This document shows, in pieces, positions 1 through 64,000 of a DNA stretch of 64,000 nt. Under the pieces are notes generated by a model, which ran no database searches, was not told the DNA's origin, and saw nothing but the letters and a program-made list of their open reading frames with translations. The DNA is taken from contig VHDE01000008.1 in the NCBI GenBank assembly GCA_016871515.1, positions 1-64,000 on the forward strand, written 5' to 3'. Position 1 is the stretch's first letter, and every line of letters begins with the position of its first letter. This stretch comes from Verrucomicrobiota bacterium. GTDB lineage: Bacteria > Verrucomicrobiota > Verrucomicrobiia > Limisphaerales > SIBE01. A program made the translations under genes and the position numbers.

Positions 1-478
1 TGCAGGCGTCGAACATCCCGTCTGGAGGCGACATGACCAGTTTGCCATCCTTCAAGCGCACGGCCCCAAAGTAACTGATGCTTTTGCGGGTTGGGGCGTG
101 AAGGCAGATGGGGTCCTGGACTTCGGGTGGAATCGACATGCGGCAGCGCGAGCCATGCTGTTGGAAGTGCACTTCATCCATAGCCCACAGATCAATCTTT
201 GGGTTTCTTGCCAAAACGCGGAGTTCTTTTATGCGCGGCTTCCCTTTTGGCGTCTTTACCAGGTCATGCGGGCCGAGATTCTCATCGTGTCAGTCATGGA
301 CCTCCGCCGCGATCCTGCCCCGTGGCGAAAGCATTTGTAGCATAAAGGATCGAACCAACGGGTCGAGACGAACCGCCGCTGGGCGTTTCGGTTTCGGACT
401 TGGCCGAAGAGTTCGGATGGTTACGGTCCTAATGGAATTGTGGGGCTTCAGATGCAGATTGAGCAACAGTACGAACAC
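1..478 (-). pseudogene. IS630-family transposase remnant
   Basis: Read on the minus strand from base 289 to the window edge, one frame gives a continuous stretch containing LWAMDEVHFQQHGSRCRM, then a PPEV segment and SYFGAVRLKDGKLV. This is the region around the first catalytic Asp of IS630-type DDE transposases (the D of the DEVHF motif). A TGA at 290-292 separates it from a further 62 in-frame codons (to base 478) that I cannot align confidently to the usual helix-turn-helix half. The second Asp and the Glu of the DDE triad would lie beyond the window start. The in-frame stop and the unrecognisable N-terminal half argue for a dead copy. No terminal inverted repeats were found. Confidence 0.65.
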
Positions 479-762
479 TTAATCTGCCTTGCTTCATTGG
501 ACCGCGAATCCCTGGAGGCGACGATTCTAAAACACAATACCCCGAGTGGGTTCGTCAGCAGGCGAATAAACTTCTTCCGCCCCACATTCCAGACGGCCCG
601 TCCATTTAGGGGGCACACGACGGTCAAATTGTTGGTCGATGCATCCCGGAAAAAGAATTCCTTCGGCGGCTTCATCGCCGGCGCCAAAACAAACGTTTCG
701 AAAATGCGTTTGTCTGAGAACTTCTGAGCAATCGAGCCAGCGACATGCAGGGGACAGCCCGT
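479..762. other. Gene-poor segment beside the transposase remnant
   Basis: No convincing gene. A minus-strand open frame (about 448-735) translates to a stretch such as FVLAPAMKPPKEFFF that I do not recognise, has no clear start or Shine-Dalgarno sequence, and may be decayed coding DNA. No tRNA, terminator or repeat was seen. Confidence 0.4.
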
Positions 763-3000
763 CTATAGCTTAGCGTCGACTTTCAGCATCTGCTTGACCT
801 GTTCAGGATCGTGAGTCGGCGGCTGACAGGCCGTGCCGGTGCAGAGATAAACGGTGGGCTGGCCTTTATCTAATGGCAACGTCTTGGCAAAAGCCTCGAC
901 CGGGCCTGTATTGCTTAAGACAACTTTGTTCGGTTGATAAACAGCGTGCGCGGCTTTCAACAAATCGCGAGTCAATGCCGTTTGCTTATCGCCGACAACG
1001 ACGACACGTTTCGGTTCTTCGAGCCAATAATCCAAACCCAGCAGAAGATGCGGCACGGCTTGCGGCAGGCGCTGCAAACGATCCGCCAAAAGGCGCAGCG
1101 TCTTTTCCGCGGCTGCTTTCAGATCGGCGCGGTCCGTCGTCGCAGCCAGCTTCAAAATAGCCAGGACCGCGACGGAATTGCCTGATGGCTCGGCGCCGTC
1201 GTAATCTTCTTTGATGCGAAGAATGAGGTCGTTCGAGTTGGCGCCACTTTGCCAGAAGCCGCCTCCTTCGGGATCGTAAAACTTCGCCATCATCGTATCG
1301 GCTAGCGCCAAAGCAAACTCGAGGTGTTTCGATTCCAAAGTGGCTTCGTACAAACTGATCACTCCGGCCAGGAGATTAGCATAACCATCGAGCAGTTGCA
1401 CCGCGTCGCGTTCTCCGTCCCGCCAGCGATGATAAAGCGTTTTTGTTTTGGCGTCCCAGAGTTTGGCCTGCAGAAAGGCCAGGTTCTTCTCGGCAGCGGC
1501 GAGGTATTCGTCATTGCGGAGGACGGCATAAGCGCGCGCGATGGCGCCGAGCATCATGCCGTTCCAGGAAGCCAGCACCTTGTCGTCGAGGTGAGGCCGA
1601 ACGCGTTTGGCGCGTTCGCCGAACATTTTCTTCTTGGCCGAGGCCAGCAACGTTTGTTCGCCCGGAGAAGGTTTTGGATCGACGATGCTCAAGATGTTTT
1701 GGCTGGGCAGTGCATTAGGGTCGCTGTGATCGACGAAGTTTCCTTTCTCAGTGATGCCGAAGTAGCGGACTGCAACATCGAATTCCTGTGATGTCAGGAG
1801 CTTGGCCAGTTCAGCGCGCGTCCAGCAATAAAACTTGCCCTCCTTGCCTTCGCTGTCTGCGTCCTCGGCAGAATAGAATCCGCCTTCGGGATGGGTCATA
1901 TCACGGAGCACGTAGCGAATGATGTCTCGCGATGCGTCGGCGAACCGTGCTTCGCCGCTGATCAGATAAGCGTCGAGATACAGGCTAATCAATTGGGCGT
2001 TGTCATAGAGCATCTTCTCGAAGTGCGGCACAAGCCATTCGGCATCGACAGAATAACGGGCGAACCCGCCGCCGAGTTGATCGTAAATCCCGCCCGCAGC
2101 CATCCGTTCGCAAGTATGGAGAACCATGCGGATCGCATCGCGGTCGTTAAATCGAGTGCCGTAACGCAACAGAAAGGCAGGTTGCGCAGGACGAGGAAAT
2201 TTGGGCGCACCACCGAAACCGCCATGGCGCGGATCATATTCATCTTTGAATTCCTTGGCTGCGTTCTGGAGCAGAGCGGGACCGAGAAGGAGCCCTTGCG
2301 ATTCCTCTTGGCGTGTCAGGTTCGTGAGATGCTCATGCAACTGCGTGGCAGACTTGGTAATGTCCGCGCGGCGATTTCCCCAAAGCTCGGTGATGTGTTG
2401 CAAGACTTGCAGAAAACTCGGCCGCCCGTACTTCTCGACGGGGGGGAAATAGGTGCCCCCATAGAACGGTTTGAGTTCGGGTGTGAGAAACACATTCAGC
2501 GGCCAGCCGCCGCCTTGTCCGATAGCCTGGACGGCGGTCATGTAAATCTTGTCCACGTCCGGCCGCTCTTCACGGTCCACCTTAATGCTGACAAAATGCT
2601 GGTTCAGGAACTCAGCGATCTCGCGGTTTTCGAACGATTCGCGTTCCATGACATGGCACCAGTGACAGGTCGAGTAGCCGATGCTGAGCAGGATCGGTTT
2701 ATTTTCGGCGCGCGCTTTGGAAAAAGCCTGCTCGCCCCACGCGTACCAATCGACGGGATTATGCTGATGCTGGAGCAGATAAGGGGATTTTTCCCGTGCC
2801 AGGCGGTTCGTAAACGAATGCGCTGCGGTGTTGGTTGCCATAGGAACAGGTTGTGAAATCTTGACCTTGGGCGGGGGTGAGGTGCGTTCGCAGGAAGTGC
2901 CAAGAACGGCGATAGTCCCAAGAGCGATTAATTGCCAAAGAAAATTTGGTTCAGGATTCGAGGACACGACGTAACTTAACTGCTGCCTGCCTCCGAGCAA
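763..3000 (-). CDS. DUF255 / thioredoxin-domain protein (YyaL-SSP411 type), probable lipoprotein
   Basis: A 745-residue protein of the YyaL/spermatogenesis-associated-protein-20 family: an N-terminal thioredoxin-like fold followed by an alpha/alpha toroid similar to glycosidases and epimerases. Seen: the family start [18 protein letters not shown] (72-89), the CHWCHVM motif (112-118) in place of the thioredoxin CxxC, and the conserved [11 protein letters not shown] and FYGGTYFPP segments. The first 40 residues include a hydrophobic stretch ending in LGTSC (33-37), which resembles a lipobox, so the product may be exported and lipidated. A start at Met54 would instead give a cytosolic protein of normal length. 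The molecular function of the family is not settled. It stands alone, convergent with the transposase remnant. Confidence 0.9.
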
Positions 3001-3041
3001 GGCAGAATCGCGGTGTTGCGACGAGAGGCCGCAGGTGTGCC

Positions 3042-3172
3042 GCCGACTTGCAGTCTGCCGTATCGCCGATTTTCAATCGGCAGGGTGTTCGCCAGTTACG
3101 GGCGCGCTTTGATTGGCCGGAACCTCTGCAGGTTGAAAACCTGCGATACAGCAGAGTCAAACTCTGCGCTAC
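3042..3172. repeat. Mini-hairpin repeat array, copy 1
   Basis: An intergenic element of about 130 nt made of short self-complementary units, each a 7-bp stem with a 3-nt loop: GCCGATTTTCAATCGGC (3065-3081), GCAGGTTGAAAACCTGC (3128-3144) and GCAGAGTCAAACTCTGC (3151-3167), plus a decayed unit at 3042-3058. Units are joined by TATCGC on the left and GATACA on the right. The right edge is GCGCTAC. The same architecture recurs at 34234-34368 and 37644-37778. Confidence 0.8.
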
Positions 3173-3301
3173 GAGGAAGGCGAATCTTTGGTGGGACCGC
3201 GAAGATGCGCCCGTGTGTTCAGTCGTGACGGAAGGCGCTACGGCCCGCGAGCAGTCACTTTTCCATCGTCAGGAAACGCTGGCTTGGGCTAACTTGACCT
3301 G

Positions 3302-4036
3302 ATGCTGTCTGAGAAGCCATGGAAGCCGGAAGCCGTCCTTCGTTTTTTTCTGGGACTCTTCACGAGTATTTGCCTCGGCGTCTTGGTCGTAAAGTGGCTG
3401 AGCTCTTCGTACTCGCCGTTCGATTTTGATCCTAAAGTCGTCATGCTGGTCATTGGAACGTTCAGTTTTCATGGGATGGTTCTGTTGCTAGCCAACGCAT
3501 TTTTGCGCGAGCACGGGTTGAACTGGGCAGAGGGATTCGGCTTTCGTTCGCCAAGGCGGGGACGGTCGATCTTGCTGGCGACGGTCGTTGGCATAGCGGT
3601 GCTGCCAATTGTGCTATCGCTAGGCCAGGTTTCAGCGAAGATCATGAACTCGTTCGAAATTACGCCCATCCCGCAAGAAACGGTTCAAATGTTACAATCG
3701 GCGCGATCGACGGACCTAACACTCCTCATCGGAGTTTTGTCGGTGTTGGTCGCTCCGTTGGCTGAAGAAGTCCTTTTCCGCGGCATCCTGTACTCGTTCA
3801 TCAAACAATTGGGATTTCCGCGCCTCGCTCTCTGGGGCACTTCTCTCCTCTTTGGTGCCATTCACAACAATGCGATGATTTTTCTGCCGCTGACCTTTCT
3901 GGCCGTTATTCTCACGCTGTTGTACGAGACGACCGATAATTTGCTTGCGCCGATTATCACGCACAGCGTGTTCAACTGCGCGAATTTCTTTTGGATGCTG
4001 TACACGGCCCCAATGAGCAAGTTACACGTGGCATGA
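3302..4036 (+). CDS. CPBP-family intramembrane metalloprotease
   Basis: A 244-residue polytopic membrane protein of the CPBP (CAAX protease and bacteriocin-processing, Abi/Rce1-like) family. Hydrophobic segments lie at about 12-32, 46-66, 90-108, 142-154 and onward. The catalytic signature is complete: EEVLFR (155-160), a histidine in FGAIHNN (His188) and HSVFN (His221). Family members cleave C-terminal to prenyl-type or peptide signals, but bacterial substrates are mostly unknown. The stop overlaps the thiL start (ATGA), so translation is probably coupled and this gene heads the thiL-tsaE-tsaB operon. Confidence 0.88.
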   Translation: MLSEKPWKPEAVLRFFLGLFTSICLGVLVVKWLSSSYSPFDFDPKVVMLVIGTFSFHGMVLLLANAFLREHGLNWAEGFGFRSPRRGRSILLATVVGIAVLPIVLSLGQVSAKIMNSFEITPIPQETVQMLQSARSTDLTLLIGVLSVLVAPLAEEVLFRGILYSFIKQLGFPRLALWGTSLLFGAIHNNAMIFLPLTFLAVILTLLYETTDNLLAPIITHSVFNCANFFWMLYTAPMSKLHVA

Positions 4037-5004
4037 CCGAGTTCGAGCTTATCTCGCGCTTAATTCCATGGCTGCACACCAATCCAACGGTTGTGGCCGG
4101 CGCCGGAGATGATTGTGCGATTTTAGATCTCGGGATGCTGGACGGGCTTCTCTTGCTCAAGACGGACGCCATTGTGGAAGGCGTTCATTTTACGAGAGAG
4201 GCCGGGCCGGACAAGATCGGGCACAAGGCTCTGGCTCGATGCTTAAGCGATGTTGCAGCGATGGCTGGGACGCCGTCGCACGCTTTGGTGACGATTGGTT
4301 TGCCCAAGGATTTCGATCCAGCCTTTGTCGAGGCGATTTACGTCGGTTTGAATCGTCTGGCCAAACGCTACGATGTGGCGGTGGCAGGCGGTGAAACCAC
4401 GCTGAATCCGGAACGCATCTTTATCTCGGTCAGTGTGCTGGGCAAAGTGGCCCGAGGAAAGTATGTGTTGCGTTCCGGTGCGAAACCCTGCGACGCCATC
4501 TTTGTGACGGGCGAACTGGGAGGGTCGTTATCCGGGAAACACCTGGAGTTTGAACCGAGGGTTGCGGAAGGACGCTGGCTCGCCGAGCACTTCGCGATTC
4601 ATTCGATGATCGATGTCAGTGATGGGCTGGCGGGCGACTTGCGTCACTTGCTTGGGACGAGAGAACTCGGCGCGGAACTGCTTGCTTCGGCCATACCGAT
4701 CAGCCGAGCCGCCCGCAACAAGAGCAAAGGCATACGGATAGACGCAGGCGATGGAGTCTTGTCCGCGCACGCCGCGGGCAGCAAACCCGCGCTCCTTGCC
4801 GCGTTGACCGATGGGGAAGATTTTGAACTTCTCTTTACAGTGGCTAGCCAAGACGCGGTGACTCTGCTGGATGCGTGGAGGAGACATTTTCCGGAGTTGC
4901 GGTTGAGTTGCATTGGAAAGATTCTTTCAGAGCCGGGAGTGTTTCTAAAAGACAAGGAAGGCGTTCGCTCGCTCGTCGCACATGGCTACGTTCATTTCGC
5001 ATAG
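4033..5004 (+). CDS. thiL: Thiamine-monophosphate kinase
   Basis: ThiL phosphorylates thiamine monophosphate with ATP to give thiamine pyrophosphate, the last step of cofactor synthesis. The 323-residue product begins MTEFELISRLIPWL, the normal ThiL N-terminus, and carries GAGDDCAILD (about 22-31), the metal/nucleotide-binding Asp motif, then VEGVHFTRE and MIDVSDGLAGDLRHL. A longer open frame exists upstream, but the ATG at 4033 overlaps the previous stop as ATGA and matches family length, so I prefer it. The 3' end overlaps tsaE by 23 bases. The same family superfold includes AIR synthetases; the N-terminal motif makes ThiL the clear choice. Confidence 0.93.
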   Translation: MTEFELISRLIPWLHTNPTVVAGAGDDCAILDLGMLDGLLLLKTDAIVEGVHFTREAGPDKIGHKALARCLSDVAAMAGTPSHALVTIGLPKDFDPAFVEAIYVGLNRLAKRYDVAVAGGETTLNPERIFISVSVLGKVARGKYVLRSGAKPCDAIFVTGELGGSLSGKHLEFEPRVAEGRWLAEHFAIHSMIDVSDGLAGDLRHLLGTRELGAELLASAIPISRAARNKSKGIRIDAGDGVLSAHAAGSKPALLAALTDGEDFELLFTVASQDAVTLLDAWRRHFPELRLSCIGKILSEPGVFLKDKEGVRSLVAHGYVHFA

Positions 5005-5407
5005 CGCAGAAGAAACCGAGCGTTTTGCCGAACGTTTCGGGCGCGGCATGGCATCAGGATGCGTGGTGGGATTGATTGGCGATTTGGGCGCTGGGAAAAC
5101 ACAGTTTGTCAGAGGATTCGCCCGAGGGCTTGACGTGACCGACCGCGTGCATTCACCGACCTTCGCGCTGCTGAACATTTACGCGGGCGGACGCTTGCCT
5201 TTGTTCCACCTCGATCTCTACCGTCTGGAAACGGACGACCAAATTGTGGCCGCCGGGCTTGACCAATATTTCGCGCCGGAAGGAATTGCGATTGTCGAGT
5301 GGATGGATCGCTGGCATAGCACACTTCCGCGTTGCTATTACCAGATTGAATTCGAGGTCATGAGCGAGAACGAGCGGCGCATTCGATATGATCACGCTGG
5401 CGCTTGA
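4982..5407 (+). CDS. tsaE: tRNA t6A37 synthesis ATPase TsaE
   Basis: TsaE is the small ATPase that works with TsaB and TsaD to place threonylcarbamoyl on A37 of ANN-decoding tRNAs. The 141-residue product has the Walker A loop GDLGAGKT (33-40), the HSPTF segment and LFHLDLYRL, then IAIVEWMDR, all typical of this family. It overlaps thiL upstream and tsaB downstream (20 bases), so the three are translated as one unit. Its pairing with tsaB supports the assignment; tsaD is not in the window. Confidence 0.93.
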   Translation: MATFISHSAEETERFAERFGRGMASGCVVGLIGDLGAGKTQFVRGFARGLDVTDRVHSPTFALLNIYAGGRLPLFHLDLYRLETDDQIVAAGLDQYFAPEGIAIVEWMDRWHSTLPRCYYQIEFEVMSENERRIRYDHAGA

Positions 5408-6056
5408 GTTTTCGTCGTCCGTTCGGAGCGTTGCCCTGCTATTGGACGACATCCAGGCAGATCTTCCCGTTCTGCGCGGCTCGGCGTCCGATGACGGCGC
5501 GCGGTCGGTCACACCCTTGAAGCTCATTGAGCGTGCTCTCGCAGCAGCTGCGTTAGGGCAGGAAGCCATTGAACGCATTGTTGTCGGCCTAGGCCCCGGT
5601 TCTTACACAGGAATTCGATCGGCCATAGCGGTTGCTCAAGGCTGGCAATTAGCGAGACAAGTCCAGTTAATTGGTTTGAGCAGCGCAGAGTGCCTCGCGG
5701 CGCAGGCGCGCGCCAACGCCTGGTTTGGCGAGGTCTGCGTGGCCATTGATGCGCAGCGAAACGAGTTTTACGTAGGCCGCTACGAGATTCTCGCTCCGCA
5801 CTGGCGCGAAATCGAACCATTGCGCCTGGCCTCGCTCGATGAACTGGATACGCTGGCACAGTTATCATCAGTAATGATTGTTGGCCCGGAAATAAATCGA
5901 TGGATACCTCAAGGAAAGGAACTTCTTCCGAGTGCGGCGGCTTTAGGGCGGTTAGCGCATGGCCGAACAGTAGATGTCCCTGGAGAAAAATTGGAGCCGA
6001 TTTATCTGCGGCAAACGCAGTTCGTCAAAGCTCCGCCGCCGCGCAATTGGTTGTAG
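5388..6056 (+). CDS. tsaB: tRNA t6A37 synthesis scaffold TsaB
   Basis: TsaB is the catalytically inactive ASKHA-fold partner that dimerises with TsaD in the t6A complex. The 222-residue product begins MITLALEFSS, replacing the usual DTS with EFS, and contains GLGPGSYTGIR (68-78), the family hallmark, followed by a C-terminal half ending in PIYLRQTQFV, which matches the family's PLYLR tail. It overlaps tsaE at its 5' end. A 60-base gap separates it from dprA. Confidence 0.92.
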   Translation: MITLALEFSSSVRSVALLLDDIQADLPVLRGSASDDGARSVTPLKLIERALAAAALGQEAIERIVVGLGPGSYTGIRSAIAVAQGWQLARQVQLIGLSSAECLAAQARANAWFGEVCVAIDAQRNEFYVGRYEILAPHWREIEPLRLASLDELDTLAQLSSVMIVGPEINRWIPQGKELLPSAAALGRLAHGRTVDVPGEKLEPIYLRQTQFVKAPPPRNWL

Positions 6057-6116
6057 CGTATTCTGGACGGAGACTTTCTATTTGCTGCGCGCGCGGAAAT
6101 CGGCTAACCGTTGCGC

Positions 6117-7223
6117 ATGGATTCCAAGGAAGCGTTGGTCGCGTTGAACATGATTGATCACGTCGGTCCCGTCCGCGTCCGCCAACTCCTCGAACACTTC
6201 GGCGAAGCTCCAGCGATTCTAGGCGCCTCGCGCCAACGGCTGCTTCAGGTGCGAGGCATCGGCGAAGAAACGGCCGAGGCAATCGTCCACTGGGAGAAAA
6301 GTATTGACCTCAAAGGCGAGTTACAGCGCATCAACGATTTTGAATGCCATATCTTAATCCAGGGTGATGAAGCTTATCCGGAGTTGCTACGGCAGATTTA
6401 TGACCCGCCGATTGTCCTCTATGTCAAAGGCAAGCTGACGCCGAAAGATAAGAATGCGGTGGCACTCGTTGGTTCTCGCATGACAACGCACTACGGCGTG
6501 GAAGTCGCGCGCAAGCTTGCTTATCAGCTGGCTTACGTTGGCGTCACTGTCGTGAGCGGCGGCGCGCGTGGCATTGACACAGCCGCTCATCAAGGGGCTC
6601 TCAGCGCGAAAGGAAGAACAGTCGCCGTGCTCGGCACTGGCATTAACATAGTCTTTCCTTCGGAGAACGCGGATTTATTCGAACGTATTACAGCCAGTGG
6701 CGCTGTGGTCACTCAATTTCCCTTTAATCGCGCGGCTGACAAACAAACGTTTCCGATCCGCAATCGCATTGTCGCCGGCATGACGCTTGGCACGGTCGTC
6801 GTCGAAGCCAATCTCACGAGCGGCGCCTTGATCACGTCCGGCATGGCGGTTGATTATGGGCGGCAAGTGTTCGCCGTCCCGGGACGGATCGATTCGCCTC
6901 GCAGCAAGGGATGCCATGAATTGATCAAGAAAGGGGCCAAGCTGTGCGAAGGCGCCGAGGATATTTTAAGCGAATTCGAATATCTGTTCCCTTCGACCAA
7001 TCGCGCTCCGACTCCGGATCAGACAGGTGTTTTGCCAGCGCTCGCACTATCGGAGAACGAACAGAAAGTATTCGACGTGCTCGCCGCGGACGAATTATCG
7101 ATCGATGATGTGATCCGGCGTTGCGGAATGTCGAGTTCAGCCGTTTCCGTCGCTCTCTTGAGCTTGGAGATGAAACGAGTGATCAAGCAACTTCCGGGCA
7201 AATTATTCGTCCGCAATCGGTGA
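6117..7223 (+). CDS. dprA: DNA-processing protein DprA
   Basis: DprA (Smf) binds incoming single-stranded DNA and loads RecA during natural transformation. The 368-residue product has an N-terminal helix-hairpin-helix-like segment (HVGPVRVRQLLEHFG; RGIGEETAEAI), the Rossmann-like DprA core with VGSRMTTHYG, VVSGGARGIDTAAHQGAL and GTGINIVFPSEN, and a C-terminal winged-helix domain. I chose ATG 6117 over TTG 6111. It follows tsaB closely and is probably in the same transcript. No other competence genes are in the window, so competence itself is not shown. Confidence 0.93.
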   Translation: MDSKEALVALNMIDHVGPVRVRQLLEHFGEAPAILGASRQRLLQVRGIGEETAEAIVHWEKSIDLKGELQRINDFECHILIQGDEAYPELLRQIYDPPIVLYVKGKLTPKDKNAVALVGSRMTTHYGVEVARKLAYQLAYVGVTVVSGGARGIDTAAHQGALSAKGRTVAVLGTGINIVFPSENADLFERITASGAVVTQFPFNRAADKQTFPIRNRIVAGMTLGTVVVEANLTSGALITSGMAVDYGRQVFAVPGRIDSPRSKGCHELIKKGAKLCEGAEDILSEFEYLFPSTNRAPTPDQTGVLPALALSENEQKVFDVLAADELSIDDVIRRCGMSSSAVSVALLSLEMKRVIKQLPGKLFVRNR

Positions 7224-7280
7224 ATTCCTGCGATAGGATTGAAATAAGGAATTGAGAGCAATTGGTCATGCCTTCTCCTC

Positions 7281-7390
7281 CCCATGAACCTGGCTCCAGG
7301 AGCGCGGCGTTTACGCCGCTTCAACTTCCGAGGTGAAAGGAGCTTAGCGAACCGAAGCGGCGTAAACGCCGCGCTCCTGTGGTTCATGGG
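7281..7390. repeat. Long palindrome with perfect 26-bp arms (family D)
   Basis: Perfect inverted arms at 7297-7322 and 7354-7379, 26 bp each, with a 31-nt loop. Each arm contains a smaller palindrome around GGCGTTTACGCC. The element is bracketed by a second inverted pair, CCCATGAACC (7281-7290) and GGTTCATGGG (7381-7390). It lies just after dprA on the 3' side. There is no T-run, so a simple intrinsic terminator role is unlikely. Confidence 0.85.
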
Positions 7391-7422
7391 GCGCAATGCG
7401 CGCAACATTTGCCTGGAGGCTC

Positions 7423-7524
7423 CCCATGAACCTGCGCGGTAGGACAGGGCGTCCCGCCTGTCCTGCTTTTGGTGTGCGCAGATGCTGGACAGGCGGGACG
7501 CCCTGTCCTACCACATTCATGGGT
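7423..7524. repeat. Long palindrome with perfect 26-bp arms (family C, copy 1)
   Basis: Perfect 26-bp arms at 7438-7463 and 7487-7512 with a 23-nt loop containing CTTTTGGTGTGCGCAGA. The arms contain the GACAGGCGGG/CCCGCCTGTC motif that also occurs as single hairpins elsewhere in the window. Like the neighbouring family D element, it is enclosed by CCCATGAACC (7423-7432) and TTCATGGG (7516-7523). A second copy with the same loop is at 16712-16784. Confidence 0.85.
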
Positions 7525-7630
7525 TCAATGCGCGAAAATCTGTTTTGGAAAAATCTCTGCCCCTCGCGGGCGAAGAGAGAGAGAGAAGAATCGTTGCATC
7601 GCGATTACAACCGCAGCGGCCATGCTGCCG

Positions 7631-7996
7631 TTACCGCGATAGCAGGAGCACGTCCCGTATCGATGCCGGATCACGAAACAACACCCACAACGACCACGGC
7701 AGATCTCGGAATGCGGCCGCATAACGCGCAGCGCCTGCTTCGCCTTCCGTGAGGTCACGGATGAAGATGCGTGCGATTTGGAGCGGAAATTCTCGGGCCA
7801 AGGTTTCGCCGATGCGAATCGTGATTCGTTTGCCTCGCTCGTTATCGAGCAGGAAAGCACGGGCGCGATCCGTGAAGATCAACCTTTCCGTTGGGCTTAG
7901 ACTCTCCTCAGTGGTCACGCGCGCCTGAGCCGTAAAATGTGCAATTGCGTGCGTCTGCTTGACAGGACTCACGTCGTCGAAGAGTTTCACCGCCAA
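7631..7996 (-). CDS. Hypothetical protein
   Basis: An open frame of about 120 residues, divergent from the next gene, starting at TTG 7996 or GTG 7990. The composition is protein-like: a middle segment FTDRARAFLLDNERGKRITI and a C-terminal part PWSLWVLFRDPASIRDVLLL. No domain was recognised and the start is non-ATG. It might be spurious, but there is no better use of this strand or its opposite, and the opposite-strand frame here is shorter and less protein-like. Confidence 0.4.
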   Translation of the reverse strand: MAVKLFDDVSPVKQTHAIAHFTAQARVTTEESLSPTERLIFTDRARAFLLDNERGKRITIRIGETLAREFPLQIARIFIRDLTEGEAGAARYAAAFRDLPWSLWVLFRDPASIRDVLLLSR

Positions 7997-7998
7997 TC

Positions 7999-8445
7999 AT
8001 GAAATCTGATGGCGCAGCCAAGCATGTCATTTTCGCGTTCGTGCTGGCGTTGGTCTTATATTTGGCTGGCTTTCACCTGATCGAATCGTGCCGCGAATCT
8101 AATGGGCCTTGGCACGTCAAGTTTCAGAGTGATCTAACCGGGCGTCCTTCCATTGTCGCGTCGCACGAAAAGTTCCGTCTTTCCGATGTTGCCTTAACTT
8201 TTCCCGACATGCGAATTGACCAGACGAACGTTTCTCAGAGTGTGGTCTTCGACAAGCCAATCACCAATATTCCGTTCGGGAGGGTGATCTATTTGGATAC
8301 TACCTTTTTGCCAGGGGCCATCACGATGCACCTGTTTGGCCATGAGATTGAACTGCTGCCCCGGGTCCTGGTCATAAATCGGAAGGAAGTTCCTTGGAAA
8401 TCGGAAACCACGATTGAGTTGCTTCAGAAAGACAAGCTGCAGTAA
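7999..8445 (+). CDS. Hypothetical single-pass membrane protein
   Basis: A 148-residue protein with one N-terminal hydrophobic segment (about 10-28, IFAFVLALVLYLAGFHLI) and a soluble, presumably extracytoplasmic remainder with alternating hydrophobic residues suggesting beta structure. Family not recognised. It is followed 5 bases later by the lipoprotein metallopeptidase gene, so the two are probably co-transcribed and both face the periplasm. Confidence 0.7.
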   Translation: MKSDGAAKHVIFAFVLALVLYLAGFHLIESCRESNGPWHVKFQSDLTGRPSIVASHEKFRLSDVALTFPDMRIDQTNVSQSVVFDKPITNIPFGRVIYLDTTFLPGAITMHLFGHEIELLPRVLVINRKEVPWKSETTIELLQKDKLQ

Positions 8446-8450
8446 ATCCA

Positions 8451-9584
8451 ATGGCAATTAGACTTTTGGCCGTGCTACGCAAATGCGCTGGCGCAACCGT
8501 GCTGTGGCCACGCATCCTGTCCGGGTCGCTCGTCGTATTTGCGGTGCTGCTTTCCGGCTGCCAAACGGTGAGCTATTACAAGCAGGCGGTTCAAGGCCAG
8601 TGCGAGATTCTTTCCAAGGGCAGGCCGATCGCGGAGGTGATTTCCGACCCCAAAACACCGCCCGAGCTCGCGAGAAAACTAGCGCTTATCTTGGAGCTTC
8701 GAGCGTTTGCGGAACGTGATCTCAATCTTCCTGCCCACGATCATTACTTGCGTTATGCAGACTTGAAGCGGCGCTTCGTCGTTTGGAACGTTCATGCGAC
8801 ACCAGAATTCTCGCTCGAGCCCAAAACCTGGTGGTATCCGATCGTTGGCTCGCTCAAGTATCGCGGCTATTTTCTGGAAGGTGATGCGCGTCGTTATGCG
8901 GAGAAGTTGCGCCGGAAAGGCCTCGATGTGTATGTGGAAGGGGTGGAAGCTTACTCCACACTCGGATGGTTCGACGACCCGGTCCTGAATACTTTCATTC
9001 ATCACGAGCCGCCCGACTTGGCGGAAATTATCTTTCACGAACTCGCGCATCAACGTTTGTTTGCGCGCGGCGACACAGATTTCAACGAAGCTTTCGCCAC
9101 CGCCGCCGCCCAGGAAGGCGTCCGCCGATGGCTTCATGCAGAGGGCGACTTGGCAGCGCAGGAGAATTATTTAACGGGCTTGCGGCGCAACGCCGATTTC
9201 GTTCGCTTGGTCATGACAGGACGTCGGCGTTTGGAGGGGCTTTACCGAACCGAGCCGTCGCGGCCAGGGCGATCGCGGGCTTGTTTAGAATTACACCATG
9301 CTTTCAGCGAACAGAAGCAACGAGTGATTGATCAGATGCGTCGCGAGTACGAGCAACTAAGAATTCAGTGGGGAAGTTATCGCGGCTTCGACCGCTGGTT
9401 TGCTCAACCGCTCAATAATGCTCAACTCAACACCGTCGCGACATACTACGAGTTGGTGCCCGCCTTCGAGCAACTTCTCCGAGCGAACGGCGGCGATCTC
9501 GAAACGTTTTATCGCAAAGTCCGAGCTCTGGATGGATTGTCCAAAGAAGAACGCCGGCAGGCGCTTCGTTCCGTGGCTAATTGA
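8451..9584 (+). CDS. Predicted lipoprotein aminopeptidase (DUF/Aminopep family)
   Basis: A 377-residue protein resembling the predicted aminopeptidase family known as Aminopep (COG4324). It has a hydrophobic leader ending in LLSGC (33-37), a good lipobox, so it should be anchored in the outer or inner membrane facing the periplasm. The zinc-binding HELAH motif is at 196-200 with a downstream NEAFAT segment supplying the likely third ligand Glu. Conserved aromatic-rich WWYPIVGSLKYRGYF precedes it. Substrate unknown; membership is recognised from motif order, not from a search. Confidence 0.82.
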   Translation: MAIRLLAVLRKCAGATVLWPRILSGSLVVFAVLLSGCQTVSYYKQAVQGQCEILSKGRPIAEVISDPKTPPELARKLALILELRAFAERDLNLPAHDHYLRYADLKRRFVVWNVHATPEFSLEPKTWWYPIVGSLKYRGYFLEGDARRYAEKLRRKGLDVYVEGVEAYSTLGWFDDPVLNTFIHHEPPDLAEIIFHELAHQRLFARGDTDFNEAFATAAAQEGVRRWLHAEGDLAAQENYLTGLRRNADFVRLVMTGRRRLEGLYRTEPSRPGRSRACLELHHAFSEQKQRVIDQMRREYEQLRIQWGSYRGFDRWFAQPLNNAQLNTVATYYELVPAFEQLLRANGGDLETFYRKVRALDGLSKEERRQALRSVAN

Positions 9585-9674
9585 TAGCACGGGTTCTCAG
9601 TGTGAAGGAAATTGCCGTTCAGTTACGCTCGAACGTCCGCTCTTTGCTTCATGATCTTGCTCTCTTAAGGGCGC

Positions 9675-9792
9675 GTTTTAGAATTCCATCTCATCGTAGC
9701 AGCCGAGGTGACGAGGCTCTGAAATATTCTCAGAATACCGCTTTCAAAATCAAATTAGAGCCTCGTCACCTCGGCCCCTACCATTCTAAAAC
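9675..9792. repeat. Palindromic element with terminal and core inverted repeats (family E)
   Basis: The ends are GTTTTAGAAT (9675-9684) and its exact complement ATTCTAAAAC (9783-9792). Inside is a 19-bp perfect inverted pair at 9702-9720 and 9757-9775, with GTAG/CTAC also pairing. The loop is AT-rich (about 36 nt). The layout resembles a small non-autonomous element, but I could not find a target-site duplication. Confidence 0.8.
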
Positions 9793-9875
9793 AGGTTCTA
9801 AGTCTAAGGCAAAAGCTTCTTTCCTGAGCAAGAGCTCGATCTGAAATTAATAACGGTGGTGCGCGGGCGCAGCTT

Positions 9876-9894
9876 GACAGGCGGGACGCCTGTC
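9876..9894. repeat. Single short palindrome of the GACAGGCG type
   Basis: GACAGGCG-GGA-CGCCTGTC, an 8-bp stem with a 3-nt loop, followed by CTAC. It is six bases beyond the dapL stop. The same unit forms the arms of the family C palindromes, so this looks like a solo half-element. Confidence 0.7.
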
Positions 9895-9899
9895 CTACG

Positions 9900-11147
9900 T
9901 CAGAACTCGAACTTCACGCCGCCGAGACGATTGGCAATCTCAGTCAGGACACGTTTTTCATCCGCTTCGTTTTTGGCGACAAAGGTCACACTGAAGCGCA
10001 AGTTGGGACCGGCATCATCCCACGGGACGGTCGAGATCAACTTCTCTGTGATCAGCCACTGTGACACATCCTCAGCCGTTTTGAACGTGATGCTTGAGCC
10101 ATCTTTGTTGACCGCGGCGCTGGGCGCTTTGACGTAGAGGAAGAATGAACCTTTCGGTTTGCGAGCGTCGAAACCGGCCGAGCGCAGAACTTGCACCAAC
10201 GCTTCCATTCGTCGCGAGTATTTGGCGGCGATCTTTTCGGTAATTTCGGGGTGATCGAAGCAATAGGCCGCGGCGTGTTGAATGGCCAGGAATTGCCCCG
10301 AGTCGGTGTTGTCCTTGATATCGCCATACGCTTTGACAAGGAGTTCGTTGCCCGCCACGAATCCGCAACGCCAGCCGGTCATGTTAAAGCTCTTGCTTGT
10401 CGAGTGCAGTTCCACGCCCACTTCTTTGGCGCCCGGCGTGGCCAGAAAACTGAGCGGTTTGCCTTCGAAGACCAGTGCGGCATAGGCCGCGTCGTGAATG
10501 ATTACAATCCGATTCCGCTGTGCGAATTCCACCACACTCCTAAAGTAGTCCGCGGTGGCGCTGGCTCCGGTAGGATTGTTTGGGTAATTGAGGACCAACA
10601 CTTTCGCCTTGCTCAAAACATCGTTTGGAATAGAGCCCAAATCCGGCAAGAAATTGTTGCGGTCTGTGAGAGGCAAATTGTGAACCAAGCCACCATAATA
10701 TTTGGCATGTGTTCCAAAGACTGGATAACCAGGCGTTGTCATCAGCACGTAATCACCCGGATTAATGAACGCCGCGGGTAAAATCGAGAGAGCCGCTTTG
10801 CTGCCGATGGAATGCAGCACCTCGGTTTCCGCATTGATTCCCTTGACGCCGCAAACTCGGTCCAAATAGCGAGCCGCCGCTTCTTTGAGAACCGAATCGC
10901 CGTTATCGGCGTAGCCGCGATTCTCTGGCCTAAGCGCCGCTTTGTGCAACTCGGCGACGACTTCCGGAAAGGCCATTTCGTCGGGCTCACCGACGCCCAT
11001 GTCAATGATTTCTGCGCCCGGATTAGCGGCCAGAGCAGCTCGCTTGGCTCGTTTTATTTTCTCGAATTTATAGATCGCGGTGGATTTGCCGTAATTCTTG
11101 CCGCCGATACGTTCAGCGAACAGGGATTGAATGTAGGAATCAGACAT
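9900..11147 (-). CDS. dapL: LL-diaminopimelate aminotransferase
   Basis: A PLP-dependent class I/II aminotransferase that converts tetrahydrodipicolinate plus glutamate to LL-diaminopimelate in one step, replacing DapD/C/E in lysine and peptidoglycan synthesis. The 415-residue product has MGVGEPDEMAFP near the N-terminus, NYPNNPTG (187-194), HDAAY (218-222) and the PLP lysine in STSKSFNMTGWR (Lys252). The YGKSTAIYKFEKIKRAKR N-terminal segment matches the DapL type rather than generic aspartate aminotransferase. DapL is characteristic of PVC bacteria among others. Monocistronic, flanked by palindromes on both sides. Confidence 0.85.
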   Translation of the reverse strand: MSDSYIQSLFAERIGGKNYGKSTAIYKFEKIKRAKRAALAANPGAEIIDMGVGEPDEMAFPEVVAELHKAALRPENRGYADNGDSVLKEAAARYLDRVCGVKGINAETEVLHSIGSKAALSILPAAFINPGDYVLMTTPGYPVFGTHAKYYGGLVHNLPLTDRNNFLPDLGSIPNDVLSKAKVLVLNYPNNPTGASATADYFRSVVEFAQRNRIVIIHDAAYAALVFEGKPLSFLATPGAKEVGVELHSTSKSFNMTGWRCGFVAGNELLVKAYGDIKDNTDSGQFLAIQHAAAYCFDHPEITEKIAAKYSRRMEALVQVLRSAGFDARKPKGSFFLYVKAPSAAVNKDGSSITFKTAEDVSQWLITEKLISTVPWDDAGPNLRFSVTFVAKNEADEKRVLTEIANRLGGVKFEF

Positions 11148-11180
11148 AAGGATTGCAGGACAGTGGCAGTTCTCAGTTTG

Positions 11181-11247
11181 GTAGGGCGGCGTTGCTGCGC
11201 CGCCACGTCACCACCGCGATACAGGCGGCGCAGCAACGCCGCCCTAC
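11181..11247. repeat. 24-19-24 palindrome (family B, copy 1)
   Basis: Perfect 24-bp arms starting GTAGGGCGGCGTTGCTGCGC at 11181-11204 and the exact complement at 11224-11247, with a 19-nt loop (11205-11223). Each arm has its own GGCGGC/GCCGCC hairpin. ATTCATGGG follows at 11255-11263. A second copy with identical arms and an unrelated 19-nt loop is at 35351-35417. Confidence 0.9.
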
Positions 11248-11297
11248 CGGGAAGATTCATGGGCAGAATTGCTGGCTTAGACCGCATTGTTTCGGCT

Positions 11298-12044
11298 TCA
11301 GCTTCGTCCGGAGGCGGGCTTTTCGTTGGTGTGCGGAGATTCTTCGATTAAACCTTCGGTGGCGCCGGAATCGTAAAGAGCAAGCCTTTTGCGCGCTTTG
11401 TTCGCGGCCGCGGTTTCGGCATATTCCGTGTCGATGCGGCGCAGGAGCGCCACCGCTTTGTCGGTCTGGACCAGCTTGAAGTATAAATTGCAAAGATGGA
11501 TGGCCGCCCATCCCCAGCGTTCGGCAGGCAGTTTGTGTTTGAGAACTTCTTCGTATTCCAAAGCAGCCGCCAAGGGATTATTGAGGTCTTTCTCGTAGAT
11601 TTCGGCGATGCGAATCGCGGCATGCTGTTCGCGGGGATTCTTCTGGAGGTACTCACGCATCAGCCGAATGGCTTCCAAATAATTGCCATCGGCCCATTCC
11701 TGTTCGGCGATGTCATATTCAGGATTTTGCATGCCCTCGCCTTCGTCATTGTAAAGACCCCTGAGAACGCGGCCTCCAAAGAACTGCGAAACCTCGCGCC
11801 CCAAGAAAAAGCCCAAGCCAACAAGTGAGACGAAGAAAAGGCCGCCATAGGTCATTAACCGCGCATAACCTTGAGCACCGCCTGAGTTTTTCTTCGTTTC
11901 CAGAGCCGGCACGTCCGGTGAACTGGGGCTTGGCTGGCCGGAGTCATTCATCAGACGGTTGTAGTTGGTGTAAAAAAGGCAGCCGAAGGCAAACGCCCCT
12001 ATGGCAAGAAGGACACAAAAACCGATTTTGAAAGCGTTGCTCAT
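11298..12044 (-). CDS. Hypothetical membrane protein with TPR-like repeats
   Basis: A 248-residue protein with two membrane segments (about 7-25 and 64-82) and a cytosolic C-terminal region with helical repeats that look like tetratricopeptide units: AEQEWADGNYLEAIRLMREY, then AALEYEEVLKH and AVALLRRIDTEY. Such domains usually act as protein-binding scaffolds. No partner is evident from the neighbours (dapL downstream, a nucleoside transporter upstream), and I do not recognise a specific family. Confidence 0.75.
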   Translation of the reverse strand: MSNAFKIGFCVLLAIGAFAFGCLFYTNYNRLMNDSGQPSPSSPDVPALETKKNSGGAQGYARLMTYGGLFFVSLVGLGFFLGREVSQFFGGRVLRGLYNDEGEGMQNPEYDIAEQEWADGNYLEAIRLMREYLQKNPREQHAAIRIAEIYEKDLNNPLAAALEYEEVLKHKLPAERWGWAAIHLCNLYFKLVQTDKAVALLRRIDTEYAETAAANKARKRLALYDSGATEGLIEESPHTNEKPASGRS

Positions 12045-12102
12045 CTGAAATCTGAAACCTGCGGATAATTAAGCAGATAATTGGCTAAGTGAAAGGCGTT
12101 TT

Positions 12103-13341
12103 TCAAATCAAGATGCCGACAATGGCCGCGGTAGCATAACAGGCCAGCAGCCCGGCCACCATCGACCGCATCCCCAAGTCCGCCAAATCGCGTCTCCGGT
12201 CCGGAACAAGCGCGCCAATACCGCCAATTTGAATGGCAATGCTGCCAAAATTCGCAAACCCACAGAGCGCATAAGTGGCCAAAACAAAACTTCGCTCCTG
12301 TAAAACGGGTTTATGCTGGGTCAGAGTTACGTAACCGACAAATTCGTTCAGGACAATACGCTCGCCCAAGATTTGGCCCACTAGCACGCAATCTTTGGCC
12401 GGGATGCCCATGAGCCAGGCAAAGGGTGCGTTAAACCAGCCGAAGATATTCTGGAGCGTAAGGTTGAGCGAAAACGGGTCGAGGAGAAGGCTGAGCAAGT
12501 AATTCGCCAGCGCGATTACCGCCACAAACGCAATTAACATCGCCATAACATTCAATGACAGACTCAATCCTTCCGACGCGCCGCGACACAGCGCGTCAAT
12601 GCTATTTGTCGCCAATCGGTCGATTCTGAGGGGAGCGTCGTGGGCGGTTTCACTTTTCTCAGTTTCTGGGAGCATGATTTTGGAAATCATCAATGCCGCC
12701 GGAGCGCTCATGACGGATGCCGTCAGCAGATGGCCGGACGACGCGCCCAATGCCACATAAACCGCCAGCACCCCTCCAGCAATCGACGCCATCCCGCCCA
12801 CCATCATCGCTAACAACTCGCTCCGAGTCATCCGCGGCAGATATGGCCGAATGACGAGCGGCGCCTCAGTTTGGCCCATAAAGATGTTGGCAGCGGCGGC
12901 TAAAGTTTCGCTCCCGCTTGTCCGCAGGGCCTTTTGCATGACCAATGCCATCGCCCGCACGACTCGCTGCAAGATGCCCCAGTGATAGAGCAGCGCGGAC
13001 AGCGATGAAACAACGATGATCGTTGCGCTGATCGTTATGGCGAGGATGAAGGCATGTTGCGGACCCCACTTTTCCGTCAACAATTCTCGATTGGCGAGCG
13101 GGCCAAAGACCATTCCTGCGCCCTGGAAACTAAATTCATTTAGTTTGTCCACGGCCCGCTGAGCGAACTCGAACAACATCGCGCCAAAGGTTGTTTTGAG
13201 AATCAGCACGGCAAAGATAAATTGCAGCGCCAATCCCCACAGAACCGTGCGCCAAGGAAACAATTTCCGATTCGTCGAACAAATCCAGGCCAGACCGACC
13301 ATCGTCGCCAATCCAAGCAGACTAACGAGCTTCAACGACAT
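12103..13341 (-). CDS. Concentrative nucleoside transporter (CNT/NupC family)
   Basis: A 412-residue inner-membrane cation-coupled nucleoside importer. It contains the diagnostic CNT segments GQTEAPLVIRPYLPRMTRSE and GGMASIAGGVLAVYVALGA, with many hydrophobic helices. The open frame extends 25 codons further upstream, but ATG 13341 (MSLKLVSLLG) gives the normal CNT start directly at the first helix. Specificity (purine or pyrimidine, Na+ or H+) cannot be read from the sequence with confidence. Confidence 0.9.
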   Translation of the reverse strand: MSLKLVSLLGLATMVGLAWICSTNRKLFPWRTVLWGLALQFIFAVLILKTTFGAMLFEFAQRAVDKLNEFSFQGAGMVFGPLANRELLTEKWGPQHAFILAITISATIIVVSSLSALLYHWGILQRVVRAMALVMQKALRTSGSETLAAAANIFMGQTEAPLVIRPYLPRMTRSELLAMMVGGMASIAGGVLAVYVALGASSGHLLTASVMSAPAALMISKIMLPETEKSETAHDAPLRIDRLATNSIDALCRGASEGLSLSLNVMAMLIAFVAVIALANYLLSLLLDPFSLNLTLQNIFGWFNAPFAWLMGIPAKDCVLVGQILGERIVLNEFVGYVTLTQHKPVLQERSFVLATYALCGFANFGSIAIQIGGIGALVPDRRRDLADLGMRSMVAGLLACYATAAIVGILI

Positions 13342-13522
13342 AGGCCGGAAAATATGGACGACATAGTCCGGCGGCAAGTTGATTGTGGTTCGGCATCGCG
13401 TTGTGAACCGATTCAACCAATCGCCATGTCAAAATTCATTTTGTATTCTGTAGCCACCTGCAATAGCTGCCCTCTTTCATCGTAACGCAGCCTGCCAGGC
13501 GAGCACTGTGAGACCCCGGTTC

Positions 13523-16429
13523 CTACCACCCCGACCGGCTCACGCCCGATCCGCTGGAAAAGGACGAACGGCTGACACCGGAACCGTTGGAGAAAGTCGA
13601 ACGGCTGCCGCCAAATCCGGACCCTCCCCAAGACGAGGATGAATGTCTTCGCTGCCGCGCCGCTTCTTCCTCACGGCGGCGGCGGCGTTCGCGCTCGATG
13701 CGCTCCTCCTCAGCACGACGCAACCGACGTACCTGAGCTTCCGCTTCAGCGACAGCAGCTGTGGCGGCACGGCGGGCGTTCTCGGCCGCGTTGCGAGCCG
13801 CCGCATACGAGCCGCGCAGCAACAAATCTCTGGCTTGCGCTAAATAGTCTGATCCAGGCGCTCCACAAATCACGACGCCGAATGAACCACTCCATGCACT
13901 AGCAATGCGAACCGCGTTCGCCGAAGCCGAGACGGCCGCAACGGCCGCTTCAGCCTCCTGCAACTCTTTCCGTAGCGTTGCCACATGCCGGCTCGCGTCA
14001 GTGGCAATGCGGTCGGCCTCCGTATCCAAGGCAGACCAATCGCCGTGCGCTCGATCCAATTCTTCTCGTCCTCGTCCTAATCGAGCCATTAACGACTCGA
14101 TCTCGCGAGCCGCCTGGCTGATTTCGAGGCTGTCGCCCACGTTGTCGGTCGACGCCTCATGAGCCAGCCGACGCGCGGCGTCCAATTGTGCCGCGGCTGA
14201 GTGCAGGCTTCGCTCCGCTTCCGCGAACAATGCATGGTCACATTGAACGCGCTGCGCGACATCTTCGAGGGTCGCGCGTGCCGCCGCAAGTTCGTGAGCA
14301 GAACGAAACGGATCGCACTGTCGCGATGCAAGTCCTGACCGCGCCGCCGCGACAAGTCGGCAAGCATGGTCATATGCTTGCATTGTTGGCGTCATCGTTC
14401 GGGCGTCCGCGACAGCGGGCGCGCACTCCTTCAACCGAGCCTCGAGTTGACCGAGACATCGCGCGTTGGCGCCCTCCGTCTCAGCCAGCCGCTTTTGCCT
14501 CTCAGCGATTTCTTGAAGGCGAAACAGGGCGGTTTCCTGACGTTCTTTGATCTGCCGGAGAAGCTCCGCCGATTCGAGCAGCTTGGCTTCGCGGAAGACC
14601 TGCGATGACTTGGCCAAAAGGTCCCGGGCCACGGCGAGATGCTCTTTCGCTTCTTCCATGTTATCTCGAATCGTGCCGTTGGCATTAGGATGTGATGGAT
14701 CTCCTTCGCCTAACCCGAGCACGGGCGGCGCATACTTGTGAACGATGTCGGCCAAGATTGCTTCATACTGGGGCAGTAAACCCGTGATCCGCTCGGTTTC
14801 AGTGCGACGCTGAGCGACGGTTCCTTCATGATCGGAAAATGCCTTCCGGCTCGCGCTGACGATCTCGACCGCTTGCGCCGTCAGCGTGGCAATGATGTCC
14901 AATGACTTCTGAGCATTCTCGGAGTCGCCCCGTTCCAAGAAGGTCTTCAGCGTCCTGATCTCCTCCGAGGCCTGGCGCACTGGATCTGACGGATCAGCGG
15001 CAGATTCGCGCAACATACGATTCGGTTCTTTGGCCAAAGCGCGGCCAAGTTCGTGTCGAGCCGTATCGATCGTTGTGGCGGCATTGTAGATCGATTTCTG
15101 CGCGGTGTTGCGCCGGACATCGTCGAGTTTGGTAATTAACGCCACTCGCTCCCCAAGTTTTACCAACGACTCCTTCCAAAGCTGAAGGCCGGTCAAAGTG
15201 GACTCTTTCATGGCTCGCTGCGCCAACTCGTCGGCTTGCGCCGAAAGACGTTCAAGTTCCTGGTCTATCCACTGACATGACAGTCCAGCATCGCTCAACG
15301 TCCCAGCCATCTGTCGCACGCTCGGCAGATTATCCGCCCGGAAATCCGAGATCACCTTAGCCAGCGCCAAGGCATCGGCAGCTCTCTGCTGAGCCTCAGG
15401 TCCAAAAGTCTTCAGCGCGCCGACAGGATCTTTGATCGCGATTTTGACGGCTTCGGCTTGCGCCGTCTGCGCAGCTGGCAAAAGCTGCTCGAAGACCAAG
15501 GGTATTCGGAACAAACCATCCGCTTGCGCGGCATCCGAAAGGTCAATCTCTTGACCGCGAACCATATCAATCGTGGCTTGAATTGCTTCAAGCGTTTTAC
15601 CAACGTTAATCAAACTTGATTCGACCAACTCGATCGACGCGAGGGCGCGCGCAGCTCGCTGGTTGAACTCGTCAATGAGTTGATTGAAGCTCATCGTGAA
15701 CGGTTTGTAGGATTCAAGATGCCCGAGCAACGTGTCGCGCTCAGTCTTGGGGCCGCGGACGATCAATTCCAACGCTTCGTCCGGACGAAAGGCGATCGGT
15801 TGATCCCGCAGAAGATTGAGGGCCGCCGCGTACCGTCGCGTCCCGAAAAGATTCTGACATCTTTGCAATGCCCCGGCCGGATAAGCAAAGGCCTGCGCGT
15901 CTCGCAATACCCGCCCTGTGCAGGCCGACATGATGAACAGTTCATCGACGTCCTTTATGATTTGGTCGCTGAGTTTTCGCGTTTCGCCAGCGTAACGTTG
16001 TGCGGCTTTATCGCTGGAAGCGCCCACGACCGTTGAGGTGCGGTCGAGCAGTTCGAAGAGCGCGACGTTTTTTTCACCCAGCCCAGTTTCCCAGGTTTTC
16101 AACAGGTCGAGGCATTCGTTCTTGGCTTTGGCCCGGCGCCGATTCAAACCCCAACCAATGCCGCACAGACCGAACAGCGCCATTACGCTGGAAATAGCCG
16201 TCAGGCGGCGGGAGGTGGCGGCGCTGCGAAGGGCAACGTCTATCACTTTGGTGGCCGAAGCCAGCGCTACTTGCGACGTGTCCAGATAGGCAGCGTAGGA
16301 GGAATCGCCGCGGCCATGTTCTTGCCGAGCCTTTTCCAGCGCTGTCCGGGCGCTCTTCAGTTGCTCGACGGCAGCTTGGGAACGTTCACGCCGGGCTTGC
16401 TCGTCGATTTGGCGGGCAACATTGTCCAA
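13523..16429 (-). CDS. Large coiled-coil protein with Gly/Ser-rich tail, possibly a 5'-truncated TPM-type protein
   Basis: 968 residues: one hydrophobic segment (about 75-96, TAISSVMALFGLCGIGWGL) followed by a basic stretch, then about 800 residues of Ala/Glu/Arg-rich helices typical of coiled coils, and a C-terminus of REEEAARQRRHSSSSWGGSG and Ser/Gly repeats ending in SGSGVSRSGW. That tail resembles the Gly/Ser plus terminal Trp of TPM/YgcG-type membrane proteins (inference). The only usable start is a TTG at 16429. The same frame stays open for about 42 more codons and reads as protein (IIRALDDYQGAPAK) without any ATG, GTG or TTG. This suggests the N-terminal domain and signal peptide are lost. 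Function unknown. Confidence 0.6.
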   Translation of the reverse strand: MDNVARQIDEQARRERSQAAVEQLKSARTALEKARQEHGRGDSSYAAYLDTSQVALASATKVIDVALRSAATSRRLTAISSVMALFGLCGIGWGLNRRRAKAKNECLDLLKTWETGLGEKNVALFELLDRTSTVVGASSDKAAQRYAGETRKLSDQIIKDVDELFIMSACTGRVLRDAQAFAYPAGALQRCQNLFGTRRYAAALNLLRDQPIAFRPDEALELIVRGPKTERDTLLGHLESYKPFTMSFNQLIDEFNQRAARALASIELVESSLINVGKTLEAIQATIDMVRGQEIDLSDAAQADGLFRIPLVFEQLLPAAQTAQAEAVKIAIKDPVGALKTFGPEAQQRAADALALAKVISDFRADNLPSVRQMAGTLSDAGLSCQWIDQELERLSAQADELAQRAMKESTLTGLQLWKESLVKLGERVALITKLDDVRRNTAQKSIYNAATTIDTARHELGRALAKEPNRMLRESAADPSDPVRQASEEIRTLKTFLERGDSENAQKSLDIIATLTAQAVEIVSASRKAFSDHEGTVAQRRTETERITGLLPQYEAILADIVHKYAPPVLGLGEGDPSHPNANGTIRDNMEEAKEHLAVARDLLAKSSQVFREAKLLESAELLRQIKERQETALFRLQEIAERQKRLAETEGANARCLGQLEARLKECAPAVADARTMTPTMQAYDHACRLVAAARSGLASRQCDPFRSAHELAAARATLEDVAQRVQCDHALFAEAERSLHSAAAQLDAARRLAHEASTDNVGDSLEISQAAREIESLMARLGRGREELDRAHGDWSALDTEADRIATDASRHVATLRKELQEAEAAVAAVSASANAVRIASAWSGSFGVVICGAPGSDYLAQARDLLLRGSYAAARNAAENARRAATAAVAEAEAQVRRLRRAEEERIERERRRRREEEAARQRRHSSSSWGGSGFGGSRSTFSNGSGVSRSSFSSGSGVSRSGW

Positions 16430-16796
16430 TTTCGCAGGCGCACCCTGGTAATCGTCGAGAGCGCGAATGATGGCATTGGCTTGCCCGTGAACTTTTGTTG
16501 CTATTCCCGAAACTGATGCAATGTCTCCAGAGCGCTGTTCTCGCCGGACTTTGCGTCATTTGCTTTTTCACAAGGCCTATGTGGGGTGAAGCGCGCCGCT
16601 GGAACAATTATCAATCGATTTCTGGTTTAGAAGGGAATTCAAGAACACAAGGTCTGCGCGTATTAATTATAAGTACGAACAAACACATTTCACGCACGCG
16701 CGCACGAACTTGGCAGGACAGCGCGTCCCGCCTGTCCCGCTTTTGGTGTGCGCAGAGGCAGGACAGGCGGGACGCCCGTCCTGCTGTTTTGTGCGC
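16430..16796. other. Intergenic region carrying the upstream extension of the coiled-coil gene and a palindrome
   Basis: The first about 125 bases on the minus strand are an open in-frame extension of the large coiled-coil gene up to a TGA near 16555-16557. The rest (about 16560-16711) shows no gene I trust. A plus-strand frame starting near 16495 has a hydrophobic start but lacks any family resemblance and runs antisense into the EF-G paralogue. The family C palindrome copy 2 occupies 16712-16784. Confidence 0.5.
16712..16784. repeat. Long palindrome (family C, copy 2)
   Basis: Arms at 16712-16737 and 16761-16784 are complementary with small differences (GCGCGTCC against GGGACGCCC), and the 23-nt loop CGCTTTTGGTGTGCGCAGAG... 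nearly matches that of the copy at 7438-7512. It lies 12 bases beyond the stop of the EF-G paralogue, so it is within the 3' untranslated part of that transcript. Confidence 0.85.
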
Positions 16797-18881
16797 TTAC
16801 TCCTGTTCTTCCACCGGCTTCTTGCTTTCGGCGACGACCTTTTGTTCCATTTCGCGCGGCATCTCTTCGTAGTGGCTGAAGTCCTCGGTATGAATGCCCC
16901 GCCCGCCGGTGAGGGACCGAAGGATCGTCGAATAATGGTAAAGTTCCATCTGCGGGACTTGGGCTTTGAGAATTTGAAAACCGTCCGCCGAATCCATGCC
17001 GAGAATCTTGCCGCGCCGGCTCGACAGGTCACCCATCACGTTGCCCATGCATTCTTCGGGCACCTGAACTTCGATGGTGTAAATGGGCTCGAGCAACGTC
17101 GGCTTGGCTTTTAAGAATGCTTCCTTGAAAGCCTGTTTGCCGGCGATTTGGAACGCGATGTCTTTCGAGTCTACGGGATGCATCTTGCCATCGTAAAAAT
17201 CGATCTTCACATCAACGACGCGGTAACCCGCGACCACGCCTTCTGCGCACGCCGATTTGACGCCTTTCTCGACTGACGGCACAAAAACGCGATCCACGTT
17301 CTGCCCGGCTAACGTTTCGGTGAATTCCACGTCGGTGTTGCGCGGTTTGGGTTCGATCCGCATCCACACTTCGGCGAACTGGCCGGCGCCGCCCGTTTGT
17401 TTCTTGTGGCGGTACTTCGAATCGGCCTTGATCTTGATCGTTTCGCGGTAAGGAATTCTCGGAGCAACGAGATCGAACTCGACCTTGTAACGCCGCCGCA
17501 AGCGCTCGGAAATGACCTGCAGATGCAGTTCGCCTTGCCCGGAAATGACGGTTTGGTGCAATTCCGAATCGACGTGGTACAGAAACGTCGGGTCTTCTTC
17601 GTGCAACATCGCCAGGCCTTGTGCGATCTTGTCTTCCTCACCTTTGGATTTGAGTTTCAACGCGGCGTGAATGTTCGGTTTGGGGTAATTCACCTTCGGC
17701 AACGAGACGTTGCGCTTGTGATGACAAAGGGTGTTGCCGGTGTGCGTATCTTTCAATTTGACGACCGCGCCGAGATCGCCCGCGTGCAGACTGCCGGCCG
17801 CTGTGCGGGTCCTGCCGTTGAGGATGTAAATCTGGCCGATCCGTTCGGTGTTGCTGCGTGAGCTGTTGTAAAGGTCCATCCCAACTTTGATCGAGCCTGA
17901 GTACAATCGGAAATAGGACAATTCGCCGAATTGCGCCTCGCTGATCGTTTTGAAAACATAGAGGACTGGGTCCGGATCGGTCAGAGAAACATCGACTTCC
18001 GTGCCGTTGACATCGACTGCTTTGACCTTCTGCCGGTCCACGGGCGAAGAACCGTACTTGGCGATGAAATCCATCAGACGGGCCACGCCGATGTTCGACT
18101 CGGCGGCCGTGCAGAAGAGAGGGATGAAGGCTTGTTTTTGCACAGCCGCGTGAATGCCCGACCGCATTTCTTCCTCTGACAAACCGCCTTGCTCGAAGAA
18201 CTTCTCGAGCAACGTGTCGTCAGATTCGGCGATGTGCTCGATCAATTCCTGGTGCAGCTGTTTGACCTTTTCCTCCCAAGCGCCTGTCGCGGGAGCTTCC
18301 TGGTACTTCCCGGCGCCATCGGTTTGGTAAGTGACGATCTCGCTGCGCAACACATCGAGAACCTGATTGAACCCCGGCCCGGGGTTGACCGGCAAAGTCA
18401 TGGGAAACACGCGGTCGCCAAACCGTTTCCGGGCTTGTTCCAAGACTCGATCAAAGCTCGCGTTCTCTTTATTGACCGCGTTAATGACGATCATCTTGGG
18501 CAGGCCGTATTGCGTGGCGTAATTCCAAACCTTGTCCGTGCCGACTTCGACGCCGTGGTTGGCATGGATCACAACCAGCGCAAAGTCACCGACACGCAGC
18601 GCGCCCAGCCCTTCACTGATAAAGTCCAAGTATCCCGGCGTGTCGATGATGTTGAATTTCTTGCCCTGCCATTCGAGGTGCAACAATGACGCATGAATGG
18701 AAATCTGGCGTTCAGGTTCTCCTTCGTGATAGTCAGAAACGGTCGTTCCATTAGTGATGATTCCCAACCGATTGATCACGCCCGCGCAGGCCAGCATCGA
18801 CTCACTGAGCATGGTCTTGCCCGACGAAGCGTGGCCAACAATTGCAAAATTACGAATGTCTGCGGATTGATACTCTTTCAT
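16797..18881 (-). CDS. EF-G-like translational GTPase paralogue with altered G4 motif
   Basis: A 694-residue protein with the five-domain plan of elongation factor G. P-loop GHASSGKT (16-23), switch II DTPGYLDF (80-87; Tyr where canonical EF-G has the catalytic His, as in the EF-G2/EF-G-like subgroup), domain IV around RIPYRETIKIK and AGQFAEVWM, and a C-terminal GRGIHTEDFSHYEEMP. The guanine-recognition motif that should read NKxD is NAVN (134-137; bases 18471-18482). The canonical fusA is elsewhere in the window, so this copy is free to have a different role, for example ribosome recycling or a regulatory function. A clear Shine-Dalgarno (AGGAG) precedes the ATG. Monocistronic. Confidence 0.88.
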   Translation of the reverse strand: MKEYQSADIRNFAIVGHASSGKTMLSESMLACAGVINRLGIITNGTTVSDYHEGEPERQISIHASLLHLEWQGKKFNIIDTPGYLDFISEGLGALRVGDFALVVIHANHGVEVGTDKVWNYATQYGLPKMIVINAVNKENASFDRVLEQARKRFGDRVFPMTLPVNPGPGFNQVLDVLRSEIVTYQTDGAGKYQEAPATGAWEEKVKQLHQELIEHIAESDDTLLEKFFEQGGLSEEEMRSGIHAAVQKQAFIPLFCTAAESNIGVARLMDFIAKYGSSPVDRQKVKAVDVNGTEVDVSLTDPDPVLYVFKTISEAQFGELSYFRLYSGSIKVGMDLYNSSRSNTERIGQIYILNGRTRTAAGSLHAGDLGAVVKLKDTHTGNTLCHHKRNVSLPKVNYPKPNIHAALKLKSKGEEDKIAQGLAMLHEEDPTFLYHVDSELHQTVISGQGELHLQVISERLRRRYKVEFDLVAPRIPYRETIKIKADSKYRHKKQTGGAGQFAEVWMRIEPKPRNTDVEFTETLAGQNVDRVFVPSVEKGVKSACAEGVVAGYRVVDVKIDFYDGKMHPVDSKDIAFQIAGKQAFKEAFLKAKPTLLEPIYTIEVQVPEECMGNVMGDLSSRRGKILGMDSADGFQILKAQVPQMELYHYSTILRSLTGGRGIHTEDFSHYEEMPREMEQKVVAESKKPVEEQE

Positions 18882-19016
18882 GACTTAAACTCCTAATAAT
18901 ACTGGGGTGGGTCATATTCTGGGCTAAGTGCCGTTAGGATGGCCAAGATTCCACTGAGAAGGGAAGAAGAAATTTCTGGATTTGCAAAGTTTTTTGAGGA
19001 AGAGAACCGTTCAGAG
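18882..19016 (-). promoter_or_regulatory. 5' region of the EF-G-like gene
   Basis: Contains the AGGAG Shine-Dalgarno nine bases before the ATG of the EF-G paralogue on the minus strand and is AT-rich. No promoter pair was clear enough to place. Nothing else was seen. Confidence 0.35.
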
Positions 19017-19540
19017 TCAGGGCCGGGACGGTAGAACTTTCAGCCCCGCCAGGCTGGCCAGCGTGCGCGCGTCGAGATCAAAGCTGTAAAACTCCTCACA
19101 CAGCAAAATACGAGCGGCGCCAGCATGCAATAGATACAGGGCGCGAAATCCTTTTGCCTCCGTGTGCGTTTCGCCGAGACGTTCAGTCTCGCGGAGCGCT
19201 TCTGTCCAATCCAAGGGTTGGTGCGCTATGAAAACACCGTCCTGCAAATCGTTGTCATGATCGCGCAAGACTTGGAGTGCATCGTCGGTCGAAAGGTTGA
19301 TTTCTCCACTTCGAAGAAGGCGTTAATTTGATGAGAGGCAAATTGCTTCTTGCCAAAAATGGCTTTTTGCCGCGCTCTAAAGTCGGGGAGAGCACCGCGT
19401 CCTTTGCGGGCAGCTCGCCGAGGAGCCAGCTCGTGCTGCCGTCCATCCTGATAGCGGATGATGACGCCTCCGTCCCGCTCACAGGCCGCGAGCACTTCGG
19501 CTGTGCTGCGCGATAGTTCGCGAACATTAAAGGATTTCAT
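19017..19540 (-). pseudogene. Deletion remnant of a VapBC-like toxin-antitoxin locus
   Basis: The first half (from 19540) encodes an antitoxin-like N-terminus, MKSFNVRELSRSTAEVLAAC, of the Phd/VapB kind, followed by a basic linker. About 60-70 codons later the reading changes: in another frame the sequence continues as GEINLSTDDALQVLRDHD and ends with FRALYLLHAGAARILLC plus FDLDARTLASLAGLKVLP, which is the C-terminal half of a PIN-domain toxin. The toxin N-terminal half, with its first catalytic Asp, and the antitoxin C-terminus are missing. The simplest reading is an internal deletion joining the two genes out of frame. No active toxin should be made. Confidence 0.7.
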
Positions 19541-19542
19541 TT

Positions 19543-19561
19543 GTCAGACACGCTGTCTGAC
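19543..19561. promoter_or_regulatory. Palindromic operator-like site upstream of the antitoxin remnant
   Basis: GTCAGACA-CGC-TGTCTGAC, a perfect 8-bp inverted repeat with a 3-nt centre, two bases before the antitoxin ATG (minus strand). Antitoxins of this type commonly repress their own promoter by binding such a palindrome, so this is a likely relic operator. Confidence 0.5.
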
Positions 19562-19747
19562 TCTGCCTTATCTGTCAATCTGTGCTCCCGAGGGCTTCTC
19601 GAGTTCTCGGTGATTCTGCGGCTGTTGCGCTGCCGAAAGACCGGTCGTAAATCAGGTCGAGATGACTGTGCAGGGCTGGTCTGATTCCTTGAATGTCCTG
19701 CGGACAGCAATGTGGGCGGTCCGATGGCAAAGCGGGCAGTCTCGAAA

Positions 19748-22700
19748 ATGACTTCGATCCAACATGACATCGCAGCCAAAGGCCGAGAGATCTTCGGCCG
19801 GATGAATGGCGAAACTCCCCGCTTGTTCAGCCATCGGAATATCACCGGTCGCTTGCTGGACTGGTCAACGCGCGACGAGCAACTCAAGGTGCAGTTGTTT
19901 CGCTTTGTCGATGTGTTGCCTTCATTGAAGTCATCCGCGGCAATTGCCGAACATGCCTGCCATTATCTTTTAGGCAACGGCGCCAAAGGCTTGCCTGCGG
20001 TGGTTCGTTGGGCGATTCGCGTCTCGCCCCGGTTTCCTTTCATAGCGGCTTTTGCGGCGCGGCAGAGCGTTGCTCAAATGGCCAGGACGTTCATCGTGGC
20101 GAGGAATGCTGATGAGGCCGTTCCTGCGCTGCGTAAGATGAGAAGGCAGCCTTTGGCTTTCACTGCGGACATTCCGGGCGAAACAACGGTGAGCGAAGCG
20201 GAAGCGGCAGCTTGCCACGATCGCTATCTCGAATCGATCGAACGCTTGGCCGAAGAGTCCAAAACCTGGCCGCCGGTCGAACAGATCGATTGCGATGATC
20301 GCGGCGAAATTCCGAAGGTTAACGTTTCCATCAAAATCTCCGCGCTTTACGCGCAGATTCACCCTGCCGACCCGGACCGGGCGCTGATGTGCCTTGCCGA
20401 CCGCGTTCATCCATTGTTGCGACGCGCCAAGGAGCTCGGCGTGTTCATTAATCTCGACATGGAGAGCACTGCCCTCAAGGACCTCACTTTAGACCTTTTC
20501 AAAACGCTCCTCGACGAACCCGCGCTGCAGGATTACCCGCACGCTGGCATCGCGCTTCAAGCGTATCTTCGAAGTTCCGAACGTGATCTGGATACGCTGG
20601 TTCAATGGGCGGAACAACGCAACCGGCGCATCACCGTTCGGCTGATCAAGGGGGCCTGCTGGGACCACGAACGCGTCATGGCCCTGCAACGCGGATGGCC
20701 AGTGCCCGTATTCGAACGCAAGGCGGAAACGGATGCCAATTACGAGCGGCTCGCGCGCCGCATGCCGGAGTGTTCGCGTTACATCGCGCCGGCGTTCGGC
20801 ACGCACAGCGTTCGCAGCATCGCCAGTTGCTTGGTGCAAGCCGAGAAGCTTGGATTGCCGCAATCAGGCATTGAAATCCAAATGCTTCACGGGATGGCCG
20901 AACCGATCAAGCAAGCGCTCGTCAAGATGGGTTATCGCGTCCGAAACTATTGTCCGATTGGCGAAATCCTGCCCGGCATGAGCTATTTGGTGCGCCGTCT
21001 CCTTGAAAACACCTCCAGCCAAGGTTTCCTGCGCGCCACGTTTTCCGAGCATGCCTCACTCGGGGAACTGCTTCGTGATCCCGCGACCACTGCATCTCGG
21101 CCGTTGATTGCGAAGAATAGCCAGGCGGATCATACTCTGGCCAAGAGCGGCCAGGAATTCACGTTCGCCAATGGTTTGCCGCGGGAACGCCCGACCTCCG
21201 ATACGATGCATTTTGCCAACGAGCCGCACACCGACTTCACCGTCGCCTCGAACCGCGAGCGCATGGCAGCCGCGTTGGCCGCGGTTCGAACTCAATTGGG
21301 AAACAAATTCCCGCTCGTCATCGGTGGGAAAGCTGTCTGGACCACGGAACAGATCGTGTCGGTCAATCCGGCCCGTCCAAGCGAAGTTGTGGGTCGCGTG
21401 GCCAAAGCTGGGCAATCGGAAGCCGAAGCGGCTCTGGCTGCGGCGCGCCAAACCTGCGTCGGATGGGTCTCAACAAGCGTCGACGAACGCGCTCGTTTGC
21501 TCGAACGAACCGCCGGCTTAATCCGAGCAGAACGTTTCGACATCCCTGCGCTGGAAGTATTCGAAACGGGCAAGAGTTGGGTCGAAAGCGACGCCGACGT
21601 CGCCGAGGCGATCGATTTCTGCAATTTCTGCGCTCAGGAAATGCGGCGTATTGCCAGCCACACTTACAGAGTTCCGGGCGAAATAAATCTCCAGCATTAC
21701 GTCCCGCGTGGGCTCGGTGTGGTGATTGCACCCTGGAATTTTCCGCTCGCGATTCTTTGCGGGATGACCGCGGCATCAGTCGTAGCGGGCAATTGCGTCA
21801 TCGTGAAACCCTCCGAACAATCGTCGGTGATCGGCGCTCGATTCATGGACCTGCTCGTGCGGGCCGGCCTTCCTCCCGGCGTCGTCAATTTCCTGCCCGG
21901 GTCCGGTGCGAACATCGAAGCGTTCTTAGTCGAGCATCCGCAAATCGACTTCATTGCGTTTACCGCTTCGGGTGAAGTTGGCTTGAAAATCTACGAAGCC
22001 GCGGGAAGAACGCGGCCCGGCCAAAGGCAACTGCAGAAAGTTGTCTGTGAAATGGGAGGCAAGAACGCGGTCATTATCGACAGCGATGCCGATTTGGACG
22101 AGGCCATACCGGGAGTGATTTATTCAGCATTTGGTTACCAGGAACAGAAATGCTCGGCTTTGTCGCGATTGATTGTTTTGCGGGAGAATTACGATCGCGC
22201 GCTCGACCGGTTGATCGAAGCTTGCCGCAGTTTGCAGATTGGGCCGCCGGAAGACCCCGGAACAATCGTCGGGCCGGTTATCGACCAAGAGGCTTTCGAG
22301 CGCATCAACCGCTCCATCGAAATAGGCAAGCAAGAGGCGGAATTAGCCTTTCAGGCTTCCGTGCGCTCGGGAGAAGGTTTTTTGTTCCTCCGACGATTTT
22401 CAAGAATGTCTCACCCAAGGCGCGCATCGCTCAGGAGGAAATCTTCGGGCCGGTTCTCTCTGTGCTGAAAGCCCGCGATCTGAACGAGGCCTTGGCCTGG
22501 GCGAATGACAGCGAATATGCGCTTACCGGAGGATTTTATTCACGCAATCCGGCCAACATCGAAAGCGTGAAACGTGAGATGCAAGTGGGCAATCTTTACA
22601 TTAACCGCGGGATCACACGCGCATTGGTGGCGCGCCATCCTTTCGGCGGATTCAAGCTGTTCGGCGGCGGGACCAAAGCGGGCGGACGCGATTACTTGCA

Positions 22701-22773
22701 ACACTGCCTGTTTCCCCGTGTCATTGCGGAAAATCAGATGCGCCGCGGGTTTGCTCCAGAAGAGAGTGAATGA
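19748..22773 (+). pseudogene. putA: Bifunctional proline dehydrogenase / P5C dehydrogenase, frameshifted
   Basis: PutA oxidises proline to P5C (FAD domain) and P5C to glutamate (NAD domain). The PRODH half shows INLDMES, VRLIKGACWDHE, FGTHSVRSI and PIGEILPGMSYLVRRLLENT. The aldehyde dehydrogenase half shows APWNFPLAIL, VCEMGGKNA (general base Glu) and the catalytic Cys in YQEQKCSALSR. There is no N-terminal ribbon-helix-helix, and the total of about 1,008 residues fits minimal PutA. The frame breaks at T TTT TTG (22378-22384): frame 0 stops at 22468, while the -1 frame continues with VPPTIFKNV and EEIFGPVLSVL to the normal end. Either an assembly or mutational indel or a -1 slip. GTG 19712 and ATG 19724 are alternative starts. 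Confidence 0.85.
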
Positions 22774-22826
22774 ACACAAAGCACGCGAAGTTCGCGAAGA
22801 TTCAACCACGGGTTTCGATGAAGTCG

Positions 22827-22851
22827 CAGGACAGGCGTCTCGCCTGTCCTG
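22827..22851. repeat. Single perfect 11-bp palindrome
   Basis: CAGGACAGGCG-TCT-CGCCTGTCCTG, 11-bp stem and 3-nt loop, in the short gap between convergent putA and the next gene. It is of the same sequence family as the arms of the family C elements. It has no T-run but would form a strong hairpin in both transcripts. Confidence 0.75.
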
Positions 22852-22875
22852 CCAATCAGCGGAGAAGTTATGCAC

Positions 22876-23517
22876 CTATGGTTCGGCGAGAATTTTAGCC
22901 CGTTGTTCGTGATATTCCTGCGGCGTGACCTTGTCGGCTCTGTAATCGCGAAGCAAATTCACCAATCGTTCCTGTTTGGTTTTCGGGCCGGGCGGAGTTG
23001 TCTCCGGGGGCGCGGCGGCAGGAACTGTTTCATCCGTTTTTGGCTTCTTAGTTTCGGTCTTGGCCGGCGTCACCTTGGGTTTGCGTGTTGTTTTGGTTTC
23101 CTTTAACTCGGGCAGAGTCTCAGATGGCGCATCCGCCGTTTTTGCAGGGGTCGCTTCTGTGGGGGCGGAAGTTGAGGGCGGTGATTGTGAAGCGCGATCT
23201 TTTTCCATTGCGGCACGAAGAGCTTCCAAAGCCCGCTTCTGGTCCATCGTGTCTGCTTCAACTGGCGCAGGCGGCGGACTAGCCTTTTCCTCGGTTGCCT
23301 TTTCTTTGGCTTTTCCGGCAGGCGACTTTGGTGCAGCCGGTTCGACAGCGGGAACGGCTTTCGTGTCGGCGCCCGGAGTGGCTGCTCGCTCTTCAGCGAG
23401 TTTCTGCCTCAAGATTTGCAGCGCCCTTTGCTGTTGAGCTTCTGTCTCTTGTCCGGAAACCGTCACCAGGCCGATGCTGGCCGCGAAAATAATTGGAACA
23501 AACTTGGAGAATTGCAT
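22876..23517 (-). CDS. Hypothetical exported protein, Pro/Ala/Lys-rich with SHOCT-like C-terminus
   Basis: 213 residues: a signal peptide (about 1-22, KFVPIIFAASIGLVTVSG), a Glu/Gln-rich helix, a long low-complexity middle of Pro, Ala, Lys and Thr, and a final helix pair LLRDYRADKVTPQEYHEQRA. The last segment resembles SHOCT-type short C-terminal modules seen in bacterial oligomeric or membrane-associated proteins. The middle is probably disordered and periplasmic. Function unknown. Confidence 0.7.
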   Translation of the reverse strand: MQFSKFVPIIFAASIGLVTVSGQETEAQQQRALQILRQKLAEERAATPGADTKAVPAVEPAAPKSPAGKAKEKATEEKASPPPAPVEADTMDQKRALEALRAAMEKDRASQSPPSTSAPTEATPAKTADAPSETLPELKETKTTRKPKVTPAKTETKKPKTDETVPAAAPPETTPPGPKTKQERLVNLLRDYRADKVTPQEYHEQRAKILAEP

Positions 23518-23590
23518 GGCTTCATTTACTCAAGATTCAGTCTGGAGGCAATCGGTTTTCCAGCCAACCGGGCATTAGGACAAAACAAAC

Positions 23591-23618
23591 AAAAAAGCGG
23601 GCATCTTGCGACGCCCGC
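23591..23618 (-). terminator. Orphan intrinsic terminator
   Basis: On the minus strand: GCGGGCGTC, a GCAA (GNRA) tetraloop, GATGCCCGC, then six T residues. The 9-bp stem includes one G-T pair. There is no recognisable gene directly upstream on this strand, so it must end a small RNA or act as an attenuator for the hypothetical gene that starts 73 bases further on. Confidence 0.75.
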
Positions 23619-23735
23619 CCCAACCCAAACAACCAAACGTACCTCCTTTCCGCTAATGTAGTTGGCCGACCCTGCTTCAGGAGGGGGATGCCTCCCGCTC
23701 AAACCCAGAGAACCAAACAAACTACTCCAATGAGA
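23591..23735 (-). ncRNA. Candidate small RNA or attenuator leader
   Basis: On the minus strand, the segment that leads into the intrinsic terminator can fold: GTAGTT (about 23720-23725) pairs with AACTAC (about 23657-23662), enclosing GGGAGG-CATCC-CCCTCC. A stretch beginning GTTTGGTT occurs in front of each of the two hairpins, so the unit looks partly duplicated. The 5' end is a guess, since no convincing promoter pair was located. Confidence 0.3.
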
Positions 23736-23883
23736 CGATGGAGGGTACTTAAATGTTCAAACTTTTTTCGAAAAAGTCGGCGCGGCTCTGCCGTAAATTC
23801 GCTCTATCGCAGGGTGAAAGCCCGCCACGTGCGCCACGTACATTTCACATTCCGCATTTCCTAATTCTGGGTTAGAGTCTCTT

Positions 23884-25260
23884 ATGCGAATTGTAAATTT
23901 GAACCCGGCCAGCGACATCGGAGCGAGCGCTTGGTTCGTCGATATCGAAGGCCATCGTCTGTTGATGGACGCAGGCACGCACCCCAAGCACGAGGGCCGT
24001 GAAAGCTTGCCACTCTACGAATTAGTCAAGAATGAGTCGCTGGACGCCATCGCCATCACCCATTGCCATCACGACCACGTCGGCTCCTTGCCAGTAGCTC
24101 TGCGTTACTTCCCCAAAGCCCATGTCCTGATGAGCGAATTAAGCTATTTCCTCGTCGAACGCGTCCTCCACAATTCAGTGAATGTTATGATGCGCCAGCG
24201 CGACGAATTAGGTATTCGCGAATATCCTCTGTTCACGCATAACGAGGTGGACGAACTGGCTTACCTCTTTCAGGGCTACAAGTACAATCGCGAGGTCGCG
24301 TGGGCGTCCTTTCAGAAAACTCGCGCCGGTTTCCCGTCGCCGACCTTGGAATTCTTCGACGCCGGCCACGCTCTCGGTTCCGCGGGAGTGATGGTTCGCG
24401 GACAGAGACAAACGCTGTTCTATACCGGCGATGTCTGTTTTCAGGATCAAACTATTCTGAAAGGCGCGCGGTTCGAGGACATCAAAGCGGATGTGCTCAT
24501 TATGGAAACGACGCGAGGCAATCGCCCAATTCCGCCTGGCTTTACGCGCGAAGGCGAAGCGGAACGTCTCGCCCAGGCAATCCAGCGGGTCCTGGAACGG
24601 AATGGCTGTGTTCTTATTCCTGTGTTTGCTTTGGGTCGAACCCAGGAGATTCTGGCTCAGCTCGCATTGCTCATGAACGCCGGCAAAGTACGGAAGCAAC
24701 CAATCTTTATCGGCGGTCTCGGGCGTGTTTTTACGGAGATTTACGACCTCGAAGCCCACCGGGCTCACCGGCAACACACCAATCTAATGCTGACCGAAGC
24801 GCTGAATCTCAGCGTGCTGGAAAAAGGCCAGGTTGAAAAAATGCGCCTGTCGGGTGGACGGATCTTTGTGCTGACTGCAGGAATGATGAGCGAAAAGACA
24901 GCTGCGCATGACTTGGCCCTCCGCATGATCGGAGATGAACGCCAAGCGATCTTCTTCGTTGGCTACGCTGATCCGGACACACCCGGAGGCCGGCTCAAAG
25001 CGGCCAAGCCTGGGGAGACATTCTTGCTCAGCCCGAGCGGCGGTGAGGTCACCAAGCTCTGTGAAGTCCAGGATTTCGACCTGACTGCGCACGCCAATCG
25101 CGACGAATTGGTGAAGTTCGTCGGTGAAGTCGAGCCTCACACCGTGCTCTTAGGCCACGGCGACGAGGAGTCACGACTCTGGTTTCAGGAACAGATCCGA
25201 GTGCGGTATCCGAAGATCAAAGTCATCCAGCCGGCCCCAGGATTAAGGGTGGACGTGTGA
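23884..25260 (+). CDS. Metallo-beta-lactamase / beta-CASP family protein, probable ribonuclease
   Basis: 458 residues. Metallo-beta-lactamase core with HCHHDHVG (60-67), the third-motif His in FFDAGHALGSAG, the bridging Asp in YTGDVCF, and then a beta-CASP insertion (METTRGNR, VLIPVFALGRTQEIL) and the terminal LLGHGDEES. This is the layout of CPSF73/RNase J-like and archaeal-type RNA nucleases. It lacks the C-terminal domain of RNase J, and is nearer to the short beta-CASP proteins of unknown substrate. It precedes addB by about 160 bases on the same strand; joint transcription is possible. Confidence 0.85.
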   Translation: MRIVNLNPASDIGASAWFVDIEGHRLLMDAGTHPKHEGRESLPLYELVKNESLDAIAITHCHHDHVGSLPVALRYFPKAHVLMSELSYFLVERVLHNSVNVMMRQRDELGIREYPLFTHNEVDELAYLFQGYKYNREVAWASFQKTRAGFPSPTLEFFDAGHALGSAGVMVRGQRQTLFYTGDVCFQDQTILKGARFEDIKADVLIMETTRGNRPIPPGFTREGEAERLAQAIQRVLERNGCVLIPVFALGRTQEILAQLALLMNAGKVRKQPIFIGGLGRVFTEIYDLEAHRAHRQHTNLMLTEALNLSVLEKGQVEKMRLSGGRIFVLTAGMMSEKTAAHDLALRMIGDERQAIFFVGYADPDTPGGRLKAAKPGETFLLSPSGGEVTKLCEVQDFDLTAHANRDELVKFVGEVEPHTVLLGHGDEESRLWFQEQIRVRYPKIKVIQPAPGLRVDV

Positions 25261-25419
25261 CGCCAGCGGCTTCTCGTTACCCGCCTGGCAATTCAGCGAG
25301 AAGATTTCGAAAAGTAGTGTCTCGCCCTTGCTGGCTGGCAAACCTCGGCTTCGCCCGGAGGCCGCCCTGACGCGAGATCGCTCTTTGCGTCTTTGCGTCT
25401 TTGCGATTAAGAATCGGGT

Positions 25420-28400
25420 GTGCAAGTTCGCTTTCTGCTCGGGCCGTCAGGGACAGGCAAGACGTTCCGTTGTTTGACGGAAATACGGTCGGCTTTGTTA
25501 GCTTCTCCTGCGGGACCGCCGCTGGTTTTCCTGGCCCCAAAACAAGCGACTTTTCAATTGGAACGACAGTTGCTCGCCGATTCAAGGGTCCCGGGCTACA
25601 CGCGTTTGCAGATACTTTCGTTTGATCAGCTCGCCGAATTGATCCTTTCCGGATTCCAACAGAGCCCCGTCCGATTGCTGAACGAAGATGGGCGCCTCAT
25701 GGTGTTGCGCGCGCTGCTGGCGCAGAAACGAAACGAACTGAAACTGTTCCGATCCACGGCCCGTTTGCGCGGTTTTGCCCAGCAACTCAGCGCGGCCCTT
25801 CGAGATATTCAACGCTCGCAAGTTCCGCCGAGCGAACTGATCGCACTCGCCGCAAAAATCGGGTCTGAAACAGCTTTAGGTTGCAAGCTACAGGACGTCG
25901 CCACGATGCTTTCGGCGTACCTGGACTGGCTGCGTGAACATCATTTGCATGACCAGGATTTGCTGGTTGATCTCGCCGCCGAGGCTTTGTCCGAATCCAT
26001 GGGAGTGCGAACAGCTTCGCCTAAGCCTTTCTATCAAGCGAAGGAAAGCGCTAGGACCAATGGTCCCGCGCCGCGGCGCCACTTCAGAACATTGCACATT
26101 GCCGGCCTATGGTTTGACGGTTTTGCCGAATTGGCTGCGCAAGAAATAGCCCTCCTCACGGCGTTGCTCCCCTGTTGTGATCGCGCCACGCTCGCGTTTA
26201 ACCTTGATCGCGAATCGTTGAGCGGTGTCTCATGGCTTTCCACCTGGTCCGCAGTCGGGCGAACCTTTCAAAAACTTCAACAGCGGCTGGCCGAACAACC
26301 GGACACCGACGTGATTGTCGAATGGCTGGATCGTGCGGAGGGCCAGGGCCGTTTTCGAGAGAATCCCATCCTTCGACATTTGGAAGAAAATTGGGCGCAT
26401 CCAAAATCTTTTGACAACGCGATGGGAGCGCGGACTGCCAAGTCCGCGAGCGAAACGGTTGAAACAGCCAAAACGCCCGCGGACGCGGCAGTCCGTGCGC
26501 CCGGCGCCGTGTCCAGTCATCCGGCAGAATTGGCGGAAACGCTCCGTGCAGCCATTTGTGCGAATCCCGAAGCAGAAGCCACGCTGGCCGCGCGCGAAAT
26601 CCTGAGATTTGTTCGTTCGGGCGGACGGTATCGAGATGTGGCCGTTGTCGTTCGCGAACTGGAAAATTATTACGAACCCGTCCGCCGTATTTTGGCGCGT
26701 TACGGAATCCCATTTTTCCTCGATCGGCGCGAGCCAGTCGGACGCCATCCCTTGGCTGAACTGATTCGGAGCGCGCTTCGGACAATTGCGCTCCATTGGC
26801 AGCATGAGGATTGGTTTGGCGCATTGAAAACGGGTCTCGTGCATAATGAGGAAACAGAGATTGATTTCCTCGAGAATGAGGCCCTGGCGCGAGGCTGGAA
26901 AGGGGAGGATTGGTTTGGGCCGCTGACAATTAAAGACGATCCGCGATTGGCCGACCGGATTGAGAAGTTGCGAATTAAGTTGCTTGCTCCATTTCAGGAA
27001 CTGATGGAGGCACTGGGCGTTCAAGCCAACTTGGGCGCTGCCGAGAGCAGAACGAGTGCTGGGATCAATGGCAATGCACTGGCGGATGCCCTCCGCATTT
27101 TTTGGCGGCGTCTGAAGATCGGAGAACAAATGGCCGAATTGAGCACGGGCTCCGGCAATCCCATGCATGTCACGCTCTGGCGGCAAATGCAGGAGTGGCT
27201 CGATAACCTCACTTTGGCCTTTTCTTCCGAAACGCTCACCTTGCGCGAATGGCTGCCCATTCTGGAGGCCGGCTTGGCCAGCCAAACCGTTGGGGTTATC
27301 CCTCCGGCGTTGGACCAGGTTCTCGTCGGCGCGATTGACCGTTCCCGCAATCCCGATCTCAAACTCGCCATCATTTTGGGAATGAACGAATCGGTTTTTC
27401 CGGCCGCACCCACAGGTTCAGCTCTGCTGACAGATGCTGAACGGGAACAACTTTCCCAACTCGGCGTCGAACTCGGTCAGACCGTCCGGAGCAGGCTGGC
27501 TCAGGAACATTACTTGGGATACATTGCCTGCACTCGCTCCCGGCAGCGGCTCGTCCTTACCTGCGCCAGACGCGACGACAATGAGAACGCTTTGAATCCG
27601 TCGCCATTCCTCGCGCATTTGCGGCGTCTTTTCCCGTCGTTGCAGATTGAGAGTTACGCATCCGGATTCTCCTGGATCGAAAGCGAGCATGTTTGCGAGT
27701 TGGCTGGCCCGCTCTGGCGGCGGGCAGCGGACGAACCGGCGGAAACTGAACCGTTCGCCTCGCTCATCAAGCTTCCGGCTTTTGAACATCTCTGGAAACG
27801 ACTTGAACATTTGCCAAGGGATGCTGGAGGGATCGGTCAGTCTCTTTCGCCCGTCTTGGCGGAACGGCTTTACGGCGCCGTGCTGCGAACGTCCGTAAGC
27901 GGACTCGAAGAGTTCGCCGCTTGTCCGTTCAAATTCTTTGTCAGTTCCGGTTTGAAGGCTAAGGAGCGCCAGCGGTTTGAATTGGACGCGCGTGAGCAAG
28001 GAAGCTTTCAGCATGAAATCCTGGCGCGTTTTCACCGGCAATTGCGGACGGAGGGCAAACGTTGGCGAGAACTCACCCCGGACGAGGCGCGCGAACGCAT
28101 CGGCCAAATTGCCGAGGAAATTATCCCCAACTACCGCGATGGGTTGCTTCAAGCGAGCGGCCAAGCCAATTTTGCGGCCCGCAGTCTAACCGCGTCGCTG
28201 CAAAGTTTCATCCATACGATTATCGGTTGGATGGCCCAGTATCAGTTCGATCCTTACGCTGTCGAACTGGCGTTCGGCATCGAGGAGAAGCCGCTGCCCG
28301 CTTGGGATTTGGACTTGGGCAAAGGACATTCCCTTTCATTGCGAGGCAAGATCGACCGCGTCGATTTATGGCGGCGGCCTGAAGCGGACGAAGCGTTTTG

Positions 28401-28980
28401 CGTGGTCATCGACTATAAATCGAGCGCCCGAAAGCTTGATCCGCTTCTGCTGGCGCATGGCATTCAACTGCAGTTGCCGGCCTATTTAAACGTCTTGCGC
28501 GGCCTTTCCAATCCGCGCTCGATTTTTGGAGTTGGCCGGCTGATTCCGGCGGGCGTCTTCTTTGTCAACCTGCGCGGCGCTTACGACGGGGCCAAAACAC
28601 GGCAGGAAGTGTTCGAACGCTTCGCCGACGCACGCAAATCCGCCTACCGCCATGCAGGCCGGTTTGATGCGGAATTGCGGACTAAGCTCGACTCGCGTGC
28701 CGGGGTCGATGAGGGCGATCAGTTTAGTTACCGGCTTGCCGGCAATGGCGCCATCCACGGCTCATGCCGCGAACCGATGACAGCACACGACTTCGCGACG
28801 ATGCTTGACGCGGTCGAAGGCCATCTGCGCCGGATGGGGCAGGCGATCTACGCGGGCGAAGCAAAACCGGACCCGTACCGCAAGGGCTTTGATTTGCCCT
28901 GTCAGAGATGCGTTTATCAGTCTATCTGCCGCATTGATCCGTGGACGCATTCCTACCGGGTCTTGCGAAAGATTGGGTAG
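25420..28980 (+). CDS. addB: AddB-like ATP-dependent nuclease/helicase subunit B
   Basis: A 1186-residue protein matching the AddB subunit of the AddAB double-strand-break resection enzyme. Walker A GPSGTGKT (8-15) lies at the N-terminus, an inactivated-helicase middle includes VGAIDRSRNPDLKLAIILGM, and the C-terminal PD-(D/E)xK nuclease has VVIDYKS and QLQLPAYL. Four Fe-S cysteines are visible: Cys835 (AACPFKFF) and CQRCVYQSIC (Cys1161, 1164, 1170). The start is GTG. About 30 residues at 336-361 (MGARTAKSAS... to ...AAVRAPG) are encoded by an inserted palindrome and look like a linker. addA is not adjacent within the window. Confidence 0.85.
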   Translation: MQVRFLLGPSGTGKTFRCLTEIRSALLASPAGPPLVFLAPKQATFQLERQLLADSRVPGYTRLQILSFDQLAELILSGFQQSPVRLLNEDGRLMVLRALLAQKRNELKLFRSTARLRGFAQQLSAALRDIQRSQVPPSELIALAAKIGSETALGCKLQDVATMLSAYLDWLREHHLHDQDLLVDLAAEALSESMGVRTASPKPFYQAKESARTNGPAPRRHFRTLHIAGLWFDGFAELAAQEIALLTALLPCCDRATLAFNLDRESLSGVSWLSTWSAVGRTFQKLQQRLAEQPDTDVIVEWLDRAEGQGRFRENPILRHLEENWAHPKSFDNAMGARTAKSASETVETAKTPADAAVRAPGAVSSHPAELAETLRAAICANPEAEATLAAREILRFVRSGGRYRDVAVVVRELENYYEPVRRILARYGIPFFLDRREPVGRHPLAELIRSALRTIALHWQHEDWFGALKTGLVHNEETEIDFLENEALARGWKGEDWFGPLTIKDDPRLADRIEKLRIKLLAPFQELMEALGVQANLGAAESRTSAGINGNALADALRIFWRRLKIGEQMAELSTGSGNPMHVTLWRQMQEWLDNLTLAFSSETLTLREWLPILEAGLASQTVGVIPPALDQVLVGAIDRSRNPDLKLAIILGMNESVFPAAPTGSALLTDAEREQLSQLGVELGQTVRSRLAQEHYLGYIACTRSRQRLVLTCARRDDNENALNPSPFLAHLRRLFPSLQIESYASGFSWIESEHVCELAGPLWRRAADEPAETEPFASLIKLPAFEHLWKRLEHLPRDAGGIGQSLSPVLAERLYGAVLRTSVSGLEEFAACPFKFFVSSGLKAKERQRFELDAREQGSFQHEILARFHRQLRTEGKRWRELTPDEARERIGQIAEEIIPNYRDGLLQASGQANFAARSLTASLQSFIHTIIGWMAQYQFDPYAVELAFGIEEKPLPAWDLDLGKGHSLSLRGKIDRVDLWRRPEADEAFCVVIDYKSSARKLDPLLLAHGIQLQLPAYLNVLRGLSNPRSIFGVGRLIPAGVFFVNLRGAYDGAKTRQEVFERFADARKSAYRHAGRFDAELRTKLDSRAGVDEGDQFSYRLAGNGAIHGSCREPMTAHDFATMLDAVEGHLRRMGQAIYAGEAKPDPYRKGFDLPCQRCVYQSICRIDPWTHSYRVLRKIG
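26424..26502. repeat. Palindromic element inserted in frame within addB (family F)
   Basis: Arms at 26424-26448 and 26478-26502 are inverted complements at 21 of 25 positions, built on CGCGGACTGCC / GGCAGTCCG, with a 29-nt loop. The 79-base unit keeps the addB frame open and codes for a low-complexity Ala/Ser/Thr/Lys stretch. Confidence 0.75.
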
Positions 28981-29172
28981 GTTGCGTGCCTGCCCAAGGG
29001 AATAGATTTCAGCCACCCGCGCCAAGTTCACGCTCGAGCATCAGGAGATCACCCTTCTGATTTGGCACACGCTGGCTGAGTTTGTCCGGCATCAATTCTG
29101 TGATCTGTTACATAGGCCTTCTGCTCGACAAAGATTACGATTACGTTTACGACGAAGAGCAAACAGCTTCAA
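28981..29172. other. Gap between addB and oppA
   Basis: About 190 bases without a credible gene. It should hold the oppABC promoter, but no consensus pair was clear, and the Shine-Dalgarno before the oppA ATG is weak. Confidence 0.3.
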
Positions 29173-30786
29173 ATGAGTGTGTTCAAACTTCGCAGACAGG
29201 CAGGCCGCCTGTCCTACAAAGTCGCATTCGTGGCGATTCTAGTTTTGACGTTCACTGCTTGCGTGCAGAAGGAACCTCCGGCGGACTTGGTCATCATCAA
29301 TGGTCCCGAACCTGAATCGCTCGATCCGGCACTGACGACTGGCCAGGCGGACGGAAGAATTATCCTTTCGCTCTTTGAGGGGCTCACGCGTTACAAAGCC
29401 GACACCGCGCTGCCCGAACCCGGATTGGCTGAGCGGTGGGACATCTCCGAAGACGGCCGGACTTATATCTTTTACCTTCGCACCAACGCGGTTTGGTCTG
29501 CCGGTGAACCGATTGCGGCGGAGGATGTCGTTTACTCTTGGAGGCGGATTTTGGATCCCGCCATAGCGTGCGAGTACTCGAGTCTTTTGTTTTACATCAA
29601 GAATGGCGAGGAATTCGCCATCGGAAAGATTAAGGACCCATCGCTGCTCGGGCTGCGTGCGCTCGACGCACAGACGGTTCAGGTAAATCTGAATAACCCG
29701 ACGCCGTTCTTTCTCGATATCTGCGCGTACCCAACCTTATGCATTGTGCCGCGGCATGCCATTAATAAATCGGGAGATCGCTGGCTGACGGCTTATCCCG
29801 TTCCGAGCAGCGGCGCGTATGAGTTGGAAACGTGGCGGCTCAATGACAAAATCCGTGTCCGCAAGAATCCCCGTTATTGGGACGCAGCCAACACGCGTTC
29901 ATCTGTGGTTGATCTTCTGCCGTGCCTCTCCGCGAGCACCGCGTTGAATTTATACGAAACCGGGCAAGCCGACATCGTTTGGGACAAAGAATTGGCGCCG
30001 ACCGAATTGATCGACATCCTGAAAAAGCGTCCTGATTTTCATGGCTTCGATTATCTCGGCACCTATTTCTTTCGGTTCAACGTCACACGCAAACCGTTCG
30101 ACGACGTTCGAGTCCGGAAGGCATTGGCGATGGCGATCGACAAGGAACGCATTGTCGGAAAGATTACGCGCGCAGGCGAGAAGGTTGCGCACAGTTTGGT
30201 TCCGCCTGGGTTGCCAGATTACGCGTCTCCGCCCGGTCTCGAGTATGATCCGGCGGAAGCGCGGCGCCTTTTAGCAGAGGCCGGTTTTCCCGGCGGAAAC
30301 AATTTCCCGCTTTTTCATTACCTCTACAACAACACTGGACGAAACCACGAACAAATCGCGGTGGAATTGCAGGAGATGTGGCGCAGGGAACTTGGGATTC
30401 ACATGGAGCTGCGGAAGCTGGAGTGGAAGGTGTACTTCCGCGCCCAAAACATGCTGGACTACGACCTTTGCCGGAGCAGTTGGATTGGGGACTACAATGA
30501 CGCCAGCACTTTTCTCGATGTGTTCTTGAGCAACAACGGCAATAATCGCACGGGCTGGAAAAACACACAGTACGACTCGTTGCTGCGCCGCGCGAACGCA
30601 CAACGCGACGTCGCTGAACGCGCGAAGTTATTGCAAGCCGCAGAAAAGTTGTTGGTTCGTGACGAGGCGCCGATTGTGCCTGTCTACATTTATGCTGGGT
30701 TCGAGTATTACGATACGAACAAGATCGAGGGCGTGTTTTCGAACATGCGCAGCGAACATCCTCTGCGAACGATTCGGAAGAAGTGA
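29173..30786 (+). CDS. oppA: Oligopeptide ABC transporter substrate-binding lipoprotein
   Basis: 537 residues, SBP family 5 (OppA/DppA). Lipoprotein signal with the lipidated Cys30 (TFTAC), mature start followed by the family segment GPEPESLDPALTTGQADGRI, then LFEGLTRY and DVVYSWRRILDP. It captures peptides in the periplasm for the permease pair encoded next. The positively charged N-region of the signal (RRQAGRLSYK) is encoded by a GACAGGC palindrome, which is unusual. No ATPase genes (oppD/F) follow in the window, so they must be elsewhere. Confidence 0.92.
   Translation: MSVFKLRRQAGRLSYKVAFVAILVLTFTACVQKEPPADLVIINGPEPESLDPALTTGQADGRIILSLFEGLTRYKADTALPEPGLAERWDISEDGRTYIFYLRTNAVWSAGEPIAAEDVVYSWRRILDPAIACEYSSLLFYIKNGEEFAIGKIKDPSLLGLRALDAQTVQVNLNNPTPFFLDICAYPTLCIVPRHAINKSGDRWLTAYPVPSSGAYELETWRLNDKIRVRKNPRYWDAANTRSSVVDLLPCLSASTALNLYETGQADIVWDKELAPTELIDILKKRPDFHGFDYLGTYFFRFNVTRKPFDDVRVRKALAMAIDKERIVGKITRAGEKVAHSLVPPGLPDYASPPGLEYDPAEARRLLAEAGFPGGNNFPLFHYLYNNTGRNHEQIAVELQEMWRRELGIHMELRKLEWKVYFRAQNMLDYDLCRSSWIGDYNDASTFLDVFLSNNGNNRTGWKNTQYDSLLRRANAQRDVAERAKLLQAAEKLLVRDEAPIVPVYIYAGFEYYDTNKIEGVFSNMRSEHPLRTIRKK
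29195..29213. repeat. Short palindrome within the oppA signal-peptide codons
   Basis: GACAGGC-AGGCC-GCCTGTC followed by CTAC, matching the solo GACAGGCG hairpins at 9876-9894 and 22827-22851 and the arms of the family C elements. It encodes residues 8-14 of OppA. Confidence 0.6.
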
Positions 30787-30888
30787 GACGTGATGCGTGA
30801 TGCGTGATTGCGCGAGACTTGCAGACGCCCTGGGTTTCAGCAACGCTCACATCTCACGGATAACGCATTACGTTTCACGTCGCACGCC
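30787..30888. repeat. GTGATGC-type short repeats between oppA and oppB
   Basis: Immediately after oppA is a near-tandem run ACGTGATGCGTGATGCGTGA, and before oppB an approximate inverted partner, ACGCATTACGTTTCACGT. Together they could fold the oppA-oppB mRNA spacer. Arms match only partly, so this is a weaker palindrome than the others. Confidence 0.45.
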
Positions 30889-31803
30889 ATGTTCATCCTA
30901 AAGCGCCTCGCTTACATGCTGCCGATGCTGGCGCTAATCAGTTTTCTGGCGTTTATGCTCGTGCGGCTCGCGCCAGGAGGCCCATTCGATCGGGAGCGAA
31001 CGCCAGCATCCCCGGAGATCGAACGGGCGCTAAATGCCAAGTACCACCTCGACGAGCCTCTTTGGCAACAGTACGTTCGGTACTTGGGCGACCTCGTGCG
31101 CGGAGACTTTGGTCCTTCGACGAAGTATCGAAATCACACGGTCAATGACATTATTGCCCAAGGTTTGCCCATTTCACTTTCTCTAGGGGCGCTCGCTTTT
31201 TGCTTCGCCATGGGTGTTGGGATTCCGCTGGGCGTCTGGACGGCCCTGCGGCGCGGCCGCTGGCAGGATTACTTGGGAGGTCTGGCCGCTCTTATGGCGA
31301 TCTGCGTGCCGGGCTTGGTCATTGGGCCTTTGCTCACCATGCTGTTCGCTATCGAGCTTAAATGGTTCCCCGTGGCGCTCTGGGAATCATCTTGGCACTT
31401 CGTTCTTCCGACGATAACGCTCGGACTTTATTTTGCGGGCCGAATCGCGCGCTTAATGCGCGAAGGCATGCTGAACACGCTGCATGCGGAGTTTATTACG
31501 ACCGCGCGGGCGAAAGGATTAGGCGAAGGCGCCGTTGTCTGGAAGCACGCCTTTCGTTTGGCCGTGCTGCCGGTGGTCTCTTATTCCGGACCGCTGCTCG
31601 CGGATTTGCTGACCGGTTCGTTCGTCGTCGAGAGCATTTTTCAAATCCCGGGCATCGGCGTTTTCCTCGTCAATAGTTTCCAGAATCGAGATTATCTGAT
31701 GCTTGTTGGATTGGTTCTTCTCTATGCGGTCCTTTTGCTCGGCTTAAATCTAATCGTCGATATTGCCTATAGCGTGCTCGATCCACGCGTGAGATATGAG
31801 TGA
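30889..31803 (+). CDS. oppB: Oligopeptide ABC transporter permease (OppB type)
   Basis: 304 residues, inner-membrane permease. The N-terminus MFILKRLAYMLPMLALISFL and PGGPFDRER are standard for OppB/DppB, and the EAA loop is seen at EFITTARAKGLGEGAVVWKHAF. The frame is open 27 codons further upstream, but those codons come from the repeat-like spacer, so I take ATG 30889. It overlaps oppC by 8 bases, showing translational coupling. Confidence 0.92.
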   Translation: MFILKRLAYMLPMLALISFLAFMLVRLAPGGPFDRERTPASPEIERALNAKYHLDEPLWQQYVRYLGDLVRGDFGPSTKYRNHTVNDIIAQGLPISLSLGALAFCFAMGVGIPLGVWTALRRGRWQDYLGGLAALMAICVPGLVIGPLLTMLFAIELKWFPVALWESSWHFVLPTITLGLYFAGRIARLMREGMLNTLHAEFITTARAKGLGEGAVVWKHAFRLAVLPVVSYSGPLLADLLTGSFVVESIFQIPGIGVFLVNSFQNRDYLMLVGLVLLYAVLLLGLNLIVDIAYSVLDPRVRYE

Positions 31804-32767
31804 GGTGCGGCAAGTCGAACACGTTCATTTGAGCCCAAATCAAAGGGCTTGGCGGCGATTCAAGAGCAATCGAATTGCTGCCGTTAGCGGAGCGCTTTTG
31901 ATTGCGCTTGTTCTGATCGTGATGGCGGGGCCAATTTTGAGCCGTCCGACGATTCGAAATTACGTTCCGGCAGCGTTAGCACAATCGCCGCTGGCGCTTT
32001 CAGATCTGCAGTTTGGGGCTCCGAGTGGAGAGCATTGGCTGGGCACTGACGTTCATGGCCGCGATTTGTTAAGCCGTGTGTTGTATGGCGCGCGTATTTC
32101 GTTGCTGGTCGGAATCGTGGGCGCGGGTGTGAGTCTCGTTATTGGCGTGCTTTGGGGCGCTTTGGCCGGCTATCTCGCGGGGAGATGGGATAGCATCATG
32201 ATGCGGATTGTCGATATTCTCTATACCGTTCCTTCAATCATCTTCGTGATTCTTTTAATTAGCGCCTGGGAGGCGGTGTTGAAAGATCAAATGGCGCGAG
32301 CGTTTTCGGCGGAGATGGTGGCGCGGGCGCGTTTGATTTTCCTGTTTGTGGGGCTTGGCGCCGTTTCGTGGCTGACGATGGCGCGAATTGTTCGGGGTGA
32401 AGTGCTGTCATTGCGGACCAGGAATTTTATTGATGCCAGCCGGGCGTTGGGAGCGAGTCACGCGCGAATTTTGTTCCGGCATATTCTGCCGAATGTCTCG
32501 GGGGTTATCATCGTTTATCTCACGTTGACGGTGCCTTCGATCGTCCTGCACGAGTCTTTCCTGAGTTATTTGGGATTGGGAATCCAACCGCCGCAGGCCA
32601 GCTTGGGTTCGCTCATCGCGGAGGGCGCGGCACAAATCAACCCAATCCGGGTTTATTGGTGGATGATTATTCCGCCGTGCGGATTTCTCGCTGCGACGTT
32701 GCTGGCTTTGAACTTTGTCGGTGACGGATTACGGGATGCGTTTGATGCGAGGCTTGAAAGCCGGTGA
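31796..32767 (+). CDS. oppC: Oligopeptide ABC transporter permease (OppC type)
   Basis: 323 residues; partner of OppB in the peptide import channel. Characteristic features are AWRRFKSNRIAAVSGALL before the first helix, HWLGTDVHGRDLLSRVLYGAR, and the EAA loop NFIDASRALGASHARILFRH, then PNVSGVIIVYLTLTVPSIVL. The gene begins inside the oppB 3' end. About 130 bases follow without a gene before a convergent hypothetical. Confidence 0.93.
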   Translation: MSEVRQVEHVHLSPNQRAWRRFKSNRIAAVSGALLIALVLIVMAGPILSRPTIRNYVPAALAQSPLALSDLQFGAPSGEHWLGTDVHGRDLLSRVLYGARISLLVGIVGAGVSLVIGVLWGALAGYLAGRWDSIMMRIVDILYTVPSIIFVILLISAWEAVLKDQMARAFSAEMVARARLIFLFVGLGAVSWLTMARIVRGEVLSLRTRNFIDASRALGASHARILFRHILPNVSGVIIVYLTLTVPSIVLHESFLSYLGLGIQPPQASLGSLIAEGAAQINPIRVYWWMIIPPCGFLAATLLALNFVGDGLRDAFDARLESR

Positions 32768-32897
32768 AGAGGAGATGCGAGAGTCGTTGCATCGTTACAA
32801 GGTTACATGAGTTGCATGGGGCCGAAGGTGCTCCATCGACCCGGAACCTCCGACACGCTGTCGCGCCAACGGATAGGCCAATCGATTGATGACAAGT

Positions 32898-33722
32898 TCA
32901 TTCGTCGATTTTCAATTTCATCCGCGGATCGGCGAAGGGGTTTTTCGAAGCGATCATAGCGTCCCCAAGCCGTGGAAGACGCCAAGGAGATAGAAGGACA
33001 AAGGGCCACGCGAATGCCAGGTGGAACGCGCCAACGAAGAGCAATTGCAGCAAGTTAATCTGGCGACACGCATAAGCTGCTACTCCGGCGCTCATCAATA
33101 ACGCGCCCGGTATCAGGCAGGCGCAGGCGGTTTGCCAGGCACCGGCCAACGTAATGTTACGGTCTGCAAAAAGAGCGATGATGCGAATCATCGGCATGTA
33201 AAGAAGAGCCAGGAGGCTCCACGCAATGAAAAGCATCACGATCGTGAACAGGCCTAACATTGCCGCAAACACCGGATGCCAGGCGCCCCACCAGGGTTCC
33301 ACGTTCATGCGGTTCAACGAAATTGTGATGGACTGCGGGTATGGAATCGACAGATAGCCGAACAGAGATCGGATGCGCAAATGCCTTTCACCGAATTCCA
33401 ATTGAACATCGCCAACATGGCCGAGTTCTCGCGTGTCGAAAAGGTCGACGACGATCGATAAGAAGCTTCCTTCGGCCAGGCGTTCCGGACTTGGACCGCT
33501 CCATTCCAGAATGCCTCCTCGAAGAGCGCCCGCGTCAGGCAAGCGCGCTATGGCCCCGTGCACGGGTGGTTCCCACCCCAAGTAGAACAAGCAGATCACC
33601 GATGCGGCACAGACCAATCCAATGACGAATTCGACGGCCAACAGCCGAAAGAGCGAAGCGCGCGCAAATGCTGCAATTCCGCCAAAGGTCAGAGGCAGCC
33701 AAGGCGACGACGCGGCCTGCAT
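32898..33722 (-). CDS. Hypothetical polytopic membrane protein
   Basis: 274 residues with about five hydrophobic helices: near 25-48, 143-170 (AMLGLFTIVMLFIAWSLLAL), 172-185, 197-216 and 222-243. A soluble loop (about 50-135) lies between the first two. No family recognised. It is 11 bases downstream of another hypothetical gene on the same strand, so the two probably form an operon. Confidence 0.7.
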   Translation of the reverse strand: MQAASSPWLPLTFGGIAAFARASLFRLLAVEFVIGLVCAASVICLFYLGWEPPVHGAIARLPDAGALRGGILEWSGPSPERLAEGSFLSIVVDLFDTRELGHVGDVQLEFGERHLRIRSLFGYLSIPYPQSITISLNRMNVEPWWGAWHPVFAAMLGLFTIVMLFIAWSLLALLYMPMIRIIALFADRNITLAGAWQTACACLIPGALLMSAGVAAYACRQINLLQLLFVGAFHLAFAWPFVLLSPWRLPRLGDAMIASKNPFADPRMKLKIDE

Positions 33723-33733
33723 AGCTCATTTCC

Positions 33734-34174
33734 TTAACTCTCGGTTTGCTCGACGCGAGAAGCAGCGGCGCCAGCCGCCGGCTGAGCAAGGATGATGGGG
33801 AGAGGAAAGCGAAGTTTCATGACATCATCGACGAGCACTTCCACAAAATAAACTCCCGGAACCTCGAACTTGATTTGCGTGAAAACAGTCGCGTTCGTTG
33901 CGTTGTGCGAAGCATCCTTGAGGGCGAACTTGACTTGGCTTTGCCGCATCATCGTTGACTGGTCGGGGGCGATGAGCCGGACGCTTTCCGTGAATGTTCC
34001 AACGCCGGCAGTCCAGCGATTGAAGACGCAAAGTTTGAAAGCTGTGACTGGCAATTGCGCCACGTGCACGTAGCCGATAATGCCAATGAGAATGAAATTA
34101 CCGTTCATTTCCTGGCGAATCTCTTCGCAAAGAAGGGAGCATTGGAGGTCGGGCAGAATTCGTGTGGGTTGCAT
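33734..34174 (-). CDS. Hypothetical protein resembling DUF6941-type proteins
   Basis: 146 residues, no signal or membrane segment. The start RILPDLQCSLLCEEIRQEMN followed by GNFILIGIIGYV resembles a family I know as DUF6941 (opening L-x-C-E-x-x-R-x-E, then an LIG beta strand), with a C-terminal beta-rich part ending LRFPLPIILAQ. Recognition is by eye only. It precedes a membrane protein gene. Confidence 0.6.
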   Translation of the reverse strand: MQPTRILPDLQCSLLCEEIRQEMNGNFILIGIIGYVHVAQLPVTAFKLCVFNRWTAGVGTFTESVRLIAPDQSTMMRQSQVKFALKDASHNATNATVFTQIKFEVPGVYFVEVLVDDVMKLRFPLPIILAQPAAGAAASRVEQTES

Positions 34175-34233
34175 GATTTTCCTTAATCCCTGTCAAAGCT
34201 GTCTTGGTTGCATCCAAATGCAGATGCCCTTCT

Positions 34234-34368
34234 GTAGCGCAGAGTTTCACTCTGCTGTATCGCCGACTTGCAGTCGGCCACGTGTTCGACTGGTCCAGCG
34301 CCTTCGATCGTGCGAGAGCGCCGCAGACTGAAAGTCTGCGATACAGCAAGAGTGAAACTCTGCGCTAC
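34234..34368. repeat. Mini-hairpin repeat array, copy 2
   Basis: Outer ends GTAGCGCAGAG and CTCTGCGCTAC are inverted complements. Inside are 7-bp/3-nt hairpins GCAGAGTTTCACTCTGC (34239-34255), GCCGACTTGCAGTCGGC (34262-34278) and GCAGACTGAAAGTCTGC (34323-34339), joined by TGTATC on the left and GATACA on the right. The rightmost unit has an extra A in its left arm. This is the most complete of the three copies. Confidence 0.88.
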
Positions 34369-34402
34369 CCTCCAGCAACAATTCTTTGGGGCGGCTTGCA
34401 TT

Positions 34403-35293
34403 CTAATTCCGCAAAGATTGATCGGCGGCTCGGACCGTGTTTGCCATTAACAGCGCGATGGTCATTGGTCCGACTCCGCCAGGATTTGGTGTGATCTTTC
34501 CAGCTTTCGGCTTCACGCGCGCGAAGTCTACATCTCCAACCAGTCGAGTGCCTGCCTTGGCGCTGGCGTCGGCGACGCGATTAACTCCGACATCAATGAC
34601 CGTGGCGCCAGGTTTCACCATGTCCGCTTTGAGAAACCCGGCGACGCCGATGGCAGCGATAATGATATCGGCGCGCCGGCAATGCTCAGCCGTGTTCCGG
34701 CTCTGTGAGTGGCATAATGTAATGGTCGCGTTCGCATGACGCGCCTTTTGCAGCAGCAGAGCGGCCATCGGCTTGCCAACGATATTGCCTCTCCCCAGAA
34801 TCACGACTTCTGCGCCCTCGATTGGAACATGACTCCGAATGAGCAACTCATGAACGCCAGCTGGAGTGCAAGGCACAAACCCCGTCCGATCGCCCAGCAA
34901 GAGTTTCCCCATGTTCACCGGATGAAACCCATCGACGTCTTTGTCCGGCGAAACGGCGGAATAAATCGCCGCAGAGTTGATGTGATTCGGGATGGGTGAC
35001 TGGACGAGAATGCCGTGAATCTTTGGATCGCGATTGAGACGGTCGATGACTTTGAGCAACTCGCTCTCGGTGGTTTTTTCAGAAAACACTTGGGTGCTTG
35101 ATTGGATTCCCAAGCGTGAGCTCACGCGTTCCTTCATTCCGACGTAAACTTGCGAGGCTGGATCTTCGCCGACGCGAACGAAGACTAGACCTGGCTGCAG
35201 ACCGCGCGTTTTTAGAGCGGCGATGCGTTGAGCTGTTTCCTGATGAATCAGTTCGGCGATGGCGCGACCGTCGATAAGATTGTCAGGCGACAT
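34403..35293 (-). CDS. folD: Methylenetetrahydrofolate dehydrogenase / methenyl-THF cyclohydrolase
   Basis: FolD interconverts methylene-, methenyl- and formyl-tetrahydrofolate in one-carbon metabolism. 296 residues: catalytic Lys in SQVYVGMKERVS, QSPIPNHIN, DKDVDGFHPVNMGKL, the dinucleotide fold VILGRGNIVGKPMAALLL and the terminal PNPGGVGPMTIALLM. It is monocistronic and bracketed by two different palindromic elements. Confidence 0.95.
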   Translation of the reverse strand: MSPDNLIDGRAIAELIHQETAQRIAALKTRGLQPGLVFVRVGEDPASQVYVGMKERVSSRLGIQSSTQVFSEKTTESELLKVIDRLNRDPKIHGILVQSPIPNHINSAAIYSAVSPDKDVDGFHPVNMGKLLLGDRTGFVPCTPAGVHELLIRSHVPIEGAEVVILGRGNIVGKPMAALLLQKARHANATITLCHSQSRNTAEHCRRADIIIAAIGVAGFLKADMVKPGATVIDVGVNRVADASAKAGTRLVGDVDFARVKPKAGKITPNPGGVGPMTIALLMANTVRAADQSLRN

Positions 35294-35350
35294 TCAGGGA
35301 GAACCTCGATGTTTTTGTAACACGCACAGGGACGATAAACCATTGCGGTG

Positions 35351-35417
35351 GTAGGGCGGCGTTGCTGCGCCGCCAACATCGGGGGGTTGACAAGGCGGCG
35401 CAGCAACGCCGCCCTAC
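35351..35417. repeat. 24-19-24 palindrome (family B, copy 2)
   Basis: Arms at 35351-35374 and 35394-35417 are perfect inverted complements and identical to those of copy 1 at 11181-11247. The 19-nt loop (35375-35393) is unrelated to the loop of copy 1 but has the same length. ATTCATGG follows at 35424-35431. Confidence 0.9.
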
Positions 35418-35425
35418 CTTCCGAT

Positions 35426-36451
35426 TCATGGAGACAACTCGATGGTATCGATTTGGATGAGGGGTGTTTTGGGCCAGCGTGAATCGATGTTTTCCTCGCC
35501 CGTGACGACAATTTTCTTGCCTTTGAAATCTTTGAGGCTGATTCCGACTTCGTCCGCATGCAGGTAATTGATGACCTTCCGCGTTTCGGGACTAACCAAT
35601 TCAAAGTAGGTCGGCGCCTGGATGCTTTTGGTGCTGCGAACGACTCCTTCGCGGCGGACAATGCGTTTGGGCACAGGTTCGGGAGTAGTTGAACTAGCGG
35701 CCGTTTTGGCTGTTTCGTCTGACTGCGGAGGCGGCTGTGTCGAAACCTCGGTGTTGGTCACCGCCGATGCGACAGCTGGAGCCGCGTTAGTCGGTGCATT
35801 AGGGATAATGGGTGGTGGTGTTGAGATTACCGGGGGCGTAACGATTTCCGCTTTTGGCGGCTGCGTCGATTCAGCTGGCGGGACAGGGCGGATGTCCGTC
35901 GCGCGGGGCTGCTGGGTTTCTGCGGCAACGGACGGCGGAGCTGGCTTTTCGAGAACGTTCGGTGCGGCGTTCGCCTGTGATCTGGCGAGCAAGTTGGCGG
36001 CGACAAACGCATAGGCCCCGCGTGGAGTTTCAATTTCCATCCATTCGTCAACCGTCCGAATTTCTTTCACTGTATCCCCCTTTTCGAGACGTCCGACGAC
36101 GCTGTAATTCTCCCCTGGGCCTGCGCGGAGATTCAAGCGAGGCACATTGACGGTCTTATTGGCAGAGTCAATGAAAGTGGCAAAGACCCAAACCGGGGTA
36201 TTGGCCGGCATTTGAATGCGCAGCCATTTCGCGGGTTCGTCAGGCCTCGGCTTTGCGAGCGTCATTTCTTCAAGGATCGTGACCTTGTCGCCCTTTTGAA
36301 GCTGGGTGATGACTTCTCCGAAAAGGGAAGCCTGGCCCCGTACGTTAATTCGATTCTCCGTTACAATGGCGGTCTCCTCGGCTGCGAATGAGTCAAGGAA
36401 TGCCCCGGCAATAATCAACGCCAGCCAGATTGAAGGCTGAAATGTTTTCAT
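35426..36451 (-). CDS. Exported SH3-domain protein
   Basis: 341 residues from ATG 36451, chosen because it starts directly at a signal peptide (MKTFQPSIWLALIIAGAFL, cleaved near FAAEE). Two bacterial SH3-type modules follow: ENRINVRGQASLFGEVITQL with KGDKVTILEE, and NVPRLNLRAGPGENYSVVGR with KGDTVKEI. Then comes a long Pro/Thr/Ala-rich linker and a C-terminal globular segment (TYFELVSPETRKVINYLHAD). SH3b modules usually bind cell-wall peptides, so a periplasmic, envelope-linked role is inferred. The open frame continues upstream into rluB, without support. Confidence 0.82.
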   Translation of the reverse strand: MKTFQPSIWLALIIAGAFLDSFAAEETAIVTENRINVRGQASLFGEVITQLQKGDKVTILEEMTLAKPRPDEPAKWLRIQMPANTPVWVFATFIDSANKTVNVPRLNLRAGPGENYSVVGRLEKGDTVKEIRTVDEWMEIETPRGAYAFVAANLLARSQANAAPNVLEKPAPPSVAAETQQPRATDIRPVPPAESTQPPKAEIVTPPVISTPPPIIPNAPTNAAPAVASAVTNTEVSTQPPPQSDETAKTAASSTTPEPVPKRIVRREGVVRSTKSIQAPTYFELVSPETRKVINYLHADEVGISLKDFKGKKIVVTGEENIDSRWPKTPLIQIDTIELSP

Positions 36452-36486
36452 AACATCATGTTTCGGATTCCGAACTCGAAGCCTAC

Positions 36487-37224
36487 TCAAGCAGGGCCAT
36501 CTGTCGCGCCGCTTGGCAGTAGAGATTTTATTTCTGGTTCTGTCAATGTTCTCCATTTTCCGGTCGGCAATTCGCCTAATTTGATGGGGCCGATCTGCAC
36601 GCGTTGGAGGCGTGTTACGACCAGCCGCTGACTTTCGAACAACCGGCGCACTTCACGGTTCTTCCCTTCGGTGAGCTCAATTTCCACTATGCTTTGGGAA
36701 TTGTTGCGCCGGATAATGCGCGTTCTCTCCGCCTTCAGTTTCTCTCCGTCATGAGTGACACCTCGGGTCATGGCGGCTAGTTGCTCAACTTCCACTGGTC
36801 CCTCCAGAGTCACGAGATATTTCTTGCGCACTTGAAACCGGGGGTGGGTTAGCCGCAAAGAGAATTGGCCGTCATTGGTTAAAAAAATGAGACCCTCGCT
36901 GTTAAAGTCCAAGCGGCCGACTGTAAAAAGGTTCGTCCATTCCTTGGGCAAAAGTTTGCTGACAGATTGACGTTCCAGCGGATCGTAGCGTGAGCAGATA
37001 TAACCGCGAGGTTTGTTCAAGGCGACGTATAGTTTGCGTTTGAGCCTGACTAAGTGTCCATCAACGGAAACCTGATCGTGGGCAGGATCGACCTTCGAGC
37101 CAAGTTCACGAAGCACGCGGCCATTAACAGCAACGCGTCCGTCCTGAATGATCTTTTCACTGGCGCGTCGCGAGGCTACACCGGCTTCTGCCAGATATTT
37201 TTGCAGGCGGACACTCATGGTCAT
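36487..37224 (-). CDS. RsuA/RluB-family rRNA pseudouridine synthase
   Basis: 245 residues: an N-terminal S4 RNA-binding domain (RLQKYLAEAGVASRRASE, DGRVAVNG) and the catalytic domain with LNKPRGYICS and the active-site Asp in GRLDFNSEGLIFLTNDG, then GKNREVRRLFE. It isomerises a uridine in large or small subunit rRNA; RluB is the most likely equivalent, but RluE/F or RsuA cannot be excluded. The SH3 gene starts 35 bases downstream, suggesting an operon. Confidence 0.9.
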   Translation of the reverse strand: MTMSVRLQKYLAEAGVASRRASEKIIQDGRVAVNGRVLRELGSKVDPAHDQVSVDGHLVRLKRKLYVALNKPRGYICSRYDPLERQSVSKLLPKEWTNLFTVGRLDFNSEGLIFLTNDGQFSLRLTHPRFQVRKKYLVTLEGPVEVEQLAAMTRGVTHDGEKLKAERTRIIRRNNSQSIVEIELTEGKNREVRRLFESQRLVVTRLQRVQIGPIKLGELPTGKWRTLTEPEIKSLLPSGATDGPA

Positions 37225-37315
37225 GGACCGAAGGCCGGGAGGTTAGCGCAGGATTGGCGTTCGCACGGCCGATTTCGCAGAGTGCATTTGATGTTCTGCC
37301 AGACGCCCTCGAGAA

Positions 37316-37471
37316 TTACGCTTCACCCTTTGTCTTGCGAAGGCCGGTGACGCGGTCGCCTGGCTTCCACTGGCCGCGTTTCTTCAGCAGTTCGACGCGC
37401 TCAAACCGTTTGAGGACGTTGCGTTTGGCGCCAAGAGCGCTTGTGCCCCGCAGGCTGGAATGTTGTGACAT
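37316..37471 (-). CDS. Small basic protein of the Chlamydiae/Verrucomicrobia type
   Basis: A 51-residue, very basic protein: MSQHSSLRGTSALGAKRNVL, then RFERVELLKKRG and WKPGDRVTGLRKTKGEA. This matches the PVC-specific 'small basic protein' family, which I recall as TIGR04137 and as probably ribosome-associated. It has a clear reading frame opposite to rnhC and about 90 bases upstream of rluB on the same strand. The combination with an rRNA modification gene fits a ribosomal role (inference). Confidence 0.8.
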   Translation of the reverse strand: MSQHSSLRGTSALGAKRNVLKRFERVELLKKRGQWKPGDRVTGLRKTKGEA

Positions 37472-37643
37472 AAGTCCGGTTCTCTTTCGTTGTTAAATTG
37501 TTATGTGTAAGCCGCCTCATTTTTGCGGCGGCCAAGACCTGTAACATATCATGCCGTTGCGTGCCAATGGTAATTCGCGGCGCGGCACGCGGGCCACGCG
37601 GGCGCATTTTGAGACCAACACCGGCCGGAGCGCGCCGTTTTCG

Positions 37644-37778
37644 TAACGCAGAGTTTCACTCTGCTGTATCGCGGCTTTTCAATCCGCAAGGCTTCCGCCA
37701 TGACCAGACGCGCTCGACAACACGAAGTCCGTGCCGACTGAAAGTCGGCGATACGGGAGACGAGAAGTCTGCGCTGCG
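37644..37778. repeat. Mini-hairpin repeat array, copy 3
   Basis: Units GCAGAGTTTCACTCTGC (37648-37664), GCGGCTTTTCAATCCGC (37671-37687, one mismatch) and GCCGACTGAAAGTCGGC (37733-37749), with TGTATC and GATAC joints as in the other copies. The right end (GTCTGCGCTGCG) is partly decayed. It lies between the small basic protein gene and rnhC, upstream of both. Confidence 0.85.
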
Positions 37779-37836
37779 ACCAGAGCGCCAAGAACGATTC
37801 GACATGGCGAGCGAGCCGACTTAGGCTACGCAAGCC

Positions 37837-38859
37837 GTGAAACCGCTGACCTCTTACACGTGCGAACTGACAAATCTTCAGGGGAAAACCTTGTTGGCCT
37901 CCTTGCGCGCCCAGGAATACAACTTCCGAGAAGTCCCGTACGCGCAGTTCGCCGCCAGCAAAGGGCCGGTTAACATTGTTCTGTACGAAAGTGGCAAGCT
38001 GGTTGTGCAAGGAAAGGGCACGCAGGAATTTGTTGAATTCGTCTTGGAACCGCAAATCCTTGGCGAAGCGCGGCTGGGATACGAAGCGATTTTGAACCCT
38101 GAAATTCTTTTGCCGCGACTGGGCGTTGACGAAAGTGGCAAGGGCGATTTCTTTGGACCACTTTGCATTGCGGGCGCTTACGTTAATGAGAATGTGGTCA
38201 ACGCGTGGCGGGATTCGGGCATTCGGGATTCGAAAAACATTTCGAGCGACAAGAAGATGGCGGCTCTGGCGAAACTGATCCGAGAAACGCCCGGTTGCAT
38301 CAGCACGGTTGTTCCAATTGGCAACGAGGCTTACAATCGGCTCTACAAGAACATGCGCAGTGTCAACTCTCTACTCGCTTGGGGCCACGCGCGTGTGATT
38401 GAGAATCTGATGCTGCAAAAGCATCGCATGAATCCGCAGCCGGTGCGGGCGATTAGCGACCAATTTGCTGCGGACAAAAACACGGTGGCAAGCGCGCTCA
38501 TGGGACTGGGCAAGAAGATCGAACTGGTCCAGAGGCACAAGGCCGAAGCAGATTTAGCCGTCGCAGCCGCTTCAATCCTAGCCCGGCACGAGTTTGTGAC
38601 GCGTTTGGAGAAGCTTGGGCAAGAATTTGGAATGGCTCTTCCGAAGGGCGCGTCGGCGGCGGTCGATGCAGCCGCAAAGGAATTTGTCGTCCGACACGGA
38701 GCGGAGAATCTGCCGAAGGTTGCGAAAATGCATTTTCGAACTGCGAACCGGGCGCAAGGTCTGCCGGAACCTGAAAGGAGGGTGTGGCAACGTCCTTCCT
38801 CTAATTCTAATGAACGAACGAAAATTCCGAAAATTCAAGAAAGCGGAGAAAACCATTGA
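37837..38859 (+). CDS. rnhC: Ribonuclease HIII
   Basis: 340 residues. RNase HIII cuts the RNA strand of RNA-DNA hybrids. An N-terminal TBP-like substrate-binding domain is followed by LGVDESGKGDFFGPLCIAG (catalytic Asp-Glu), the SKNISSDKK segment and the conserved HKAEADLAVAAASILAR with further metal-binding acids. The start is GTG at 37837. The last codons (from WQRPSSNSNERTK) look like a non-conserved tail. The stop codon overlaps the -35 box of the next promoter. Confidence 0.92.
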   Translation: MKPLTSYTCELTNLQGKTLLASLRAQEYNFREVPYAQFAASKGPVNIVLYESGKLVVQGKGTQEFVEFVLEPQILGEARLGYEAILNPEILLPRLGVDESGKGDFFGPLCIAGAYVNENVVNAWRDSGIRDSKNISSDKKMAALAKLIRETPGCISTVVPIGNEAYNRLYKNMRSVNSLLAWGHARVIENLMLQKHRMNPQPVRAISDQFAADKNTVASALMGLGKKIELVQRHKAEADLAVAAASILARHEFVTRLEKLGQEFGMALPKGASAAVDAAAKEFVVRHGAENLPKVAKMHFRTANRAQGLPEPERRVWQRPSSNSNERTKIPKIQESGENH

Positions 38860-38883
38860 CACAATGAGAGCCGCTTTTATATG
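38856..38883 (+). promoter_or_regulatory. Promoter for the tRNA-Thr/tuf transcript
   Basis: TTGACA (38856-38861), 16-nt spacer, TATATG (38878-38883). The -35 is a perfect sigma-70 consensus and sits across the rnhC stop. About 135 bases of leader precede tRNA-Thr. It is placed as expected for the strong transcription of this cluster. Confidence 0.6.
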
Positions 38884-39020
38884 CTGCGTAAGTTAGTTCG
38901 GTCGTGAAAGACTAAGAAGCCGGCAATCCCATAAGCTTTCCGAAGAAGAAATTGGGGTTTGTGGGTTTTTTGTCGTTTTTGGGTGTCAGGATCGAGAATT
39001 CTGAGTGTGGTTTGACTATT

Positions 39021-39096
39021 GCCCATGTAGCTCAGCCGGCAGAGCGCGTCCTTGGTAAGGACGAGGTCATCAGTTCAATCCTGATCATGGGCTCCA
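39021..39096 (+). tRNA. tRNA-Thr (anticodon GGT)
   Basis: Acceptor GCCCATG pairs with CATGGGC, anticodon loop TTGGTAA between CGTCC and GGACG, T-arm AGTTCAATCC, encoded CCA end. It lies 41 bases before tuf and is likely co-transcribed with it. Confidence 0.92.
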
Positions 39097-39137
39097 TTTG
39101 TCCGAAAGAAGAAACTATTTAAAACCAGGAATACGCA

Positions 39138-40328
39138 ATGGCAAAAGAAGCCTTTCAAAGAACAAAGCCACACGTAAATGTGGGTACGATTGGTCACGTT
39201 GATCATGGCAAATCAACTCTCACCGCCGCAATTGTCGCGGTCCAATCTCGAAAAGGATTGGCGAAGCCGATCTCATACGCGGATATTACCAAGGGCGGGA
39301 CTGTTCGCGATGCAACCAAGACGGTGACTATCGCTGTCTCGCACGTGGAATACGAGAGCGACACGAGGCACTATGCTCACGTCGACTGTCCGGGCCATGC
39401 GGATTATGTGAAGAACATGATTACAGGCGCGGCGCAGATGGACGGCGCCATTTTAGTCGTGAGTGCCGCGGACGGGCCAATGCCACAAACGCGCGAACAC
39501 ATTCTTTTGGCGCGTCAGGTTGGTGTTCCTGCCGTCGTGGTTTATCTGAACAAGATCGATTTAGTGGACGATCCAGAGTTGCTGGAGTTGGTTGAGATGG
39601 AAATCCGCGACTTGCTGAACAAATACCAGTTTCCTGGGGATACGACGCCAGTGGTTCGAGGGAGTTCGAGCGCTGCCTTGGCTGGAAAACCTGAGGGTGA
39701 GAAATCGATTCAGGATCTGATGAATGCCATTGATGCGGCGATCCCGCTTCCAACGCGTGAAGTGGATAAACCATTTCTGATGTGTATTGAAGACGTATTC
39801 AATATTGAAGGCCGCGGAACCGTGGTAACTGGTCGCGTGGAGCGTGGCGAATTGAACAAGATGTCTGACGTTGAGATTGTTGGCTTGCGTGAGACGCGCA
39901 AGACAGTAGCGACGGACATTGAAATGTTCCGCAAACTGCTCGATAAGGCGAGCGCTGGCGATAACGTCGGAGTGCTCCTTCGAGGCACCAAAAAAGATGA
40001 GGTGGAACGCGGCATGGTTTTGGCGAAGCCAGGGAGTATAACTCCGCACACACACTTTAAGGCGGAGGTATATGTGTTGTCTAAAGAGGAAGGCGGGCGG
40101 CATACTCCGTTCTTCACCAATTACCGTCCACAGTTTTATTTCCGGACGAGTGATGTGACCGGAACGATAACCTTGCCGCAAGGCGTGGAAATGGTGATGC
40201 CTGGTGATAATGTGGCCTCAGAGATCAAGCTTATCGCCCCTGTCGCAATGGAAAAGGGCCAGCGATTTGCCATTCGAGAAGGTGGACGGACGATTGGTGC
40301 TGGCCGTATCAGTGACATTATTGAGTAG
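39138..40328 (+). CDS. tuf: Elongation factor Tu
   Basis: 396 residues. EF-Tu delivers aminoacyl-tRNA to the ribosome. P-loop GHVDHGKST, switch [14 protein letters not shown]4 NKID and the terminal [13 protein letters not shown] are all intact. Starts [20 protein letters not shown]. It lies between tRNA-Thr and tRNA-Trp, and rpmG, common after tuf in other bacteria, is absent. Confidence 0.98.
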
Positions 40329-40355
40329 TACGAACAGCGTGAAAAGGCAATTTGT

Positions 40356-40431
40356 AGGGCGGTAGCTCAATTGGTAGAGTAGCGGTCTCCAAAACCGTCG
40401 GTTGTGGGTTCGAGTCCCTCCCGCCCTGCCA
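40356..40431 (+). tRNA. tRNA-Trp (anticodon CCA)
   Basis: Acceptor AGGGCGG pairs with CCGCCCT, anticodon loop CTCCAAA, encoded CCA. The tuf-tRNA-Trp-secE order is common in bacteria. Confidence 0.93.
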
Positions 40432-40446
40432 AAAGGGTATCGAGCC

Positions 40447-40535
40447 GGAGGGGTGGCAGAGTGGTCTATCGCGACGGTCTTGAAAACCGTTAAGGCTAAA
40501 CACCTTCGGGGGTTCGAATCCCTCCCCCTCCGCCA
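40447..40535 (+). tRNA. tRNA-Ser (anticodon TGA)
   Basis: 89 nt with a long variable arm, as usual for serine. Acceptor GGAGGGG pairs with CCCCTCC, anticodon loop CTTGAAA, encoded CCA. It is 15 bases after tRNA-Trp and 9 bases before secE; a tRNA-Ser at this position is less common than tRNA-Trp alone. Confidence 0.92.
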
Positions 40536-40544
40536 GATGAATTT

Positions 40545-40805
40545 GTGAATAACGACTTACTGAAACTGTTGATATGGACCGTGGTGGTCGCTGTGGTCTT
40601 TGCGATCCTATGGCGTAAGGGCTATCTTTTGCGTCTTTCGAATTATGTGATCGAGACGCGAGAAGAACTGAGAAAATGCACATGGCCGACGTTGGACGAA
40701 CTCAGGGGATCGACTGTGGTCGTCATGGTCACCATCGCTATCTTAGGAGTATTCACGGTAGGCGTGGATTACGTCATATCTCTGCTGATTACGATGATTA
40801 CGTAG
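40545..40805 (+). CDS. secE: Preprotein translocase subunit SecE
   Basis: 86 residues, GTG start. SecE clamps SecY in the Sec channel. The conserved amphipathic helix ELRKCTWPTLDELRGSTVVV (with the WP motif) and the following transmembrane helix ILGVFTVGVDYVISLL are seen. An additional N-terminal hydrophobic segment (about 8-22) is present. nusG follows after 20 bases. Confidence 0.93.
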   Translation: MNNDLLKLLIWTVVVAVVFAILWRKGYLLRLSNYVIETREELRKCTWPTLDELRGSTVVVMVTIAILGVFTVGVDYVISLLITMIT

Positions 40806-40825
40806 AGTTCAATTAATGCTGAGAT

Positions 40826-41374
40826 ATGCAGAGCCAATGGTTTGTCATTCATACGCTTTCGGGCCAGGAACAGAAGGTCAGAGAAAGCATCGAGAAACGC
40901 CTGAAGACCGAGGAGATGGGCGAATACATCAAAGAAGTGCTCGTCCCTATGGAGAAGGTTGCCGAAGTCCGCAGTGGGAAAAAAACGGTTACGACCCGCA
41001 AACTTTATCCGGGTTACGTTTTTGTGGACATGGTGCTTCTGGATGAGAATAAGCGAGTGATTGAAAAGCCGTGGTACTTTATCAGAGAAACTCAGGGGAT
41101 CATTGGATTTGTGGGCGGTGACCGGCCCACGCCAACATCGCGTGATGAAATCGACTCAATCAAAGCGCAGATCTCCGATTCTGAAGATCGAGAGAAACCC
41201 AAGGTCTCATTTGAAGTTGGCGAAACGATTAAGATTAATGACGGGCCATTCTTGAATTTCAGCGGCGTTATTGAAGAAATCGAACCGGATCGCGGCAAAC
41301 TTAAAGTGACGGTAAATATCTTCGGCCGTAATACACCGGTCGAACTGGAATACTGGCAAGTAGAAAAAGCTTAA
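40826..41374 (+). CDS. nusG: Transcription termination/antitermination factor NusG
   Basis: 182 residues. The NGN domain begins [18 protein letters not shown] and the KOW domain contains [20 protein letters not shown]. It couples RNA polymerase with the ribosome and Rho. [10 protein letters not shown] segment before the KOW linker is as in other NusG proteins. Standard secE-nusG-rplK order. Confidence 0.96.
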
Positions 41375-41381
41375 GCATTTT

Positions 41382-41807
41382 ATGGCGAAGAAGATTGTTG
41401 GACAGATCAAACTGCAGATCCCTGCAGGGCAAGCGAACCCGGCCCCGCCGGTGGGGCCCGCCTTAGGGCAGCAGGGGGTCAATATCATGGCATTTTGCAA
41501 AGAGTTTAATGCCACTACCAAAGACCAAGCAGGAATGATTATTCCGGTTGTCATCACGGTCTATCAGGATAAGTCATTCACCTTTATTACGAAATCGCCG
41601 CCCGCCTCGGTCCTGTTAAAAAAGGCGGCCGGAATTGCCTCAGGCTCGAAAACGCCAAATAAGGAGACCGTGGGTAAAGTCACTCGCAAGCAAGTGATGG
41701 ATATCGTGAAGCTCAAATTGAAGGATTTGAATGCTACCGACGAGGAGGCCGCATTTCGCGTGGTGGCAGGGACCGCGCGAAGCATGGGAATCGAAGTCCA
41801 AGGCTAG
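41382..41807 (+). CDS. rplK: 50S ribosomal protein L11
   Basis: 141 residues with [20 protein letters not shown] and [11 protein letters not shown], the conserved N-terminal segment that forms the thiostrepton/GTPase-centre site with 23S rRNA. Normal length; 7 bases after nusG. Confidence 0.98.
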
Positions 41808-41869
41808 GCTTCGAATTGTAACCGTTAACGCGGGAGAGTTCGCGCTCGTTCGCACCGCACAAATCACTA

Positions 41870-42568
41870 ATGCCAAGCAAACGCTACAAAAAAGCTCTTG
41901 AGATGGTGGAAAGCCAGAAGGCTTATCCATTGAAATCGGCCATCGAAGTCCTTCGGAAATTCCCGAAGGCTAAGTTCAACGAAACCGTTGAGTTGGCTTT
42001 CCGACTCGGGGTAGATCCAAAACAATCGGACCAAATGGTGCGGGGCACGGTTCCTTTGCCACATGGCAGCGGCAAGACAGTGCGAGTACTGGTCTTTGCC
42101 AAAAATGGAGCTGCCGCCGATGCGGCTCGTGCTGCGGGCGCCGAGCATGTTGGTTATGACGACATGATTAAGAAATGCACCGAAGGGTGGACTGATTTTG
42201 ACGTTGCCATCGCCACTCCTGAAGCAATGGCCGAAGTGCGAAAGCTTGGCAAGGTCCTGGGTCCTCGTGGTTTAATGCCAAATCCAAAGACCGGCACGGT
42301 CACTGAAGATACAGCGAAAGCTGTTAAGGAAGTTAAGGCCGGACGAGTTGAGTTTAAGATCGACAAAGCGGGAAATGTGCATGTGCCCGTTGGGAAGGTT
42401 TCATTCACGCCAGACCAAATCGCAGATAATGCGCGATCAGTGATTGAAGCGGTATCGAAGGCTCGTCCTTCCAGTGTGAAAGGTGTTTTCATCCAAAGTT
42501 GCACTTTGTCTGCGACAATGAGCCCTCCGGTCCTCCTGGACCTCCGAGAGTTCGTGGCCGCCGCTTAA
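41870..42568 (+). CDS. rplA: 50S ribosomal protein L1
   Basis: 232 residues beginning MPSKRYKKALEMV; L1 stalk protein with VLGPRGLMPNPKTGTVT, its most conserved segment. L1 often represses its own mRNA by mimicry of the 23S site, but I could not identify such a structure in the 62-base gap upstream. Confidence 0.98.
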   Translation: MPSKRYKKALEMVESQKAYPLKSAIEVLRKFPKAKFNETVELAFRLGVDPKQSDQMVRGTVPLPHGSGKTVRVLVFAKNGAAADAARAAGAEHVGYDDMIKKCTEGWTDFDVAIATPEAMAEVRKLGKVLGPRGLMPNPKTGTVTEDTAKAVKEVKAGRVEFKIDKAGNVHVPVGKVSFTPDQIADNARSVIEAVSKARPSSVKGVFIQSCTLSATMSPPVLLDLREFVAAA

Positions 42569-42593
42569 ACCAAACCTTCTTTTAGAAAAATAC

Positions 42594-43103
42594 ATGCGAG
42601 CTGAGAAACAATTCATTGGCAATGAGTACTTAGGGCGGTTGAACGCCTCGCCATTCTTCATCATTGTGGATTATCGCGGGCTAACGGTTGGGCATTTCAC
42701 GGAACTGCGCAAGCGCCTGAAAAAGGCGGGCGGCGAGATTCATGTGGTGAAGAACTCGATTTTCCGAATCGTGGCGAAAGAGGCTGGCGTCTCCGATCTC
42801 AAAGGAAGCTTGGCGGGACAACTTGCTGTGGTGACGGGCCAGCGTGACATTTCGGCAACTGCCAAAGTCATCAAAACATTTCAGGCTGAATTCGATAAGC
42901 CTAAAGCCAGATTCGGCTATCTCAATAATCAACGACTCGAAACTGCTGACCTTGTGGCGTTGGCCGATTTGCCGTCGATTGAGGTTCTTCGGAGCAAATT
43001 GCTCGGCGTTCTCAAGGCGCCCGCAGGCCAACTAGTCCGCCTGTTGAACACGCCAGCCACGCAATTAACTCGCGTGCTGCAGGCCCGGGTAGAAAAAGGT
43101 TAG
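42594..43103 (+). CDS. rplJ: 50S ribosomal protein L10
   Basis: 169 residues; binds 23S rRNA and holds the L7/L12 dimers of the ribosomal stalk. RAEKQFIGNEYLGRLNASPF and the EIHVVKNSIFRIVAKEAG segment match the family. 25 bases after rplA. Confidence 0.96.
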   Translation: MRAEKQFIGNEYLGRLNASPFFIIVDYRGLTVGHFTELRKRLKKAGGEIHVVKNSIFRIVAKEAGVSDLKGSLAGQLAVVTGQRDISATAKVIKTFQAEFDKPKARFGYLNNQRLETADLVALADLPSIEVLRSKLLGVLKAPAGQLVRLLNTPATQLTRVLQARVEKG

Positions 43104-43157
43104 TCCTTTGCGGTCGAGTTTCGGAACGCTGGAGCTATTCCAGAAGGGTTTAACAAT

Positions 43158-43185
43158 TTCCGCGCCGGCAATTAGCGGTGCGGAA
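43158..43185 (+). promoter_or_regulatory. Hairpin in the rplJ-rplL spacer
   Basis: TTCCGCGCCG pairs fully with CGGTGCGGAA (one G-T), 8-nt loop, no T-run after it. In this 172-base spacer it may serve mRNA processing or adjust the higher rplL expression; this is inference. Confidence 0.45.
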
Positions 43186-43275
43186 GCACAAGACAAAACA
43201 AAGTAAATCGTCGGTTCGCGGGCTGCGAACTTAAAACTTCCTTAGCTGAGGAAGACGACGAGACTGAAAGGTAAT

Positions 43276-43665
43276 ATGGCAGATCTAGCAGCATTAGTTG
43301 AACAGTTGGGCAAGTTAACGGTCATTGAAACGGCAGAGTTGGTAAAGCAGCTGGAGACAGCTTGGGGTGTCACCGCTGCCGCTCCGGTCGCAGTAGCCGC
43401 CGCGGCGCCAGCAAGTGGCGCAGCTGCAGCACCAGCCGCCGAAGCTAAGACAGCATTTGATGTGATTTTGGCCTCGGTCCCGGCAGATAAGAAGATCGCC
43501 GTTATTAAGGCGGTCCGTGAAGTCAAGACGGGCTTGGGGCTGGCTGAAGCAAAGAAGCTCGTCGAAGAAGCGCCGAAACCGGTGTTGGAGGGGGCTAATA
43601 AGGCGGACTCGGATGCTGCCAAGAAGAAATTGGAAGAAGCAGGGGCGAAAGTTGAAGTTAAGTAA
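43276..43665 (+). CDS. rplL: 50S ribosomal protein L7/L12
   Basis: 129 residues: an N-terminal dimerisation helix, an Ala/Pro hinge, and the C-terminal factor-binding domain with [20 protein letters not shown] and [11 protein letters not shown]. It recruits translational GTPases, including both EF-G proteins encoded here. Confidence 0.97.
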
Positions 43666-43677
43666 ATATGGTTTATT

Positions 43678-43704
43678 GTGGCGGCGGACGTATTCCGTCG
43701 CCAC
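43678..43704 (+). promoter_or_regulatory. Hairpin in the rplL-rpoB spacer
   Basis: GTGGCGGCGGA pairs along its full length with TCCGTCGCCAC (one G-T), 5-nt loop, 12 bases after the rplL stop. No T-run follows. Its position matches the attenuator/RNase III region known in E. coli, which lowers rpoBC relative to rplL; a similar role here is inference. A second small stem (GCTGG/CCAGC) lies at 43842-43857. Confidence 0.5.
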
Positions 43705-43874
43705 AAGTTGGTCAGGCGGAACAGAACTGAATTGATAAAATAAGTCGAACGTTCCATCCAGAGGTAATTGAACTAGATTTGCCGGCACTTCTTGGGGACT
43801 CCCAAGGAGACCGGTATTGTGTCGTTATTGCTTAAAAACCGGCTGGTTTAGGCCAGCAAACATTTGAGGTCAAA

Positions 43875-46800
43875 ATGCCATCGCGAGCGTCAGAACGAAT
43901 TAATTTTGGTAAGATTAAAGAGATTATCGCTCCCCCAAATCTGATTGAGATACAGGTCAACTCTTACCATGAGTTCCTGCAAGCTGAAATAGCGCCGTCG
44001 AAACGGAAGAATCTCGGATTGCAAGCCGTGTTTACCGAGGTGTTTCCGATCGAGAGCTACGATGGTAAATCGGTTCTTGACTATCATAGCTATGAGATCG
44101 GTGAGCCAAAGCAGGATTGGCTCGAATGTCTTCGCGAGGGCATCACGTTCGGCGCGCCTCTGCACGTAACCTTTTTGCTAAAAGAAGAAAAAGGGACCAA
44201 GGAGGAGAAGGTTTTTATGGGTGAACTCCCTTTGATGACGCCACAAGGCACGTTTGTCATCAATGGAGCCGAGCGCGTTATCGTGAGCCAGTTGCATCGG
44301 TCGCCCGGTTTGGCCTTCGAAGCGACCCAGCATCCAAACGGTAAAACGCTCCATTCATTCCGAATTATTCCCGATCGCGGTTCCTGGTATGAAGCTCAGT
44401 TTGACACCAGCGATCTGCTTTATGTTTACCTCGACCGCAAGAAACGCCGCCGGAAGTTTTTGACCACCACGTTTTTTAGGGCGCTGGGTTATGGCTCGGA
44501 TGCTGACATTCTCAAGCTCTTCTACGAAATCGAGGAATTGCCGCTCAAGGAAGCTGAGAACCTTGATAATATTCAAAACAAAGTTCTCATTGAGGACGCG
44601 GTTGACCCAGACAAGGGCATCGTCGTGGCTCGCGCGTTTGAACCGCTTTCCAAAGCAGTCCTGAAACAGATTGCCGAGCTTGGGGTGACGAAGATTCGCG
44701 TTGTCGATACGACAGTCGATGACGGAATCATCATCAAGTGTCTCAAGAAGGATCCGACCAAGAACGAAGAAGAAGCCCTCAAAGATATTTATCGGCGCCT
44801 GCGACCTGGCGATCCTCCCACCGCCGCCAACGCGCGTGCGCTTATCAAGCGATTGTTTTTCGATCCCAAGCGCTATGATCTCGGCCGCGTCGGGCGTTAC
44901 AAAATCATGCAAAAACTGAGCCTCAAGGGAAATGAGGATTCTCGGATTCTCACTAAAGAAGACTTGGTCGCTGCGACTAAGTATCTGCTTCGACTCAAGA
45001 AAGGTGAGGGGACGTTGGACGACATCGATCACCTCGGCAGCCGTCGTATTCGAACGGTCGGTGAATTGCTGGCGAACCAATGCCGTGTTGGCTTGGCTCG
45101 AACGGAACGCCTGGTTAAAGAGCGCATGACGTTGTTCGATCAGGGGATGGACACGATGACGCCGCAGAAGCTGATCAATCCGAAGGCGCTCTCGGCGGTC
45201 GTGCGCGATTTCTTCGGTCGCAGCCAGCTGTCGCAGTTCATGGACCAAATCAATCCCCTGGCAGAGTTGACGCACAAGCGCCGGTTGTCTGCTCTTGGGC
45301 CTGGTGGTCTTTCGCGCGACCGCGCGGGTTTCGAAGTCCGCGACGTTCACCCGTCGCATTACGGCCGCATCTGTCCGGTCGAAACTCCGGAAGGACCCAA
45401 CATCGGACTCATTGCATCTTTGGCGACGTTTGCGCGCGTTAATGATTTCGGGTTCATTGAAACGCCTTATCGCAAAGTCGAAAAAGGCCGCGTCACCACT
45501 CACATTGATTACCTTACCGCGGATCGAGAGGAGTCCTTTATCGTCGCTCAGGCCAATGCGCCCATCGATGAAAAGGGGCATTTTCAGACGGACAAAGTCA
45601 TGTGTCGTTGCAAAGGCGACTTCATTGACGTTGAACCGGCGCGTGTGGATTACATGGACGTTTCGCCCAAACAACTGGTTTCGGTTGCTGCGGGACTGAT
45701 CCCGTTCCTCGAGCATGACGATGCGAATCGCGCTTTGATGGGTTCAAACATGCAACGCCAGGCCGTCCCGCTGTTAGTCACGGAAGCCCCGCTCGTCGCG
45801 ACGGGTTTGGAAGAGCGCGTGGCCCGTGATTCTCGCGCGGTTATTGTTTCCTATGAAGGCGGCAAAGTCGCTTCCGTTACCGGGAGCCAGATTATTATCA
45901 CGTCAGACGGAAAGCTCCCTGAAGGCAAGAAACGAATCAAACACGATCCCGCCGAAGGGGTTCACGTCCACAACGTCCGCAAATTCATGCGTTCGAATGC
46001 GGCCACGTGTATCAACCAGAAAATTCTGGTCGCGAAGGGCGACGCTGTGAAGAAGGGCCAGGTTATTGCGGATGGTCCGTGCACTGCGGGTGGCGAATTG
46101 GCGCTTGGCCGCAATGTGCTCTGCGCGTTCATGCCGTGGAACGGTTACAACTTCGAAGACGCGATTCTGATTAGTGAACGGATTGTTAAGGATGACATCT
46201 TCACTTCCATTCACATCGATGAATTTGAAGTCGGCGCGCGCGACACCAAACTCGGGCCTGAAGAAATCACGCGCGACATTCCTAACCTTGGCGAAGAAGC
46301 GCTCAAGAACTTGGGCACCGATGGTGTGATTCGGATCGGCGCCGAAGTTAAGCCGGGTGACATTTTGGTTGGCAAGATTACGCCGAAGAGTGAAACGGAA
46401 CTGGCGCCGGAAGAACGTCTCCTCCGCGCAATCTTTGGTGAAAAAGCCGCCGATGTTAAAGACACTTCGCTGAAAGTTCCCTCGGGAACGTACGGCATTG
46501 TCATGGACGTCAAGGTTTCCTCGAAGAAGGAAATTGATCGGGGCGCCGCGCGTGTTTCACCTTCGGAAGCGAAGAAACACGCGAAGCAGGTCGAAGAGGA
46601 ATACAAGACAAAGATCGACGAGTTGCGCGAGCAGCTGACCGAGGCTTTGAGCAACATTCTCCTCGGCGAAAAGATTCCGCTGGACGTCGTTAACTCTGAG
46701 ACGGGCGAAATCATTATTCCGGCGAATCGGAAGATCACCAAGACTCTGCTGCGCAAGTTGGCCGGCGTCTACGATCGGATCGAAATCGATCCATCTCCAA

Positions 46801-47696
46801 TTCGGAATAAGATCAACGAAATCATCGGCAGCTTCAAAAAGCGGTTTGATGATTTGCAAATGCAACACGACGAAGAAATGGAGCGCGTGGAAGCGGGCGA
46901 TGAAGTTGATCCCGGCATTATCAAGTCGGTCAAAGTGTATATCGCGTCCAAGCGCAAGCTTTCGGTTGGCGACAAGATGGCAGGCCGTCACGGGAACAAG
47001 GGTGTCGTGGCCAAGATCGTTCCTGAAGAGGACATGCCATTCCTCGCCGACGGCACGGCTGTCGATATCGTGTTGAATCCGCTGGGCGTTCCATCGCGCA
47101 TGAACGTCGGTCAAGTGTTGGAAACCCATTTGGGTTGGGCGGCGAAGCTGTTAGGCCTTCGCTTTTCGACGCCGGTCTTTGACGGAATCAAGGAGAAGGA
47201 CATCCGGGTTTATCTCAAAGACGCCAAGTTGCCCGAGCACGGCAAGACGATGTTGTATGACGGTCGGACGGGCGAAGCGTTCGATCAGGAAATTGTGGTG
47301 GGCTACATCTACATGATGAAGCTTGGCCACTTGGTCGCGGACAAGATTCATGCGCGCGCGGTCGGGCCGTATTCACTGGTCACTCAGCAACCGCTCGGTG
47401 GCAAGGCCCAGTACGGCGGCCAGCGCTTCGGGGAAATGGAAGTGTGGGCCATGGAAGCTTATGGTTCCGCGTACACCTTGCAGGAATTGCTCACGGTCAA
47501 ATCGGACGACGTGCAGGGCCGCACGCGGATTTATGAAAGCATCGTGAAAGGTGACAACTCGTTGGAAGCCGGCGTGCCGGAATCATTCAACGTGCTGGTC
47601 AAGGAAATGCAATCGCTCGGCTTGGACGTGAAGGTTGGTTATTCCAACCCAATCGATCAGCCGGCGCAACCAGCGGCTTTAACTGCTCTCGCTTAA
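43875..47696 (+). CDS. rpoB: DNA-directed RNA polymerase subunit beta
   Basis: 1273 residues. The rifampicin region [20 protein letters not shown] and [11 protein letters not shown] is wild-type in type, without obvious resistance changes. [34 protein letters not shown] and the C-terminal [20 protein letters not shown] (beta clamp contact) are present. No large lineage insert is evident. Confidence 0.98.
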
Positions 47697-47719
47697 ACAA
47701 GTTTAACGATTTCTTTTTT

Positions 47720-50700
47720 ATGATTAGCACCAAAGAATCCGCACGTGAATTGCTCGGTCTCGACAAGGTCAATCTAGTCGATTACGTCGCCATCACCGTT
47801 GCGTCGCCGGAATCGATTCGTTCCTGGTCCAAGGGCGAAGTGAAGAACCCCGAGACGATCAACTATCGCACGTTCAAACCTGAGAAAGGCGGATTGTTCT
47901 GTGAACGTATTTTCGGCCCCGTCAAGGATTGGGAGTGCTCCTGCGGAAAGTACAAGCGCATCAAACATCGCGGTGTGGTTTGCGATCGCTGCGGTGTCGA
48001 AGTGACCTTGTCGCGCGTGCGTCGCGAGCGCATGGGACACATTGAACTGGCTGTCCCGGTTTCGCATATCTGGTTCTTCAAATGCATGCCGTCGCGCATC
48101 GGATTGATGCTCGACATGACCGCGCGGAATCTCGAACGGGTGATTTATTACGAAGATTATCTCGTGATCGATCCGGCCTCGACGCCGCTCAAGCAGCACC
48201 AACTGTTGAGCGAATTGGAATATCGCGAGGCGAAAGAAACGTACGGCCCCGACGCATTCCTGGCCAAGATGGGCGCCGAGGCTGTGCGCGAGGCTCTGTC
48301 GAATGTCGATTTGCAGAAACAAATCAATCAGTTGCAGGTCGCCATGACGGAAACCAAGAGCAAGCAGATTCGGAAGAAAATCGCCAAGCGCATCAAGCTG
48401 TTTCAAGGGTTCATCAGCTCGAAGAGCCGCCCCGAATGGATGATCTTGACGGTGCTTCCAGTCATCCCGCCGGACCTGCGTCCCCTCGTTCCTTTGGAAG
48501 GCGGACGGTTTGCCACCTCCGATCTCAATGATTTGTATCGGCGCGTCATCAATCGCAACAACCGGTTGAAGAACCTTCTCCAGCTTAAGACGCCCGAAGT
48601 CATCATTCGAAACGAGAAACGGATGCTGCAGGAAGCCGTGGATGCCTTGTTCGATAACGGCCGCCATGGTCGAGCGGTGACGGGTGCGGGCAATCGACCG
48701 CTCAAATCTCTTAGCGACATGCTAAAGGGGAAGAGCGGGCGCTTCCGCCAAAACCTCCTCGGCAAACGCGTCGATTATTCAGGTCGATCAGTGATCGTGA
48801 TCGGGCCGGAGTTGAGACTTCATCAATGTGGTTTGCCCAAAAAGATGGCGCTGGTGCTGTTCGAGCCGTTCATTATCCGGCGGCTCAAGGAATTTGGCTA
48901 TGTGCATACCGTGCGTTCGGCCAAGAAAATGATCGAACGTCAATCGCCGGAAGTTTGGGATATTTTGGAAGAAGTGACGAAAGGACATCCCGTTCTGTTG
49001 AACCGCGCGCCGACGCTGCACCGCCTGTCGATCCAGGCCTTCGAGCCGGTGTTGATCGAAGGAGAAGCGATTCGCATTCATCCGCTGGTTTGCACGGCTT
49101 ACAACGCAGACTTCGATGGCGATCAGATGGCCGTCCATGTGCCACTTTCGGTCGAGTCGCAAATGGAGGCGCGGCTGCTGATGATGGCGCCGAACAACAT
49201 TTTCAGTCCTTCGAGCGGCAAACCAATTATGACGCCGACGCAGGACATCACGCTTGGTTGCTATTATCTGACGGCGAATCCCCGCGCAGATGGAACCGGG
49301 CAAAATGGCGACCGAACGAAACTCTTCGCCTCCAAGAGCGAAGTTATCTTTGCTCACAGTGATGACGCTGTCGGCACGCACGAGAAAATTCGATTGGCCA
49401 ACCCGGACCTAGGTCAAAAGACGGTTTATGGAGACCAGGAAAAGAAAGTCATCGAGACAACGGTTGGCCGCGTCATTTTCAGCGAAATCTGGCCGCCGGA
49501 GCTCGGATTTCCCAACAAGGTCATTGGCAAATCACAAATCGGCGAATTGATTTGGAATTGCTACAAATTCTGCGGGCACGAAAAGACGGTTGCCACGTTG
49601 GACAAACTCAAAGAGCTTGGCTTCTACGAAGCGACTCGCGCCGGCGTGTCCATCGGAATTGACGACATGATCATTCCGAAAGAAAAGACGCACGAGATCG
49701 AGGGCGCGCAAAAGCAAATTGGCGATGTCGAGAAGCAGTATCGCAAGGGCGTTATTACTCCGGGCGAACGCTACAACAAGGTCATTGATATTTGGACGCA
49801 TTGCACCGACCAAATCGCCAACGTCATGCTGCGCACCTTGGAAAACAACCAAGGCAAGCGCGAGTACAACCCGGTTTGGTTAATGGTCGACTCAGGCGCG
49901 CGAGGCAATCGCCAGCAAGTCCGGCAGCTGGCCGGCGTGCGCGGGCTGATGGCCAAGCCGTCGGGTGACATTATCGAAAAACCGATCCTCTCGAACTTTC
50001 GCGAAGGTCTCACCGTGCTCGAATACTTCATTTCGACGCACGGCGCGCGCAAAGGGTTGGCAGATACCGCGCTCAAGACGGCCGACTCAGGATACATGAC
50101 GCGCAAATTGGTAGACGTCGCTCAGGATGTAATCATTCGTGAGGACGATTGCGGAACGACCAACGGCATTTGGGTGCAGTCGATTTATGAAGGTGAAGAT
50201 GAAGTGGTCAAGTTGAGCGAGAGATTGGTGGGGCGCTTCAGTTGCGATGACCTTTCCCACCCGACTGATCCGAAGAAGAAAATCGTCAAAGCCAATGAGG
50301 AGATCGACGAAGTTAAGGCCAAGGCTATTGAAAAGTCAGGCATCGAAAAAGTGAAGATACGTTCGGTGCTCACCTGCGAAAGCAAGCACGGCATTTGCGT
50401 CGGTTGCTACGGACGCAATTTAGCAACCGGTCATTTGGTCAAATTAGGTGAGGCCGTGGGCATCATTGCGGCACAATCTATCGGCGAGCCCGGCACGCAG
50501 TTGACGATGCGCACGTTCCACATCGGTGGAACTGCGTCCCAGGTCTTCAAACAGCCGCAGATCAAAGCGAAGTACGACGGCGTGGTGCGCTACAATGACC
50601 TCCGTTTGGTCGAGCTGGAGGACGGCAACAACATCGTCCTAAACAAAAATGGATCGATCTCGATTCTGGCTGATGACGGCCGTGAGTTGGAAACTCATAA

Positions 50701-51853
50701 CGTTGTGATAGGCGCCGTCATCGCGGTATCCAATAATGGCAAGGTCAAACGCGGTGACACCTTCGTGCAATGGGACCCATATAACGTCCCGATTCTCTCC
50801 GAGAAAGCGGGTCGAATTCAGTTCCACGACATCATCGAAGGTGTGACGATGAAACAAGAGGTCGATGAAACGACCGGCCAGGAAGCGAAAGTTATCATCG
50901 AGCACAAAGAAGATTTGCATCCGCAAATCATCATCACGGATGAAAAGGGCGAGCCCGTCGCAAACTATCCAATTCCTTCGGGAGCGCACATTGTTGTGAA
51001 TGAAAGCGACAAGATTGTCGCTGGAACGCTCATGGCCAAGACGCCGCGCAAGACTTCGAAGACGAAAGATATTACCGGTGGTTTGCCTCGCGTCGCAGAA
51101 CTGTTTGAAGCGCGCCGTCCGAAAGATGCAGCCGAGATCTCGAAGATCGATGGCATCGTTGATTTCGGGCCAAGTGTCCGCGGCAAACGAACGATTCTGA
51201 TCAAGGATCCTCAAACCAGCCTCGAAGAAGAGCACCTGATTCCGATTGGCAAGCACGTCATTGTGTTCAAGGGGGACTTCGTCAAGAAAGGACAGCAATT
51301 GACCGAAGGGCCGGTTGTGCCGCATGAGATTCTGGACGTCTGCGGGCCCCAGGAATTGCAGGAGCACCTCGTCAACGAAGTGCAGGAGGTTTACCGGCTG
51401 CAAGGCGTCACGATCAATGACAAGCACATTGAGATCATTGTCCGCCAGATGTTGCGCAAAGTGCGCATCACGGAGCCCGGTGACACGACGTTCCTTTGGG
51501 GCGAACAGATCGACAAGATTGCGTTCGAGAACGAAAATCAGCGCGTCGAGAAGATGGGCGGCAAACCGGCCGAAGCGCAGCCTGTGTTGTTGGGCATCAC
51601 GAAGGCCTCCTTGGAAACCGAAAGTTTTCTGAGCGCCGCGTCGTTCCAGGACACAACGCGTGTCCTTACGGAAGCCGCGACGATGGGCAAGGTCGATCAT
51701 CTGCGCGGTTTCAAAGAGAACGTCATCATGGGGCACATCATCCCGGCTGGGACGGGCTTCAACCGCCACCGGAAAGTGCAACTGAAACCTCTCGTTGAGG
51801 AGTTGCCTGTGGAAGAGCCGAATCCTTTAGTGGATGAACCAATGGTCAGCTAA
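47720..51853 (+). CDS. rpoC: DNA-directed RNA polymerase subunit beta'
   Basis: 1377 residues. N-terminal zinc site [20 protein letters not shown], the catalytic [16 protein letters not shown] (three Mg-binding Asp), the second zinc site near [13 protein letters not shown] and the trigger loop [11 protein letters not shown]. 23 bases after rpoB. Confidence 0.98.
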
Positions 51854-51983
51854 GAAATGGGCGTAAGAACTCAAAAAATTGTTCAAATACTTGTTGCAAC
51901 CGAGAGGTCCTTTGTTAATACTCGCGCTCCGTTTCTCCAGAGTTTAGGAAATGGTGTGGAAGTACGGAAATTGGATAGCTGCG

Positions 51984-52388
51984 ATGCCGACAATTAATCA
52001 ACTCGTCCGTAAAGGGCGAAACAAACTGAAGTATAAATCCAAGTCGCCCGCCTTGGAAAATGCGCCGTTTCGCCGCGGCGTTTGTGTCCAGGTCATGACC
52101 CGTACCCCCAAAAAGCCGAACTCGGCGATGCGGAAAGTGGCGAAGGTGCGTTTGACGAATGGGTATGAAGTGATAGCGTACATTCCGGACGAGGGACACA
52201 ACCTACAGGAGCACTCGATTGTTTTAGTGCGTGGCGGGCGTGTGAAAGACCTTCCTGGGGTTCGGTACCACATCGTTCGTGGCACTCTAGATGCCGCTGG
52301 CGTGGAAAAGCGGCGAGTGAGCCGATCCAAGTACGGGGTCAAGCGGCCCAAGGCAGCCAAGGCGGCTGCCGCCGCAGCGAGCAAGTAG
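51984..52388 (+). CDS. rpsL: 30S ribosomal protein S12
   Basis: 134 residues from ATG 51984 ([12 protein letters not shown]), the standard start; the longer open frame is not supported. Decoding-centre segments [15 protein letters not shown] and [15 protein letters not shown] have the wild-type lysines linked to streptomycin sensitivity. An Ala-rich tail (KAAAAAASK) is added. It is 130 bases after rpoC; that gap has no gene and may carry a promoter (TTGCAA/TAATAC at about 51890-51920), which is weak. Confidence 0.97.
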
Positions 52389-52401
52389 TTGAATTGATTT
52401 T

Positions 52402-52875
52402 ATGTCGAGACGCCGCCAAGCCGTGAAGAGAGGTGTGTCTGAGGACGCGAAGTTCCACAGCACGCTCGTCTCACGATTAGTGAACGTGGTCATGCAGTGT
52501 GGCAAGAAAAGCGTTGCGCAAAGGATTGTCTACGGAACGTTCGACCGAATCGTCGAAAAGAATCCGAATGCCAACCCGCTCGAGATTTTGCAGCGCGCGG
52601 TTGACAACGCGAAGCCACGCTTGGAAGTTAAGGCCCGTCGCGTTGGCGGCGCGACCTACCAAGTGCCTGTGGAAGCAGCGCCAGATCGGCAGTTAGCGCT
52701 GGCTTTGCGGTGGTTGGTTGATTTTGCGGACGCGCGCAAAGGGATTGCCATGAAAGAGGCATTGGCTGCCGAAATCATGGATGCCTACCAAGGCCAGGGA
52801 AATGCGATCCGAAAACGCGATGAAGTGCACAAGATGGCGCAAGCCAATAAAGCTTTCGCTCACTTCCGCTGGTAG
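52402..52875 (+). CDS. rpsG: 30S ribosomal protein S7
   Basis: 157 residues. Nucleates the 30S head. MSRRRQAVKRGVSEDAKFHS, the conserved PRLEVKARRVGGATYQVPVE and the C-terminal KMAQANKAFAHFRW match the family. 13 bases after rpsL. Confidence 0.97.
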   Translation: MSRRRQAVKRGVSEDAKFHSTLVSRLVNVVMQCGKKSVAQRIVYGTFDRIVEKNPNANPLEILQRAVDNAKPRLEVKARRVGGATYQVPVEAAPDRQLALALRWLVDFADARKGIAMKEALAAEIMDAYQGQGNAIRKRDEVHKMAQANKAFAHFRW

Positions 52876-52894
52876 TTAATTACAATTTTAAATC

Positions 52895-52926
52895 GCCCCG
52901 AAGGCTAGCAAATCGGGGCATTTTTA
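52895..52926 (+). terminator. Intrinsic terminator between rpsG and fusA
   Basis: GCCCCGA (52895-52901), 11-nt loop, TCGGGGC (52913-52919), then ATTTTTATT. It should partly end the rpsLG transcript and requires a fusA promoter or read-through downstream. Confidence 0.8.
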
Positions 52927-52952
52927 TTCTCTGAGAGACTGAGATAATTAGA

Positions 52953-55130
52953 ATGGAAGCAGTAATGGACAAACCGAAGTCGGTGAATTCACCCGACCGG
53001 CAATATTCGATGGAGCGGACGCGCAACATCGGCATTGCCGCGCATATTGACGCTGGCAAGACGACGACTACCGAGCGCATCCTGTTTTACACTGGCCTCA
53101 TCCACAAAATGGGCGATGTCGATGACGGCAATACGGTCACAGACTGGATGGAACAGGAGCGGGAGCGCGGCATCACCATCACTTCGGCCGCGACCACCTG
53201 TTATTGGACGCAAAAGGAAGATGGCATCGGCAAGAGCTTTGTCGAGGTGCCCCATCGAATCAATATCATTGATACTCCAGGGCACGTCGATTTCACAGCG
53301 GAGGTCGAGCGATCCATGCGCGTGCTGGACGGCGCCGTGGCCGTTTTCTGCGGTGTCGCCGGAGTTCAGCCGCAATCTGAGACGGTCTGGCGGCAGGCGA
53401 CGAAGTATAAAGTGCCGCGAATCGCGTTCGTGAACAAAATGGATCGCACGGGCGCGAACTTCGAAAACGCAGTTTCCGAAATGCGCAAGAAGCTGGGCGC
53501 TTATGCGTATCCGGTCGTAATTCCTATCGGCAAAGAAGATTATTTCAGGGGCGTGATCGATGTCATCAATCAGAAGGCCATCATTTATGATATGTCGGAT
53601 GAAGTCGGCCTTAAGTATCAGGTGGCCGAGATTCCGAACGAAGACAAGGAGCGAGCAAAGTTTGCTTTGGACGAATTGATCGATGCCGTTGCCAATAAGG
53701 ACGACGAGATTGCTGAACTGGTGATTGAGGAAAAGCCGATTGAATCGCTCGTGCTCAAACAGGCCATTCGTCGTTTGACTTGCAAGATCGAGATGGTTCC
53801 GGTGTTGTGCGGCTCCGCGTTTAAAAAGCGCGGCGTTCAACCTTTGGTCGATGCGGTGATTGATTACTTGCCGTCGCCTCTGGATGTGCCCCCCGCTGTC
53901 GGCGAAGAACCAGGCAATGCCGAGAATCGTATCGAGGTTAACTCGGACGACAACGGCAAATTCTGTTCGTTGGCTTTCAAGCTTTGGACTGATCCATATG
54001 TTGGCAAGTTAGTGTTCTTCCGCGTTTACCGCGGGATGCTGAGCAAGGGCGACATCATTTACAATCCGCGGACGCGCAAACGCGAGCGAGTGAGCCGCGT
54101 GATGATGATTCAAGCCGACAAACGGATTGAAGTGGAAACCACGTACGCCGGTGATATCGCGGCCTTGGTCGGTTTGAAGAATATTACGACGGGCGATACG
54201 CTTTGCGACGAGGATTTTCCAATTCTTCTTGAGCCGCCGACATTCCCTGAGCCCGTCATCTCGATGGCGGTTGAGCCGAAGACGAAAGCGGACCGCGACA
54301 AAATGTCTGAAGGCCTGCAGCGGCTGGCCGAAGAGGATCCGACTTTCCGTTGTTTCACGAACGAAGAAACCGGACAGCTAATCATCGCGGGAATGGGCGA
54401 GCTTCACCTGGAAATTATTCGTGATCGTCTGTTCCGTGAGTTCAAAGTCGAAGCTAATGCGGGCGCGCCGCAAATTGCCTATCGCGAAACGATCACAAGA
54501 CCAGCGGAAGGCGAAGGCAAATTCATTCGGCAATCCGGCGGCCGAGGCCAATACGGTCATGCGTTGATCAAGATTGGGCCGAACGAACGCGGCAAAGGCG
54601 TCGAGATCGAAAATGAAATCGTGGGCGGAGCGATTCCAAAGGAATACATCCCGGCAGTAATCGACGGTGTGAATGAGGCGATCCTAAGCGGAGTGCTGGC
54701 GGGTTACCAAATGGTGGATGTTAAGGTCGCGATTGTCGACGGAACGTTCCATGAAGTCGATTCGAGCGAATTGGCGTTCAAGATGGCCGGTATTTTCGCC
54801 CTCAAGGATGCGGTCAAGAAGGCAAATCCCGTCTTGCTCGAACCGATCATGAAGGTCGAGGTTACGACGCCGGACGAATATCAAGGCGATTTGCTGGGAG
54901 ATTTGAATCGCCGGCGAGGCAAAATTCAAACAATTGAAGCGAAAAACAACGCCACCTATCTTTATGCTGAGGTGCCGCTAGCCGAAATGTTCGGTTACGC
55001 GACTGCGATCCGCTCCTTATCGAAAGGCCGCGCAGCCTATTCGATGGAGCCGTCGCACTTCGAGCAGGTGCCCAACAGCATTGTGGCGGCAATTCTGGAT
55101 TCCGCGAAACCGAAACCAGCGCGCGCTTAG
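52953..55130 (+). CDS. fusA: Elongation factor G
   Basis: 725 residues (or 721 from Met5). Canonical EF-G, driving translocation. [29 protein letters not shown] with the catalytic His, NKMDRTG (intact NKxD), domain [16 protein letters not shown] few extra N-terminal residues ([19 protein letters not shown]) precede the usual start. It contrasts with the paralogue at 16797-18881, which lacks both the His and the NKxD. Confidence 0.97.
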
Positions 55131-55157
55131 GAAACCAAACTTTAACTGTTCTTTGAT

Positions 55158-55466
55158 ATGGCAGGACAACGGATACGCATTCGGCTTAAGGCTTATGACC
55201 ATCGGGTCATAGACCAATCAGCCCACGATATTGTCGAGACGGTAAAACGGACTGGTGCTCGAGTCGCTGGGCCGATTCCCCTGCCAACTCGAATTGAACG
55301 GTTCACGGTACAGCGTTCCCCTCATGCGGACAAGAAGTCGCATGAAACCTTTGAGCAGCGCACGCACAAGCGTTTGCTCGACATCATCGATCCCACGGCC
55401 AAAACGGTGGACGAACTCAAAAAGTTGAATCTGCCCGCCGGGGTTGACATCACCATTAAGATATAA
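55158..55466 (+). CDS. rpsJ: 30S ribosomal protein S10
   Basis: 102 residues: [20 protein letters not shown], then [20 protein letters not shown] and [19 protein letters not shown]. First gene of the S10 cluster; also the NusE antitermination factor that contacts NusG. 27 bases after fusA. Confidence 0.98.
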
Positions 55467-55471
55467 AGGCT

Positions 55472-56131
55472 ATGCTTGGCTTGCTCGGAAAGAAACTAGG
55501 ACAAACGCGCGTTTACGACGCCAAAGGCAACCTCATTCCTGTGACGGTTGTCCTCGCCGGTCCCAATCGCGTGGTCCAGTGCAAGACGATCGAGACGGAC
55601 GGTTACAAGTCCGTTCAGTTGGGTTTCGACGATCAGAAAGAACATCGCGTGAGCAAGGCGTTGAACGGACATTTTCGAAAACAGAAAGCAACACCAGTCA
55701 AGCGGCTGCGCGAGTTTCGTGATTTTTCCTTGGACGTGAAGCCGGGCGATGTTGTCGGTGTGAATATTTTCGCCCAAGGCGATTTGGTGGATGCGATTGG
55801 AGTCACCAAAGGCCGCGGCTTTGAAGGGGTAGTCAAGCGGCATCACTTTCGTGGAGGCGATATCACTCACGGCGCCAAAGGCTGGCATCGGCGGTCGGGC
55901 GCGATCGGTCAACGTTTGTTTCCCGGGACCGTTATGCGCGGGATGAAGATGCCGGGTCACATGGGGCAGGTCCGGCGGACGGTTCAGAACCTCGAGATCA
56001 TTCAGGTGCGCGAAGCGGACAATGTCCTGTTGATCAAAGGGGCGGTGCCGGGCGCCAAAGGGGATTACGTCGTCATCCGAGAATCCAAAAAGTATCCTAA
56101 GAAGGCCGCCGCTCCGGCCGAGACAAAGTAA
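55472..56131 (+). CDS. rplC: 50S ribosomal protein L3
   Basis: 219 residues, starting MLGLLGKKLGQTRVYDAKG. Early assembly protein near the peptidyl transferase centre. KGRGFEGVVKRHHFRGG and GRVMRGMKMPGHMG-like segment (TVMRGMKMPGHMGQVRRTV) match the family. Tight spacing after rpsJ. Confidence 0.97.
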   Translation: MLGLLGKKLGQTRVYDAKGNLIPVTVVLAGPNRVVQCKTIETDGYKSVQLGFDDQKEHRVSKALNGHFRKQKATPVKRLREFRDFSLDVKPGDVVGVNIFAQGDLVDAIGVTKGRGFEGVVKRHHFRGGDITHGAKGWHRRSGAIGQRLFPGTVMRGMKMPGHMGQVRRTVQNLEIIQVREADNVLLIKGAVPGAKGDYVVIRESKKYPKKAAAPAETK

Positions 56132-56152
56132 TCTGCAATTGATTGGGAACCG

Positions 56153-56779
56153 ATGAAACTGACGATTAAAGATATACAAGGGAATAACCAGGGCGAGTTG
56201 GATGTGAAGTTCCCGATCATCGAGGATGGCCGAGGCACCCAAGCCGTGCACGATGTTGTGGTTGCTTATCAAGCGGCTCAACGCAGCGGCACAGCTTGCA
56301 CCAAAACGATGGGTGAAGTGGCCGGCTCCGGGAAAAAACCGTGGCGGCAGAAAGGCACCGGTCGCGCGCGCGCCGGTTCGTTTGCTTCTCCGCTTTGGCG
56401 TGGCGGTGGTGTTGTATTCGGGCCGAAACCTCGCGATCACGGCAAGAAAGTTTCTAAGTCCACGAAGCAACTGGCTTTTCGCAAGGCGCTCAGCGAGCGA
56501 TTGAAAGCGGGAGATGTGTTCGTGCTGGACGACCTCAAGTTGAGCTCGCCCAAAACGAAAGAGTTCTTGCGCGTGCTGTCGGCGCTGCAAATCACCGGAA
56601 CGACTTTGGTCGTTGCTCCGAGCGTCGATCAGAATTTGATTTTGGCTTCACGCAATGTCCCAAACGTCGAGCTGACCACCAGTGACGCGTTGAATACTTA
56701 CGAAGTGCTGCGGTTCGGCAAACTGGTTTTTACCCGAGGCGCGTTTGAAAAGGTCGAGCAACGTTTGGCTGCCGAGTAA
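56153..56779 (+). CDS. rplD: 50S ribosomal protein L4
   Basis: 208 residues with the exit-tunnel loop segment KKPWRQKGTGRARAG and WRGGGVVFGPKPRDH, where macrolide-related changes occur in other bacteria; no unusual change is seen. L4 commonly regulates the S10 operon in E. coli; not shown here. Confidence 0.97.
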   Translation: MKLTIKDIQGNNQGELDVKFPIIEDGRGTQAVHDVVVAYQAAQRSGTACTKTMGEVAGSGKKPWRQKGTGRARAGSFASPLWRGGGVVFGPKPRDHGKKVSKSTKQLAFRKALSERLKAGDVFVLDDLKLSSPKTKEFLRVLSALQITGTTLVVAPSVDQNLILASRNVPNVELTTSDALNTYEVLRFGKLVFTRGAFEKVEQRLAAE

Positions 56780-56784
56780 TCACC

Positions 56785-57066
56785 ATGAACACTTTTGAAG
56801 TCATCAAAACAGTCCGCCTCACGGAGAAGGGCACAATCCAGAAGGATAAGTTCAATCAGTACACCGTGATCGCGGACCGGCGCGCCAACAAAGTTCAGAT
56901 CCGGCAAGCTGTCCAGGAGCTTTTTAAGGTTACTGTTTTGGATGTGCGGACGCTTAATGTCCGGGGGAAACTCCGGCGGCAACGGACCACACAAGCTGGC
57001 AAGGCCCCGGATTGGAAAAAGGCCATCGTCACTTTGAAGAAGGATGACAAGATTGTCCTGACCTAA
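56785..57066 (+). CDS. rplW: 50S ribosomal protein L23
   Basis: 93 residues: VRLTEKGTIQKDKFNQYTVI, KVQIRQAVQELFKVTVLDVR. Lies at the tunnel exit and docks signal recognition particle and trigger factor. 5 bases after rplD. Confidence 0.96.
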   Translation: MNTFEVIKTVRLTEKGTIQKDKFNQYTVIADRRANKVQIRQAVQELFKVTVLDVRTLNVRGKLRRQRTTQAGKAPDWKKAIVTLKKDDKIVLT

Positions 57067-57078
57067 ACCGAGATTTGT

Positions 57079-57924
57079 ATGCCAGTTAAATCATTTCGAC
57101 CCCTGACTCCGTCCACGCGTTACATCACGATCGCGTCGTTCGACGAGATCACGAAGACGAAGCCAGAGAAGAATCTGGTTTTCACCCGCAAGAAAACGGG
57201 AGGCCGCAATTCGCATGGACGCATCACGAGCCGGGGCCGGGGGCAGGGCCACAAACAAAAGGTCCGTAATGTCGATTTCAAGCGCGATAAGCGCGGTATG
57301 GAAGCGAAGGTTGTGGCGATCGAGTATGATCCGTTGCGTTCGGCCCGTTTGGCCCTGCTCGAATACACCGATGGAGAAAAACGTTACATTGTTGCTCCGA
57401 ACGGGCTGAAAGTTGGCGCGAAGTTGATGAGCGGAGCGGTGGCGCCGCCCGAGATCGGGAATAGTTTGCCATTAAAGACAGTTCCCATCGGGTTGCCGAT
57501 TCATAATTTGGAGATCACGCCCGGCAAAGGCGGTCAGATGGTTCGCAGCGCGGGCGGCTCGGCTGTGGTCATGTCGCGCGATGAAGGTTACGCGCAAGTG
57601 CGCCTGCCCTCGGGTGAGATTCGCCGTTTCAATGAGAATTGTTTTGCCACGATTGGCCAGGTCGGAAACACGGAGCATGAGAACGTAATTCTGGGTAAAG
57701 CGGGCCGGGGACGTCATCGTGGCTTTCGCCCCTTGAGCCGTGGCGTTGCGAAGAATCCTGTCGATCACCCGATGGGCGGGGGAGCGGGAAAAACCTCAGG
57801 CGGCGGTCATCCGGTCACTCCGTGGGGCGTGATTACCAAGGGCTTTAAGACGCGCCAGCGCCACAAACAATCGAATCGCTTTATCATCGTGCGCCGTGAT
57901 GGACGTCCGATGAAACAACTCTAA
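57079..57924 (+). CDS. rplB: 50S ribosomal protein L2
   Basis: 281 residues, close to the peptidyl transferase centre. [18 protein letters not shown] and [20 protein letters not shown] are seen; the latter usually reads GGGEGRTSGG, so the Glu-to-Ala and Arg-to-Lys are variants in a highly conserved segment. The His of HPMGGG is kept. Confidence 0.97.
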
Positions 57925-57932
57925 TAAGTCTT

Positions 57933-58214
57933 ATGGGACGCTCGATCAAAAAAGGTCCATTCGTCGACGCGCATTTGCTGGAAAAGATTTCCAAGCTGAA
58001 TGCGGCGAACACCAAGAAACCGATCAAGACCTGGTCGCGCCGGTCGATGATCACGCCGGAATTTGTTGGACATACTTTCAACGTGCATAACGGCAAAGTC
58101 TTCAACCCCGTCTTTGTCACGGAGAATATGGTGGGCCACCGTTTGGGAGAGTTTTCCTTGACGCGAACGTTCAAGAAGCACGGCGCTCACACGGCTAAAG
58201 CCGAAGCCAAATAG
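57933..58214 (+). CDS. rpsS: 30S ribosomal protein S19
   Basis: 93 residues: [56 protein letters not shown]. Head protein forming a complex with S13. 8 bases after rplB. Confidence 0.97.
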
Positions 58215-58220
58215 GCACCT

Positions 58221-58553
58221 ATGGAAGTCCAAGCAATCACCCGCAACGTTCGCATGTCCGCCCAGAAGGTGCGCGAGGTCGTCCGGCAAATACAGGGTCT
58301 TCCCGTTCAGGAGGCCGCGGCGGTGCTGGCGGTCGTCCCGCGGAAATCAGCGCGGCTCGTGGCCAAGACGTTGAAGTCGGCGATGGCGAACGCGGAAAAC
58401 AACAAGAATGCGAAACTGGAAAGTTTGCGCGTCAAAGAGGCGGTGGCGGGGACAGCGAGGACCATGAAGCGTTTCACTCCGAAAGCTCGCGGGTCGGCCG
58501 GCCCGATCTTGAAGCGGAGCTGCCACATCATGATTACCTTGTCGGATAGCTGA
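58221..58553 (+). CDS. rplV: 50S ribosomal protein L22
   Basis: 110 residues: [20 protein letters not shown] and [20 protein letters not shown]. Its beta hairpin lines the exit tunnel beside L4. 6 bases after rpsS. Confidence 0.97.
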
Positions 58554-58560
58554 TTTATTT

Positions 58561-59238
58561 ATGGGCCAGAAGACAAATCCAGTTGGTCTGCGCGTCGCCG
58601 TCAATAAAGACTGGCGTTCAAAATGGTATGCCGAGAAAAAAGAGTTCGGCAAGCTCCTGTCCGAGGATCGCAAGATTCGAGACATTTTGAAGAAGAAGCT
58701 CGAATCGGCGTCGGTCCCGAAGATTCAGATCGAGCGGGCCGCGACGCGTTGCCGCATCACCATCTTCACGGCGCGCCCCGGAGTGGTGATTGGCCGCAAG
58801 GGCGCGGAAATCGACAAGCTCAAAGAAGAACTGAGCAAGATGACCGGCAAAGAGATTTACGTCGATATTCAAGAAGTCAAAACTCCCGAGTTGGACGCCC
58901 AATTGGTGGCTGAGAACATTGCGCTGCAATTGGAGCGCCGCATTTCGTTTCGACGCGCGATGAAGAAGGCGGTTCAGACTGCTATGGACTTTGGCGCGGC
59001 CGGAATTAAGGTGCGCTGCGCCGGGCGATTGGGAGGCGCAGAGTTGGCGCGCGTCGAGTCATACCACGAGGGGAGTGTTCCGCTGCATACATTGCGGGCA
59101 GCGATTGACTACGGATTTGCCGAAGCCCACACGCTCTACGGAAAGTTAGGAATTAAATGCTGGATTTGCAAGGGCGAGGTCAAAGCTGAAAAAGGCGGGC
59201 CGAGTTCCACGGCCAGTCCAGTCGCCGCAAGTGTTTAA
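58561..59238 (+). CDS. rpsC: 30S ribosomal protein S3
   Basis: 225 residues: [22 protein letters not shown] domain [18 protein letters not shown], and [20 protein letters not shown]. Lines the mRNA entry site. A short Ser/Ala tail is added. Confidence 0.97.
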
Positions 59239-59262
59239 CCCGTTTATTCGTCGAGATTTTTT

Positions 59263-59682
59263 ATGCCATTGATGCCGGCCAGAGTGAAGTACCGCAAGAT
59301 GCATCGCGGCAGCCGTACGGGGATCGCTTCCCGCGGCGAGAACGTTGCCTTTGGCGAGTATGGATTGCAGTCGCTCGAACGGTGCTGGCTCGACACGAAG
59401 CAGATCGAAGCTGCGCGCGTGGCGATCAGCCGTTTTATGAAGCGGCGCGGCAAGGTGTGGATTCGCATTTTCCCAGACAAGTCCTACACGAAAAAACCGC
59501 TCGAAACGCGAATGGGCAAGGGCAAGGGCCCGGTCGAGTCGTGGGTGGCCGTTATTCGCCCGGCGAGTGTTTTATTTGAAGTGGACGGAGTGCCGGAAGC
59601 GGTCGCGCGCGAGTCCATGCGGCTGGCGGCAGACAAGCTTCCGATTCGAACCAAGTTTATCTCGCGTCATAAACTGGGATAG
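59263..59682 (+). CDS. rplP: 50S ribosomal protein L16
   Basis: 139 residues: [20 protein letters not shown] and [20 protein letters not shown]. Helps position tRNA in the A site. 24 bases after rpsC. Confidence 0.97.
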
Positions 59683-59690
59683 AAACAACC

Positions 59691-59888
59691 ATGAAAATGT
59701 CTGAGATTCGAGATTTGACGGCAGCGGAGTTGGCGGTGAAGAACCGCGATCTGCGGCAGGAACTGTTCAACCTGCGGCTGCAGCAGGCGACCAGTCAGTT
59801 GGAAAAGTCGGCGCAGCTTCGGCTGTTGCGGCGCGATATCGCTCGTATTGAAACGCAGATTTCAGCGCTTCGCAAAAAAGCTGCCTAA
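59691..59888 (+). CDS. rpmC: 50S ribosomal protein L29
   Basis: 65 residues, two helices: EIRDLTAAELAVKNRDLRQE and QATSQLEKSAQLRLLRRDIA. Located at the tunnel exit next to L23. 8 bases after rplP. Confidence 0.96.
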   Translation: MKMSEIRDLTAAELAVKNRDLRQELFNLRLQQATSQLEKSAQLRLLRRDIARIETQISALRKKAA

Positions 59889-59897
59889 TTGTTGCCT

Positions 59898-60185
59898 ATG
59901 TCTAACAGTGTTGTCCGCGGTCAACGTAAAGAACGGTTGGGAGAAGTCATTTCGAACAAGATGACGAAAACGATTGTGGTCCGCGTCGAGCGCCGCTTTC
60001 GGCATCCGAAGTTCAAAAAGGTCGTGACCCGCTACCGAAAGTTCTACGCGCACGATGAGAAGAGCGAAGCCAAAGTGGGCGATCGAGTGCGGATTGAAGA
60101 AACGCGCCCGCTTTCCAAAATGAAGAGCTGGCGCCTGGTTGAAGTTTTGGAGCGCAACAAGCAGGCCGTGGCGGCGGCAGTCTAG
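59898..60185 (+). CDS. rpsQ: 30S ribosomal protein S17
   Basis: 95 residues from ATG 59898 ([19 protein letters not shown]); a TTG three codons earlier is less likely. [20 protein letters not shown] and [19 protein letters not shown] are diagnostic. 9 bases after rpmC. Confidence 0.96.
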
Positions 60186-60195
60186 CATTCAATTT

Positions 60196-60561
60196 ATGTT
60201 GCAAATTCGTTCTATCCTGGATGTGGCCGATAATACCGGCGCGAAACGAGCCGCTGCGATTGGCGTCATTGGGCGTAATCAGTTTTATGCGCGCGTCGGT
60301 GACGTGATTAAGGCTCACATAAAAGAAGCGACGCCCGATGGAACGGTCAAGAAGGGTGAAGTAGTGGATGCGGTCATTGTCCGAACGCGGCAGCCCATTC
60401 GGCGCAACGATGGTTCGTACCTTCGTTTTGACACCAATGCCATTGTCATCATCGACAAAGAAAACAATCCGCGCGGCACACGCATCTTTGGACCGGTCGC
60501 CCGCGAATTGCGCGACAAGAAGTTTATGAAAATCATTTCGCTGGCCCCGGAGGTCATTTAG
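60196..60561 (+). CDS. rplN: 50S ribosomal protein L14
   Basis: 121 residues from ATG 60196 ([20 protein letters not shown]); the longer open frame runs into rpsQ and is not used. [38 protein letters not shown]. Begins the spc part of the cluster. Confidence 0.97.
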
Positions 60562-60565
60562 CGCT

Positions 60566-60841
60566 ATGGCCAAATGTCATGTCAAAAAAGGTGATGAAGT
60601 GGTCGTCATCGCTGGAACGGAGCGCGGCAAGCGGGGCAAGATCATCACTGTTTTGTCCGGACACCAACGCGTGATTGTCGAGGGCGTGAAGATGATCAAG
60701 AAACACACGCGCAAGAATCAGCAAAACCCGAACGGCGCGATCATCGAACGAGAAGGGTCAGTTCATATTTCGAATGTCATGCGAGCAGACCAGTTCGATG
60801 CCCGCGCCAAGAAACGTGGAACTGCGGATGCCAGCGCTTGA
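60566..60841 (+). CDS. rplX: 50S ribosomal protein L24
   Basis: 91 residues: CHVKKGDEVVVIAGTERGKR (KOW motif), KHTRKNQQNPNGAIIEREGS. Early assembly protein. 4 bases after rplN. Confidence 0.97.
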   Translation: MAKCHVKKGDEVVVIAGTERGKRGKIITVLSGHQRVIVEGVKMIKKHTRKNQQNPNGAIIEREGSVHISNVMRADQFDARAKKRGTADASA

Positions 60842-60857
60842 GACGGGACGATACGCC

Positions 60858-61403
60858 ATGAAGCCACGACTGTATCACAACTATATCGACAAGGTGAGGC
60901 CCGCTTTGATGGAGAAGCGAAAGTACAAGAACCTTCATCAGGTTCCGCGCATTGAGAAGATTGTGCTCAACATGGGCGTGAGCTCATCATTGGAAAAGGG
61001 GGCGGTCGATGATGCGGCCAAGGATTTGAGCATCATTACGGGACGAAAACCGGTTATTGCCAAAGCTCGGAAGAGCATCGCGAATTTCAAACTGCGGCAA
61101 GGGCAGCCAATCGCTTGTCATGTGACGTTGCGGCGGGAAGTGATGTATGAGTTTTTTGACCGGCTGGTCGCGGCGGCTTTGCCGCGCATTCGCGATTTTC
61201 GTGGGTTGTCCACGCGTTCTTTTGACGGGCGCGGCAATTATTCGATAGGCATTACGGATCAGACGATTTTCCCCGAAGTCGATTTGGATAAAATTAAGCG
61301 GCAACAAGGAATGGACATTACGATTGTCACATCCGCCAAAACCAATGAGGAAGCATTGGATCTCCTCAAAATGATGGGAATGCCCTTCGCCGAAGGAAGA
61401 TAA
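60858..61403 (+). CDS. rplE: 50S ribosomal protein L5
   Basis: 181 residues from ATG 60858 (MKPRLYHNYIDKVRPALMEK). The open frame begins inside rplX but that part is not L5. QVPRIEKIVLNMGVSS, RDFRGLSTRSFDGRGNYSIG, QGMDITIVTSAKTNEEAL. Binds 5S rRNA. Confidence 0.97.
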   Translation: MKPRLYHNYIDKVRPALMEKRKYKNLHQVPRIEKIVLNMGVSSSLEKGAVDDAAKDLSIITGRKPVIAKARKSIANFKLRQGQPIACHVTLRREVMYEFFDRLVAAALPRIRDFRGLSTRSFDGRGNYSIGITDQTIFPEVDLDKIKRQQGMDITIVTSAKTNEEALDLLKMMGMPFAEGR

Positions 61404-61406
61404 TTT

Positions 61407-61676
61407 ATGGCAAAGAAAGCATGGATTGAGCGCGAAAAGAGAAAGCGCAAAGCAGTACAAAAATACGCCGCCTTGCGGGCGGAACTTAAGGCCAAAGGCG
61501 ATTACGCCGGATTGGCCAAGCTTCCGCGAAATGCCAGTCCTTCGCGATTGACGAACCGCTGTTCGATCTCCGGACGCCGGCATGGTTACCTGCGCAAGTT
61601 CGCTTGCTCGCGGCTTGTGTTTCGAGAGTCGGCGTTGAGCGGTTTGATTCCCGGCGTCACCAAGGCTAGCTGGTAA
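61407..61676 (+). CDS. rpsN: 30S ribosomal protein S14 (zinc-free type)
   Basis: 89 residues: [59 protein letters not shown]. The long form without the CxxC zinc motifs. Confidence 0.96.
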
Positions 61677-61680
61677 GCTT

Positions 61681-62067
61681 ATGACAGACCCAATTTCTGA
61701 CATGCTGACGCGCTTGCGCAATGCCAATCAGGCGCTGCTGCCCACCATCGAGTTGGCCCACTCCAAGATGAAGGAAAGCATCGCGCGGATTTTAAAGCGA
61801 GAGGGCTACATCGCTGATTGCTCGGTGGAAGGCAATAAGATCAAGAAGTTGAAACTCAAACTAAAGTTCCAGGACCGCCAAGGGATTATTACTGGTCTGC
61901 GGCGTGTGAGCACTCCAGGATTGCGCCGTTACGTGCGATCGACAGAGATTCCGCGTGTGCTCGGTGGAATGGGCACGGCCATCCTTTCCACGCCTAAAGG
62001 CGTGATGACCGGTTTTGAAGCTCAAAAGCAGCGCCTCGGCGGCGAAGTTCTTTGTTTTGTTTGGTAA
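61681..62067 (+). CDS. rpsH: 30S ribosomal protein S8
   Basis: 128 residues: MTDPISDMLTRLRNANQALL and STPKGVMTGFEAQKQRLGGE ending CFVW. Organises the 30S platform; in E. coli it also represses the spc operon. Confidence 0.97.
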   Translation: MTDPISDMLTRLRNANQALLPTIELAHSKMKESIARILKREGYIADCSVEGNKIKKLKLKLKFQDRQGIITGLRRVSTPGLRRYVRSTEIPRVLGGMGTAILSTPKGVMTGFEAQKQRLGGEVLCFVW

Positions 62068-62076
62068 GGCAATTGT

Positions 62077-62613
62077 ATGTCGAGAATTGGAAAAATACCC
62101 GTCCAAATTCCTCCCAAGGTCAAAGTAGAGATCAAGGAAGGAAAGGTTTTTGTCGAAGGTCCGAAGGGCAAATTGGATTTTGCGCTGCCGAAGCGCACTT
62201 CCGCCGCGGTGACGGGCGACAAGATTCTTGTCACTCGGCAAGGTGAAGACGCTGAGGCGAAGTCGCTCCATGGGTTGAGCCGCGCGATTCTCAATAACAT
62301 GGTTAAAGGGGTGGCGGATGGATTCATGAAGAAGCTGGAAATACAGGGCGTTGGTTTCAAAGCGGCTGTGCAGGGCAACAATGTCAACCTTAACCTCGGC
62401 TATTCGCATCCCGTTTTGTATCCGATACCGGACCAGATCACCGTAAAGGTGGAGGACAACACCAAGGTGACAATCGAAGGTCCCAGCAAAGAATTGGTGG
62501 GTCGCGTGGCCTCCGAAATCCGGAGTTACTATCCACCTGAGCCGTACAAAGGCAAAGGTGTACGCTATGTGGGCGAGAAGGTCGTGCGCAAGGAAGGCAA
62601 GACCGTGCAGTAA
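62077..62613 (+). CDS. rplF: 50S ribosomal protein L6
   Basis: 178 residues: MSRIGKIPVQIPPKVKVEIK, MVKGVADGFMKKLEIQGVGF, and the terminal PEPYKGKGVRYVGEKVVRKE. Near the GTPase-associated centre. 9 bases after rpsH. Confidence 0.97.
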   Translation: MSRIGKIPVQIPPKVKVEIKEGKVFVEGPKGKLDFALPKRTSAAVTGDKILVTRQGEDAEAKSLHGLSRAILNNMVKGVADGFMKKLEIQGVGFKAAVQGNNVNLNLGYSHPVLYPIPDQITVKVEDNTKVTIEGPSKELVGRVASEIRSYYPPEPYKGKGVRYVGEKVVRKEGKTVQ

Positions 62614-62661
62614 GGGCATTAACTAATTGAGGGTTACGGCCAAGACCGTGACCCATAATCA

Positions 62662-63027
62662 ATGAGAACCGAAAAAAAACTTCACTTGGCGCAACTTCGG
62701 CGCTGGCGCATTCGCAAGAAAGTTGTCGGCACACGGGAACGGCCTCGCATGAGCGTCCGTTTCACCGGCAAGAACATTTACGTCCAATTCATTGATGATG
62801 TTGCGCGGACGACCTTGGCGGCCACTTCCACTTTGAGCAAGACAATCGAGGACCGCGACAAACTGCGAGCCAATGTTGCCACCGCCAAACGAATTGGCCA
62901 ACTGGCCGCCGAAACGGCCAAGAGCAAAGGAATTCAGAATGTCGTGTTCGATCGCAGTGGCGCGCGCTTCCATGGCAAAGTGAAAGCATTGGCCGACGCG
63001 GCTCGCGAAGGCGGCCTGCAATTTTAA
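62662..63027 (+). CDS. rplR: 50S ribosomal protein L18
   Basis: 121 residues: RVRK-like start IRKKVVGTRERPRMSVRFTG, VVFDRSGARFHGKVKALADA and terminal AREGGLQF. Binds 5S rRNA with L5. 48 bases after rplF. Confidence 0.97.
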   Translation: MRTEKKLHLAQLRRWRIRKKVVGTRERPRMSVRFTGKNIYVQFIDDVARTTLAATSTLSKTIEDRDKLRANVATAKRIGQLAAETAKSKGIQNVVFDRSGARFHGKVKALADAAREGGLQF

Positions 63028-63048
63028 TCGAGATCAGGAGAAAATATC

Positions 63049-63723
63049 GTGGCTGAACAAACCAAAAGTACTGTGGAACCGGGACGGATGGGTGGCCGGG
63101 GAATGGGTCGACCGGGCCGGCGGACTCGCCCGGCGGCCGAGGGCTCGGACCAATCGAACGCGGGCGGCAAAGATTCCAACAATTTAAGCGAGAAAGTAGT
63201 TTTCATAAATCGATCATCGAAAGTCGTCAAAGGCGGGCGGCGTTTCAGTTTTAGCGCCCTCGTTGTGGTTGGCGACAAACAGGGGCGGGTTGGAATTGGA
63301 CTGGGCAAGGCCGGCGAAGTGGCAGATGCCATTCGCAAAGGCGGAGAAGATGCCAAGCAACACATGGTCAAGATTTCGTTGCGAGAAGCGACGATCCCGC
63401 ATGATGTGATCTCTACTTACGGTGGCGCCCGGGTATTGCTTCGGCCAGCTTCACCTGGCACGGGGATCATTGCCGGAAAAACGGTTCGCGCCGTGGTCGA
63501 ATCCGCGGGCGTTAAGGACGTCCTCAGCAAATCGTTGGGGTCTAAAAATGCCGCTAACGTGGCCAAGGCAACTCTCGCGGCCTTGCAAGCGCTCCGCTTG
63601 CGTGAAGACATCTTTCGAAGTCGCGGGCTTTCCGTCAAACCGAAGGAGCCAGTTCCCGCCATTCCGCCTGCAACGCCGGCGCCTGCACCCGACATCGCGT
63701 CAGCCGCAAATTCAGCGTCGTAG
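63049..63723 (+). CDS. rpsE: 30S ribosomal protein S5
   Basis: 224 residues, GTG start with AGGAG Shine-Dalgarno. Core segments [40 protein letters not shown] and [20 protein letters not shown]. It is longer than most S5 proteins, with a Gly/Arg-rich N-terminal extension ([19 protein letters not shown]) and a Pro/Ala-rich C-terminal tail. The next gene is rplO directly; rpmD is absent. Confidence 0.96.
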
Positions 63724-63729
63724 AAGTTT

Positions 63730-64000
63730 ATGCGTTTACATAATCTCAAACCTCGGCCCGGCGCCAAACACCGCCGAAAGCGGCTTGGTCAAGGCGAGTC
63801 GAGCGGGCATGGCAAAACGAGCGGACGCGGCGGCAAAGGCCAGACAGCAAGATCGGGCAGTTCCATCCGGATTGGTTTTGAAGGCGGCCAGATGCCGTTG
63901 ATTCGGCGTATGCCGAAGAGAGGATTCAATAATCCTCGCGGCACGCGTTACATCCCTGTCAATTTGAGCGCTCTAAATCAATTCGAGGATGGCGCGCGCG
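63730..64000 (+). CDS. rplO: 50S ribosomal protein L15 (partial, cut by window end)
   Basis: The first 90 codons: [59 protein letters not shown]. Only 6 bases separate it from rpsE. Confidence 0.95.

Follow-up and report, generated by a model that had tools for sequence, protein, structure and literature searches.

The palindromic segment within addB is very probably one copy of a dispersed, mobile family of REP-like palindromes that has been tolerated in frame in a linker of the encoded protein. The host gene lies in the window, i.e. the whole 64,000-nucleotide stretch of DNA that was analysed. The AddB identity of the ORF is given by matches to the Pfam models PF21445 and PF12705, its TIGR02773 score of 545 bits being under the equivalog cut-off of 904. 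Moreover, its product matches the solved AddB of PDB entry 3u44 chain B, presumably the B. subtilis protein, with an E value of 1e-98. The partner gene addA is found intact on a separate contig of the same genome (G000:C46), where a frame of 1280 aa scores 763 bits and thereby exceeds the TIGR02785 cut-off. Judging from the intact ORF together with an intact addA, AddB is presumably functional. The features of the locus are compiled in Table 1.

Table 1. The addB gene, the palindromic element and its constituent parts, in positions of the window.
Feature	Position	Strand	Basis and remarks
addB (helicase-exonuclease AddAB subunit B)	25420..28980	+	intact ORF, 1186 aa, GTG start
Extended palindromic element including outer arms, 101 bp	26413..26513	.	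repeat search
Element core, head-to-head dimer of REP-like unit	26424..26502	.	covariance-model match 26424-26503, 80.6 bits
REP-like unit 1	26425..26448	+	sequence; unit consensus from 54 copies; read as GARTAKSA
Unit 1, tag GGAG	26425..26428		
Unit 1, stem CGCGGAC	26429..26435		
Unit 1, loop TGCCAA	26436..26441		
Unit 1, stem GTCCGCG	26442..26448		
Spacer between units, 29 nt	26449..26477	.	sequence; read as SETVETAKTP
REP-like unit 2, inverted	26478..26501	-	sequence; read as ADAAVRAP

The original prediction described a palindrome of 79 bases at 26424-26502, paired at 21 of 25 arm positions and lying in frame in addB at about residues 336-361. This description was confirmed with respect to the arms (26424-26448 and 26478-26502) and the reading frame, and the palindrome corresponds to residues 335-361 of AddB, which read GARTAKSASETVETAKTPADAAVRAP. 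An inverted-repeat search stretches it further, to arms of 40 nt at 26413-26452 and 26474-26513 that are 78% complementary. Over the 25-nt arm, four positions of unit 2 deviate from an exact inverted match to unit 1. Folded as RNA, the element reaches -57.0 kcal/mol as compared to -28.7 +/- 3.0 for 200 dinucleotide shuffles (z -9.56), none of which folds as stably.

The palindrome is not due to chance, since the same genome contains dispersed matches to it: a 119-base query returned 41 BLAST matches across the 5.73 Mb, and a covariance model gave at least 109 hits on both strands. The model was built from eight copies and 150 of 1912 candidates were scored, so that the model's hit count and the copy counts derived from it are lower bounds. 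At least 54 of the copies in this genome are two-armed, a figure that leaves out four one-armed hits (L109-L112) as well as L098, and all 54 constitute inward-facing pairs with the tag outside. Non-coding copies, which answer the check for intergenic copies that the original prediction had proposed, do exist: 43 of the 54 lie outside sizeable ORFs, defined here as ORFs of 150 aa or more with at least 30 aa on either side of the copy. The copy in addB is the only one in the window. The unit consensus derived from the 54 copies comprises 24 nt with a GGAG tag, a 7-bp stem (CGCGGAC/GTCCGCG) and a 6-nt loop, and the units of a dimer are spaced by about 20-30 nt. Hence, the family displays the general hallmarks of REPs, namely a 24-nt stem-loop unit, many dispersed and mainly non-coding copies, and head-to-head dimers with a spacer. 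Two main subfamilies are distinguished by the loop (CGCCGA-like versus AGCCTT-like) and by longer outer arms.

Such outer arms extend beyond the core in many copies of the window's genome. Outward complementarity at the first three positions past the core amounts to 0.67-0.71 in this genome versus 0.28-0.40 in shuffled pairs, and it is weaker in other genomes (based on 52 copies of this genome and 190 from others, out of 246). An interpretation of the inverted-complementary flanks as inverted target duplications was abandoned, as many of them represent variants of the subfamily outer arms (CAGCAATTCTCATTATGG..., TGAACCGTACG...). The matching flanks of some copies fit neither outer-arm consensus, and in own copies such as L108, L008 and L002 the two flanks of an individual copy show inverted complementarity for about 10-15 nt also where they deviate from the subfamily consensus. 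Complementary flanks of this off-consensus kind suggest arm-to-arm correction by strand switching. As a separate observation, the lineage harbours another large repeat family: in L004 (G000:C106:4054-7137), residues of about 55-100 in the stop-to-stop ORF upstream of MetH correspond to a translated stretch for which dozens of scattered matches exist in G003 and in the genome of the window, many of them containing an internal stop.

Insertion into addB is indicated by the AddB proteins of relatives. Neither GART nor VRAP occurs in any of the 29 proteins examined, which were taken from 69 relatives with an AddB match and include both genomes of the same genus (G001 and G002). In the two same-genus proteins (70 and 69% identical) the corresponding stretch comprises 19 residues versus 50 in the window's AddB, and both genomes are devoid of covariance-model hits. 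The net gain amounts to 31 residues or 93 nt and is also seen as a gap in the DNA alignment, with insertion point and size being approximate because the nearest empty sites belong to proteins of only about 70% identity. The notion of a tolerated insertion that is missing from relatives is thereby upheld, given that 0/29 carry the motif and that the same-genus linker is 31 residues shorter. The accompanying idea that the element makes a linker holds in part only: it lengthened an existing linker and did not create one. Over the same alignment span, the linker of relatives varies between 17 and 49 residues, and the element thus entered a place that was already tolerant. In the solved AddB (3u44 chain B), the linker at the corresponding place is short. 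An AlphaFold model based on an 18-sequence alignment (mean pLDDT 78.9, pTM 0.56) assigns pLDDT values below 50 to residues 340-366, as would be expected of a disordered loop. A second stretch of AddB, residues of about 192-222 (window positions 25990-26100), is likewise longer than in the same-genus relatives and features low pLDDT at 198-203 and 206-223; it is single-copy in the genome, which ruled it out as another repeat insertion.

The addB gene is not the only one with such an insertion: a sister copy is present in metH of this genome. It encodes MGARTAESASETLEETNENADSAVRAP, in the same frame as the MGARTAKSASETVETAKTPADAAVRAP of AddB, and the two peptides are nearly identical. In MetH, the copy separates the S-methyl_trans domain (131-462) from the Pterin_bind domain (542-779), and this site is empty in seven of the nine other genomes aligned (G001, G006, G026, G047, G074, G082 and G089). 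The MetH proteins of the remaining two, G003 (L144/L155) and G017 (L143), are also extended at this junction of domains, by unrelated insertions of about 80 and 25 aa, which marks the junction as a recurrent landing place.

To survey further hosts, 246 unique dimers (209 + 37) were collected and 45 copy-spanning ORFs besides AddB were scanned against Pfam. A copy was counted as in-gene when domains were present on both sides of it, when it lay inside a matched domain or, for an MTS methyltransferase, when conserved gene sequence resumed past the insert. This applied to 14 of the 45 ORFs, whereas in the remainder Pfam matched either nothing or a domain on just one side. Together with AddB, 15 in-gene copies were obtained across genomes, which correspond to about 12 events if same-gene pairs are treated as one. 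Besides AddB and MetH, the hosts are a PQQ-malectin protein in two genomes (L261, L256), PSCyt2/PSD1 proteins (L140, L170), an AMP-binding protein (L125), a GH106 protein (L175), an M56 peptidase in two genomes (L257, L341; the domain appears in two stretches, one presumably on each side) and an SDR protein (L324), all according to Pfam. MnmE (L344) and PheT (L346) were named from their Pfam domain sets, and the MTS-type methyltransferase, again in two genomes (L117, L328), was recognised by conserved flanking gene sequence. A preference for DNA-repair genes was considered and dropped, since the in-gene set is mixed and AddB is its sole recombination gene among about 12 events. In L230, an ORF for a DNA methylase (1362-4370, minus strand), two copies flank the N6_N4_Mtase domain, one on each side and both in the GART/VRAP frame; they were left out of the 15, as each has a domain on one side only.

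The in-gene copies share a preferred reading frame. All 15 have the downstream arm in the ADxxVRAP frame, and 12 of them, or 10 of 12 events, also have the upstream arm in the GARTxxSA frame, the exceptions being the PheT and MTS methyltransferase copies. For the 10 of 12 upstream-arm events, the binomial P is 5e-4 against an expectation of 1/3, in a test that was devised after the data had been seen, that includes the index case AddB and that relies on Pfam for its in-gene calls. Without the Pfam filter, ORF rows having 100 aa or more on either side of the copy split 26/15/15 over the three frames, a weaker bias, which stands out clearly in the Pfam-supported set only. The three frames of the element are free of stops in 84, 83 and 81% of 209 dimers, and open in 83, 81 and 80% of the 162 dimers not spanned by a large ORF. 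As they are about equally open, stop codons do not explain the bias, which could arise from selection on the peptide or from a fixed insertion phase.

Beyond the window's genome, the element is patchy across the order and also present in other phyla. The covariance model hit 49 of 196 genomes searched, i.e. 48 relatives and the window's own, in a search with stricter filters in which weak copies are lost. In addition, the exact two-armed pattern was found in at least 107 stretches of a named genome collection. The matches listed include Limisphaerales, Pedosphaera, Opitutaceae and other Verrucomicrobia, a Planctomycetota MAG rich in copies, and furthermore Rhodospirillales, Labrys, Reyranella, Caulobacteraceae, Myxococcales, Deltaproteobacteria and Acidobacteria. 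Cultivated carriers of the pattern include Labrys sp. WJW and Reyranella soli.

With respect to mobilisation, the window's genome contains five Y1_Tnp (RAYT-type) loci, none of which has a clear element copy beside it, and only two of 30 such loci in element-bearing relatives have a near-perfect unit, at a distance of some hundreds of bases. Y1_Tnp is present in 14 of 14 element-bearing versus 13 of 14 element-free relatives, so that co-occurrence is uninformative. RAYT/Y1_Tnp was therefore set aside as a mobiliser on the absence of systematic flanking copies (5 own and 30 other loci) and on its equal frequency in element-free relatives. Around the 35 Y1_Tnp loci, no autonomous element, transposase or parent IS tied to the family was found. 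No target-site duplication of at least 5 nt stands out either: direct repeats of 5 or 6 nt do not exceed the shuffled range in own and other genomes, and only among own copies do those of 4 nt surpass it slightly. The missing association with a transposase and the missing target-site duplication would both agree with a spread that involves no transposition and no dedicated enzyme but proceeds by recombination or template switching, in the sense of gene conversion between ectopic palindromes; the outer flanks, inverted-complementary copy by copy, are likewise what strand switching at palindromes would yield. Conversion, however, requires prior homology at the target, of which there is none in the empty addB and metH sites, and the broad dispersal favours insertion, which renders such a spread unlikely, albeit worth serious consideration.

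It is rather improbable that the hairpin was selected for a role as nucleic acid inside addB, be it as an attenuator, an mRNA-stability hairpin or a protein site of the gyrase/IHF kind. Roles of this type have been proposed for REPs elsewhere (PMC3733652), and a hairpin of -57 kcal/mol is very stable; on the other hand, the element is found in one addB only among those examined, its arms have decayed to 21/25 pairs, it is placed within an ORF where translation would unfold the hairpin, and no Rfam family comes near its gathering score (best 25 bits versus 89). An origin of the segment by normal indels, as an ordinary linker of low-complexity Ala/Ser/Thr/Lys composition whose palindromy is a by-product of that composition, hardly deserves credence: the variable length and composition of the AddB linker among relatives (17 to 49 residues) accommodates it, but the fold z of -9.6, the recurrence of the same 80-nt sequence at dozens of non-coding sites and the near-identical peptide in MetH already refute it.

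Insertion of a mobile REP-like copy thus remains the favoured explanation, and its course may be sketched as follows. In the lineage of this species, the element would have entered a linker that was already present and variable, and that joins the first helicase-like domain to the conserved block following it, thereby adding a net 93 nt (31 residues) to addB. The copy may have persisted as its length and phase left the frame open, and also by virtue of the peptide GARTAKSA-SETVETAKTP-ADAAVRAP, which is hydrophilic and probably disordered and with which AddB would still work. Selection would purge insertions that are out of frame or within a fold, so that the surviving copies would be mostly intergenic, with a few located in linkers or surface loops, predominantly in one 'protein-safe' frame. 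The mover may, as a leading guess, be a RAYT/Y1 transposase that acts in trans. A broader view can be put forward tentatively, with the odds somewhat against it: a distinct GGAG-tagged REP family of Verrucomicrobiota and other phyla might recurrently supply unrelated proteins with a module of GARTxxSA, about 10 residues and ADxxVRAP, either by a fixed coding phase of insertion or because the repeat is shaped such that one frame is protein-compatible, and would thereby constitute a mobile linker cassette entering housekeeping proteins at loops and domain junctions.

The addB copy provides a clean case of a non-coding repeat becoming protein, with empty sites, non-coding sister copies and a second gene carrying the same peptide. 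Moreover, it shows that a repeat family beyond the two described REP tag classes can likewise place palindromes in frame in repair and core genes, and the strong frame preference offers a numerical lead by which a fixed insertion phase could be separated from selection on the peptide. A prior description of the GGAG-tagged family or of its single preferred coding frame was not found in a limited literature search, in which Di Nocera et al. (2013) was the sole relevant find for the repeat in Verrucomicrobiota/Planctomycetes, with other or subscription papers being possible. In Rfam, no family approaches its gathering score for the element.

REPs consist of a tag and a stem-loop and occur mostly as head-to-head dimers, of which in-frame intragenic ones encode 20-30 aa (Di Nocera et al. 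2013, PMC3733652). Many intragenic dimers reside in replication and repair genes, recBCD among them, and Opitutus terrae of the Verrucomicrobia is richest in intragenic GTAG copies (PMC3733652). The present element resembles these dimers in its unpaired 4-nt tag, the head-to-head arrangement with a spacer, the intergenic bulk accompanied by in-frame copies, and the occasional embedding of dimers within longer palindromes (PMC3733652). It differs from GTAG REPs in that GGAG, the tag of the consensus and of most own copies, is outside the variants stated there (GYAG, GYRG, GTRG, GTMG and GTGG), and in that RAYT genes flanked by the repeat, as in GTAG REPs, were not encountered at 35 Y1_Tnp loci. 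CGTC REPs, which have been reported without a transposase, feature a CGTC tag, an 8-9 bp stem starting with AT, a 4-5 nt loop and a CCA-like tail (PMC3733652), in contrast to the GGAG tag, the GC-rich 7-bp stem and the 6-nt loop of the element described here.

Similar behaviour is known from the Rickettsia palindromic elements (RPEs), whose fusions are summarised in a MITE review (PMC10969869). These, too, are in-frame palindromes in housekeeping genes that are left unbroken, and PheT and a recB-family exonuclease, both among the R. japonica genes with RPE-4/6/7 (PMC3767692), have counterparts among the hosts reported here (PMC3767692, PMC10969869). The occupation of one site by different elements in orthologues is a further likeness, and RPE-like behaviour is seen here in the in-frame AddB and MetH insertions, the empty orthologous sites and the low-confidence loop. 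Yet RPEs are treated as a Rickettsia phenomenon in these two sources, and the likeness described here concerns the behaviour of insertion; RPE-4 and RPE-6 are CGTC REPs (PMC3733652), unlike the element in addB, which is not CGTC-tagged. Furthermore, orthologues of R. japonica mostly share an RPE at the same locus (PMC3767692), whereas the AddB copy is confined to one genome of those examined. MITEs with translational fusions are also short, non-autonomous palindromic elements that add residues to an ORF (PMC10969869), but here there is no target-site duplication of at least 5 nt and no parent IS was found. Taken together, the phenomenon and even the class of gene have precedent in the 'protein-coding palindrome' biology of the REP/RPE type, of which the addB element is a further instance and not a new system.
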